Origin: Gammaproteobacteria bacterium
GTDB lineage: Bacteria; Pseudomonadota; Gammaproteobacteria; Eutrophobiales; Eutrophobiaceae
Direction: 5' to 3'
Assembly: GCA_030829955.1 (NCBI GenBank)
Contig: JAURNY010000025.1
Span: forward strand, 1-44,675
DNA length: 44,675 nucleotides
Shown: positions 1 to 44,675 of the stretch, in pieces
How positions within the stretch are numbered: the first letter of the stretch is position 1
Layout of the letters: the number at the start of each line of letters is the position of its first letter
Program-made: the position numbers and the translations under genes
The notes under the pieces: generated by a model
Seen by the model: only the letters and a program-made list of their open reading frames with translations
Told to the model about the DNA's origin: nothing
The model's database searches: none

Positions 1-140
1 GATTTTTAATTTATTCAGAGCCATTATTTAGTATGCCAGTTTTTATGATTGGTATAGTTTTACTATATATAGCAAGTATCCTCACATTATTGTCAATGAT
101 TCAATATCTTATAGCTGCTTGGCCTCTTTTGAGAGAATAA
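1..140 (+). CDS. pgsA: PgsA C-terminus (partial)
   Basis: The frame starting at base 3 reads open to a TAA at 138-140. It encodes a hydrophobic tail ending LLSMIQYLIAAWPLLRE, which resembles the last transmembrane segment of CDP-diacylglycerol--glycerol-3-phosphate 3-phosphatidyltransferase, the inner-membrane enzyme that makes phosphatidylglycerol phosphate. Only about 45 residues are in the window, so the CDP-alcohol motif is not visible. The call rests on this tail and on position: pgsA lies directly upstream of glyW-cysT-leuZ in Escherichia coli, and the same three tRNA genes follow here. The short residue match alone would be weak. Confidence 0.75.
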   Translation, partial: FLIYSEPLFSMPVFMIGIVLLYIASILTLLSMIQYLIAAWPLLRE

Positions 141-200
141 TGTCGTTTCTGGTTGACAGGCATCAATCCACGACTAAAATATGCGCTCTTTCAAGCAAGT

Positions 201-276
201 GCGGGAATAGCTCAGTTGGTAGAGCGATACCTTGCCAAGGTATAGGTCGCCGGTTCGAACCCGGTTTCCCGCTCCA
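201..276 (+). tRNA. glyW: tRNA-Gly (GCC)
   Basis: A 76-nt cloverleaf with CCA encoded. The acceptor stem pairs GCGGGAA with TTCCCGC, the D-arm contains AGCTCAGTTGGTAGAGC, the anticodon loop is TTGCCAA (anticodon GCC), and the T-arm contains GGTTCGAACCC. First gene of the Gly-Cys-Leu tRNA cluster behind pgsA. Confidence 0.97.
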
Positions 277-584
277 TTTTTTCTCTTCAATTCGGTTTCA
301 AGATATTGATTTATATTAAGTATTAACAATTTTTAATTAAATAGGTTAATATACCGCAGCTGAATTTTGGCAAAAGACATGATGAATTTTTGGCTATTCG
401 TTTATGTTATTTTGCTCGGTGGCAGACAAAATCGCATGGAGCAGTTTTGAACATCGTTCGCAGTGAAGATGGCCTAAAAGGGTAGAAAAAAGGATGTCCA
501 ACATAATGGTTATGCAGTACGGCCTTTAAGGTCGCTAGATAAATATCCAGTATTTATTTAAGTAATTTATTGCCACATTTATTT
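277..584. other. tRNA-Gly/tRNA-Cys spacer without a clear gene
   Basis: A 308-bp spacer, long for a gap within a tRNA cluster. It holds no convincing gene: the best open frame is 23 codons (379-450) with no ribosome binding site. Near its end (about 493-534) is a stretch resembling the 5' half of the neighbouring tRNA-Cys, listed separately. No clear promoter or terminator was recognised. Confidence 0.6.
493..534 (+). pseudogene. possible tRNA-Cys-like remnant
   Basis: Aligned to the first 41 bases of tRNA-Cys at 585, this segment shares an unbroken TGGTTATGCAG (D-arm), then after two inserted bases CGGCCT (anticodon stem), and several scattered matches before and after. The anticodon loop, T-arm and acceptor 3' side are not recognisable. 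It looks like a decayed partial duplicate of the tRNA 90 bp downstream, but chance similarity of a short stretch cannot be excluded by eye. Confidence 0.35.
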
Positions 585-658
585 GGCTGAGTGGCAGAGT
601 GGTTATGCAGCGGCCTGCAAAGCCGTGGACCTCGGTTCGATTCCGGGCTCAGCCTCCA
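585..658 (+). tRNA. cysT: tRNA-Cys (GCA)
   Basis: A 74-nt cloverleaf with CCA encoded. The acceptor stem pairs GGCTGAG with CTCAGCC, the anticodon loop is CTGCAAA (anticodon GCA), and the T-arm contains GGTTCGATTCC. Second of three tRNA genes, 15 bp before tRNA-Leu, so probably co-transcribed with it. Confidence 0.97.
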
Positions 659-673
659 TATAAACAGTGTCTA

Positions 674-760
674 GCCCGGGTGGTGGAATTGGTAGACACA
701 AGGGACTTAAAATCCCTCGCCTTAACGGGCGTGCCGGTTCGACTCCGGCTCCGGGCACCA
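674..760 (+). tRNA. leuZ: tRNA-Leu (TAA)
   Basis: An 87-nt class II tRNA with a long variable arm (CTCGCCTTAACGGGCGT) and encoded CCA. The acceptor stem pairs GCCCGGG with CCGGGC, the anticodon loop CTTAAAA gives anticodon TAA, and the T-arm contains GGTTCGACTCC. The accessory block starts about 160 bp downstream. I looked for a repeated tRNA 3' end as a sign of integration and saw none. Confidence 0.97.
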
Positions 761-921
761 AGTTATAAAAGGCTTTCAGCCAATCCTCTGATTTAACTCC
801 AATCATGAATAAATCTATGTAAGCAATATGTAAGCGCCAAATGAATTCTTCTGATTTGCTCTGTTTTGCATTTTTATTTTGGATGTTTAGGCTATTCAAG
901 AAAAGATACAGAGAAAAAATC

Positions 922-1299
922 ATGAAAACTCTAATTCTTATCTTACTATTCCTCTTTGCGACATACACATCAGCAGCAGAGACCAAAGATAATTCATTGT
1001 ATGTAACTGGTATGCAGTTATTAGAGAACTGCCAGGACCCACACCTAAAAAACACTGACTCATATTCTGCTATGCAGTCCGGAGTATGTCTTGGATACAT
1101 TATGGCCGTTGTAGATGCTACTAGCCGACAAACATCTCTAAGGCAGCAAGAGTTTAAAAATATATTTTGCGCAACTAATGTTGATGCAAAACAGCTTGTG
1201 CTGATAGTAAAAAAATATTTAGAAAACAACCCAGAACTTCTCAGTCTCATAGCAGCTGATATTGTTAATGCAGCATTAAGAAAAGCTTTCCCGTGTTAA
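922..1299 (+). CDS. exported Rap1a/Tai-family protein
   Basis: A 125-residue protein. Residues 1-19 form a signal peptide (MKTLILILLFLFATYTSAA), which is why the ATG at 922 is preferred over the upstream ATG at 841, where 27 extra residues would precede the signal. The mature part has four cysteines (about 37, 56, 83, 125), a CLGYIMAVVDA segment and a terminal KYLENNPELL...ALRKAFPC, matching the Rap1a/Tai domain. Characterised members (Serratia Rap1a, Pseudomonas Tai) are periplasmic immunity proteins against type VI amidase effectors, but the family is broad and many members sit alone. No effector gene is adjacent, so an immunity role is not shown here. Family call good; function open. Confidence 0.75.
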   Translation: MKTLILILLFLFATYTSAAETKDNSLYVTGMQLLENCQDPHLKNTDSYSAMQSGVCLGYIMAVVDATSRQTSLRQQEFKNIFCATNVDAKQLVLIVKKYLENNPELLSLIAADIVNAALRKAFPC

Positions 1300-1313
1300 T
1301 TATTTACTGAAGG

Positions 1314-1685
1314 ATGAATAGACCAGAAAAAGAAAATATGGAAGATGCAGTTCGAAAAGCTTTTAATTCGGGCAGCGTTTTCAGTGACGATGATGAACGT
1401 ATTGGGAAATATTTACGCTTTCTCGCAAGTGCCCCCGTGCCTAACGAACTAATTCGTCATACATTCATCATTCGCGCACTTATCATTAACTCAATCAAAC
1501 AGGACAGGGCACTAGAAAAGTCTGAATCAAGAGCACACAAATATGCAGTTAGAGTTCTTTGGTTATCATTCCTGGCGATAGCATTATCGGTTTATAGCAT
1601 CTATCAAAGTCATCAAACATCAAGCATGATGCAACGACTAGTTGAGGCCCAAGAAGCAGAAGTGAAAATGTTAGACATCAAATAA
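1314..1685 (+). CDS. single-span membrane protein, unknown function
   Basis: A 123-residue protein I do not recognise. The N-terminal 75 residues are soluble and charged, with an acidic SDDDERIG segment. One hydrophobic helix lies at about residues 80-98 (VRVLWLSFLAIALSVYSIY), followed by a short helical tail rich in Gln/Glu (LVEAQEAEVKML) that could form a coiled coil. Positive residues just before the helix suggest the N-terminus is cytoplasmic. It starts 14 bp after the Rap1a/Tai-like gene, behind a GAAGG-type site at about 1308, so the two are probably co-transcribed. Confidence 0.6.
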   Translation: MNRPEKENMEDAVRKAFNSGSVFSDDDERIGKYLRFLASAPVPNELIRHTFIIRALIINSIKQDRALEKSESRAHKYAVRVLWLSFLAIALSVYSIYQSHQTSSMMQRLVEAQEAEVKMLDIK

Positions 1686-1764
1686 GATAGTCAGTGTCAT
1701 TATAAATTATTGAGAACATATCTAGGATCGTTTCCCATGATATATTATATTAGGTTTAATAATA

Positions 1765-2259
1765 ATGCTTAAAAGATTCCTTGTAGTTTTTATTTTAATT
1801 TTATCGCTGTCATTTCAGGTTAAGGCAGAAACGGTTTTCGCACTTGATACTCTAGTATGTTCTTTCTCAAAGGAAACTGATTATGGAAGTAGAAAACTGA
1901 AAGTTACAGTTATACCCCCAAAAGATTTTAGCTACGACAATGATCGTAGTTTGTTCGCATTGGGTACTTGTTGTACTGAAGAAGAGTTAATTGAGAACCC
2001 GGTAGCTATTAAAGCCAGCGGCATAGGCATTGGCAGAGTAGAAGTAAAATATGGTTATAGCACTGAATCAGATATTTCCGATCTGTATTTTTTAAAGGTT
2101 GGAACGAAAGACGGCAGTTCTCATGTTGCTTTTTGGTTCTCAAAAGGAGCGATGCAACACGCAAATTTCATTATTGTCGATGTATGGGAAAATAATATTA
2201 GTGCGAAATTGATGGAATCAGTTGAGCCAGAACCATATATAACCGGTAGTTGCGGATAG
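1765..2259 (+). CDS. secreted Cys-containing protein, unknown function
   Basis: A 164-residue protein with a clear signal peptide (about residues 1-21, cleavage after VKA). The mature part is beta-rich in appearance, with Cys in LVCSF, a CC pair in GTCCTEE, and a C-terminal GSCG, which would suit periplasmic disulfides. I recognise no named domain. The next gene begins 7 bp downstream, so these two are likely one transcript. Export is well supported; function is unknown. Confidence 0.6.
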   Translation: MLKRFLVVFILILSLSFQVKAETVFALDTLVCSFSKETDYGSRKLKVTVIPPKDFSYDNDRSLFALGTCCTEEELIENPVAIKASGIGIGRVEVKYGYSTESDISDLYFLKVGTKDGSSHVAFWFSKGAMQHANFIIVDVWENNISAKLMESVEPEPYITGSCG

Positions 2260-2266
2260 TTTATTT

Positions 2267-2704
2267 ATGGCCTTGATTAGCTGTCATGAATGCGGTTCCC
2301 AGATCAGTACAGAGGCGAAGACTTGTCCACACTGCGGGGCAAAGAACAAAAGCAGGCCTCCATTAGTCCGAAAATCCCTGCTGATACTGGGTGTAATTAT
2401 TATCGGTGGTTTTGCCTATGTCGCCTCAACGATTGATCCCGCTTATAGTATCCCGGAATGTCAGGAAGATGCCTTCAAAGATCAGTTTATGGAATTGTAT
2501 AACAACGGCCCCTACGCCCAACAATTCAATTTACACGTTATCGACATTAAAAATGTAAAAGACATAACCACCGGTAGCGAAATGATTGATCGCAGATGCG
2601 AGATCACATTCGAATTAAGCAATCAGGAAATAGGTACTCATGTCGTTCACTATGAGTATGCAGAGGGCAGGAACGGCATTTTAATCAAGGGATCACCAAA
2701 ATAA
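2267..2704 (+). CDS. zinc-ribbon single-span membrane protein
   Basis: A 145-residue protein. The N-terminus carries a zinc-ribbon of the type CHECGSQIS...CPHCG (residues 6-23, two CxxC pairs). A transmembrane helix follows at about 37-54 (LLILGVIIIGGFAYVAST), then an exported or periplasmic domain of about 85 residues with two cysteines (IPECQ, RRCEI). This layout is common among uncharacterised membrane proteins; the ribbon is expected to face the cytoplasm. No enzyme motif is visible. It lies 7 bp after the secreted protein gene. Confidence 0.7.
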   Translation: MALISCHECGSQISTEAKTCPHCGAKNKSRPPLVRKSLLILGVIIIGGFAYVASTIDPAYSIPECQEDAFKDQFMELYNNGPYAQQFNLHVIDIKNVKDITTGSEMIDRRCEITFELSNQEIGTHVVHYEYAEGRNGILIKGSPK

Positions 2705-2724
2705 GGTAAGTCCAGAAGTATTAA

Positions 2725-2746
2725 AAATCCTCTGATATTAGGATTT
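2725..2746. other. weak inverted repeat after zinc-ribbon gene
   Basis: AAATCCT (2725-2731) and AGGATTT (2740-2746) form a 7-bp stem with an 8-nt loop. The plus-strand side is followed by TAAAATTC rather than a U-tract, so it is a poor terminator for the gene just upstream; the minus-strand transcript would have a short run of U. Role uncertain. Confidence 0.3.
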
Positions 2747-2795
2747 AAAATTCTGCTTTCAGGCGTAGTATAAAAGTAACAACAAGGAGGTTGTT

Positions 2796-2945
2796 ATGAT
2801 AGCTGAATCACTGAATCACACCATAAAACTGATCGAGACAGTTCAAAAAATCCAACCGCACATAGAAGAAAAAATAGACCGAGAATTATGCTACCTGGTG
2901 GAGCATATGAAGTATGTGGAGGAAATGCTAAAACAACAGGGATAA
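2796..2945 (+). CDS. 49-residue helical protein with strong RBS
   Basis: A short open frame of 49 codons ending in TAA at 2943-2945. It is preceded by AAGGAGG (2784-2790) five bases before the ATG, the best Shine-Dalgarno match in the accessory block. The peptide (starts MIAESLNHTIKLIETVQ) is Glu/Lys-rich, has one Cys near residue 32, no membrane segment, and a heptad-like spacing of hydrophobics that suits one or two amphipathic helices. I recognise no family. A small DNA- or protein-binding role is possible but unsupported. Confidence 0.6.
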   Translation: MIAESLNHTIKLIETVQKIQPHIEEKIDRELCYLVEHMKYVEEMLKQQG

Positions 2946-2957
2946 TTTCAAAAGATA

Positions 2958-3305
2958 TTAAAGCAAATTGTATCTGAGCATCTTTTGGCAATCTAGTTGC
3001 GCTATTTCATCTCCTTTTTTCCTGTCGTATGAATGATTGCCAGCATAAATATCTTCAAGCCAAGTCATGCTTGTATACACCCTCGCTTTGTAAGCCTGTT
3101 CATCAATACCAGCTTCTTTTTTTATTTTTTTTACTGTTTGATCTATTTCTGGTGGCAATTCGCTGGAATTTAGTAAATGGTAAGCCACGCACGTTGACAT
3201 CTCATCAAGGTATCCACCCAAGGCATTTGCATAAGGCGTAAAAAATATTAACGAGGGAAATAATCCCAATAATAGGGCTAACTTATTTTTAAAAGTATTT
3301 ATCAT
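2958..3305 (-). CDS. exported protein, unknown function
   Basis: A 115-residue protein with a signal peptide (MINTFKNKLALLLGLFPSL..., cleavage near YANA). The mature part is mostly helical, with two cysteines (STCVAYHLL, LDCQKML) that could pair. The ATG at 3305-3303 overlaps the TGA of the upstream gene as ATGA, so this start is preferred over one five codons earlier. That overlap implies translational coupling with the BamE-like gene. No family recognised. The gene runs towards the 49-residue plus-strand gene, with 12 bp between the stops. Confidence 0.6.
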   Translation of the reverse strand: MINTFKNKLALLLGLFPSLIFFTPYANALGGYLDEMSTCVAYHLLNSSELPPEIDQTVKKIKKEAGIDEQAYKARVYTSMTWLEDIYAGNHSYDRKKGDEIAQLDCQKMLRYNLL

Positions 3306-3646
3306 CGGGGCTCTGTCCAACCATCAACTTTGTCTTGCAAGAAAAAAACCGAGCCATCATTTTCGTAATACCATTGTGTAATAATACCTCCACTTATCCT
3401 AGCTGGCTCCCCGAGTATATTTCGCACATCTTTATAAGCCATGCCAGTTTCAATTTTTCTCCAGTTGGCAATTGATTTCCAGCCTTCGCTTGATGAGGTA
3501 ATTGTTTCAGCCTTGGCAGGGCTACTATTTAAAAGAGATTCTAGTTTTAATACTCTCTGCTCTAATTGATCAATTCGTTCGCTATCATGTGCATATAGCG
3601 GTGAGAATAAAAGCAATAAAATACTGGTAGTTATGACTTTTTTCAT
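3302..3646 (-). CDS. exported protein with BamE/SmpA-like domain
   Basis: A 114-residue protein. Signal peptide at about 1-19 (MKKVITTSILLLLFSPLYA, no lipobox Cys), then a short coiled-coil segment with Leu heptads (RIDQLEQRVLKLESLL), then a C-terminal region WRKIETGMAYKDVRNILGEP...TQWYY, which is the pattern of the SmpA/OmlA (BamE-like) fold: a GM...V..LLGEP turn followed by a W-Y-Y strand. The ATG at 3646 is chosen because it begins the signal peptide; a longer frame starts nine codons earlier. It is probably not BamE itself, since the lipoprotein cysteine is missing. Confidence 0.65.
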   Translation of the reverse strand: MKKVITTSILLLLFSPLYAHDSERIDQLEQRVLKLESLLNSSPAKAETITSSSEGWKSIANWRKIETGMAYKDVRNILGEPARISGGIITQWYYENDGSVFFLQDKVDGWTEPR

Positions 3647-3696
3647 AGATATACTTAATATACAGAAAAGCATTTGCCAAGAGAAGACTAAACACG

Positions 3697-3719
3697 TAGA
3701 TAAAGCTCTGTTTTATCTA
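3697..3719. other. inverted repeat in divergent spacer
   Basis: TAGATAAA (3697-3704) and TTTATCTA (3712-3719) form a perfect 8-bp stem with a 7-nt loop. It lies between the divergent BamE-like and radical SAM genes. It could be an operator or a transcript hairpin; there is no U-tract that would mark it as a terminator. Confidence 0.3.
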
Positions 3720-3810
3720 TTAAAGCTGTTGAAACACATGATGACTGAAAAAAAATGAATCTGCGAAATATTTTTAATGCCCATTTTTATCAATTCCTTC
3801 AGTATAAATT

Positions 3811-4659
3811 ATGCTGTCTACTTTAAATCATGATCGAAACAAGCTTGGCTTGACTTATATTTATCCTGTGTTGTCCAGGCGATCTGGAGGGCTCTCTATC
3901 GGTATTAATTTAAACCCTAATAATGCCTGTAACTGGCGATGCATCTACTGTCAGGTTCCGGAGTTGAAAAGAGGCAGCGCACCCTTGATAAATTTTGATT
4001 TGCTAGGTAAAGAACTTAGGTGTTTTTTATCTGATGTCATAGAAGGTGATTTCTATGATGCAGAGTCTGTTCCTGATAAATTACGCATGATCAAGGATAT
4101 TGCTTTATCAGGCAATGGGGAGCCAACTACGTCCTCTGAATTTGATCAGGTAGTACAACTCATTAACATGATTTTAAATGAGTTTGGCTTGATTAATAGT
4201 GTAAACGTTGTGCTAATTACCAATGGTAGCCAAATTAATCGCAAAGTTGTACAAACAGGATTGAAAACAATGGCGAAAATAAATGGTGAAGTATGGTTCA
4301 AAATTGATAGCGCAAGTAGAAAAGGGCAGGCCTTTATTAATCAGGTACAGGGCAGTGGTCTCGACTCATTAAAACGACTAAAGCTTTCAGCAGAACTTTG
4401 TCCGACGTATATTCAAACCTGTTTTTTTGCATGGAAAGACAGACCTCCCTCAGAGCACGAATTAAAAAGCTATTTTAGTTTGCTTGAAGCTATTGAGTTA
4501 AATGCTATTCCTATTAAAGGTCTAAAGATATATGGCATAGCACGCGAATCTCAACAGGAAGAAGCAAAAGATATTAGTTCTTTGCCTAGTTATTGGTTTA
4601 ATGATTTAGAAGAGAAACTAAAACGTTTTGAAAATTTTGATATTAGTATTACCCCTTAA
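3811..4659 (+). CDS. radical SAM protein
   Basis: A 282-residue protein with the [4Fe-4S] cysteine motif CxxxCxxC at residues 40-47 (CNWRCIYC), preceded by a GLSIGINLNP strand. A later LSGNGEPT is the 'GGE/GNGEP' motif that contacts SAM, and VLITNGS is a typical next strand. The enzyme is expected to cleave S-adenosylmethionine to start radical chemistry in the cytoplasm. The arrangement resembles COG0731-like proteins related to the wybutosine enzyme TYW1, but the substrate cannot be named. No cognate peptide or partner subunit is evident nearby. Confidence 0.8.
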   Translation: MLSTLNHDRNKLGLTYIYPVLSRRSGGLSIGINLNPNNACNWRCIYCQVPELKRGSAPLINFDLLGKELRCFLSDVIEGDFYDAESVPDKLRMIKDIALSGNGEPTTSSEFDQVVQLINMILNEFGLINSVNVVLITNGSQINRKVVQTGLKTMAKINGEVWFKIDSASRKGQAFINQVQGSGLDSLKRLKLSAELCPTYIQTCFFAWKDRPPSEHELKSYFSLLEAIELNAIPIKGLKIYGIARESQQEEAKDISSLPSYWFNDLEEKLKRFENFDISITP

Positions 4660-4989
4660 TATTAAGGCAGTATTTTTCAAATCAACTCCTAGTGCAACCG
4701 TATACTCATAATTTAATATATAAATATATTATTTAACATAATATACATTATGCGCATATAAGGATGCAGCTCGTATCATTATTAAAAATTGTTTTAACTG
4801 CATCACATCGTATTTTTAATATCTTGGTGTCTCTCCATGGTAGTTTTAGCTAACTATTCTCAAATAACCGATCTAGTGCGATATATGAATAAAGCAGATT
4901 TGGAAAATCCGTTTTTCATTAGAATGATTGGTTTTACTATATACAATAAATTTTTAGACTATAGCTCAAAAAAATAAATAACATAAATT
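4660..4989. other. AT-rich spacer before the PLP enzyme gene
   Basis: 330 bp of very AT-rich sequence between the radical SAM and class V aminotransferase genes. It contains TA-rich stretches at about 4710-4760 that could include a promoter, and one possible 46-codon gene at 4837-4977 (listed separately). No terminator with a clear U-tract was found after the radical SAM gene. Confidence 0.5.
4837..4977 (+). CDS. possible 46-residue small protein
   Basis: ATG at 4837 to TAA at 4975-4977. The peptide begins MVVLANYSQITDLVRYMNK and ends in a Lys-rich tail; the middle is mildly hydrophobic (PFFIRMIGFTIYNKFL). It ends 12 bp before the aminotransferase start, so it could be a leader or co-translated small protein. 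There is no good Shine-Dalgarno sequence and AT-rich DNA can stay open by chance, so this is tentative. Confidence 0.3.
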   Translation: MVVLANYSQITDLVRYMNKADLENPFFIRMIGFTIYNKFLDYSSKK

Positions 4990-6123
4990 ATGAATTTAAA
5001 TAAGATAATCGCTCAGGAATTCCAGCTAGATTCAAATATTGTCTATTTAAACCATGCAGCAGTTTCACCATGGCCAAAAAGAACAGCTGAAAGCGTAAAA
5101 TCCTTTGCTGAGGAAAATTCATATTCCGGTGCAAAACATTATTTAAAGTGGCTAGAAAAGGAGAAAAAATTAAAAAAACAATTACAGCGTCTAATAAACG
5201 CGCCCTCCACTAATGATATTGCCCTGCTGAAAAATACTTCTGAAGCCATATCCATGGTAGCTAGCGGAATAAATTGGAATAACGGCGACAATATAGTTAG
5301 CAGTAATGAGGAGTTTCCATCCAATCGAATTCCTTGGTTAGCGCAGGCTAAACATGGCGTTAAATTTAGAGAAATTGATATATCAAATCCAGAGTCAGCT
5401 GAAGATAATTTAATAAATGCCTGCGATGAGAAAACGCGCGTATTAACGATTAGTTCCGTGCAATATGGATCTGGAACACGCATAAACCTTGAGAAATTGG
5501 GTAAATTTTGTAATAAAAACAAGATTTTGTTTTGTGTAGATGCAATTCAAAGTCTTGGGATTCTAGCTATAGATGTGGAAACCATAAATGCGGATTTTGT
5601 TATGGCAGATGCGCATAAATGGATGATGGGACCAGAGGGAATTGCGCTGTTCTTTTGTCGTGAATCAGTCAGAGAGCAGCTAGAATTGCATGAATTTGGT
5701 TGGCACATGGTGGAACAGGCAGGAAATTATGATTTAGCAGATTGGCGACCAGCTAGGTCAGCTAAACGTTTTGAGTGTGGTAGTCCGAATATGCTTGGCA
5801 TCTACGCCTTGTCTGCCAGTTTGAGTTTGCTTGAGGAAATAAAAATAGAAAATATAACTAGAATAATTCTTAGTAATACGCAATATATTATTGATTATAT
5901 TAATAATAATATTGAATTAATCACTCCTAGCAATGAGTCCAATCGAGCAGGCATTGTTACCTTCAAAATCAAAAAGCAAGATAATAAATTAATTTACGAC
6001 AAGTTAATGAAAAATAACGTTATTTGCGCAAACCGTAAAGGAGGTATTCGCTTCTCCCCTCACTTCTATACTAGCCAACAAGCAATCAAGTATGCACTTG
6101 AAATATTAAATTCAATTATTTGA
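4990..6123 (+). CDS. class V aminotransferase-fold PLP enzyme
   Basis: A 377-residue fold type I PLP enzyme related to cysteine desulfurases and isopenicillin N epimerase-like proteins. Visible landmarks: YLNHAAVSPWP at about 19-29 (substrate/N-terminal motif), KNTSEAI at about 81-87 (phosphate-binding), VDAIQSLG with the PLP-ring Asp at 183, and ADAHKW with the Schiff-base Lys at about 210. I do not see a reliable desulfurase active-site Cys loop of the SufS/IscS kind, so sulfur mobilisation should not be assumed. There is no strong RBS before the ATG. The gene ends one base before the convergent tatD stop. Confidence 0.75.
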   Translation: MNLNKIIAQEFQLDSNIVYLNHAAVSPWPKRTAESVKSFAEENSYSGAKHYLKWLEKEKKLKKQLQRLINAPSTNDIALLKNTSEAISMVASGINWNNGDNIVSSNEEFPSNRIPWLAQAKHGVKFREIDISNPESAEDNLINACDEKTRVLTISSVQYGSGTRINLEKLGKFCNKNKILFCVDAIQSLGILAIDVETINADFVMADAHKWMMGPEGIALFFCRESVREQLELHEFGWHMVEQAGNYDLADWRPARSAKRFECGSPNMLGIYALSASLSLLEEIKIENITRIILSNTQYIIDYINNNIELITPSNESNRAGIVTFKIKKQDNKLIYDKLMKNNVICANRKGGIRFSPHFYTSQQAIKYALEILNSII

Positions 6124-6124
6124 T

Positions 6125-6883
6125 TTAATTAAATTTATTATAGTAATTATTAGTAGTTTCTTTAGCTACTTCTTCAAATTCTATCTCCTTTAAATCAGCT
6201 ATGAAGTTAGCGACGTGTCTGACATATGCAGGCTGATTAGTTTTTCCTCGAAATGGTACAGGAGCTAGATAGGGAGAGTCTGTTTCAACTAACATTTGCC
6301 CCAAAGGCACTTTTTTGGCGACATCTTGTAAATTTGTAGCATTTTTGAAAGTAACGATACCGGAGAAAGAAATTAGAAAATTCAAATCCATTGCGGCTTG
6401 AGCAGTTTCCCAATCTTCGACGAAACAATGCATGACGCCACCTACTTTATCCGCACCCTCCTCTTTCAATATACGAATCGTATCTTCTCTAGCATCTCGG
6501 GTATGAATGATCAGTGGTTTGTTTAATTCTTTTGCTAGATGAATGTGTAAGCGGAATCGATCTCGTTGCCATTCCAAATCACCCTCGTTTCGAAAATAAT
6601 CGAGCCCAGTCTCCCCTATTGCAACCACGACATTTTCATTGCCCATTTGCAGGAATTCATGTTGATTAATCGGATTAATCATTTCGGTGTTGGGGTGGAC
6701 GCCAATTGAAGCTGATACCATGTCATAGACTTTAGCGAGTTTGATAATTTCAGGCGAGCCTTCCATATCAATTGCTACACAAAGCATATGTTCAATTTGC
6801 TGTTCTTTGGCTTCAGCTAGAATTGCGTCAACAGCCATGGATTCACTTAATAGTGGAATATGGCAATGGGAATCAACCAGCAT
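6125..6883 (-). CDS. tatD: TatD-family metal-dependent hydrolase
   Basis: A 252-residue TIM-barrel hydrolase. N-terminal DSHCH (His6, His8) and GETGLDYF supply metal ligands, HTRDA and HCFV further ligands, and VETDSPYLAP the conserved C-terminal Asp. Escherichia coli relatives (TatD, YcfH, YjjV) are metal-dependent DNases or phosphoesterases. The location beside pilZ, holB and tmk matches ycfH, which follows holB in E. coli. This makes YcfH the closest counterpart, but paralogues are hard to separate by eye. Confidence 0.9.
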   Translation of the reverse strand: MLVDSHCHIPLLSESMAVDAILAEAKEQQIEHMLCVAIDMEGSPEIIKLAKVYDMVSASIGVHPNTEMINPINQHEFLQMGNENVVVAIGETGLDYFRNEGDLEWQRDRFRLHIHLAKELNKPLIIHTRDAREDTIRILKEEGADKVGGVMHCFVEDWETAQAAMDLNFLISFSGIVTFKNATNLQDVAKKVPLGQMLVETDSPYLAPVPFRGKTNQPAYVRHVANFIADLKEIEFEEVAKETTNNYYNKFN

Positions 6884-6910
6884 AGGAAAAACAATAATTA
6901 GGGTTAAGAC

Positions 6911-7264
6911 TCACATAGTGTGAGTTGCACGACCCGATTGTAATGCCCCGGCTAATTGGGTTTCAATTTTGTGCTTGGTAGCGCCTTTGTCGAGTTCACT
7001 AAACTGAACGCCGATTCCAGCTATTTTATTAGCTTGTGAGTTTGTAGGACTGATCCAGACGACTTTGCCAGCAATCGGTAATTTATCTTTGCTATCGATT
7101 AATGTAAGTAGCATAAATACTTCATCACCAAGATTGTATGTTTTTGCTGTAGGAATAAATAGACCGCCATTTTTGATAAATGGCATATAAGAAGCATATA
7201 GCGAGCTTTTGTCACGTATGGTTAGAGACAGGATACCTTGTCTTGGATTGCGGCCTGCCGCCAT
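6911..7264 (-). CDS. pilZ: type IV pilus PilZ protein
   Basis: A 117-residue PilZ-domain protein. It has the pattern of the founding PilZ: GILSLTIRDKSSLYASYMPF, NGGLFIPT, LGDEVFMLLTL, GKVVWI and GIGVQF, ending THTM. The N-terminal Arg residues that bind cyclic di-GMP (RxxxR) are absent, as in the type IV pilus PilZ, which does not bind the nucleotide well and instead works in pilus assembly with PilB and FimX. It lies between tatD and holB, as in Pseudomonas and relatives. Confidence 0.9.
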   Translation of the reverse strand: MAAGRNPRQGILSLTIRDKSSLYASYMPFIKNGGLFIPTAKTYNLGDEVFMLLTLIDSKDKLPIAGKVVWISPTNSQANKIAGIGVQFSELDKGATKHKIETQLAGALQSGRATHTM

Positions 7265-7280
7265 GGATAACTCCTTATAT

Positions 7281-8276
7281 TTACTTTATATGCTCAGGAT
7301 TATTCCAGTAAATGATTATCTCTTCAAGGAGACTAAGTGAATTGAAGTTGCTCTGTGCAGTAGATTCTAGATATTTATCCTGAAGATAATCATAAATATG
7401 CATGATACGGTTAATTTCTAGGTGTTTTGCTAAATTCAATAGCTGATGTCTCAAATCGCTGTTGATTACTTCAGCCTCACTACCAAGTAGTTTTAAGCGC
7501 GCCAGATCTTGACAAAAGCGCATTAACCATGAGATTACTTGTCCACAGCCAAGTGATTCCCATCTACTTGCTAATTCAATAACATTGACCTTATCTTTCA
7601 TTATGTTTTCGATATCAGCTACTACATGCTGTCTTTCTGCGAAAATATTATTTTCCAGCATATCTATGATAGATAAAGGCGCGCCGCCCGTCAGGTTTAG
7701 TAATATATCTACTGAATAATCTATTTCTATATTCTGCTGTTCCAGCCACTCTATTGTTCCCTGATTAGCGGCAGGTTTAAATTCAATGCGCTGGCATCGG
7801 CTTCTAATGGTAATAGGTAAACGCTCGGGATGATGACTTATCAATATCAACATCGACTGTGCTGGCGGCTCTTCTAGTGTTTTTAATAAGGCATTGGCTG
7901 TTGAACGATTCATTGCTTCCGCCGGACAAAGCGTCACTATTTTGTTTTTAGTGGTGAAACTCTTCAGTGACATGAATTCGATAAGTTCACGAATCTGCGC
8001 AACTTTGAGCTGTTTACCGGCTTCTTCTGGCTCAATGATTTGTATGTCCGGATGGTTGCCTACCTCAAATAATTGACAGCTTTGACAGGCCCCACAAAAC
8101 TGATTGTCAGCATTAGGATTTAGACATAAAAGATGACGACTGATAAGTTGCGCAAAATGCATTAAGCCGAGACCTTGATTGCCTGTTAATAATAAGGCGT
8201 GTGGCAGTCGGTTTTGGTTTTGCATGGACAAGAAACGCTGCCATTGTGCCTGTTGCCATGGAAACAGGTTCAGCAT
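7281..8276 (-). CDS. holB: DNA polymerase III subunit delta'
   Basis: A 331-residue clamp-loader subunit. A zinc finger of four Cys (CLNP...CGACQSC, about residues 51-66) is followed by HPDIQII, then the ANALLKTLEEPP motif and the SRC of sensor 1 (IRSRCQRIEF). The P-loop region (LTGNQGLGLMHFA) lacks the usual GKS/T, as expected because delta' does not hydrolyse ATP. It acts in the gamma complex that loads the beta clamp. The start overlaps the last bases of tmk by 7 bp, indicating coupled translation. Confidence 0.95.
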   Translation of the reverse strand: MLNLFPWQQAQWQRFLSMQNQNRLPHALLLTGNQGLGLMHFAQLISRHLLCLNPNADNQFCGACQSCQLFEVGNHPDIQIIEPEEAGKQLKVAQIRELIEFMSLKSFTTKNKIVTLCPAEAMNRSTANALLKTLEEPPAQSMLILISHHPERLPITIRSRCQRIEFKPAANQGTIEWLEQQNIEIDYSVDILLNLTGGAPLSIIDMLENNIFAERQHVVADIENIMKDKVNVIELASRWESLGCGQVISWLMRFCQDLARLKLLGSEAEVINSDLRHQLLNLAKHLEINRIMHIYDYLQDKYLESTAQSNFNSLSLLEEIIIYWNNPEHIK

Positions 8277-8899
8277 AAGTCATGTTCTTGCAGGATTGTT
8301 AATACTTGTTGTTTAACTTCTTCTAACGATCTACCTGCATGAATGATTTTGAAACGTTCCGTTTCTGAGGATGCACGTTGTAAATAGCATTGACGTACCT
8401 TTTCAAAGAAATCGAGTTTTTCCTGTTCAAATCGATCGGATTCGCCTCGCCGTCCAGCTCTTCTAAGCCCTGTTTCGACATCAATATCAAATAGCAATGT
8501 TAAATCTGGAGTTAATCCCTGCTGTACCCAATCTTCTAATACTTTGATTCTATTAGTTTCAATGCCACGCCCGGCACCTTGATAGGCATAACTAGCATCG
8601 GTAAAACGATCACACAGAACAATATGACCTTGTTTCAGTGTTGGAATAATAACTTCGCTTAAATGCTGTGAACGCGCCGCAAAAATAACCAAAAGCTCAG
8701 TATCATCTGTTATTTTAGTGTTTGTCTTATCAAGTAAAATTTCTCTAAGTTTTTCCCCGGTTTTAGTGCCGCCGGGTTCACGCGTTACTAAAACAGTGTT
8801 GCCGGATTTTCTTAAGACATCTGCAATGACGTCGAGCAACGTACTTTTACCTGCACCCTCGCCACCCTCTAATGTAATAAATAAACCTTGTTTCTTCAT
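8270..8899 (-). CDS. tmk: thymidylate kinase
   Basis: A 209-residue enzyme that phosphorylates dTMP to dTDP with ATP. P-loop EGGEGAGKST at residues 11-20, the DR(F/Y) motif in CDRFTDASYAYQGAGR at about 99-114, and a LID region with several Arg (RRAGRRGESDRFE), placing the catalytic Arg in the lid as in E. coli-type enzymes. It sits between mltG and holB, the standard order. Confidence 0.97.
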   Translation of the reverse strand: MKKQGLFITLEGGEGAGKSTLLDVIADVLRKSGNTVLVTREPGGTKTGEKLREILLDKTNTKITDDTELLVIFAARSQHLSEVIIPTLKQGHIVLCDRFTDASYAYQGAGRGIETNRIKVLEDWVQQGLTPDLTLLFDIDVETGLRRAGRRGESDRFEQEKLDFFEKVRQCYLQRASSETERFKIIHAGRSLEEVKQQVLTILQEHDLC

Positions 8900-8901
8900 T
8901 T

Positions 8902-9909
8902 TTATTTTAGTTGATACTTTTTTACAGCTTTATTGTGCTCTGCCAATGTTTCAGAAAAATAATGTGAGCCATCGCCTTTAGCCACAAAATACAATGTTTT
9001 GCCATCTTTTGGATGAAGTGCCGCATGAATTGCCTCTCGACCGACGATAGCAATAGGCGTTGGCGGTAATCCTTTCACCTTATAGGTATTGTAAGGTGAA
9101 TCGATACTTAAATCTTTTTTACGTATGTCGCCATCAAACTGTTGTCCGATGGCATAAATAACTGTGGGGTCAGTTTGTAATTTCATGTCTTTTTGCAGAC
9201 GTCTGACAAACACACCGGCAATTTCACTACGTTCATCTGGATGTCCGGTTTCCTTCTCAATAATTGAAGCCATAATCAAGGCTTCGTAAGGAGTCTGATA
9301 GGGTAAACCTTCGTCACGTTGTTCCCATTCCTCATTTAGCACATCGAATAATCTCTTATTTGCCCGGATTAGAAACTCTTTATCAGTAGTACCTCGAGGA
9401 AAATAGTAGGTGTCAGGAAAGAAATAGCCTTCTGCATGCTCCGCTTCTAATCCTAGTTGTTGCATTAATGTATCGGCTTGGTCATGAGATAATGTTTTGA
9501 TCAATACAGGATCGTCGCTGACTGCATTTAAGACTTCCCATATATGCCAGCCTTCCACCAGAGTTAATGAATATTGAATAACCTTACCTGAGCTTAGTAA
9601 CAATAATAGTTCTTCAGGTAATAAATTATCGATGAGTTGATATTCACCCGATTTAATCTGGGTGGCCAGACCAGTTTCTTTAGCAAGTAATTTAAAGTAT
9701 CCGGCGTCATCAGTAATTTTTTTATCGAGTAGTTGATTCAGCACACTGTGAAATGATTGACCACGATCAATGATTAACACATCTTCCTGACTAACATTTA
9801 AAGAGGTTTGTTTGAAGCGTTGATAATCCTTATAAAGATATATTCCAGTGATTAGAATTAATAAAGTCAGGCATGCAAATATAATTCCTGTTTTACGAAT
9901 TAAGTTCAA
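8902..9909 (-). CDS. mltG: endolytic murein transglycosylase MltG
   Basis: A 335-residue YceG-like protein. One N-terminal membrane helix (about 9-27) anchors it in the inner membrane; a LysM-like subdomain follows, then the catalytic domain with ASIIEKETG (catalytic Glu), AGVFVRRL, LQTDPTVIYA and PYNTY. MltG cleaves nascent peptidoglycan strands and limits their length. The first codon appears to be TTG; it overlaps the pabC stop by 4 bp, which supports coupling and this start. Confidence 0.95.
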   Translation of the reverse strand: MNLIRKTGIIFACLTLLILITGIYLYKDYQRFKQTSLNVSQEDVLIIDRGQSFHSVLNQLLDKKITDDAGYFKLLAKETGLATQIKSGEYQLIDNLLPEELLLLLSSGKVIQYSLTLVEGWHIWEVLNAVSDDPVLIKTLSHDQADTLMQQLGLEAEHAEGYFFPDTYYFPRGTTDKEFLIRANKRLFDVLNEEWEQRDEGLPYQTPYEALIMASIIEKETGHPDERSEIAGVFVRRLQKDMKLQTDPTVIYAIGQQFDGDIRKKDLSIDSPYNTYKVKGLPPTPIAIVGREAIHAALHPKDGKTLYFVAKGDGSHYFSETLAEHNKAVKKYQLK

Positions 9910-10718
9910 ATGATATACCCTTGCTTGATAAATAATTGTGTTATCAATTTTGTTAATGCACCAATTTTGAATTGTTTGTCATTTAATTTGGTTACTGGCC
10001 AGACACCCATAATGCTATTACATAAAAAAATCTCATCGGACTGCATCAAGTCGTCAATATTTATTGATTTTATTAAAACGTCATGTGTATCAATAATATA
10101 TTTACGAATAACGCCTTTGACACCACATTGGGATAATTCAGGCGTCATGATTTGTTTATTTTTTATTATAAAAATATTACTCATTGTGCCTTCTATTACA
10201 GCATTATTAATATCCAGCATAATTCCTTCTCTAATAGATAGCTCTTCACACTCCATACGTGCCATGACCTGCTCCAGGCGGTTCAGGTGTTTCATTCCAG
10301 CTAACAATGGATTAATAGCGTAGCGTGAATTGCAAATAATTGTTGCGACACCTTCTTCACGTATAGCAGTCGGATATTCAGGCCATGGATAAGTTGCAAG
10401 AATTCGGGATGGAACTGGATTAGCAGGTGGGGTGTATCCGCGACCTCCCTGCCCTCGCGTAATAATGATTTTTAATACGGCAAGCTCATGTTTATCAGCG
10501 AGTAACTCGGCTTCCTGTCTTAATGCAATTAAATCAGTAAAAGGAATTTGTAAACGGCGGCAAGATATAACTAGACGTTCAAGATGACTGTCCCAGCAAA
10601 GTAATTTGCCATTTTTAATGGCAATCGTTTCGAACAAACCATCGCCATATTGAAGACCACGATCATCAACAGGAAAGGTGTTAGTGGCCTGACCATTAAT
10701 TAGAATGTCTATTGCCAT
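9906..10718 (-). CDS. pabC: aminodeoxychorismate lyase
   Basis: A 270-residue class IV (fold type IV) PLP enzyme that converts 4-amino-4-deoxychorismate to p-aminobenzoate and pyruvate for folate synthesis. Landmarks are DDRGLQYGDGLFETI near the N-terminus, KHLNRLEQV containing the Schiff-base Lys (about residue 143), and EGTMSNIF, which binds the PLP phosphate. Position between fabF and mltG is the same as in E. coli. Confidence 0.95.
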   Translation of the reverse strand: MAIDILINGQATNTFPVDDRGLQYGDGLFETIAIKNGKLLCWDSHLERLVISCRRLQIPFTDLIALRQEAELLADKHELAVLKIIITRGQGGRGYTPPANPVPSRILATYPWPEYPTAIREEGVATIICNSRYAINPLLAGMKHLNRLEQVMARMECEELSIREGIMLDINNAVIEGTMSNIFIIKNKQIMTPELSQCGVKGVIRKYIIDTHDVLIKSINIDDLMQSDEIFLCNSIMGVWPVTKLNDKQFKIGALTKLITQLFIKQGYII

Positions 10719-10739
10719 AATTAACTCATGGCAAGCTCA

Positions 10740-11981
10740 CTAATCGAGCTTTTTAAAAATAAGTGTGCCGTTTGTTCCACCGAAACCAAAAGAGTTAGAT
10801 AAGGCAACATTAATATTCATTTGTCTTGCTTCATGTGGCACATAATCCAGGTCACATTGTGGATCACGATTATCAAGATTGATGGTTGGTGGTGCGACTT
10901 GATCTCGTATTGCTAGTACAGAAAAAATTGCTTCAACACCACCCGCTGCACCTAATAAATGTCCAATCATAGATTTAGTAGAACTGACTGCCAAAGAATT
11001 AGCATGATCATTAAACACTCTTTTTAAGGCCATTGTTTCAGCGATATCACCTGCAGGAGTTGATGTGCCATGTGCATTGATATAATCAACTGATTCTGGT
11101 TCGACACTGCCGTTCCTTAATGCATTCAACATGCAGTTAGCTGCACCTTCACCATTCTCTGAAGGTGCTGTCATATGAAATGCATCACCGCTCATGCCGT
11201 ACCCAGCTAATTCAGCGTAAATAGTTGCACCTCGTTTTTTAGCATGTTCATATTCTTCAAGCACTATTACGCCAGCACCGTCACTTAATACGAAACCATC
11301 GCGATCGACATCCCATGGGCGACTTGCTTTTTCAGGTTCATCATTACGACTGGATAAAGCTCTTGCTGAAGCAAAGCCGGCTAAACCGGTTTCTGATGAT
11401 GCCATTTCGGCTCCGCCTGCAATCATGACGTCAGCATCGCCATACTCGATTAATCGAGCCGCATCACCAATATTATGCGTTCCTGTTGTACATGCAGTTA
11501 CGATCGCAAAGTTAGGGCCTTTTAATCCATACATAATAGATAGGTGGCCAGAAATCATATTGATAATATTACTCGGCACATAAAATGGTGAAATTTTTCT
11601 TGGACCACCGGCATCGAACATGCGCGTACCTTTTTCAATTCCCGGTAATCCACCAATGCCAGATCCTATTGCGACACCAATACGGTGAGCATTTTCTGTT
11701 GTAACTTCCAATCCCGAATCCTGAATTGCCTGAATACCCGCAACTAAACCGTAATGAATAAACGGGTCCATTTTTTTCTGTTCTTTTTTAGGAATGTAAC
11801 TATCGACATCCAGATCACGAATCGAGCCACCTATTTGCACACTAAATTCGCTAACATCAATATGCTCTAGACGTGCAATTCCACTTTTGCCATTGAGAAT
11901 ATTCTTCCATGTTTCAGGAACCGTGTTACCTAGCGGGGTAACCATTCCTAATCCTGTAACAACTACTCTTAGTTTACTCAC
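10740..11981 (-). CDS. fabF: 3-oxoacyl-ACP synthase II
   Basis: A 413-residue condensing enzyme for elongation of acyl-ACP. The nucleophile lies in [11 protein letters not shown] (Cys about 164), the two His in [11 protein letters not shown] and GHLLGAAGG, and a Gly-rich end in [10 protein letters not shown]. The start is GTG ([12 protein letters not shown]), the conserved beginning of the family. A strong intrinsic terminator lies between acpP and this gene, so fabF may be expressed at a lower level than acpP or have its own promoter. Confidence 0.97.
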
Positions 11982-12020
11982 TTATGTGCCCTTGTGCCCT
12001 GTTTTTTCGAATTAGAAATT

Positions 12021-12064
12021 AATAATAAAAAAAGCCGCGTTATGCTTATATATAACGCGGCTTT
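12021..12064 (-). terminator. intrinsic terminator between acpP and fabF
   Basis: A perfect 13-bp inverted repeat, AAAGCCGCGTTAT (12031-12043) and ATAACGCGGCTTT (12052-12064), with an 8-nt loop. On the minus-strand transcript it is followed by a run of seven U and then AUUAUU. This is the strongest Rho-independent terminator I see in the window. Placed inside the fab cluster, it should end or reduce transcription after the highly expressed acpP. Confidence 0.88.
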
Positions 12065-12081
12065 GATGTAAGTATAACTAA

Positions 12082-12318
12082 TTACTCTAGATTGGCGTTA
12101 ATGTAATCTACAGCTTGATTAACTGTCGTGATGTTTTCCGCATCTTCGTCAGGAATTTCAGTTTTAAATTCCTCTTCCAGTGCCATGACTAATTCAACTG
12201 TATCCAGTGAATCTGCCCCCAAATCATCAACAAATGAAGCTTCACTTGTTACTTCTTCTTCTTTGACACCTAACTGTTCAACGACGATTTTTTTTACGCG
12301 TTCTTCAACACTACTCAT
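12082..12318 (-). CDS. acpP: acyl carrier protein
   Basis: A 78-residue acidic, four-helix protein that carries acyl chains on 4'-phosphopantetheine. The attachment Ser is residue 37 in [21 protein letters not shown]. The ATG at 12318 is chosen because it gives the conserved [10 protein letters not shown] beginning and has GGAGG about 10 bp upstream; a frame extended by 12 codons also exists. It has its own probable promoter in the 151-bp gap after fabG and a terminator behind it. Confidence 0.97.
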
Positions 12319-12367
12319 GATAAATATATCCTCCGTACGCGGCTTATTAGCCAATTTGCGAGTGCTA

Positions 12368-12395
12368 AGTTTAGTGAAATCAAATCTTCTTGCAA
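12368..12395 (-). promoter_or_regulatory. probable acpP promoter
   Basis: On the minus strand, TTGCAA (12395-12390) and TAAACT (12373-12368) are spaced by 16 bp, a fair sigma-70 match 50 bp upstream of the acpP start. A second possible pair, TTAACT with TATAAT spaced by 18 bp, lies further upstream near 12420-12450. A weak AT-only hairpin with U-run at about 12430-12450 could partly end fabG transcripts. acpP is often driven by its own strong promoter, which fits. Confidence 0.45.
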
Positions 12396-12469
12396 CTTTG
12401 AAAAACCTAGCGAATTAATAATTATAAAAAACAACTATTTATATAGTTAATTTAAAGTTCATTATAGAC

Positions 12470-13207
12470 TTATCCCATATACATACCACCATTTACACTC
12501 AAGGTTTGACCGGTTATGTATGCTGCTTGATCTGATGCAAGAAATGACACTGCCCTCGCTATCTCATCAGGGCTTCCTAAACGACCTAATACGATCTGTT
12601 TAAGCAAAGTTTCCTTTAACTCATCAGACAATTCATCAGTCATATCCGTCTCAATAAATCCGGGTGCTACAGCATTCACGGTGATACCTCTGGAACCTAC
12701 TTCTCTGGCTAATGATTTAGTAAAACCAATGACGCCTGCCTTTGTTGCTGAGTAATTGGTTTGCCCGGGATTACCTGATAAGCCAACAACTGAGGTGATA
12801 TTAATAATTCTGCCAAAACGCGCTTTCATCATGCTACGTAAACACAGGCGGGTAATTTTAAATACACCGGTGAGGTTAGTTTCAATCACATCATCCCATT
12901 CCTCATCTTTCATGCGCATCATCAAATTATCACGTGTAATACCGGCATTATTGATCAATATTTCAGGGGTATTCCCATCAGATAAGGCTTCTGAAAAGCT
13001 GGCAATAGAATCATTGCATGCCTGATTTAAGACCAGACCTTTACCTTTCCCTGCAAAATGCTCACTCAAGCTGTTAGCTACACTTTCAGATGTTGCTGTG
13101 CCAATTACATATGCACCCTGTTCTATAAATAAATCAGCAATGGCGCGACCAATACCGCGACTTGCACCTGTTACCAATACCGTTTTTTCAGAAAATGATG
13201 TTGACAT
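12470..13207 (-). CDS. fabG: 3-oxoacyl-ACP reductase
   Basis: A 245-residue short-chain dehydrogenase that reduces beta-ketoacyl-ACP with NADPH. Visible are the nucleotide-binding GASRGIGRAIA, NNAG, the catalytic Ser in NITSVVG, YxxxK as YSATK (about 152-156), and a C-terminal GQTLSVNGGMYM. It lies 2 bp after fabD and 151 bp before acpP. Confidence 0.97.
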   Translation of the reverse strand: MSTSFSEKTVLVTGASRGIGRAIADLFIEQGAYVIGTATSESVANSLSEHFAGKGKGLVLNQACNDSIASFSEALSDGNTPEILINNAGITRDNLMMRMKDEEWDDVIETNLTGVFKITRLCLRSMMKARFGRIINITSVVGLSGNPGQTNYSATKAGVIGFTKSLAREVGSRGITVNAVAPGFIETDMTDELSDELKETLLKQIVLGRLGSPDEIARAVSFLASDQAAYITGQTLSVNGGMYMG

Positions 13208-13209
13208 TA

Positions 13210-14157
13210 TTAAGCTTGCCCCATTGCTTTGTTTATTGATGTTTTATCCTGTAAACAATGCACTTCAAGACTGCGTTCGATACGCTTATTTAACCCGGAA
13301 AGTACTTTGCCAGGACCACATTCAATAATAGTAGAAATATTTTTATTATTAATAGACTGAATCAATTCTACCCAACGTACGGGTTTATATAGTTGTTGTA
13401 ATAATATTTCCTTGATCGTTTTGGCATCTGTTCGTTCGGTAGCATCTACATTCTGAATAACCGGTATCAATGCATCTGAAAAAGTAACGCTGTTTAGTTT
13501 TTCAGAGAATTGTTCTGCTGCTTTTTTCATTAATAAACAATGCGAAGGCACACTGACAGGCAACAAAATGGTTCGCTTGGCACCGGCATCACTCGCTTTT
13601 TCAATAGCAGCCTCAACAGCTGTTTTGTGACCGGCAATGACGATTTGTCCCGGTGAATTGAAATTCGCTGGCGCAACGTGTTGATCAGATGAAACTTCAT
13701 TACAAATATCGGTGATTGCATCATCTTCCAGCCCAAGTATTGCAGCCATAGCGCCTATGCCGGCAGGTACAGCTTGCTGCATACATTTGCCTCTATGCGC
13801 TACCAGACTAATAGCGTCTTTAAAATCAATTACGCCAGCACAAACCAGTGCGGTATATTCGCCTAAACTATGACCAGCTAAAACCGAAGGACTGGTATCA
13901 ACTAACTGTTGCCAGATATTCCATGTGGCATATCCAGCCGCCAATAACGCAGGCTGTGTGATTTCTGTCTGATTTAAATATGCTTCAGGACCTAGTGTAA
14001 CTTTTTCCCATAGGTCATAACCTAATTCAGAAGAAGCAACAGCAAAATCTTCTTTTACATTTGTATATGTTTCAGCCAACTTATCCATCATGCCGACGGA
14101 TTGAGAACCTTGTCCAGGAAATACGATAGCGTAAGGATTATTTAATGATGTACTCAT
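13210..14157 (-). CDS. fabD: malonyl CoA-ACP transacylase
   Basis: A 315-residue enzyme that loads malonyl groups from CoA to ACP. Motifs: FPGQGSQ at about 14-20, the nucleophile in AGHSLGEY (Ser about 95), QQAVPAG containing the Gln/Met loop and a conserved Arg-containing segment (VAHRGKCMQ), and the catalytic His in VSVPSHC. Followed by fabG within 2 bp. Confidence 0.97.
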   Translation of the reverse strand: MSTSLNNPYAIVFPGQGSQSVGMMDKLAETYTNVKEDFAVASSELGYDLWEKVTLGPEAYLNQTEITQPALLAAGYATWNIWQQLVDTSPSVLAGHSLGEYTALVCAGVIDFKDAISLVAHRGKCMQQAVPAGIGAMAAILGLEDDAITDICNEVSSDQHVAPANFNSPGQIVIAGHKTAVEAAIEKASDAGAKRTILLPVSVPSHCLLMKKAAEQFSEKLNSVTFSDALIPVIQNVDATERTDAKTIKEILLQQLYKPVRWVELIQSINNKNISTIIECGPGKVLSGLNKRIERSLEVHCLQDKTSINKAMGQA

Positions 14158-14174
14158 GATTTATATATTAATTA

Positions 14175-15140
14175 TTAGAATTTAAGTAAAACGGAACCCC
14201 AGGTAAATCCGCCACCAAACGCTTCAAGTAACAAGGTATCCCCTGTTTTAATTCTGCCATCACGCACAGCAACATCTAGCGCTAATGGCACTGAAGCTGC
14301 TGAAGTGTTGCCATGCTCATCAACGGTAACAACAACATAGTCCATTGACATATTTAGTTTCTTAGCCGTTGCTGAAATAATTCTGATATTCGCTTGATGA
14401 GGAACAAGCCAATCAATGTCTGATATACTCATATTATTTGCAGCTAATGTTTCATCAACGACTCGTCCTAACGTATTTACAGCCATTTTGAAGACTTCAT
14501 TACCCTGCATTTGAATATAGGCTTCGCCCGCGCGGAACACTGCGCTATTAGCAGAAACACCGGCAGGTACGTTTAGCAAGGCTTCATAATCGCCATCAGC
14601 ATGAATATGAGTTGATAATATTCCTGGTTCTTCACTTGCCGCCAGAACAACCGCTCCTGCACCATCTCCAAATAGCACACATGTTGAACGATCATTCCAG
14701 TCAAGAATACGACTGATTGTTTCAGCGCCAACTACGAGTATATGTTTTGCATTACCGGATTTGATGTATTGATCTGCGATACTCATTGCATAAATAAAGC
14801 CGGTACATACCGCTTGTACATCAAATGCCGGAGAGCGATGAATGTCCAGACGCTTTTGTAATAGACAGGCTGTGCTTGGAAAAATCACATCAGCTGTCGT
14901 TGTTGCCAAAATGATCATGTCTATATCGTCTTTGTTGATATTAGCAGCCTGTATCGCAGCTCGTGATGCCTGTTCAGCCAAATCACAGGTAGTTTGACCT
15001 TCCTCTGCAATATGACGTTTTTTTATGCCGGTACGACTAAATATCCATTCATCGGTAGTATCAACCTTTGTTTCAAGGTCAGCATTGGTGACGACCTGTT
15101 CCGGTAAATATGATCCCGTACCTATTATTTTTGAATACAC
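14175..15140 (-). CDS. fabH: 3-oxoacyl-ACP synthase III
   Basis: A 321-residue initiating condensing enzyme that joins acetyl-CoA to malonyl-ACP. Cys112 lies in AVCTGFIYA, the His in VPHQANIRI and the Asn in [10 protein letters not shown], completing the Cys-His-Asn triad. It starts with GTG ([13 protein letters not shown]). plsX ends 12 bp upstream of it, the usual plsX-fabH-fabD order. Confidence 0.97.
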
Positions 15141-15152
15141 GAGGTTAACCTG

Positions 15153-16160
15153 TTATTCCTGATATTGTTCAAGCTTTGCATTTATACGTTCTGGGATATT
15201 TTTCTCAACTTCCAGAATGGCTTCATTGATTGCAGTTGCAAATGATTCACGATTGGCACTGCCATGACTTTTAATTACGATACCACGTAAACCCAATAAG
15301 GAGGCACCATTATATTTTTTGGGATCAATTTTTCTTTTTAGTGTCCTTAATATGGGAATGGCAAATAAAGCAGCAATTTTTGAATAGAGATTTTTACTAA
15401 ATTGTAATTTTGCATGATGTTGAAGAAAATTAGCTAGACCTTCACTTGACTTCAATGCAACATTTCCTACAAAACCATCACAAACTATGACATCAACCTC
15501 ACCAGCGAATATATCTGTGCCCTCTACATAACCAACATAATTTAGATGGCTTTCTTCAAGCAACGAGGCCGCCTGTTTAACACGGTCATTTCCTTTAATT
15601 TCTTCTGCGCCAATATTCAGCAGAGCAACTGTCGGGTTTTCCTTGTTTTCAACCGCACTGGCAAGTTGTGCTCCCATGATGGCAAATTGAAATAGCTGTT
15701 CAGAGCTAGAGTCAACATTAGCACCAAGATCCAGTACATGCGTATGACCTTTAATTCCAGGCAATATGGTACAGATTGCGGGCCTATCCATATTAGGCAG
15801 CATTTTTAAAACAAAACGGGAAATAGCCATTAAAGCCCCCGTATTACCGGCACTTACGCAAGCCTGTGCCTGACCATCTTTTACCTGTTCAATAGCTATG
15901 CGCATCGAAGACTGCTTTTTGTTTCGCATTGCCTGCGATGGAGAATCATCCATTTCAACGACTTCTGCAGCATGAAGTACAGTTAGCCGTTCTTTATCAT
16001 AGGATTTGTGCAGTTGTAATTGTTCGTTAATCTGGTCTTCTTTACCGACCAAAATCAGTTTCAGATTATTGTGCTGGTGTAAAACAGATATAGCGGCAGG
16101 AACGATCTCGCAAGGGCCAAAATCGCCTCCCATAGCGTCTAAAGCGATAGTTGTTGTCAT
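15153..16160 (-). CDS. plsX: phosphate acyltransferase PlsX
   Basis: A 335-residue enzyme that makes acyl-phosphate from acyl-ACP, the first step of phospholipid synthesis through PlsY. Motifs include IALDAMGGDFGP at the N-terminus, SAGNTGALM, LGANVD and VCDGFVGNV. The start has no clear Shine-Dalgarno sequence; a stable hairpin lies 8 nt upstream, which may control entry. Confidence 0.96.
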   Translation of the reverse strand: MTTTIALDAMGGDFGPCEIVPAAISVLHQHNNLKLILVGKEDQINEQLQLHKSYDKERLTVLHAAEVVEMDDSPSQAMRNKKQSSMRIAIEQVKDGQAQACVSAGNTGALMAISRFVLKMLPNMDRPAICTILPGIKGHTHVLDLGANVDSSSEQLFQFAIMGAQLASAVENKENPTVALLNIGAEEIKGNDRVKQAASLLEESHLNYVGYVEGTDIFAGEVDVIVCDGFVGNVALKSSEGLANFLQHHAKLQFSKNLYSKIAALFAIPILRTLKRKIDPKKYNGASLLGLRGIVIKSHGSANRESFATAINEAILEVEKNIPERINAKLEQYQE

Positions 16161-16168
16161 AGCAAAAG

Positions 16169-16191
16169 AGCCAGATGTTTGTCATCTGGCT
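16169..16191 (-). promoter_or_regulatory. hairpin between rpmF and plsX
   Basis: AGCCAGATG and CATCTGGCT (16169-16177, 16183-16191) form a perfect 9-bp stem with a 5-nt loop. On the minus-strand transcript it is followed by CUUUUGCU and then the plsX AUG. It may act as a weak terminator after rpmF, a processing site or a translational element, since there is no obvious plsX ribosome binding site between it and the start codon. Confidence 0.5.
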
Positions 16192-16225
16192 TCATAGAAA
16201 GAAATAAATAGTTAAGAGACAGGTG

Positions 16226-16411
16226 TTATTCCTGGTCTTCTTTTGTATTAAGTACTTTCCTACCTTTGTAGTATCCATCAGGACTGATGTTATGACGTAA
16301 GTGAACTTCTCCTGATGTAGGCTCGATCGATAAAGCAGCTGACGACAAGGCATCATGCGAACGACGCATATCTCTTCTTGATCTTGATTTTTTTGTCTTT
16401 TGAACAGCCAT
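16226..16411 (-). CDS. rpmF: ribosomal protein L32
   Basis: A 61-residue basic protein of the 50S subunit. It starts [19 protein letters not shown] and continues [11 protein letters not shown], matching bacterial L32 of the Cys-free type. AGGAG lies 10 nt upstream of the ATG. It follows yceD and precedes plsX, the order found in E. coli, where L32 is co-transcribed with lipid genes. Confidence 0.97.
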
Positions 16412-16440
16412 GATTATTTGTCTCCTGAATAATGACTAGG

Positions 16441-16992
16441 TTAATTCGTCTTTTTTTTCAATCTTTCTAGTATAGCAAAGGGATTAATCTTGCTCTCTTC
16501 TTTAATCTTTTTCACAGTTGATGTCGCACCACAATCAGCTTCATCATGAATTGGTGCCAGAGGAATTGTTAGCAACAATTCATCCTGAACCATATCATGC
16601 AATGATAAATTCCCATTCTCTTCAACAACATAAGGCTCATAATCACTTGATATTGTGTGTAACTCTGTTTTGTCATTGACGATGACTAGTATAGAGTGTC
16701 GAGCGATTCTCACTTGCATGGGCGATAAACAACGCTGACAAGACATTACAAGTTCTGCATCAATGTTTATATCAATCAAGGTCTGCCCTTGCTCACTCTT
16801 GTCAAAGCCTAATTGATAATGAATGTTGCCTTGCTGTTGATCTAGCAAATCCAAGATTCTTTTCATTGAATCCAGGGACATGTCGCCACTAAATATAGCT
16901 TGCTCCTTTGTCAGGCGATGAAAATCTAGCGGTTGCAAAGGGTCATGCGGCATTAGGGCGCGAATTTTATCGGCACTGCTTAAAACTGTCAA
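16441..16992 (-). CDS. yceD: YceD/DUF177-family protein
   Basis: A 183-residue protein of the YceD family, linked to 23S rRNA/L32 biogenesis by its constant pairing with rpmF. A conserved CQRC (about 96-99) and the DxxDCG region (about 153-157) are the likely metal- or fold-related Cys, and PFAILERLKK closes the protein. The frame can start at a TTG at 16992. The ATG at residue 14 (16953) gives MPHDPLQPLDFHRL, which aligns with the usual family start (about 170 residues) and is a good alternative. Neither has a clear RBS. Confidence 0.9.
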   Translation of the reverse strand: MTVLSSADKIRALMPHDPLQPLDFHRLTKEQAIFSGDMSLDSMKRILDLLDQQQGNIHYQLGFDKSEQGQTLIDINIDAELVMSCQRCLSPMQVRIARHSILVIVNDKTELHTISSDYEPYVVEENGNLSLHDMVQDELLLTIPLAPIHDEADCGATSTVKKIKEESKINPFAILERLKKKTN

Positions 16993-17083
16993 AAAAACAA
17001 GCTCGTTTTGAAGTAAATAATTGACTTATTTGATAAATTACTGATTATTAACACTCATTTTTATATCTATCAGGAGAAATCCC

Positions 17084-17659
17084 ATTCAACTTATCCTAGC
17101 TTCCGGTTCTCGCTATCGAAAACAGCTACTTGAACGGCTAAATATAGAATTTATTACCGATGTGCCTGATGTGTCAGAAACAGCGTTTGAAGACGAATCA
17201 CCTAAAGATTTGGCGCTTCGTTTGTCCATTGCCAAAGCACAAAATATTACTAAAAAATACCCTAGCGGTTTGATTATTGGTTCAGATCAGACGCTGGATT
17301 GTGAAGGTGTCATTCTTGGCAAACCAAGAAATGAAGAAAAAGCGATAATGCAATTAACAAAAATGAGCGGTAAGACGCTTACTTTTTACACTGGTTTATG
17401 TGTGATTAATGCTGAAACGATGTCTTCAGAACAGGATGTCATTAAATATGAAGTAGTTTTTAGAAAATTGACTGAAGCGGAAATCGAACGTTACGTCAGT
17501 CATGAGAAACCTATAGATTGTGCAGGCAGCTTTAAATCAGAGGCATTGGGGATAGCATTACTTGAAAGAATGACGGGTGATGACCCAACAGCATTAGTCG
17601 GGTTGCCATTAATCAGCCTTTCAAAAATGCTTCGTCGTATGGGATTAGCAATCCCCTAA
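17084..17659 (+). CDS. yceF: Maf/YceF nucleotide pyrophosphatase, AUU start
   Basis: A 191-residue Maf-family protein. YceF hydrolyses 7-methyl-GTP; other Maf proteins act on dTTP or UTP. The conserved beginning QLILASGSRYRKQLLERL, SDQTL, GKP and CAGSFKSEALGI are all visible and the YceF-type context (divergent from yceD) agrees. No ATG, GTG or TTG exists in frame between the stop at 17042 and this motif. The first residue falls on ATT at 17084, seven bases after AGGAG (17072-17076). A GTG at 17162 would remove the substrate-binding N-terminus and is unlikely. The start call is an inference. Confidence 0.88.
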   Translation: MQLILASGSRYRKQLLERLNIEFITDVPDVSETAFEDESPKDLALRLSIAKAQNITKKYPSGLIIGSDQTLDCEGVILGKPRNEEKAIMQLTKMSGKTLTFYTGLCVINAETMSSEQDVIKYEVVFRKLTEAEIERYVSHEKPIDCAGSFKSEALGIALLERMTGDDPTALVGLPLISLSKMLRRMGLAIP

Positions 17660-17663
17660 ATAC

Positions 17664-18605
17664 TTACCAAAATCTGAATTCAATCAATGAGTGAAATAGA
17701 CTAGCACCAATTTGTCTTGCGAACTGATCAAGAAAATGTTCGCGCCGAGTGTAGTCGACGATATCTTCGACACCAATAATGTCACGAGCAACCTGACTTG
17801 CACTTGCCAGGCCATCCACCAAGCCTAATTCAATCGACTCTTCACCTGTCCAGATTAGACCTGAAAATAGTTTTTCATCATCAACTAATCTATCACCTCG
17901 ACCGGACTTAACAACATCAATAAATTGTTTATGAATGTCATCCAGTAAAACTTGCACATGCTCAACTTCATCGTGTTTTAATGGCTGAAAAGGATCGAGA
18001 AACCCCTTGTTACTACCCGCATGCAACAAACGACGCTCAACGCCCAATTTATCGATAGCTTCAGTAAAACCAAATCCAGCCATTACTACACCTATTGAAC
18101 CAACAACACTTGCCTTGTTAGCAAATATTTCATCAGCGGCAGCAGCTATGTAATAACCGCCAGAAGCACACATGTCACTGATAACTGCATAAACAGGTAT
18201 ATCAGGATATTTATCCTTTAAACGACTTATTTCATCATTGATATAACCTGCCTGAACCGGACTTCCGCCCGGGCTATTAATTCTTAATATTAGGCCTTTG
18301 GTATTTGGATTTTCAAACGCCTTTCGTAAACCGGTGACAACATAATCCGCATTAGCTTCTGTAGTGCTAGAGATGACACCATTAATATCAATTAGAGCCG
18401 TATGTTGACTGGCAGTTAATCCTGCAACATCAGAATTATTGATTAAATAAACTATAAAAAAAGATAAAAGATACAGTCCAAACAGGCCTTTAAAAAAGAT
18501 ACCCCAACGTCTGGCTCGTTTATTTTCTAGTAATAATTCCCTAGCTAATTCATTCAAGAGAGATTGTTCCATGCTTAAATTTTGATTCTGTTGTTCCTGA
18601 TTCAT
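17664..18605 (-). CDS. sppA: signal peptide peptidase SppA, short form
   Basis: A 313-residue S49 peptidase of the short (36-kDa) type. A transmembrane helix lies at about 43-61 and a ClpP-like domain follows: SPGGSPVQAG, and the nucleophile Ser in CASGGYYIA (about 147), with the general-base Lys later near SNKGFLDPF. It degrades signal peptides or membrane fragments after secretion. The gene runs towards maf with only 4 bp between the stops. It is followed upstream by rluC, 20 bp away. Confidence 0.92.
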   Translation of the reverse strand: MNQEQQNQNLSMEQSLLNELARELLLENKRARRWGIFFKGLFGLYLLSFFIVYLINNSDVAGLTASQHTALIDINGVISSTTEANADYVVTGLRKAFENPNTKGLILRINSPGGSPVQAGYINDEISRLKDKYPDIPVYAVISDMCASGGYYIAAAADEIFANKASVVGSIGVVMAGFGFTEAIDKLGVERRLLHAGSNKGFLDPFQPLKHDEVEHVQVLLDDIHKQFIDVVKSGRGDRLVDDEKLFSGLIWTGEESIELGLVDGLASASQVARDIIGVEDIVDYTRREHFLDQFARQIGASLFHSLIEFRFW

Positions 18606-18625
18606 AATATTAAACTAATATTTAG

Positions 18626-19552
18626 TTAGTTGAGTTTTTCCAGCAATAAGATTAATGCATCATCTAATGGTGCACTCACTTTAACAGATTTCTTTTTTGC
18701 CGGACTGTAAAATTCAAGTGATGCAGCATGTAAAAATAATCGGTTTAAACCTATATGTTTAAATTTTTTGTTCATATATTTGTCACCATATTTGTTATCA
18801 CCTAGCACGGGATTAGACATATCTGCGCTGTGGACCCTAATTTGATGCGTACGACCTGTGACAAGTTCAATATCTACCAGCGTCGCATCTGAATAAACCT
18901 TGTTTATATTGAATTTAGTTAACGCTTTCTTGCCCTCATTAGAAACTCTCACGATTCGTTCGCCGCCCTGCATCCTGTTTTTTAATAACGGTTTATCAAT
19001 AACAAAGGACTTGTTGGTGAGTTTGCCGGCTAATAATGCAACATAGTGCTTTTTCACCTTGTTTGTTTTCATGTCGTCGTTAAGTAAACGAAGTACTTGC
19101 CTGTTTTTTGCTAACATCAGACAGCCAGATGTATCTCGATCAAGTCTATGAACCAATTCATAGCCAGTAAATAATTCTCGCATGACGTCGATTACACCAT
19201 GTAACTGATTTGTACCACTATGAACGGCAAGTGCTGACGGTTTATTTATAATGGTTAGTGCATCATCTTCATAAATAATTGATGATTTTATCAATTCCTG
19301 TAATGCCAAGGAGGGTTTTCGTGACTTAACCTCTTCCTCAACATGTACAGGAGGGATTCTAATCGTATCCCCTGACTGTAATTTATAGGTTTGTTGAACT
19401 CGTCCCTTGTTTATCCTGACTTCACCTTTTCTGATCATTTGGTAGATACGAGATTTGGGAATTGTCTTCAAATAACGGTGTAAAAAGTTATCAATTCGTT
19501 GCCCTGCAACGTCATTATCGATAAGCAGCTGTTTTACTTTGGTTTTTTTCAT
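18626..19552 (-). CDS. rluC: 23S rRNA pseudouridine synthase RluC
   Basis: A 308-residue RluA-family enzyme. An S4 RNA-binding domain lies at about 15-75, then the catalytic Asp in ELVHRLDRDTSGC (about 142), and RTHQIRVH near residue 236. RluC makes pseudouridines 955, 2504 and 2580 in E. coli 23S rRNA. Placement next to rne supports RluC over RluD, as in E. coli. Confidence 0.93.
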   Translation of the reverse strand: MKKTKVKQLLIDNDVAGQRIDNFLHRYLKTIPKSRIYQMIRKGEVRINKGRVQQTYKLQSGDTIRIPPVHVEEEVKSRKPSLALQELIKSSIIYEDDALTIINKPSALAVHSGTNQLHGVIDVMRELFTGYELVHRLDRDTSGCLMLAKNRQVLRLLNDDMKTNKVKKHYVALLAGKLTNKSFVIDKPLLKNRMQGGERIVRVSNEGKKALTKFNINKVYSDATLVDIELVTGRTHQIRVHSADMSNPVLGDNKYGDKYMNKKFKHIGLNRLFLHAASLEFYSPAKKKSVKVSAPLDDALILLLEKLN

Positions 19553-19579
19553 ATTAAATTGGTATTTTTTTTGTCCATA

Positions 19580-19825
19580 TTATTGCCGTAATCCATCAGT
19601 ATTGTTATATTTGACTTTGTGGAATAGATCACTATTAGCCACCCAAAAACGCACGCGCCAATGTTTAACATATGAACGTGTGAGGTGGATTAGAAATTTA
19701 TTACAAAGCCATAGTGTAAAGGCCAAGATAAAGAACAATATCCAAACTAACAAATAGTTCCAGTTAAATTTATTACTCAAATAACTGGACGGGTTGTAAA
19801 GAATCAACCGTAAAGATTTTAGCAT
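19580..19825 (-). CDS. possible small membrane protein
   Basis: An open frame of 81 codons in the rluC/rne gap, on the rluC strand. It encodes one strong hydrophobic helix ([19 protein letters not shown], about residues 23-41) and a basic tail with [21 protein letters not shown] motif lies only two bases from the ATG, too close to be an ideal RBS. It could equally be the structured rne leader read in reverse. No family recognised. Confidence 0.35.
19759..19789 (+). promoter_or_regulatory. rne leader stem-loop 1
   Basis: TCCAGTTA (19759-19766) and TAACTGGA (19782-19789) form a perfect 8-bp stem with a 15-nt AU-rich loop, about 80 nt upstream of the rne AUG. In E. coli the rne 5'UTR contains stem-loops that RNase E binds to control its own mRNA. 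Whether this hairpin acts the same way is inference. Confidence 0.45.
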
Positions 19826-19846
19826 CGCTCCCTACAAGGTCGAGCG
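19826..19846 (+). promoter_or_regulatory. rne leader stem-loop 2
   Basis: CGCTC (19826-19830) pairs with GAGCG (19842-19846), and the inner CCT can pair with AGG over an ACA loop with a 2-nt bulge. It is GC-rich against an AT-rich background and sits 8 nt before the AAGGAA ribosome binding site (19855-19860), so it could affect ribosome access or be an RNase E target. Confidence 0.45.
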
Positions 19847-19866
19847 ATAATGATAAGGAATTAACA

Positions 19867-22035
19867 ATGAAACGTATGCTGATTAACGCAACTCAGCCCG
19901 AAGAGGTGCGTGTTGCGCTTGTTGACGGCCAAATACTCTATGACCTTGATATAGAGTCGTCCGCAAGAGAAAAAAAGAAATCAAATATTTACAAAGGACG
20001 TATTATAAGAATAGAGCCTAGTCTGGAAGCAGCCTTTGTCGACTATGGTTCTGAACGCCATGGTTTCCTGCCTTTTAAAGAAATCTCAAAGACATTATTT
20101 AAACCTGAAGAAGAAGGTTCATCACGAAGCGGTCGTCTGAGTATTAAAGATGTTGTTGATGAAGGTCAGGAATTTATTATTCAGATCGAAAAAGAAGAGC
20201 GTGGTAACAAAGGAGCTGCATTAACCACATTTGTTAGTCTTGCGGGACGATATCTAGTATCCATGCCCAATAACCCTCGTGCCGGTGGCGTATCACGCCA
20301 GATTGAAGGCAGTGACCGTAATGAAGCCAAGGACGCAATGTCAGAATTAAATGTGCCTGAAAATATGGGACTGATTCTTAGAACTGCCGGTGTTGGAAAA
20401 TCTGTAGAAGAATTGCAATGGGACCTGGATTATCTGGTGCAGCTTTGGGATGCAATCAAGAAAGCATCTGAAGAGAAAACCGCACCATTTCTGATTTATC
20501 AGGAAAGTGAAGTCATTATCCGAGCTATTCGCGATTATTTACGCAAAGATATAAATGAAATCTGGATAGACGATCCAGATGTATATAAACGCAGTTACGA
20601 TTTTATGTCGCAGGTAATGCCGCATAACTTGGAAAAATTAAAGCTTTATAAAGACAAAGATCCCTTATTTACTCGTTATCAAATTGAAAACCAGATTGAG
20701 TCTGCTTTTTCCAGAGAAGTTAGATTGCCTTCCGGTGGTGCTTTAATTATTGATCACACAGAAGCACTAATTTCTATTGATATCAACTCTGCCCGTTCGA
20801 CAGCAGGTGTTGATATAGAAGATACAGCGTTGAATACAAACTTGGAAGCAGCAGAAGAAATCGCACGACAACTTCGTTTACGTGACATAGGTGGACTGAT
20901 TGTTATCGATTTTATCGATATGTTAAGTAATAAAAACCAACGAGAAGTTGAAAATGCAATGCGTGATCATTTAAAAATGGATCGCGCCAGAGTTCAGGTT
21001 GGTCGCATTTCGCGCTTTGGTCTACTGGAAATGTCCAGACAACGGATACGCCCTTCTCTTGGTGAATCAAGTCATATTCCATGCCCACGTTGCGATGGAC
21101 AGGGGGCGATAAGAGACGTTGAGTCACTAGCCTTATCTATATTAAGAATTATTGAAGAAGAAGTTATGAAAGATTTTACTGCCAAAGTTGTAGTAAAACT
21201 TCCAGTAGATGCTGCAACATTTCTACTAAATGAAAAGCGCAAATCGGTAAACGAGATACAGCATAGATATGATGTTGAAATCATCATCATACCAGACATC
21301 AACATGGTAACGCCTCAATATTCTATGCAGAGAATAAGGCTGTCTGATTCCAATTTGCCTGAACATCGTCAGGTGAGTTATGAGATGAAAAGTATAGAGG
21401 CTGAAGAAGAAACTTTTTTTGCGAGCAAGCGTACTAAGACTGAACAACCAGCTGTAAAACAAATAGTTCCACAATCACCAGTACCCCCCCGTAAGCAAGA
21501 ACCAATTAAGTCTAAAGGTTTAATTTCAAGAATATTTGGCAGCTTGTTTGGTGTGCCAGATGAAGACGACGCTGATAAAGCAAATCGTTACAATAGAAAT
21601 AACTCTCAATCGAGAGGTCATAGTCGAAATCGTCGTCCTCAAAATCGAAATCATAGAAACAATAGACCTGAATCTAGAAATAATCGTAACGAGAATAACC
21701 AAAGTGATGGTAATAACGAAAACAATAATCGTCGCAACTCTTCTTCCCGTCGTGGCCGACGAGGTGGTAGACGAAGTAAGAATCCGGAACAGATTACTAA
21801 CGAGAACAATCAAAAAAAAAATAATCAATTGAATACTGATAATAATCAGTCTTCACAACAGCGCACAGACAATAAAGTAAGCAATCAAGTCGCTAAGCAG
21901 TCAGAAGAACAATCGACGAACTATTCTGATAGGGATAAAAATGACATGAATCCGAATCGTCCGGAGAAGAGTTTTTTAAATACAAATAATTCTGAGTCGC
22001 ATAAGGATAATAATGCTGTAAAAGAAGAAGCTTAA
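19867..22035 (+). CDS. rne: ribonuclease E
   Basis: A 722-residue endoribonuclease, shorter than E. coli RNase E (1061). The N-terminal S1 domain begins [21 protein letters not shown]; the DNase I-like domain has metal-binding Asp in [11 protein letters not shown] and IVIDFIDM; the zinc-link is CPRC (about 404-407). After residue 520 it becomes low-complexity: a helix-poor tail rich in Asn, Arg and Ser (about 565-720) with RRGRRGGRR, probably an RNA-binding and degradosome scaffold. SD AAGGAA is 6 bp before the ATG. The stop lies directly against the stop of convergent prfC. RNase G is unlikely because of the tail and context. Confidence 0.96.
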
Positions 22036-23607
22036 TTAATGCTCACGAGTGGCTTGAAAGCGAATATCAGGCCACTTTTCCATCATTAAATTAAGGTTTA
22101 CCATAGATGGAGCAAGATAAGTTAGATAATTTCCGCCATCAATAGAAAGGTTGTCTGATTGTTTAAGTTTAAATTCCTCTAACTTCTTTTCATCGTCAGC
22201 ATAAATCCAGCGCGCAGCGACAACAGGAATTGCATCATATGCACACTCTACTCCGTACTCCTCTTTTAAACGCCAAGCTACAACATCGAATTGAAGAACA
22301 CCGACCGCACCCAGTATCAATTCATTATTATTAATTGGTTTAAATACCTGAGTCGCGCCCTCTTCGCCTAATTGTACTAATCCTTTTTGTAATGATTTCA
22401 TTTTAAGTGGATCTTTCAACTGAACACGGCGAAATAATTCCGGTGCGAAATAAGGAATACCGGTAAAATTAAGTAATTCACCCTGTGTGAAAGTATCACC
22501 TACCTGAATAGTGCCATGATTATGTAAACCAATGACATCCCCTGGCCACGCTTCATCGGCCTGTTCTCTATTGCCGGCCATGAAGGTTACTGCGTTAGCA
22601 ATTTGTACATCACGCCCTATTCTGACATGCCGCATTTTCATTCCACGTTTATATTGACCGGAACATATCCGTAAAAAAGCAATACGATCACGATGAGCTG
22701 GGTCCATGTTAGCCTGAATTTTAAAAACAAATCCGGAAAGATTTTCTTCACTGGCAATAACTTGTCTCTCTTCGCTTACACGTGATTGTGGGCATGGCGC
22801 ATGCTCAATTAAACAATCGAGAAACTCCGATATGCCAAAGTTATGTAGTGCTGTTCCAAAAAATATCGGGCTTATTTGGCTTTTTAAAAAGGCATCTTGA
22901 TTAAATTCATTGTAAACACCTTTAATTAATTCAATCTCATCAGATAATACTTGCCAATCATCACCAAGTAATGTTTTCGCGTCATTGCTATGAAGACCAT
23001 TGATCATTTGATCATGTTTATCATCATCACGTTTATATAGTCTGATCGAATCATTTAATAAGTTATAAATGCCTTTTAGACGTTTGCCCATGCCGACTGG
23101 CCATGTAAAAGGTACACACTGGATACCTAATTCAGTTTCGATTTCATCAAGCAGATCGATAGGTTCCTTTCCTTCCCGATCAAGCTTGTTTATGAAAGTT
23201 ATGATGGGGGTATCTCTTAAACGACATACTTCCATTAATTTTAGCGTTCTATCCTCAACTCCCTTAGCCACGTCAATAACCATCATTGCTGAATCAACTG
23301 CGGTTAGTGTCCGATAAGTGTCTTCGGAAAAATCCGCATGCCCAGGTGTATCAAGCAAATTAATTACATGCGAAGAATACTCAAATTGCATAACCGAACT
23401 GGTGACCGATATACCTCTTTCTTTTTCCATCTGCATCCAGTCAGAGGTAGCGTGACGACTGGACTTTCTTGCTTTAACGGTACCTGCCATTTGTATCGCA
23501 CCGCCATATAAAAGCATCTGTTCTGTTACAGTTGTTTTACCAGCATCAGGGTGAGAAATAATTGCGAAGGTGCGACGTTTCTTTAATTGTTGTAATAATT
23601 TGGACAT
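22036..23607 (-). CDS. prfC: peptide chain release factor 3
   Basis: A 523-residue translational GTPase that removes RF1/RF2 from the ribosome after termination. G1 is SHPDAGKTT (about 18-26), the switch region [10 protein letters not shown]3 DTPGHADF, and G4 NKLD. Length and the [12 protein letters not shown] segment are those of RF3 and differ from EF-G. pdxJ lies 5 bp upstream, so it may belong to the end of the lepA-era transcript. Its end abuts rne with no space for a terminator. Confidence 0.96.
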
Positions 23608-23612
23608 TTATA

Positions 23613-24335
23613 CTATTCAGCCGCCCCTTGAATTAATTGCTTCATTTCTATTACTGCTTCTGGCAATCCAACAAACAGTGCGCGAGCAACAATACTATGA
23701 CCAATGTTTAATTCATTGATGCCTTTTATATTTGCAATGTCCATGGTGTTATCATAATTCAAGCCATGACCGGCATTTACTGTTAACCCTTTTTTAAGCG
23801 AATAATTAACTGCATTAATAATCTTTTGTCGTTCCTGTTTTGCTTCGGCATCTGTTGTTGCTTCTGCAAAACGTCCAGTATGAATCTCAATGCAAGGAGC
23901 ACCTGCTGCTATAGCAGCATCAATTTGCTCTTTATCTGGATCAATAAATAACGAAACTTTGATATTAGCTTCAGCAAGCCTTGCAACTCCTGCGCTAATA
24001 AAATCCAAATTATTTTTTATATTCAACCCCCCCTCAGTTGTTAACTCTTCCCTACTCTCCGGCACAATACAACAGTAAGCAGGTGCTATTGATATGGCAA
24101 TTGATAACATCTCATTAGTCAATGCCATTTCGAGGTTTAATGGAATGGATATATTCGCTTTTATATTGTTAACATCATCATCCTGAATGTGGCGCCTATC
24201 TTCACGCAAGTGAATTGTAATCGAATCAGCACCTGATTGTTCTGCAAGCAAGGCGGCATCTAACGGGCGTGGATATGCGGTGCCTCGTGCCTGACGAATG
24301 GTGGCGATATGATCTATATTGACTCCAAGTAACAT
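23613..24335 (-). CDS. pdxJ: pyridoxine 5'-phosphate synthase
   Basis: A 240-residue TIM barrel that condenses 1-deoxyxylulose 5-phosphate with 3-amino-2-oxopropyl phosphate in vitamin B6 synthesis. Starts LGVNIDHIATIRQARGT; SITIHLREDRRHIQDDD carries active-site His/Arg; IEIHTGRFAEA and GHGLNYDN bind phosphate. Behind recO, as in E. coli. Confidence 0.97.
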   Translation of the reverse strand: MLLGVNIDHIATIRQARGTAYPRPLDAALLAEQSGADSITIHLREDRRHIQDDDVNNIKANISIPLNLEMALTNEMLSIAISIAPAYCCIVPESREELTTEGGLNIKNNLDFISAGVARLAEANIKVSLFIDPDKEQIDAAIAAGAPCIEIHTGRFAEATTDAEAKQERQKIINAVNYSLKKGLTVNAGHGLNYDNTMDIANIKGINELNIGHSIVARALFVGLPEAVIEMKQLIQGAAE

Positions 24336-24365
24336 AAACTGATGAGTTAGATTAAAAAAGCGCTA

Positions 24366-25091
24366 TTATGCCGAACTTCCGGCATTAATAAAGGCATTAT
24401 ATAATTCTCTGGTCTTTAATTTCCTATTGCCCAGATAACAATTAATAATAAGACGACAAAGATATTTTGCTTCACGTAATTGTTCTTCTCCGGATAAGGA
24501 TTCATTTTTCAGTTGCAATAATGTTTTACCGGAAATGATTAATTTATTTTCATTATTGTTATTATATAATACTGGTCCTGAATCAACTTCATATGTATAG
24601 TGGCTTTTCTCCTGTATAGGTTCGCCAGTATTAATGTCGATATCCAATACCAAACCATAACCTAACGATTCTAAAAGATGTTTTTCAAAATAACGTAAAA
24701 AAGTTTTTTCATTCTGACCGGAAGCTAAAGCCAGCAGTGCCTGCGAATAATAATCAAATAACTCTGCATGCGGTTCATGTTTATGTAGTAAATAGATAAT
24801 CAATTCATTCATATAAAAACCAATGAATAATTGATGTTGGTTAAGTGATATAAACTGCTTATCCGATTCTATGTCGGTTAATGTACCAAGTTCAGTTCTT
24901 GCTGACCATGATATGAGGTGTCGTTGGTATAATTCAAAAGTACTGAATTGTTGTCTCCTGTTTTTTCTTACTCCTTTGGCAATGAGATTGATTCGACCAT
25001 AATCACGACTAAATACATCCAGTATCAAACTAGTTTCTCGATAATTCTGCCGATGCAAAATAAATGCGGGAGCACATAAAACTTTATTCAT
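24366..25091 (-). CDS. recO: DNA repair protein RecO
   Basis: A 241-residue protein of the RecFOR gap-repair pathway. An N-terminal OB fold (APAFILHRQNYRETSLILDVFSRDYGRINLIAKGVRK) binds single-stranded DNA and helps load RecA; the C-terminal part is helical. There is no zinc-finger Cys cluster, as in E. coli RecO. 18 bp after era. Confidence 0.93.
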   Translation of the reverse strand: MNKVLCAPAFILHRQNYRETSLILDVFSRDYGRINLIAKGVRKNRRQQFSTFELYQRHLISWSARTELGTLTDIESDKQFISLNQHQLFIGFYMNELIIYLLHKHEPHAELFDYYSQALLALASGQNEKTFLRYFEKHLLESLGYGLVLDIDINTGEPIQEKSHYTYEVDSGPVLYNNNNENKLIISGKTLLQLKNESLSGEEQLREAKYLCRLIINCYLGNRKLKTRELYNAFINAGSSA

Positions 25092-25109
25092 AAAAATTTA
25101 GTATAAGAT

Positions 25110-26015
25110 TTAATTATCATAACCAAATAATTTCAGCGCCTGTTCTGAATCTGTCCATTTTTTCTTGATCTTTACCCAAGTCTTAAGGTTAACTTTTTTT
25201 GCAAAGAGCTTTTCCATATCGAGTCTGGCATCTTTACCAGCTTTTTTCAGGATTTCACCCTGTTTGCCTATAACAATATTTTTTTGACTTGCCTTTTCTA
25301 CCCAAATACAAGCATATATATGATAAACATCATTTTTTTCCTTGAAGTCATCTATGGTAATTGTTAATTCATAGGGAAGCTCATCACTTAAGCGCATCAT
25401 TAATTTTTCACGCAAATATTCGGCAGCAAAAAATCGTTCATTTCGATCGGAGATTACATCTTCAGGATATATGGGCATATTTGCGGGCAAGTACTTAATG
25501 ATTGCCTGTTCCAATGCCTGAATACCTTGTTTGTTTTTTGCTGATATAGGAAAGATTTCGTCAAAACTTGTTTTTGCTTGCAGGCTTTCAATAAAGGGCA
25601 AAAGTTTTGTTTTATCACCCGCTTTGTCTGCTTTGTCTGCTTTGTTAATAACAAGAAATTTCGCACTGGATCGCGATGATTGTAATAAATTCAAAACATG
25701 CTCATCCTGCTCTTGCCACTTTAAGGCTTCAACCATAAACAACAAAACATCAACATCTTGCATGGCAAAGGCGGCTTGTCGATTCATGTATTGATTAATT
25801 GCCTGTCTAGGAGTTTTTTGTATGCCCGGTGTGTCTATGAATACAATCTGTGCGTGTTCTAGGTTATGTATACCCAGGCAATGGTGGCGAGTTGTTTGTG
25901 GTTTTCTGGTTACGATACTTACTTTTTCATCCAGCATTGTGTTTAATAAAGTAGATTTGCCAACATTAGCCCTGCCAATAATACTGACATAACCAGAATG
26001 AAAACTTTGTTTCAT
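25110..26015 (-). CDS. era: GTPase Era
   Basis: A 301-residue GTPase that binds the 3' end of 16S rRNA in 30S assembly. G1 GRANVGKST (about 14-22), G3 DTPGIQ, G4 NKAD and a C-terminal KH domain with IVIGKQGEILKKAGKDAR. The G4 motif is extended by a repeated Lys-Ala-Asp (NKADKADKAGDK), encoded by a 9-bp tandem repeat. The ATG overlaps the rnc TGA as ATGA, so the two are translationally coupled. Confidence 0.97.
   Translation of the reverse strand: MKQSFHSGYVSIIGRANVGKSTLLNTMLDEKVSIVTRKPQTTRHHCLGIHNLEHAQIVFIDTPGIQKTPRQAINQYMNRQAAFAMQDVDVLLFMVEALKWQEQDEHVLNLLQSSRSSAKFLVINKADKADKAGDKTKLLPFIESLQAKTSFDEIFPISAKNKQGIQALEQAIIKYLPANMPIYPEDVISDRNERFFAAEYLREKLMMRLSDELPYELTITIDDFKEKNDVYHIYACIWVEKASQKNIVIGKQGEILKKAGKDARLDMEKLFAKKVNLKTWVKIKKKWTDSEQALKLFGYDN
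25621..25647 (-). repeat. 9-bp tandem repeat in era
   Basis: Three near-identical copies of GACAAAGCA/G (minus strand) encode Lys-Ala-Asp units directly after the Asn-Lys of the GTPase G4 motif. Being a multiple of three, copy-number changes would keep the frame. Confidence 0.6.
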
Positions 26016-26683
26016 TTTTTATTATTCATTTCAGAGATTAGTTTGTCATAAGCCAGTTTGGCTGCCGCCTGCTCTGCCTTGCGCTTACTTCCACCTTCAG
26101 CCAATACAGGTTCAGATAGGGAGTCTACATGACACTCAACTCGAAATAGAGGCTCGTGAGATGTACCCGATTTTTTAATATTTATATATCTTGGCACATT
26201 AATCTGTCTTGCTTGCAAATATTCCTGCAATTCAGTTTTTGCATCTTTTTTTATTGAAGATAAATCAATTTCTTCAAGATAAGTTTGATAGAGTGAGTAA
26301 ATAATGTCAGAACATGTATTCAAATCGGAATCAAGATAAATAGCACCAATAATTGCTTCTAGTGTATTAGCTAATACAGATTTTCTGCGCCAACCACCAC
26401 TTTTGAGTTCGCCTGCACCAAGAATTATTTGATTCTGCAAATTTAAGGACTTTGCAATTTCTGCCAAACGCTCACCTTTCACTAAGTAAGCTCGAAGACG
26501 CGTTAGTTGGCCTTCATCAGCGTCAGGAAATTTTTGGAAAAGAGCGGCTGCGATAACAAAACCGAGAATTGCATCGCCGAGAAACTCAAAACGCTCGTTA
26601 TTACAACTACCAACACTTCGATGAGTTAAAGCTTGTTGTAATAAAGATGTGTTGTTGAAATTATAATTTAGAAACGTGCTGAT
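26012..26683 (-). CDS. rnc: ribonuclease III, non-AUG start
   Basis: A 223-residue double-strand-specific RNase that processes rRNA and mRNA. The catalytic motif NERFEFLGDAIL (about 29-40, Glu33 and Asp37) and downstream GAGELKSGGWRRKS and LANTLEAIIGAIYLD, then a dsRNA-binding domain (about 154-222) with GGSKRKAEQAAAKLAYD. No ATG, GTG or TTG is in frame before the catalytic motif. The frame runs back to the TAA of the DUF4845 gene, and the first codon after it is ATC, 8 nt behind GGGGG. An internal GTG at 26482 would remove the catalytic motif. A one-base indel joining a TTG frame is the alternative. Confidence 0.88.
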   Translation of the reverse strand: MSTFLNYNFNNTSLLQQALTHRSVGSCNNERFEFLGDAILGFVIAAALFQKFPDADEGQLTRLRAYLVKGERLAEIAKSLNLQNQIILGAGELKSGGWRRKSVLANTLEAIIGAIYLDSDLNTCSDIIYSLYQTYLEEIDLSSIKKDAKTELQEYLQARQINVPRYINIKKSGTSHEPLFRVECHVDSLSEPVLAEGGSKRKAEQAAAKLAYDKLISEMNNKK

Positions 26684-27082
26684 TTAATCAACCCCCGTAA
26701 TTTCAATAGCTTCGTCAGTTTTAACTGTTAAATAAATATTTTTAAAAAGAATATTAGAGTTTTCATATGACACATGAAAATATCTCTTTTTACCGTCTTT
26801 AGATTTCTTGATTTTAACGTGTTCTTTTACATTTGAATCTTTAAAATAATAAACGTTATTAATATTTGTGTTTTTTAAAAACAATGATCGCATATCTTTT
26901 ATTGTTTTTCTTCTTTCTGCCGGCTGATTCATTACAGAATGCATAGAGCTTACAATACCTAAATGTTCGTTATAGAGTGGAAATAATCTCAAGCCAAATA
27001 AAATAAAGCATGCCAATATGGCTAACATCAGACAAATCCCTATAAACGTAATACCTTGCTGATTTTTTGCTGTCTTTATCAT
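26684..27082 (-). CDS. DUF4845 family membrane protein
   Basis: A 132-residue protein with a short positively charged start and one hydrophobic helix (about residues 10-31, ITFIGICLMLAILACFILFGL), resembling a type IV pilin-like leader, followed by a small periplasmic domain. This matches DUF4845, which in gammaproteobacteria commonly lies between lepB and rnc. Function unknown; it may be processed or secreted with LepB. Its TAA is followed in the same frame by the rnc coding region. Confidence 0.85.
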   Translation of the reverse strand: MIKTAKNQQGITFIGICLMLAILACFILFGLRLFPLYNEHLGIVSSMHSVMNQPAERRKTIKDMRSLFLKNTNINNVYYFKDSNVKEHVKIKKSKDGKKRYFHVSYENSNILFKNIYLTVKTDEAIEITGVD

Positions 27083-27104
27083 GCTTACCCCTATTTTAAT
27101 CTCT

Positions 27105-27902
27105 CTAATTTAGTACTTTGCCAATACGTTCAAAATCAATTCCACCACGCTGACCATCCCAGTTCATCCAGATCATAAACGCCCTACCCATCAGGTTCTC
27201 ATCCGGAACAAAGCCCCAGAATCGACTATCTTTACTATTATCACGATTATCTCCCAAAACAAAATAATTGCCTTCTGGCACGATCACCTCTAGTTCTATA
27301 GAGCCTGTGCGAGGATCAACCAAAATTTGATGATTGATATTATCTGTTAACGCTTCTGCAATCAGCTCATATCCACTCATCGCCATACCTGCACCACTTG
27401 CAATATATTTACCCATATTGTCTTGTACAGCTATTTTATCGTTAATATACAATACCTTGTCTCGATATGCGATTTTGTCACCAGGAATACCTACAACACG
27501 CTTAATAAAAGGTATGGAAGGATCTTCTGGATAACGAAATACGACAATATCACCTCGATCTGCTGTTTTATTATCGACTATTTTTGTGTGTAACACGGGA
27601 AGTCGTAAACCATATTCATATTTATTGACCAATATAAAATCGCCGATAAGTAATGTTGGCATCATGGAGGCCGATGGAATCTTGAACGGTTCAAATAAAA
27701 ATGAACGCAATATTAGTACAATAAAGAATATAGGGAAAAATGATTTCGAATATTCCACAATAAGTGGCATCTTCAGTTTTTCTTTGCTGACACCATCTTT
27801 TTCTGGTTTCGCTTTTCGTTCTACAAATAACACATAGGCAAGCCAGACCGAGCCACTTGCGAAACTTAGAAATACCAATAAAGCAGAAAAATCAAAATTC
27901 AT
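27105..27902 (-). CDS. lepB: signal peptidase I
   Basis: A 265-residue inner-membrane peptidase that removes signal peptides. Two hydrophobic segments lie at about 6-26 and 55-69; the catalytic Ser is in PSASMMPTL (Ser79) and the Lys general base in [12 protein letters not shown] (about Lys134); box E is [14 protein letters not shown]. The ATG overlaps the lepA TGA by 4 bp, suggesting coupling. Shorter than E. coli LepB (324). Confidence 0.97.
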
Positions 27903-29698
27903 TTATCTTTTCCAACATGTAAAATTGCCATAAATGCCTGCTGAGGTATTTCAACTGAACCAAACTGCTTCATACGTTTTTTTCCTTCTTTTTGTTTCTC
28001 TAACAATTTTCGTTTTCGAGTGATGTCACCACCATAACACTTGGCAGTTACGTTTTTACGCATCGCTTTAACAGTTTGCCTAGCTAATATCTTGGAGCCT
28101 ATTGCTGCCTGTATGGCAACGTCAAACATCTGGCGTGGAATAAATTCTTTAATCTTTTCAGTCAATTCACGCCCACGACTTTGAGCAACATTCTTATGAA
28201 CAATGCAAGACAAGGCATCGACTTTCTCTTCATTGATTAATATATCGAGTTTAACAAGGTTGGATGCCTGAAAGTGACTAAAACTGTAATCAAATGATGC
28301 AAATCCTCGACTCACAGATTTTAAACGATCAAAAAAGTCCAGAACGACCTCGCTCATTGGCATCATATAACTGAGCGATATTTGTTTACCCAGATACTGA
28401 AGCTTTTTTTGTACACCGCGTTTCTCGATACATAATGTAATAACATTTCCCAAATATTCTTGAGGCACGAGAATGTCGGCAGTGATTATAGGTTCACGGA
28501 TTTCCTCGATTTCATTTGGTAATGGCAGATTTGCCGGGTTATCAATATTAATAATGTCGCCACCGGTTTTTAATACTTCATATATAACAGTAGGTGCAGT
28601 TGTGATTAGGGTCAGATCATATTCACGTTCCAGACGTTCCTGAATAATTTCCATATGTAACATGCCCAAAAAACCGCAGCGAAAGCCAAAGCCTAATGCC
28701 TGTGAAGTTTCTGGCTCATAATGCAGTGCGGCATCATTCAGCTTTAGTTTGGATAATGCTTCTCTGAAAGACTCATACTCGGCAGAGTCAACCGGAAACA
28801 GACCGGCAAATACTTTAGGTGTAATTGTTCTAAAGCCAGGCAATGGTTTGTCTGCGGGTTTATCTGCAACGGTTAAGGTATCACCTACCGGTGCGCCATC
28901 AATATCTTTTATGCCTGCAACGACATACCCTACTTCACCTGTTTTTAATACCTTGGTCGGCGTTCTTTTGGGGGTGAATTTACCAACATCATCGACTAAA
29001 AAATCGCGACCGGTAGACATCACACGCATTTTTTTGCCAGCAATTAGTTCACCATCAACAACGCGCACAAGTGAAACAACACCTAGATAATTATCAAACC
29101 AGGAATCAATAATCAGCGCTTTCAATGTCGATGACGCATCACCTTTTGGCGAAGGAATTAATTTTACCATTTCATCAAGCAGATCTTTGACGCCAACTCC
29201 TGATTTTGCACTAACACGTAATGCTGTAGTAGCCTCTAAACCAATAATTTCCTCTATTTCATTGATTACCCGTTCTGGTTCCGCCGATGGTAAATCAATT
29301 TTGTTCAACACAGGAATCACTTCAAGATTGTTTTCAATCGCAGTAAAACAATTCGCTACGCTTTGTGCTTCTACACCTTGTGCAGCATCTACAACCAGTA
29401 ATGCTCCTTCGCATGCAGATAAGGAGCGCGACACTTCATAACTGAAGTCAACATGTCCCGGGGTATCGATGATGTTTAGTTGATAATCGTTACCATCATT
29501 TGCCTTATAATTAAGTGTAACGCTTTGAGATTTAATGGTAATACCACGCTCACGTTCCAGATCCATTGAATCCAGTACCTGTTCAGCCATTTCACGATCT
29601 GTTAACCCTCCGCATATTTGTATAAAACGATCTGCCAGAGTCGACTTACCATGATCAATGTGGGCAATGATGGAAAAATTACGAATTCTTTCCTGCAT
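27899..29698 (-). CDS. lepA: elongation factor 4 (LepA)
   Basis: A 599-residue translational GTPase that acts on ribosomes (back-translocation or initiation/assembly). G1 [10 protein letters not shown]2 [10 protein letters not shown]3 DTPGHVDF, G4 NKIDLP, and a LepA-specific C-terminal domain with [24 protein letters not shown]. Length is as in E. coli. Upstream of lepB as expected. Confidence 0.98.
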
Positions 29699-29772
29699 AA
29701 GGACTTAAATCTAAGGATCTGCGTTGAATAAAAGGCGAGATTCTAGCTGAAATTGCTAAGTGATTAAATGAA

Positions 29773-30033
29773 TTAATTTTTTTCTATTCTTTCCAGAAAT
29801 TCCCGCACATGCTCGCTGTCAAGATAATATTCGCATAACTCTATATCTCCTGAAGTCAAAACAGGGATACGACCAGCATATTTGGCAGTGAGCTCTTTAT
29901 CATCTGTTATATCTATAATTTTCAGCCTGAAACAATATCGCTGTTGCCAATGAGATAATTCCTCGATTAATTCACCGCACAATTGGCAATTTGGGCGGCT
30001 AAATACTTGTAGAGTGATTTGCTCATTACTCAT
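29773..30033 (-). CDS. glutaredoxin-like protein (DUF836)
   Basis: An 86-residue thioredoxin-fold protein with a CxxC redox pair in SRPNCQLC (about 14-20) and the cis-Pro region GRIPVLTSG. Members of this glutaredoxin-like family are typically about 80-90 residues; their partners are unknown. The ATG at 30033 is preferred to a TTG one codon earlier. It overlaps the mucD stop by 8 bp, so it is part of the sigma-E operon. No cytoplasmic target can be inferred. Confidence 0.85.
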   Translation of the reverse strand: MSNEQITLQVFSRPNCQLCGELIEELSHWQQRYCFRLKIIDITDDKELTAKYAGRIPVLTSGDIELCEYYLDSEHVREFLERIEKN

Positions 30034-31435
30034 CAATTTTTAGTGCCAGAAATATAGGACCGCCTCTTCTTTGAATCAGCACTGGAATAGATTTACCTCT
30101 TGGTAAATCAGAAATTAATTCCTGGAAGTGCTTACTATCTTTTACTTTCTCATTATTTAACAATAATAAGATATCACCACTCTTTATGCCCGCAGATTGA
30201 GCCGGTCCTTCACCAACCTTGTCAATTAATACGCCATGATCTGTTAATTCCAGATCTTCTTTTTGTTCTTTATTCAGATTGCTAACAACAAGGTTAAGCA
30301 CATTGCTTTTTGCACCAACCTGTTCACCCTGAGCAATAACTTGTTCATCAGAAGGTAATTCAAGAATTTTAATAGTTAATTTATTGACTTTGCCTCGACG
30401 AATTATTTTTACAGGCACTTCCGTATTAATCAGAGTACTACCAACTAATGGTGGTAAATCAGAAGAAAAATTTATCTTCTTTCCGTCATATTCAACAATA
30501 ATATCCCCTACTTTTATACCTGACTTTTCTGCAGGGCCATTTTCCAATATTTTAGCAATTAATGCGCCATGCGGATAATCCATTTCAAATGATTCCGCCA
30601 GCTCACGCGTTACATCCTGTATCAATACGCCTAGCCAACCACGACTCACTCGACCTTTATCTCTAAGCTGTTGATACACACTTTCTACCACGTCTACAGG
30701 AACAGCAAACGACAAGCCCATAAAACCACCTGTGCGGCTATATATCTGTGAATTAACACCTATTACTTCACCATCCAGATTAAATAATGGCCCACCTGAG
30801 TTGCCAGGATTAATAGCAACATCAGTTTGTATAAATGGCACGTAGTTTTCATTAGGTAAGCTACGTCCGATCGCACTTATAATGCCGGCAGTAACAGAAT
30901 GATCAAACCCGAATGGGGAGCCGATGGCTAAAACCCATTCCCCTACTTTCAAATTATCGACATTGCCCAGCTTTAAAATGGGTAACTCGTCAGCATCAAT
31001 CTTAAGGACCGCAATATCACTACGTTCATCAGTTCCAATAACACTAGCGATAAACTCTCTTCTATCGCTTAATCTAACGATTACTTCATCGGCGTCTCTA
31101 ATCACATGATGATTGGTTATAACATAGCCATCTTTAGAAATAATAAAACCTGATCCTAATGAAGAACGTTCCTGAGAAGGGCCTTCTCCTTTAGGTATAT
31201 CGCCAAAATATTTTTTAAAAAACTCATAAAAAGGACTATTTTCAGGAATGTCCGGCATATTTAGCCCGGGTGGCATACCTTCTATTCGACGTGCTTTATT
31301 ACTCGTGCTGATATTAACAACTGCTGCAGAATTCTGATCTACTAATGGTGTAAAATCAGGTAAATTATTAGCATAAGCTAATTGAGTAAGAAATAATGAT
31401 GAAAGCATTAATAAAATTAATAAATAACGTTGCAT
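30026..31435 (-). CDS. mucD: periplasmic serine protease MucD/DegP
   Basis: A 469-residue HtrA protease. A signal peptide (about 1-22) is followed by the chymotrypsin-like domain with His in ITNHHVIRD, Asp in RSDIAVLKI and Ser in PGNSGGPLF, and two PDZ domains (about 240-345 and 370-465). Its place after rseB is that of mucD in the Pseudomonas algU-mucABCD operon, where it degrades misfolded envelope proteins. The ATG at 31435 begins the signal peptide; a TTG two codons earlier (31441) is possible. Confidence 0.94.
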   Translation of the reverse strand: MQRYLLILLMLSSLFLTQLAYANNLPDFTPLVDQNSAAVVNISTSNKARRIEGMPPGLNMPDIPENSPFYEFFKKYFGDIPKGEGPSQERSSLGSGFIISKDGYVITNHHVIRDADEVIVRLSDRREFIASVIGTDERSDIAVLKIDADELPILKLGNVDNLKVGEWVLAIGSPFGFDHSVTAGIISAIGRSLPNENYVPFIQTDVAINPGNSGGPLFNLDGEVIGVNSQIYSRTGGFMGLSFAVPVDVVESVYQQLRDKGRVSRGWLGVLIQDVTRELAESFEMDYPHGALIAKILENGPAEKSGIKVGDIIVEYDGKKINFSSDLPPLVGSTLINTEVPVKIIRRGKVNKLTIKILELPSDEQVIAQGEQVGAKSNVLNLVVSNLNKEQKEDLELTDHGVLIDKVGEGPAQSAGIKSGDILLLLNNEKVKDSKHFQELISDLPRGKSIPVLIQRRGGPIFLALKIDE

Positions 31436-31495
31436 GCTCAAAGATTCTCTAAATTTGAAAATTAAATATTTGTAATATTATGTTGTTGACGACTA

Positions 31496-32473
31496 CTATT
31501 GAACTGATTGAATTGAATTAGCCAATAGTTTTACGGTTTTTTCAGGCACCTCGCCAACGGCAGTAACCTGATAGCCATTCACTTCAGTAGCAAAGGTATT
31601 TACACCACCAAAACGTGCCGCTCCTGCTTTTAATTTGGAATTATTGCCTAATTTTTCTACGAAAACTGAAACCATAGCCAATCCATCTGAGTAGATAATA
31701 TGTTCAACCGGATTTTCGCTGGTCATCATAATTTGTTTGGCATGCTCACTTATATTAAACCCTGCTGGTAACGACTTCATTTGCCAAGATAATTTAGTTT
31801 TACTATCTAAAACTTCGCCATGTTGAATATTATTTACCAATATAGGGTTAGCAAATTTATATGTGGGTTTTAACAGTTCATCGTCAATAAAATGACCTAT
31901 TTCAATCTGTGCAAACATTACTTGTTCAAGTGACACCCCATCCTTGTTTTTTAAATCCGACTTTAATAAAAGTTTTGATTCTTTATCAATCCATAGTTGA
32001 TAGCCATAACGATATTCATCTTTTGGTCTGATATTTACAATCCAGGCTTCTTTACCAGCAATGCGATTTTCACCGGCAATTTCGAACATATAGAACCCAG
32101 ATACTTTTTCTATAGGGTTTGGCAGATATGATGACACAAGTTTGCCGATACGACTTTCATCAATTACCAGTTCATTTTTTTCAGGAAAATAACACTTCAC
32201 CTGCTCATCAGTTCTAATTACTTCCCTGGGATGACCAGTAAGGGATATTAGTTTTTCTGTTACCCCGTCTTCATCAACTTTGTGAATTATGCGCATGCTT
32301 GTTATTTGATTTTGCAAACGATACATAAATATCCCGTCATAATTCAGTTTATGACTTGCGTCAGACATTTCATTAATCAGGATATGCGCGTCCGGTAGAG
32401 TTTGTTCCGCATTAACGTGAGCAAAGATTAAAAGTGTTATTAAGACAACACTAGAACGAATCGATTTTAGCAA
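31496..32473 (-). CDS. rseB: sigma-E regulatory protein RseB/MucB
   Basis: A 325-residue periplasmic protein that binds RseA and protects it from cleavage until envelope stress. Signal peptide about 1-22, then the lipoprotein-localisation-like N-terminal domain (DGIFMYRLQNQITSMRIIHKV) and a smaller C-terminal domain ending PEKTVKLLANSIQSV. It starts with TTG immediately after the rseA TAA; no later Met precedes the signal peptide. Confidence 0.93.
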   Translation of the reverse strand: MLKSIRSSVVLITLLIFAHVNAEQTLPDAHILINEMSDASHKLNYDGIFMYRLQNQITSMRIIHKVDEDGVTEKLISLTGHPREVIRTDEQVKCYFPEKNELVIDESRIGKLVSSYLPNPIEKVSGFYMFEIAGENRIAGKEAWIVNIRPKDEYRYGYQLWIDKESKLLLKSDLKNKDGVSLEQVMFAQIEIGHFIDDELLKPTYKFANPILVNNIQHGEVLDSKTKLSWQMKSLPAGFNISEHAKQIMMTSENPVEHIIYSDGLAMVSVFVEKLGNNSKLKAGAARFGGVNTFATEVNGYQVTAVGEVPEKTVKLLANSIQSVQ

Positions 32474-32474
32474 A

Positions 32475-33047
32475 TTATTTTTCCTGTGATTCTATAGTCA
32501 CTATTCTGACATAAGGCCTGATAGCGCTCATGCCATTTTTGCGATATTCATTATGATTAATAAGATAACCGCTCATACGATGATTCTCGGTTAAATCGGA
32601 TGTGTCAGTTTGAAAGGTTGCTGTTCGATATTGTGGTGAATTATCAAACTCAAAATTAACATTATGCTGGGCAGTAGTAGACTTGTTTGTCATTTTTACT
32701 GCAGCTACCTGACCTGTAGCCAGTGAAAAATCTGATTGATTAGATTGTTTGATGCCAAAAACAGCGACTGTCGCTACTGATGCGGCAATTGCAAAACCAA
32801 CAACAGGTTTAAGAAACGCTTTTCTGGAAAAATCTGGCGTTATAACTACTGCCTCGTCTTGAAGACGCAATCGAACCTTATTTGCCAAATCAAGATCAAT
32901 AGCCTCAGGTAAGCTATCTCGCAAACAATCACCAATAAGATGATATCTGCTCCAGGTTGACTTTAACTCATCATCAGATTGAAGTTGCTTTATAACCTGC
33001 CCATCAATTTCATCATCCATTAATGCCGATATTTTTTCATTATTCAT
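32475..33047 (-). CDS. rseA: anti-sigma-E factor RseA/MucA
   Basis: A 190-residue single-span inner-membrane protein. The N-terminal cytoplasmic part begins MNNEKISALMDDEIDG and includes WSRYHLIGDCLR, the sigma-E-binding pattern; the helix is about residues 91-106; the periplasmic part binds RseB. The ATG at 33047 is chosen because it has GGTGA upstream and gives the usual start; an ATG four codons earlier (33059) is possible. 21 bp after rpoE with this start. Confidence 0.92.
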   Translation of the reverse strand: MNNEKISALMDDEIDGQVIKQLQSDDELKSTWSRYHLIGDCLRDSLPEAIDLDLANKVRLRLQDEAVVITPDFSRKAFLKPVVGFAIAASVATVAVFGIKQSNQSDFSLATGQVAAVKMTNKSTTAQHNVNFEFDNSPQYRTATFQTDTSDLTENHRMSGYLINHNEYRKNGMSAIRPYVRIVTIESQEK

Positions 33048-33067
33048 CGCATTCACCATGTTGCAAA

Positions 33068-33646
33068 CTAATTTTTAATAAGTGGTAGCATCGCATTATC
33101 AACAGCTTCACGTGCGCGAAATATTCTTGATCGAACTGTGCCGATAGGACATTCCATCACTTCAGCTATCTCTTCATAACTTAACCCTTCGACTTCTCTC
33201 AGCTCGATCGCGGACCTTAAATCATCGGGTAAATTTTTAATCGCCTTTAACACAGTTGCTTGAAGCTCATCTTTCATCAACATGTTTTCAGGCGTTGCCT
33301 GTTCTATTAGAGCATCTCCGCCAGCAATTTGTTCAATTTCTGATACATCATAATCACTACCTATTGGTTTGCGTGCCTGAGAAGCCAGATAATTTTTAGC
33401 CGTATTGACCGCAATACGGTATAACCATGTATAAAATGCGCTATCACCGCGAAATTTTGGCAATGCTTGATAGGCTTTGATAAATGCCTCCTGAGTTACA
33501 TCTAGCGCATCACTTTGATTGCGTACAAAACGCGAAACAAGATTGACGATACGTTGCTGATATTTTATCACTAACAGGTCATAGGCAGTTTTATCCCCGT
33601 TTTTGACGCGTTCTATTAATTCTTTATCTGTTGTTTTTTTGGCCAT
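33068..33646 (-). CDS. rpoE: RNA polymerase sigma-E/AlgU factor
   Basis: A 192-residue ECF sigma factor. Region 2 is DALDVTQEAFIKAYQALPKFRGDSAFYTWLYRIAVNTAKNYL and region 4 contains LSYEEIAEVMECPIGTVRSRIFRAREAV, the RpoE/AlgU pattern. It directs transcription of envelope-stress genes and normally its own operon. A possible sigma-E-type promoter lies about 60 bp upstream. It diverges from nadB, as in E. coli. Confidence 0.97.
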   Translation of the reverse strand: MAKKTTDKELIERVKNGDKTAYDLLVIKYQQRIVNLVSRFVRNQSDALDVTQEAFIKAYQALPKFRGDSAFYTWLYRIAVNTAKNYLASQARKPIGSDYDVSEIEQIAGGDALIEQATPENMLMKDELQATVLKAIKNLPDDLRSAIELREVEGLSYEEIAEVMECPIGTVRSRIFRAREAVDNAMLPLIKN

Positions 33647-33704
33647 TCGGCCTAGCCTCTATATGTAAATATGATGTTTTAATGAATAAATCTCTATTGT
33701 GTTA

Positions 33705-33733
33705 TTTGATGGCATAAGCCTAAAATAGTTTAA
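33705..33733 (-). promoter_or_regulatory. putative sigma-E-type promoter for rpoE
   Basis: On the minus strand, TTAAACT (near 33733-33727) and TCAAA (33709-33705) are separated by 17 bp, loosely resembling the GGAACTT/TCAAA sigma-E promoter that autoregulates rpoE. The -35 match lacks the leading GG, so this is tentative. It sits in the 140-bp spacer that must also carry the nadB promoter. Confidence 0.35.
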
Positions 33734-33786
33734 CTTATCCAATCAATAACTTATCAAAAAAAAGAGGCAATCTTACATTAACCTTT

Positions 33787-35421
33787 ATGCATGACCAATA
33801 TTTACACGATGTATTAATTATCGGTAGTGGTGCTGCTGGGCTCAGCCTCGCCCTGAAATTAGCTGATTTTGCTAAAGTTGCAGTTCTATCAAAAGAAAAT
33901 CTTGCGGAAGGCGCTACTTTTTATGCTCAGGGAGGCGTTTCTGCTGTACTAGATGAGGCTGATTCATTTGAATCTCATATAGAAGACACACTTATTGCAG
34001 GAGCAGGTTTATGCAATCCTGAAGTCGTTAAACGTGTCGTCAATAACGGCATAAACAGTATTAATTGGTTGGTTAATTTGGGAGTTGATTTTACCCGTAC
34101 TGATGACAAAGACCCTTCTGGTAATTCACCTTATCACCTGCATCAGGAAGGTGGTCACAGTCATCGTCGTATCATTCATGCAGCTGATGCAACTGGAAAA
34201 GCGATCGAAACCAAATTAGAGGCAAAAGTGCGTGCGAATAAGAATATAGATTTGTATGAACATCACATTGCAGTTGATTTAATTACGGAAGACAAATTAT
34301 CCCGCTTGGGAAATCGCTGTTTGGGGGCCTATGTTTTTAATCAGGATGAAAATCGAGTAGAAGTTTTTCGAGCAAAAATAACTGTTTTAGCCACTGGTGG
34401 TGCAGGCAAAGCCTATTTATACACCAGTAATCCTGATGCTTGTACTGGTGATGGTATTGCCATGGCGTGGCGTATTGGGTGTCGCATTGCCAACATGGAA
34501 TTTATACAATTTCACCCTACCTGTCTCTTTCATCCGCAAGCAAAATCATTTCTTGTTTCCGAAGCATTACGTGGTGAGGGTGCAAAGCTAATTCTAAAAA
34601 ACGGGCAACGTTTTATGTCGCAATATGATTCGCGCGAAGAACTGGCGCCCAGAGATATCGTTGCAAGAGCAATCGATAATGAAATGAAAAGATTGGGACT
34701 TGATTGTGTCTATCTTGATATAACCCATCATGATGCGGAATTCTTAAAACATCATTTCCCTAACATTTATCAACGCTGCTTATCATTGGATCTGGATATA
34801 TCTAGAGAACCGATCCCTATTGTGCCTGCTGCACATTATACCTGCGGTGGCGTCATTATTGATGAGCATGGTCAAACTGATGTTAAAGGACTATATGCTA
34901 TCGGCGAGGTAAGTTGTTCCGGATTGCATGGCGCAAATCGTATGGCGAGCAATTCATTGCTGGAGTGTGTGGTATACGCGCACTCCGCCTTTGAGCATAT
35001 ATGTCTACACCTTCCTAATATAGCGCCACCAGCAGAATTGCCGCCTTGGGATGAAAGTAGAGTAACCGATTCAGATGAAGAAGTTGTTGTTACGCATAAC
35101 TGGGAAGAGATTAGACGTTTCATGTGGGACTATGTGGGTATTGTCAGGACAACAAAACGACTGCAACGCGCACAACACCGAATTCGCTTATTACAATCAG
35201 AAATAACTGAATATTATGGAAATTTCAGGGTAAGCAAAGATTTGATTGAGCTCAGAAATCTCGCAGTAGTAGCTAGTTTGATCATTGAATCGGCATTATC
35301 TAGAAAAGAAAGTCGAGGCTTACATTACAGCGCTGATTTTCCAGTGACTGATGTTAACGAACAGGCAACGAATACTGTTTTACAAAAAATACAGAAAAAA
35401 AATGGAAATGCTGCCGCTTAA
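33787..35421 (+). CDS. nadB: L-aspartate oxidase
   Basis: A 544-residue flavoprotein that oxidises aspartate to iminoaspartate for NAD synthesis. FAD-binding [11 protein letters not shown] at about 12-22, [10 protein letters not shown], and the active-site [10 protein letters not shown] region and [17 protein letters not shown] near the C-terminus. It starts ATG, without an evident RBS. The rpoE-nadB divergence is as in E. coli. An AT-rich hairpin with U-tract follows. Confidence 0.97.
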
Positions 35422-35433
35422 TTACTAAACTTT

Positions 35434-35461
35434 ATTAGTATTATATTTAATACTAATTTTT
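35434..35461 (+). terminator. nadB terminator
   Basis: ATTAGTATTA (35434-35443) and TAATACTAAT (35448-35457) form a 10-bp stem with a 4-nt loop, followed by TTTT. The stem has few GC pairs, so strength is uncertain, but position 12 bp after the nadB stop and the U-run suit an intrinsic terminator. Confidence 0.6.
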
Positions 35462-35542
35462 CAAATATTTAATAAGCACATGTGTTTACTATAATTATAA
35501 TTGCCTGATAAATACTGTTTTCAAATAAGATGAAATAAACTT

Positions 35543-38481
<2,939 letters not shown>

Positions 38482-39522
38482 TTAATATTGTTGTTCGGAA
38501 AGTGACTCAGCTTTTTTCCTTAGGATTTCGATACCGGCGTTATCCAGTTTTTGATTGTTTGCCATTTTTAATTCGCCAGTTAGAGTTTTACTAATACGTC
38601 TGGCGGTATTTAAAAACAGCTCGAATACGACTTCAGGTTCTATTGATGCAGGTGGATACATAAATAAGACAATCCCTTTTGTTCTCAGATCCGCCATTCT
38701 TCCCAAATCAAACGAACCAGGTTCAAACATATTTGCCATACTAAACAATGGCTGTCCGGAGTGAAGTTTCCCAGGTCCAAAATGATGAAAAATATTCATG
38801 TGACCATAGACCATGCCGACTTCATCTGCCGCCTTACTTATAGACAAGCCATTAAACATTGTCTGCGCAGGACTGGTGATAAATAAAATAATGAGATCAG
38901 AGTCACTTTGTTGTGGTTGTGATGAGTTTTCTTCAGCAACCTCAGGGACTTCATCTTCCATTTCCTGAAGTGCAATCTGCATATCTTCATCATCTGTATC
39001 GTTTACTGATTCCATGTCAGGATCGAAACTATCAGCGATGGATTCATTATTGCTTTCAAAAACACTGTCATAGTCAGGCTCATCGGCTACGTCTTCATCT
39101 GAAATGGTCTGGTGTAGAACATCTTCATGTTTATATTCTTGTGCAGAAAATCTGGCAGTTTCTTCAATATCAACGGATTCATCAGAAATGACAGGTGTTT
39201 TTCTTAATGAAGGAATATTTTCAGCATCTTCATCATTATCATTGCCAAAGATATTTATATGTTCAGGTGCCTGTTGAATCTGGCTGCGCTCTTTTCTTCC
39301 CTGTGCAATCATATTGCCTAAATCCAGCAACGAACGTTTATATTCAGCAGAATCTTCAAATTGAGCAGGATTAAAGCTCGGTGCGTCAGGTAAATCATCG
39401 ATAGCATTCAGAAAGTCGTTTTTTTTCTTGGGTTCCGAGCGAAAAAATACTTCCCAGCAATATAAGCCAGCTACGAACAGGCAGCCTATTATGAGTAATA
39501 TAAATTGCAAATCAGACATCAT
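38482..39522 (-). CDS. zipA: cell division protein ZipA
   Basis: A 346-residue division protein. An N-terminal membrane helix (about 6-25) puts it in the inner membrane with the bulk in the cytoplasm; a long acidic linker rich in Asp/Glu/Ser (about 40-205) precedes a C-terminal FtsZ-binding domain (about 208-340) with FHHFGPGKLHSGQPLFSMANMFEPGSFD. ZipA tethers FtsZ to the membrane. Its neighbour ligA (7 bp away) and context with smc/cysZ agree. Confidence 0.93.
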   Translation of the reverse strand: MMSDLQFILLIIGCLFVAGLYCWEVFFRSEPKKKNDFLNAIDDLPDAPSFNPAQFEDSAEYKRSLLDLGNMIAQGRKERSQIQQAPEHINIFGNDNDEDAENIPSLRKTPVISDESVDIEETARFSAQEYKHEDVLHQTISDEDVADEPDYDSVFESNNESIADSFDPDMESVNDTDDEDMQIALQEMEDEVPEVAEENSSQPQQSDSDLIILFITSPAQTMFNGLSISKAADEVGMVYGHMNIFHHFGPGKLHSGQPLFSMANMFEPGSFDLGRMADLRTKGIVLFMYPPASIEPEVVFELFLNTARRISKTLTGELKMANNQKLDNAGIEILRKKAESLSEQQY

Positions 39523-39615
39523 GATTTACCATCATAACACCAACGAAAGATATTAAAGGACTGTAAATTATTAGACGAATGAATTGAACATTCGCCATCA
39601 ACTAAATGAACTGGA

Positions 39616-42600
39616 TTAGGCAGTTTTTGCCATTTCAACCGCTTCATCCACATCCACAGACACCAATCTGGAGACACCAGGCTCATGCATGGTTACGCCC
39701 ATTAATTGATTAGCGATTTCCATAGTGATTTTATTGTGCGTAATAAAAATAAACTGTACTTCATCAGACATGGATTTAACCAACTGGCTAAAACGCCCCG
39801 TATTTGTGTCATCAAGCGGTGCATCCACCTCATCGAGAATACAGAAAGGTGCCGGGTTTAATTTGAATATCGCAAACACCAGTGCAACTGCTGTTAGTGC
39901 TTTTTCGCCTCCTGACAGCAAATGAATGTTGCTATTCTTCTTGCCTGGTGGTCTGGCCATGATAGCGACACCTGTTTGTAATAAGTCGTCACCTGTTAAT
40001 TCAAGATACGCATGTCCGCCACCAAATAGTTTCGGAAACATATCTTTAATGTTGGTGTTTAGGTGATCGAAAGTTTCCTTAAAACGAGTACGTGTTTCTT
40101 TATCAATCTTGCGTATTGCACTTTCCAGGGTGGCCAATGCATCTGTCAAATCATGATGTTGACTATCGAGATAGGTCTTTCTTTCTTCACTCTGCTTGTA
40201 TTCATCTATAGCAGCAAGATTAATTGCGCCTAATCGCTGGATTTTGCGACCAATATTATCAAGCTTCTCTTGCCAATCAGCTGGTTGAGCTGATTCTTCC
40301 AATTGTTCGAGCAATGCTTCTGCAGTCTGTTCAAACGCATTAAGTTTTTCAATAACTGTTTCCAGTCTGACCTGACAGCCATTAACATTAATTCGCGCTT
40401 TTTCCAGTTCTGAACGCAATACCTCAAGACCTTGTTCCTGTTGATGTCTCCCCTGCTCAAGCTCTCTTAATTGAGCCTCAATACCATGTACAGTTGAGCG
40501 CGCATTAGCAAGATTCTTTTCTGCTTCGAGTTTGCGTTTTAGTGCTTCTTCAATCTTTAATTGCAACTCGGCTAATGGTGCTTTGTTTTGTGTTAATTCA
40601 TTTTCAAGTTCCAGAATACGATTGCTCTGGTGATGAACCTGTATCTCGTTACGTTTTATCGCTTGCTCGTAAGAAGCACGTCTTGAACTAAAGGATTCTA
40701 GTTGCAAGGCAATCCCATGACTCTCTTCATGTGTGCTTTGCCAACGTTGTCTGGCTTCATTCAGCGAATTTTTATGTTTTTCCTTTACAGTAGACAGCTC
40801 GCATTTCTGACTAAGTAATTGATCATTGTCTCTGTCAAAATCAGATAATCTTGATCTAATAGAATCAATTTCCTGTTCGTCTTGACGCACCTGCTCGTTT
40901 AAACGATCAAGCTCCTCAACTAGTTCTTCATGACGCTTTTGGTTTTGCTGACGCTGTACATCTAAACTGGCAAGCTCTGTCTTAATTTCAGACAATTGTT
41001 GCTGATTGATATTTAATGACTGTTGTTGTTGTTGCAATGTTTCTTCAGCACTTTCCATCGCCTGTTCAGTTTCGGTCAGCGCCTGTTCCAGCTTTCTAGT
41101 CTCTTTCTGAGCATTTGCTATTGCCTGTCTGACCCTCTCAATCTCCTGCTCGCGGGATAACACAGTGTCTTTCGCCTGCTCCGAATGATTGACTACTAAC
41201 CAATCCTTGCCTAGCCATATGCCCTGAGGTGTAATGACCGAGTATCCATCTGGCATATCATTTAAAATAGTTTTAGCTTCTTCATAATCACCAGCAAGTA
41301 CAATACGAGAAAGTAAAAACGATAGTTTAATTTCACTACTTATTAAGTCAGCAAGTGTTGTATATTTTTCATCCAGATCAGATGCACTTATTGCTGAAGA
41401 TAGATTGATAAAGCCAACCTTGCCAGGGATAGATTCGAGCTTATCCATATGCTGTTCTATATTATCAACACATAGATGACCTAACATACCACTGGTAACT
41501 GTTTCCAGAGCATGAGCCCATTTTTCTTCTATCTTTAATAATTGTGATAACCGCTTAAACTCGGACAAACCATTATTTTTTAGCCAAACATCAAGTTCTT
41601 GATTGTCTGCAACAATCGATTTTTGTAATGTTTCCAGCGAAGATAGTTGCCCTGTTAATACCTGATATTGATGTCGGGCCTTATCAAGATTGGAACTAAT
41701 CTCTTTCAATCGTTCACGTTTTTCTTTGACACTGGATTGTATGCTTAAATAGGTTTCATTCGCCGTAGATTGCTGACTTTCGAGGTGGCTCAATTTGTTT
41801 CTCAACTCATCAACTCTGGAGTCATACATATCCTGTTGATAATTATCAATATCAGTTTGCGCCTGATGACGACGTTCTTTTACTTCTTCAGTACGATTTT
41901 CTAAAAATTCCAGTCGGGATTGATCAGCTTGTTGGCGTCGGCTGAATTCGGTGAATGAGTCGTTAAATTTATCCCACTCTGTTTGCCATGATTGCATGGC
42001 TTCTTCAGCCTGATTTAAAATTTCATATGCACGATTGCTTTCACTGCGTGAACCCTGAAGTTTAGGTTCAAGCTGTTGAAGCTCACTTAATAACTTTTCA
42101 TATTCTTGTTTATCCTGGTGATGTTGACGATCTGCGTCTGCCAGGCTGGCTTTGCTTTTTTCCAATTCAGCTTCTGTATTTGCAATCTTTTCTTTAACGT
42201 GCTGCAGTTGTTGTTCAAATTGTGCGATGTCACTACCTACTTGATAGTATTCTGATTGTTTGTCATTAAAACCGACATTAGCTTCGCTTAGAGCCTCTCT
42301 TTGTTTTTCTATCTCGGATTCAATTTGTCTTACTTTAGCGACCGATGATTCAACAGCGTTTTCTTTACCTCTTGCCGTTTCCTGCAAGCGAATCATCTCG
42401 GAATTCAACTCATGCCATTGAAGAGCTAGCAGTTCAGCATTGATTTGGCGTTCTTCCTGTTTAAATTCCTTATATTTTTCAGCCGCCTTTGCTTGCCTTT
42501 GCAAATGGTTTAATTGTTTTTCAAGTTCTTCACGGATGTCGTTAAGACGATCAAGGTTTTCTTTGGTATGTTTGATACGGTTTTCAGTTTCTCTACGGCG

Positions 42601-43125
42601 CTCGCGATATTTTGAAATACCGGCAGCTTCTTCGATATAAACCCGCAACTCCTCAGGTTTCGCCTCTATTAAACGAGAAATCATACCCTGCTCTATAATG
42701 GCATAACTTCTGGGGCCAAGACCTGTCCCCAAGAATATTGCGGTAATATCACGTCGACGACAACGTGCGCCGTTCAAATAATATGTTGAGATGCCGTCAC
42801 GAGTAATTTGGCGTTTGACTGAAATTTCATTGTAACTGGCATATTGCCCGCCTAGTTTCTTTTCGGTGTTATCAAATACCAGTTCAACGCTCGCTTGCCC
42901 CACTGGTTGTCTGGCTGTCGAACCACTGAATATGACATCGGTTAGTGATTCGCCACGCAGATGCTTGGCAGAACTTTCGCCCATAACCCAAGTCACTGCA
43001 TCAATAATGTTAGATTTACCACAACCGTTAGGTCCAACAATCCCAACAAGATTACTAGGAACGATAAGATTGGTATGATCGACGAAGGATTTAAAACCGG
43101 AAAGCTTAATATTGCTTAAACGCAT
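39616..43125 (-). CDS. smc: chromosome segregation protein SMC
   Basis: A 1169-residue SMC ATPase. Walker A GPNGCGKSNIID at about 31-42 and the C-terminal signature LLSGGEKALTA with Walker B CILDEVDAPLDD. Two long coiled coils (about 170-500 and 660-1000), Gln/Glu-rich, flank a hinge domain (about 510-650, with LGHLCVDNIE and GYSVITPQGIWLG). It condenses and organises the chromosome, usually with ScpA and ScpB, which are not in this window. It is SMC rather than MukB. Confidence 0.97.
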   Translation of the reverse strand: MRLSNIKLSGFKSFVDHTNLIVPSNLVGIVGPNGCGKSNIIDAVTWVMGESSAKHLRGESLTDVIFSGSTARQPVGQASVELVFDNTEKKLGGQYASYNEISVKRQITRDGISTYYLNGARCRRRDITAIFLGTGLGPRSYAIIEQGMISRLIEAKPEELRVYIEEAAGISKYRERRRETENRIKHTKENLDRLNDIREELEKQLNHLQRQAKAAEKYKEFKQEERQINAELLALQWHELNSEMIRLQETARGKENAVESSVAKVRQIESEIEKQREALSEANVGFNDKQSEYYQVGSDIAQFEQQLQHVKEKIANTEAELEKSKASLADADRQHHQDKQEYEKLLSELQQLEPKLQGSRSESNRAYEILNQAEEAMQSWQTEWDKFNDSFTEFSRRQQADQSRLEFLENRTEEVKERRHQAQTDIDNYQQDMYDSRVDELRNKLSHLESQQSTANETYLSIQSSVKEKRERLKEISSNLDKARHQYQVLTGQLSSLETLQKSIVADNQELDVWLKNNGLSEFKRLSQLLKIEEKWAHALETVTSGMLGHLCVDNIEQHMDKLESIPGKVGFINLSSAISASDLDEKYTTLADLISSEIKLSFLLSRIVLAGDYEEAKTILNDMPDGYSVITPQGIWLGKDWLVVNHSEQAKDTVLSREQEIERVRQAIANAQKETRKLEQALTETEQAMESAEETLQQQQQSLNINQQQLSEIKTELASLDVQRQQNQKRHEELVEELDRLNEQVRQDEQEIDSIRSRLSDFDRDNDQLLSQKCELSTVKEKHKNSLNEARQRWQSTHEESHGIALQLESFSSRRASYEQAIKRNEIQVHHQSNRILELENELTQNKAPLAELQLKIEEALKRKLEAEKNLANARSTVHGIEAQLRELEQGRHQQEQGLEVLRSELEKARINVNGCQVRLETVIEKLNAFEQTAEALLEQLEESAQPADWQEKLDNIGRKIQRLGAINLAAIDEYKQSEERKTYLDSQHHDLTDALATLESAIRKIDKETRTRFKETFDHLNTNIKDMFPKLFGGGHAYLELTGDDLLQTGVAIMARPPGKKNSNIHLLSGGEKALTAVALVFAIFKLNPAPFCILDEVDAPLDDTNTGRFSQLVKSMSDEVQFIFITHNKITMEIANQLMGVTMHEPGVSRLVSVDVDEAVEMAKTA

Positions 43126-43241
43126 GAGGCGATAATCTACTAAAGAAACGTGACCCTGTCCAAATGAAAAAAATAAACTATAATTAACTTTAAAAAATTA
43201 CTATATAGTATTGATATTTTTATAATATTATTAATTAACAA

Positions 43242-43259
43242 GACACTTTTAAAGGTGTC
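43242..43259. other. near-palindrome upstream of queF
   Basis: GACACTTTTAAAGGTGTC is an 18-bp near-perfect palindrome (GACAC...GTGTC, with one T-G mismatch pair) about 65 bp before the queF start. It could be an operator for a dimeric regulator or a transcript hairpin. The surrounding sequence is very AT-rich and includes TATAAT at 43221-43226. Confidence 0.35.
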
Positions 43260-43324
43260 ATTATAAATGCAAGAATATGTGTTAATAGCATATCATTCAA
43301 GCCAATAATTTAGGAAAAATAGCT

Positions 43325-43714
43325 ATGAGCAGCCAAGCCATTGATACTCTTGATACATTTGACAATCCGCAAGCCGATCGTGACTTTACGATTCGTATTG
43401 ATATTCCCGAATTCACCTGTCTTTGTCCAAAAACTGGCCAACCTGATTTTGCTGTGTTGTTAATAGAATATGTGCCCGATAAAAAATGTGTCGAACTAAA
43501 ATCACTAAAAAACTATGTCTGGAAATTCCGTGAGGTTGGCGCTTTTCACGAAGCAATTACTAATGAGATTCTAAACGATCTAGCTAAAATCACTTCTCCA
43601 CGTTTTATGCGATTAACTGCAAAATTTAATGTCAGAGGTGGAATCTACACAACCGTCGTAGTGGAACATGTGAAAACAGGTTGGCAACCACAATCTGTCA
43701 TTAACTTAGCTTAA
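43325..43714 (+). CDS. queF: 7-cyano-7-deazaguanine reductase
   Basis: A 129-residue unimodular (type I) QueF that reduces preQ0 to preQ1 with NADPH in queuosine tRNA modification. The substrate-binding nucleophile is Cys34 in [26 protein letters not shown] and GAFHEAITN are the family's other marks, with the RGGI strand near the C-terminus. E. coli has the longer type II enzyme, so this argues against an enteric relative. AGGA lies upstream of the ATG. cysZ follows 8 bp later. Confidence 0.95.
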
Positions 43715-43722
43715 CTATTGCT

Positions 43723-44466
43723 ATGTCAGGTTTCAAACTAGGTCTTCAATCCTTACTGGTGGGATTTAAATTAATCTTTAAACCTGGTATCCGGTTGTAT
43801 GTGATCGTGCCTTTTCTAATCAATTCGTTGTTATTTATTGGTGTCATCTATTTTGGCGCTAATTCATTGCAGGAATATCTTGACTTGATGATATTGAAAT
43901 ATGAATGGCTGGAGTGGATAAAATGGTTACTCAAGACAATCTTCGTCATTATTTCTCTCGCTGTCGTATTTTTTTGCTTCACTTTTGTGTCCAATATTCT
44001 AGGTGCACCATTTAACAGTTTTTTGTCAGAAGCGGTTGAGAGACATTTAGTACAAACCGATAAACTCGATATATTACAACGACCTATAATAGATGAAGTT
44101 TTTCTGTCTTTTAAATCAGAATTTGAGAAATTGGGCTATTTTATTCCTAGAGCTATACCTTTGTTGATCCTGTTTATTATCCCGGTAATTAATGTATCTG
44201 CGCCTTTTTTATGGTTTTTATTCAGCACCTGGATGTTATCCATAGAATATATGGACTATCCGCTGAGTAATCATGGCTTAATTTTCAAGGATCAAAGAAT
44301 TATGCTCATGCAAAACAAGTCGATGACATTTGGTTTTGGCATAGGTGTTGTCGGGTTAACTACTATTCCCATATTGAATTTCATTGCGATGCCGATTGCT
44401 ATTGCAGGAGCAACAAAACTATATGTGGAACAACGTGAAAAACTGTCAATAAAAGGACAAACATAA
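43723..44466 (+). CDS. cysZ: CysZ-type sulfate transport/membrane protein
   Basis: A 247-residue integral membrane protein with several hydrophobic segments (about 24-45, 68-92, 145-165 and 200-230). The pattern GLQSLLVGFKLIFKPGIRLYVIVPFLIN, LGAPFNSFLSEAVE and MSIEYMDYP-like SIEYMDYPLSNHG matches CysZ, a sulfate-uptake channel or permease. In E. coli cysZ lies beside zipA and ligA, and here only smc and queF intervene. Confidence 0.92.
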   Translation: MSGFKLGLQSLLVGFKLIFKPGIRLYVIVPFLINSLLFIGVIYFGANSLQEYLDLMILKYEWLEWIKWLLKTIFVIISLAVVFFCFTFVSNILGAPFNSFLSEAVERHLVQTDKLDILQRPIIDEVFLSFKSEFEKLGYFIPRAIPLLILFIIPVINVSAPFLWFLFSTWMLSIEYMDYPLSNHGLIFKDQRIMLMQNKSMTFGFGIGVVGLTTIPILNFIAMPIAIAGATKLYVEQREKLSIKGQT

Positions 44467-44538
44467 TTCCTAATTGCTACATTTAATCTTTAATGGTATA
44501 GATGCACGTCAAATTTTTTGTTAGGGCGGAGAAGTCTT

Positions 44539-44675
44539 ATGGCTGCCAAGAAAAAAACAGCTAAAAAGAAAGCGGCTACCAAAAAGAAAGTCGCTAAGAA
44601 AAAAACAGCTAAAAAGAAAGTGACTACCAAAAAGAAAGTCGCTAAGAAAAAAACAGCTAAAAAGAAAGTGACTAC
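44539..44675 (+). CDS. histone H1-like Lys/Ala-rich protein (partial)
   Basis: The frame starts at an ATG preceded by GGAG (SD 7 bp away) and is open to the end of the window. It encodes AAKKKTAKKKAATKKKVAKKK-type repeats, almost only Lys, Ala, Thr and Val. Similar C-terminal tails occur in AlgP and in chlamydial HC1-type proteins that bind DNA. Only 45 codons are visible, so the family cannot be fixed. The 48-bp repeat means the length may vary between strains. Confidence 0.75.
   Translation, partial: MAAKKKTAKKKAATKKKVAKKKTAKKKVTTKKKVAKKKTAKKKVT
44548..44675 (+). repeat. 48-bp tandem repeats in H1-like gene
   Basis: Two full copies of a 48-bp unit (44548-44595 and 44596-44643) and a third partial copy (44644-44675), beginning AAGAAAAAAACAGCT. 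Copies 1 and 2 differ at two bases (GCGGCT against GTGACT); copy 3 matches copy 2 over its visible 32 bases. Confidence 0.9.

Follow-up and report, generated by a model that had tools for sequence, protein, structure and literature searches.

A proposed near-cognate start codon, conserved on the RNase III gene in a gammaproteobacterial clade

How does a cell translate a complete RNase III from a reading frame that offers none of the usual start codons? The question is raised by the window, by which we mean the whole stretch of 44,675 nucleotides analysed here, whose minus strand carries the genes lepA-lepB-DUF4845-rnc-era-recO-pdxJ in that order. The last codons of the DUF4845 gene are ACG GGG GTT GAT TAA (TAA at 26686-26684), and the rnc frame follows from 26683 as ATC AGC ACG TTT CTA AAT TAT and stays open to 26012. 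An earlier note on this DNA had pointed out that the frame runs back to this TAA without an ATG, GTG or TTG, and that its first codon is an ATC located 8 nt after GGGGG (26696-26692); both observations hold. The earliest canonical codon in frame is GTG 26482, codon 68 of the gene, which lies past the catalytic NNERFEFLGDAIL motif, and a working RNase III is therefore impossible from this GTG. The features needed for the argument are the following.

26012..26683, minus strand: rnc, a complete RNase III gene of 223 codons that opens at ATC (from the reading of the open reading frame and profile matches)
26681..26683, minus strand: AUC, the proposed rnc start codon (aligned with the ATA of relatives; the purifying pattern starts after it)
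26684..26686, minus strand: TAA, the DUF4845 stop, immediately 5' of the AUC, with which it shares a frame (read from the sequence)
26692..26696, minus strand: GGGGG, the Shine-Dalgarno core, 8 nt from the AUC (predicted anti-Shine-Dalgarno duplex of -10.5 kcal/mol)
26684..27082, minus strand: the DUF4845 gene, with an ATG start, the probable coupling partner upstream of rnc (PF16137, 49 bits)
25110..26015, minus strand: era, with an ATG start within an ATGA overlap with the rnc stop, an internal control (from the open reading frame)
27105..27902, minus strand: lepB, with an ATG start within an ATGA overlap with lepA, an internal control (from the open reading frame)

In profile searches, the product of the window gene matches TIGR02191 at 227 bits (cut-off 166) as well as PF14622, PF00636 and PF00035, and with its RNase III domain, catalytic motifs and dsRBD it is a bacterial class I RNase III. 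An Asn at the position of E. coli D114 was considered as an oddity and dropped, since it is the commonest residue at this position among the relatives too. The absence of a canonical start could be taken as the mark of a gene that is poorly expressed and decaying. However, the RNase III proteins of the clade described below are 59-65% identical to that of the window over their full length, their catalytic motifs are conserved and their genes show a strong synonymous bias, and we give decay next to no credence.

The family of the window is represented by 53 genomes, in 49 of which RNase III was recovered; the junctions were taken from stretches of genome sequence. A tree of RNase III places 19 species from four genera (g1, g4, g7 and g17), the window genome included, in one clade with a support of 99/92. 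A usable canonical rnc start, in frame and between the preceding stop and the ALTH motif, is absent in 18 of these 19 species, and the junction of each of the 18 holds AUA or AUC: mostly AUA, AUC in the window, and, in L005 and L039, GUA with AUC as the next codon. The sole clade member with a canonical rnc start is L009 of genus g17, which uses GUG in a GUGA overlap; the weak start is thus dispensable. For comparison, 100 rnc loci of the class that belong to other families were searched 15-45 codons before ALTH (a wide range, so that the 98 with a canonical codon may include chance ones), and just two lack such a codon. The contrast stands despite the wide search range, with a Fisher p of 4e-18 for 18/19 against 2/100 when related species are counted separately.

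Elsewhere in the family, the other genera begin rnc at AUG, GUG or UUG, frequently as an AUGA or GUGA overlap. The rnc of L016, in genus g3 and outside the main clade, has ATA in an ATAG overlap after a long Shine-Dalgarno sequence (GGGGGAGGTG). One further rnc sequence, common to the genomes G016 and G024, offers AUU or AUC candidates only; its two copies (L018 and L015, respectively) have identical ends with these ATT/ATC candidates. G024 carries a second rnc with ATG (L071), and both genomes are probably mixed bins. As for the two loci from other families, L063 comes from a 0.4-Mb genome and has ATA after AGGA, while L028 (genome G047) has ATC candidates.

A sequencing or assembly error of one base could still mask a normal start in the window, or a -1 slip at CGTTTCTAA from a frame with a TTG could make use of one; both had been raised as options. 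The other frame does hold TTG ATT AAA TCA GCA CGT TTC TAA and would read MIKSARF(L), its TTG being at 26691-26689 and not, as first given, at 26692. Yet the unshifted N-terminus of the window protein, ISTFLNYNF, aligns codon for codon with ISNFIDYIF, ISKFINYEF and ISNFINYAF of relatives and fits them at each residue, so that neither a missing base nor a slip is required. The earlier note had named a normal start at the same position in relatives as evidence against an unusual one; compared across the clade, 17 of the 18 other members, all independently assembled, have no usable canonical start either. We therefore hold an error or a slip in the window to be very improbable. Shared by species of four genera, the lack of a canonical rnc start is neither a sequencing error nor the oddity of a single species.

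The substitutions between close relatives indicate where the coding of rnc begins. Comparison of five sister pairs gives 18 synonymous and 17 nonsynonymous differences in the rnc-frame codons past the proposed start, against 0 and 16, respectively, in those ahead of it (Fisher p = 0.0003); the rnc frame is thus under protein constraint from about the proposed start onward only. This boundary bears on another earlier suggestion, that the UAA is read through to yield a DUF4845-RNase III fusion anchored in the membrane. The two genes of the window do share a frame, split by one UAA, but the DUF4845 stop is in frame 0 relative to rnc in the window alone. In the relatives it lies at +1, or once (L040) at +2, and a fusion is impossible there; 5' of the start, the rnc frame lacks a purifying pattern; and a Shine-Dalgarno-like sequence stands ahead of the start in every species. 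Readthrough is accordingly a most unlikely account of this junction, and fusion by readthrough or frameshift was rejected because the frames of DUF4845 and rnc differ among species.

The anatomy of the junction calls for some care. The DUF4845 stop of most clade members shares bases with the rnc start region, as AUAA, AUAG, GUAA or GUAG; the window has UAA and then AUC, adjacent and with zero shared bases, and hence no start-stop overlap of its own. At the overlaps, the last two bases of the RUA codon are set by the UAA or UAG of the DUF4845 stop, and its first base is the wobble base of a DUF4845 Gln, Glu or Lys codon. Because of this constraint from the DUF4845 frame, from which only the window, L040 and L007 are wholly or partly exempt, the conservation of AUA at overlaps is no independent proof of the start. 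The exact start is uncertain in L005 and L039, where GUA is the overlapping codon and AUC the next, and the start candidates of L002, L007, L010 and L034 lie two codons apart. Every clade member has a purine-rich, Shine-Dalgarno-like stretch ahead of the start, though a weaker one in L035 and L036, and the AUC of the window follows its GGGGG at normal spacing. With the start taken as the near-cognate codon closest to the stop, the predicted Shine-Dalgarno pairing has a median of -8.0 kcal/mol for near-cognate starts vs -3.75 kcal/mol for relatives with canonical starts (p = 4e-5, relatedness ignored). RNA structure at the rnc start was rejected as a contributor, no unusual structure being seen at the window junction, where the fold is little better than shuffles (z = -0.94).

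Other genes serve as controls. DUF4845 and era have canonical starts in 19 of 19 clade species, and some of the era starts lie in an AUGA overlap; it follows that AUG and UGA are not avoided in the clade; a general loss of either was rejected on the strength of these starts and of the lasting AUGA overlaps. An altered initiator tRNA reading AUA was rejected as well, as the initiator tRNA gene (L086), among at least 30 tRNA genes examined, is ordinary, with the anticodon CAU and three G:C pairs. The 16S rRNA gene was not found in the assembly of the window genome (G000), though at least 30 tRNA genes were. Among the family members read, the start of infC, the gene of IF3, is ATC, ATT or ATA, and near-cognate codons thus evidently serve as starts in these cells. 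In the window genome, infC (L103, contig 32 of G000, around 22518-22775) has its ATT after TGGAGG.

The reading that we favour, with a probability of about 0.86 in our estimate, is that rnc has a conserved near-cognate start, which would be aided by a strong Shine-Dalgarno sequence, coupled to DUF4845 termination and plausibly sensitive to IF3, and which would lower the amount of RNase III. We infer that the ordinary initiator tRNA begins RNase III at the near-cognate codon with a third-base mismatch (at AUC in the window and mostly at AUA in the relatives), while the Shine-Dalgarno sequence within the last DUF4845 codons would position the ribosome at this start. The ribosome translating DUF4845 would terminate at the same spot, and rnc initiation is probably largely coupled to this termination. 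AUC initiation coupled to termination had been one option of the earlier note, and among the options given there it is the one backed by the data. The weak start would keep the output of RNase III below that of DUF4845 and Era, and it should make RNase III sensitive to IF3, as for infC. From the comparison of genomes, we have high confidence that the near-cognate start is in use; we are less sure of a regulatory role, although the idea of weak starting as a regulatory feature, raised in the earlier note, is plausible. The most likely origin of such a start is an AUGA or GUGA start-stop overlap, as kept by several sister genera, in which a single G-to-A change would turn UGA into UAA and AUG or GUG into AUA or GUA.

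This one-step route from AUGA or GUGA to AUAA or GUAA would also suit a different view, in which the AUC or AUA start is real yet neutral: fixed by drift together with the switch to UAA, and tolerated through termination coupling without any regulatory meaning. It opposes only the regulatory part of the explanation above, and we take it as a serious possibility, if at somewhat less than even odds. The clade genomes are AT-rich (30-40% GC), L009 with its GUG shows that a clade member may have a canonical start, and the loss of RNase III, which the earlier note had called essential or near-essential, is tolerated by E. coli, where the enzyme is non-essential though its loss slows growth (PMC8708148). 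On the other hand, a single A-to-G transition at the AUAA or GUAA junctions would restore AUG or GUG and still leave a UGA stop, as used in AUGA overlaps elsewhere in these genomes. Such a reversion is seen in 0 of 18 species, yet G ends 10-42% of the purine-ending Lys, Glu and Gln codons in the same genes; moreover, the weak start is accompanied by stronger Shine-Dalgarno-like sequences. We read the lack of G at the 18 junctions as a suggestive but not conclusive sign of selection, since the 18 species are related.

Published work on IF3 and on weak starts indicates what control and what strength may be expected for rnc. Weak third-base pairs are disfavoured by IF3 (PMC10158994), non-canonical starts such as the GTC of Streptomyces sigR and that of infC are repressed by it (PMC5472188), and re-initiation in E. 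coli is also reduced by IF3 overproduction (PMC2268962). In S. aureus grown in poor medium, the yield from AUA and AUU starts was about 10% of that from AUG (PMC13009471). One could go further and imagine RNase III and IF3, both with near-cognate starts, as one translational regulon of this lineage whose members rise together when free 30S subunits outrun IF3, an idea that we offer tentatively and consider rather unlikely. If it were true, rRNA maturation would be tied to the supply of an initiation factor, and the LepA-LepB-DUF4845-RNase III-Era operon would have a built-in drop in output at rnc.

In E. coli, infC is under autogenous control by IF3. The infC start (AUU, AUC or AUA) resembles that of rnc in being a conserved third-base mismatch with a Shine-Dalgarno sequence, in the same family and genome, but the product is another one and the near-cognate start of infC is family-wide, whereas that of rnc is largely confined to one clade. 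E. coli pcnB reportedly has an AUU start (Binns and Masters, in 2002); there, as proposed for rnc, a weak start limits an RNA-processing enzyme, the product being poly(A) polymerase and not RNase III. Streptomyces sigR (GTC, PMC5472188) is likewise a regulatory gene with a lineage-conserved non-canonical start that annotation programs missed. Its first base is changed besides the third, and its start has been proven by mutagenesis and IF3 mutants, whereas that of rnc is known from sequence alone. The S. aureus genes ccpN (AUA), cvfC1 (AUU) and citZ (AUA) have starts resembling that of rnc, and those of ccpN and cvfC1 are conserved and follow extended Shine-Dalgarno sequences; they belong to a Firmicute and were demonstrated by ribosome profiling and reporters, and the available part of the source mentions no start-stop overlap (PMC13009471). 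The 4-nt AUGA and GUGA overlaps of the sister genera, a type for which re-initiation has been studied (PMC2268962), have the junction geometry of rnc with shared start and stop bases. The rnc junction differs from them by an A instead of a G, which gives a near-cognate start, and in the window by the adjacent UAA AUC.

A search of the open-access literature, outside which most subscription journals lie, found no earlier report of an AUA, AUC or other non-canonical rnc start. Conserved near-cognate starts have been described before, for a small set of genes; their occurrence on rnc would be new, as would the likely derivation from overlapping start and stop codons. Gene finders restricted to ATG, GTG and TTG would miss or truncate rnc in these genomes. 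Starts at AUU, AUC or AUA are known from no more than a few chromosomal genes of bacteria, several of which are regulated via that start; a lineage-wide AUA or AUC on RNase III would add a core RNA-processing enzyme to this small group and suggests that IF3 and rRNA processing are directly linked. The series of species, from the AUGA and GUGA of the sister genera to AUAA, AUAG, GUAA and UAA-AUC, suggests an evolutionary route by which such starts may arise.
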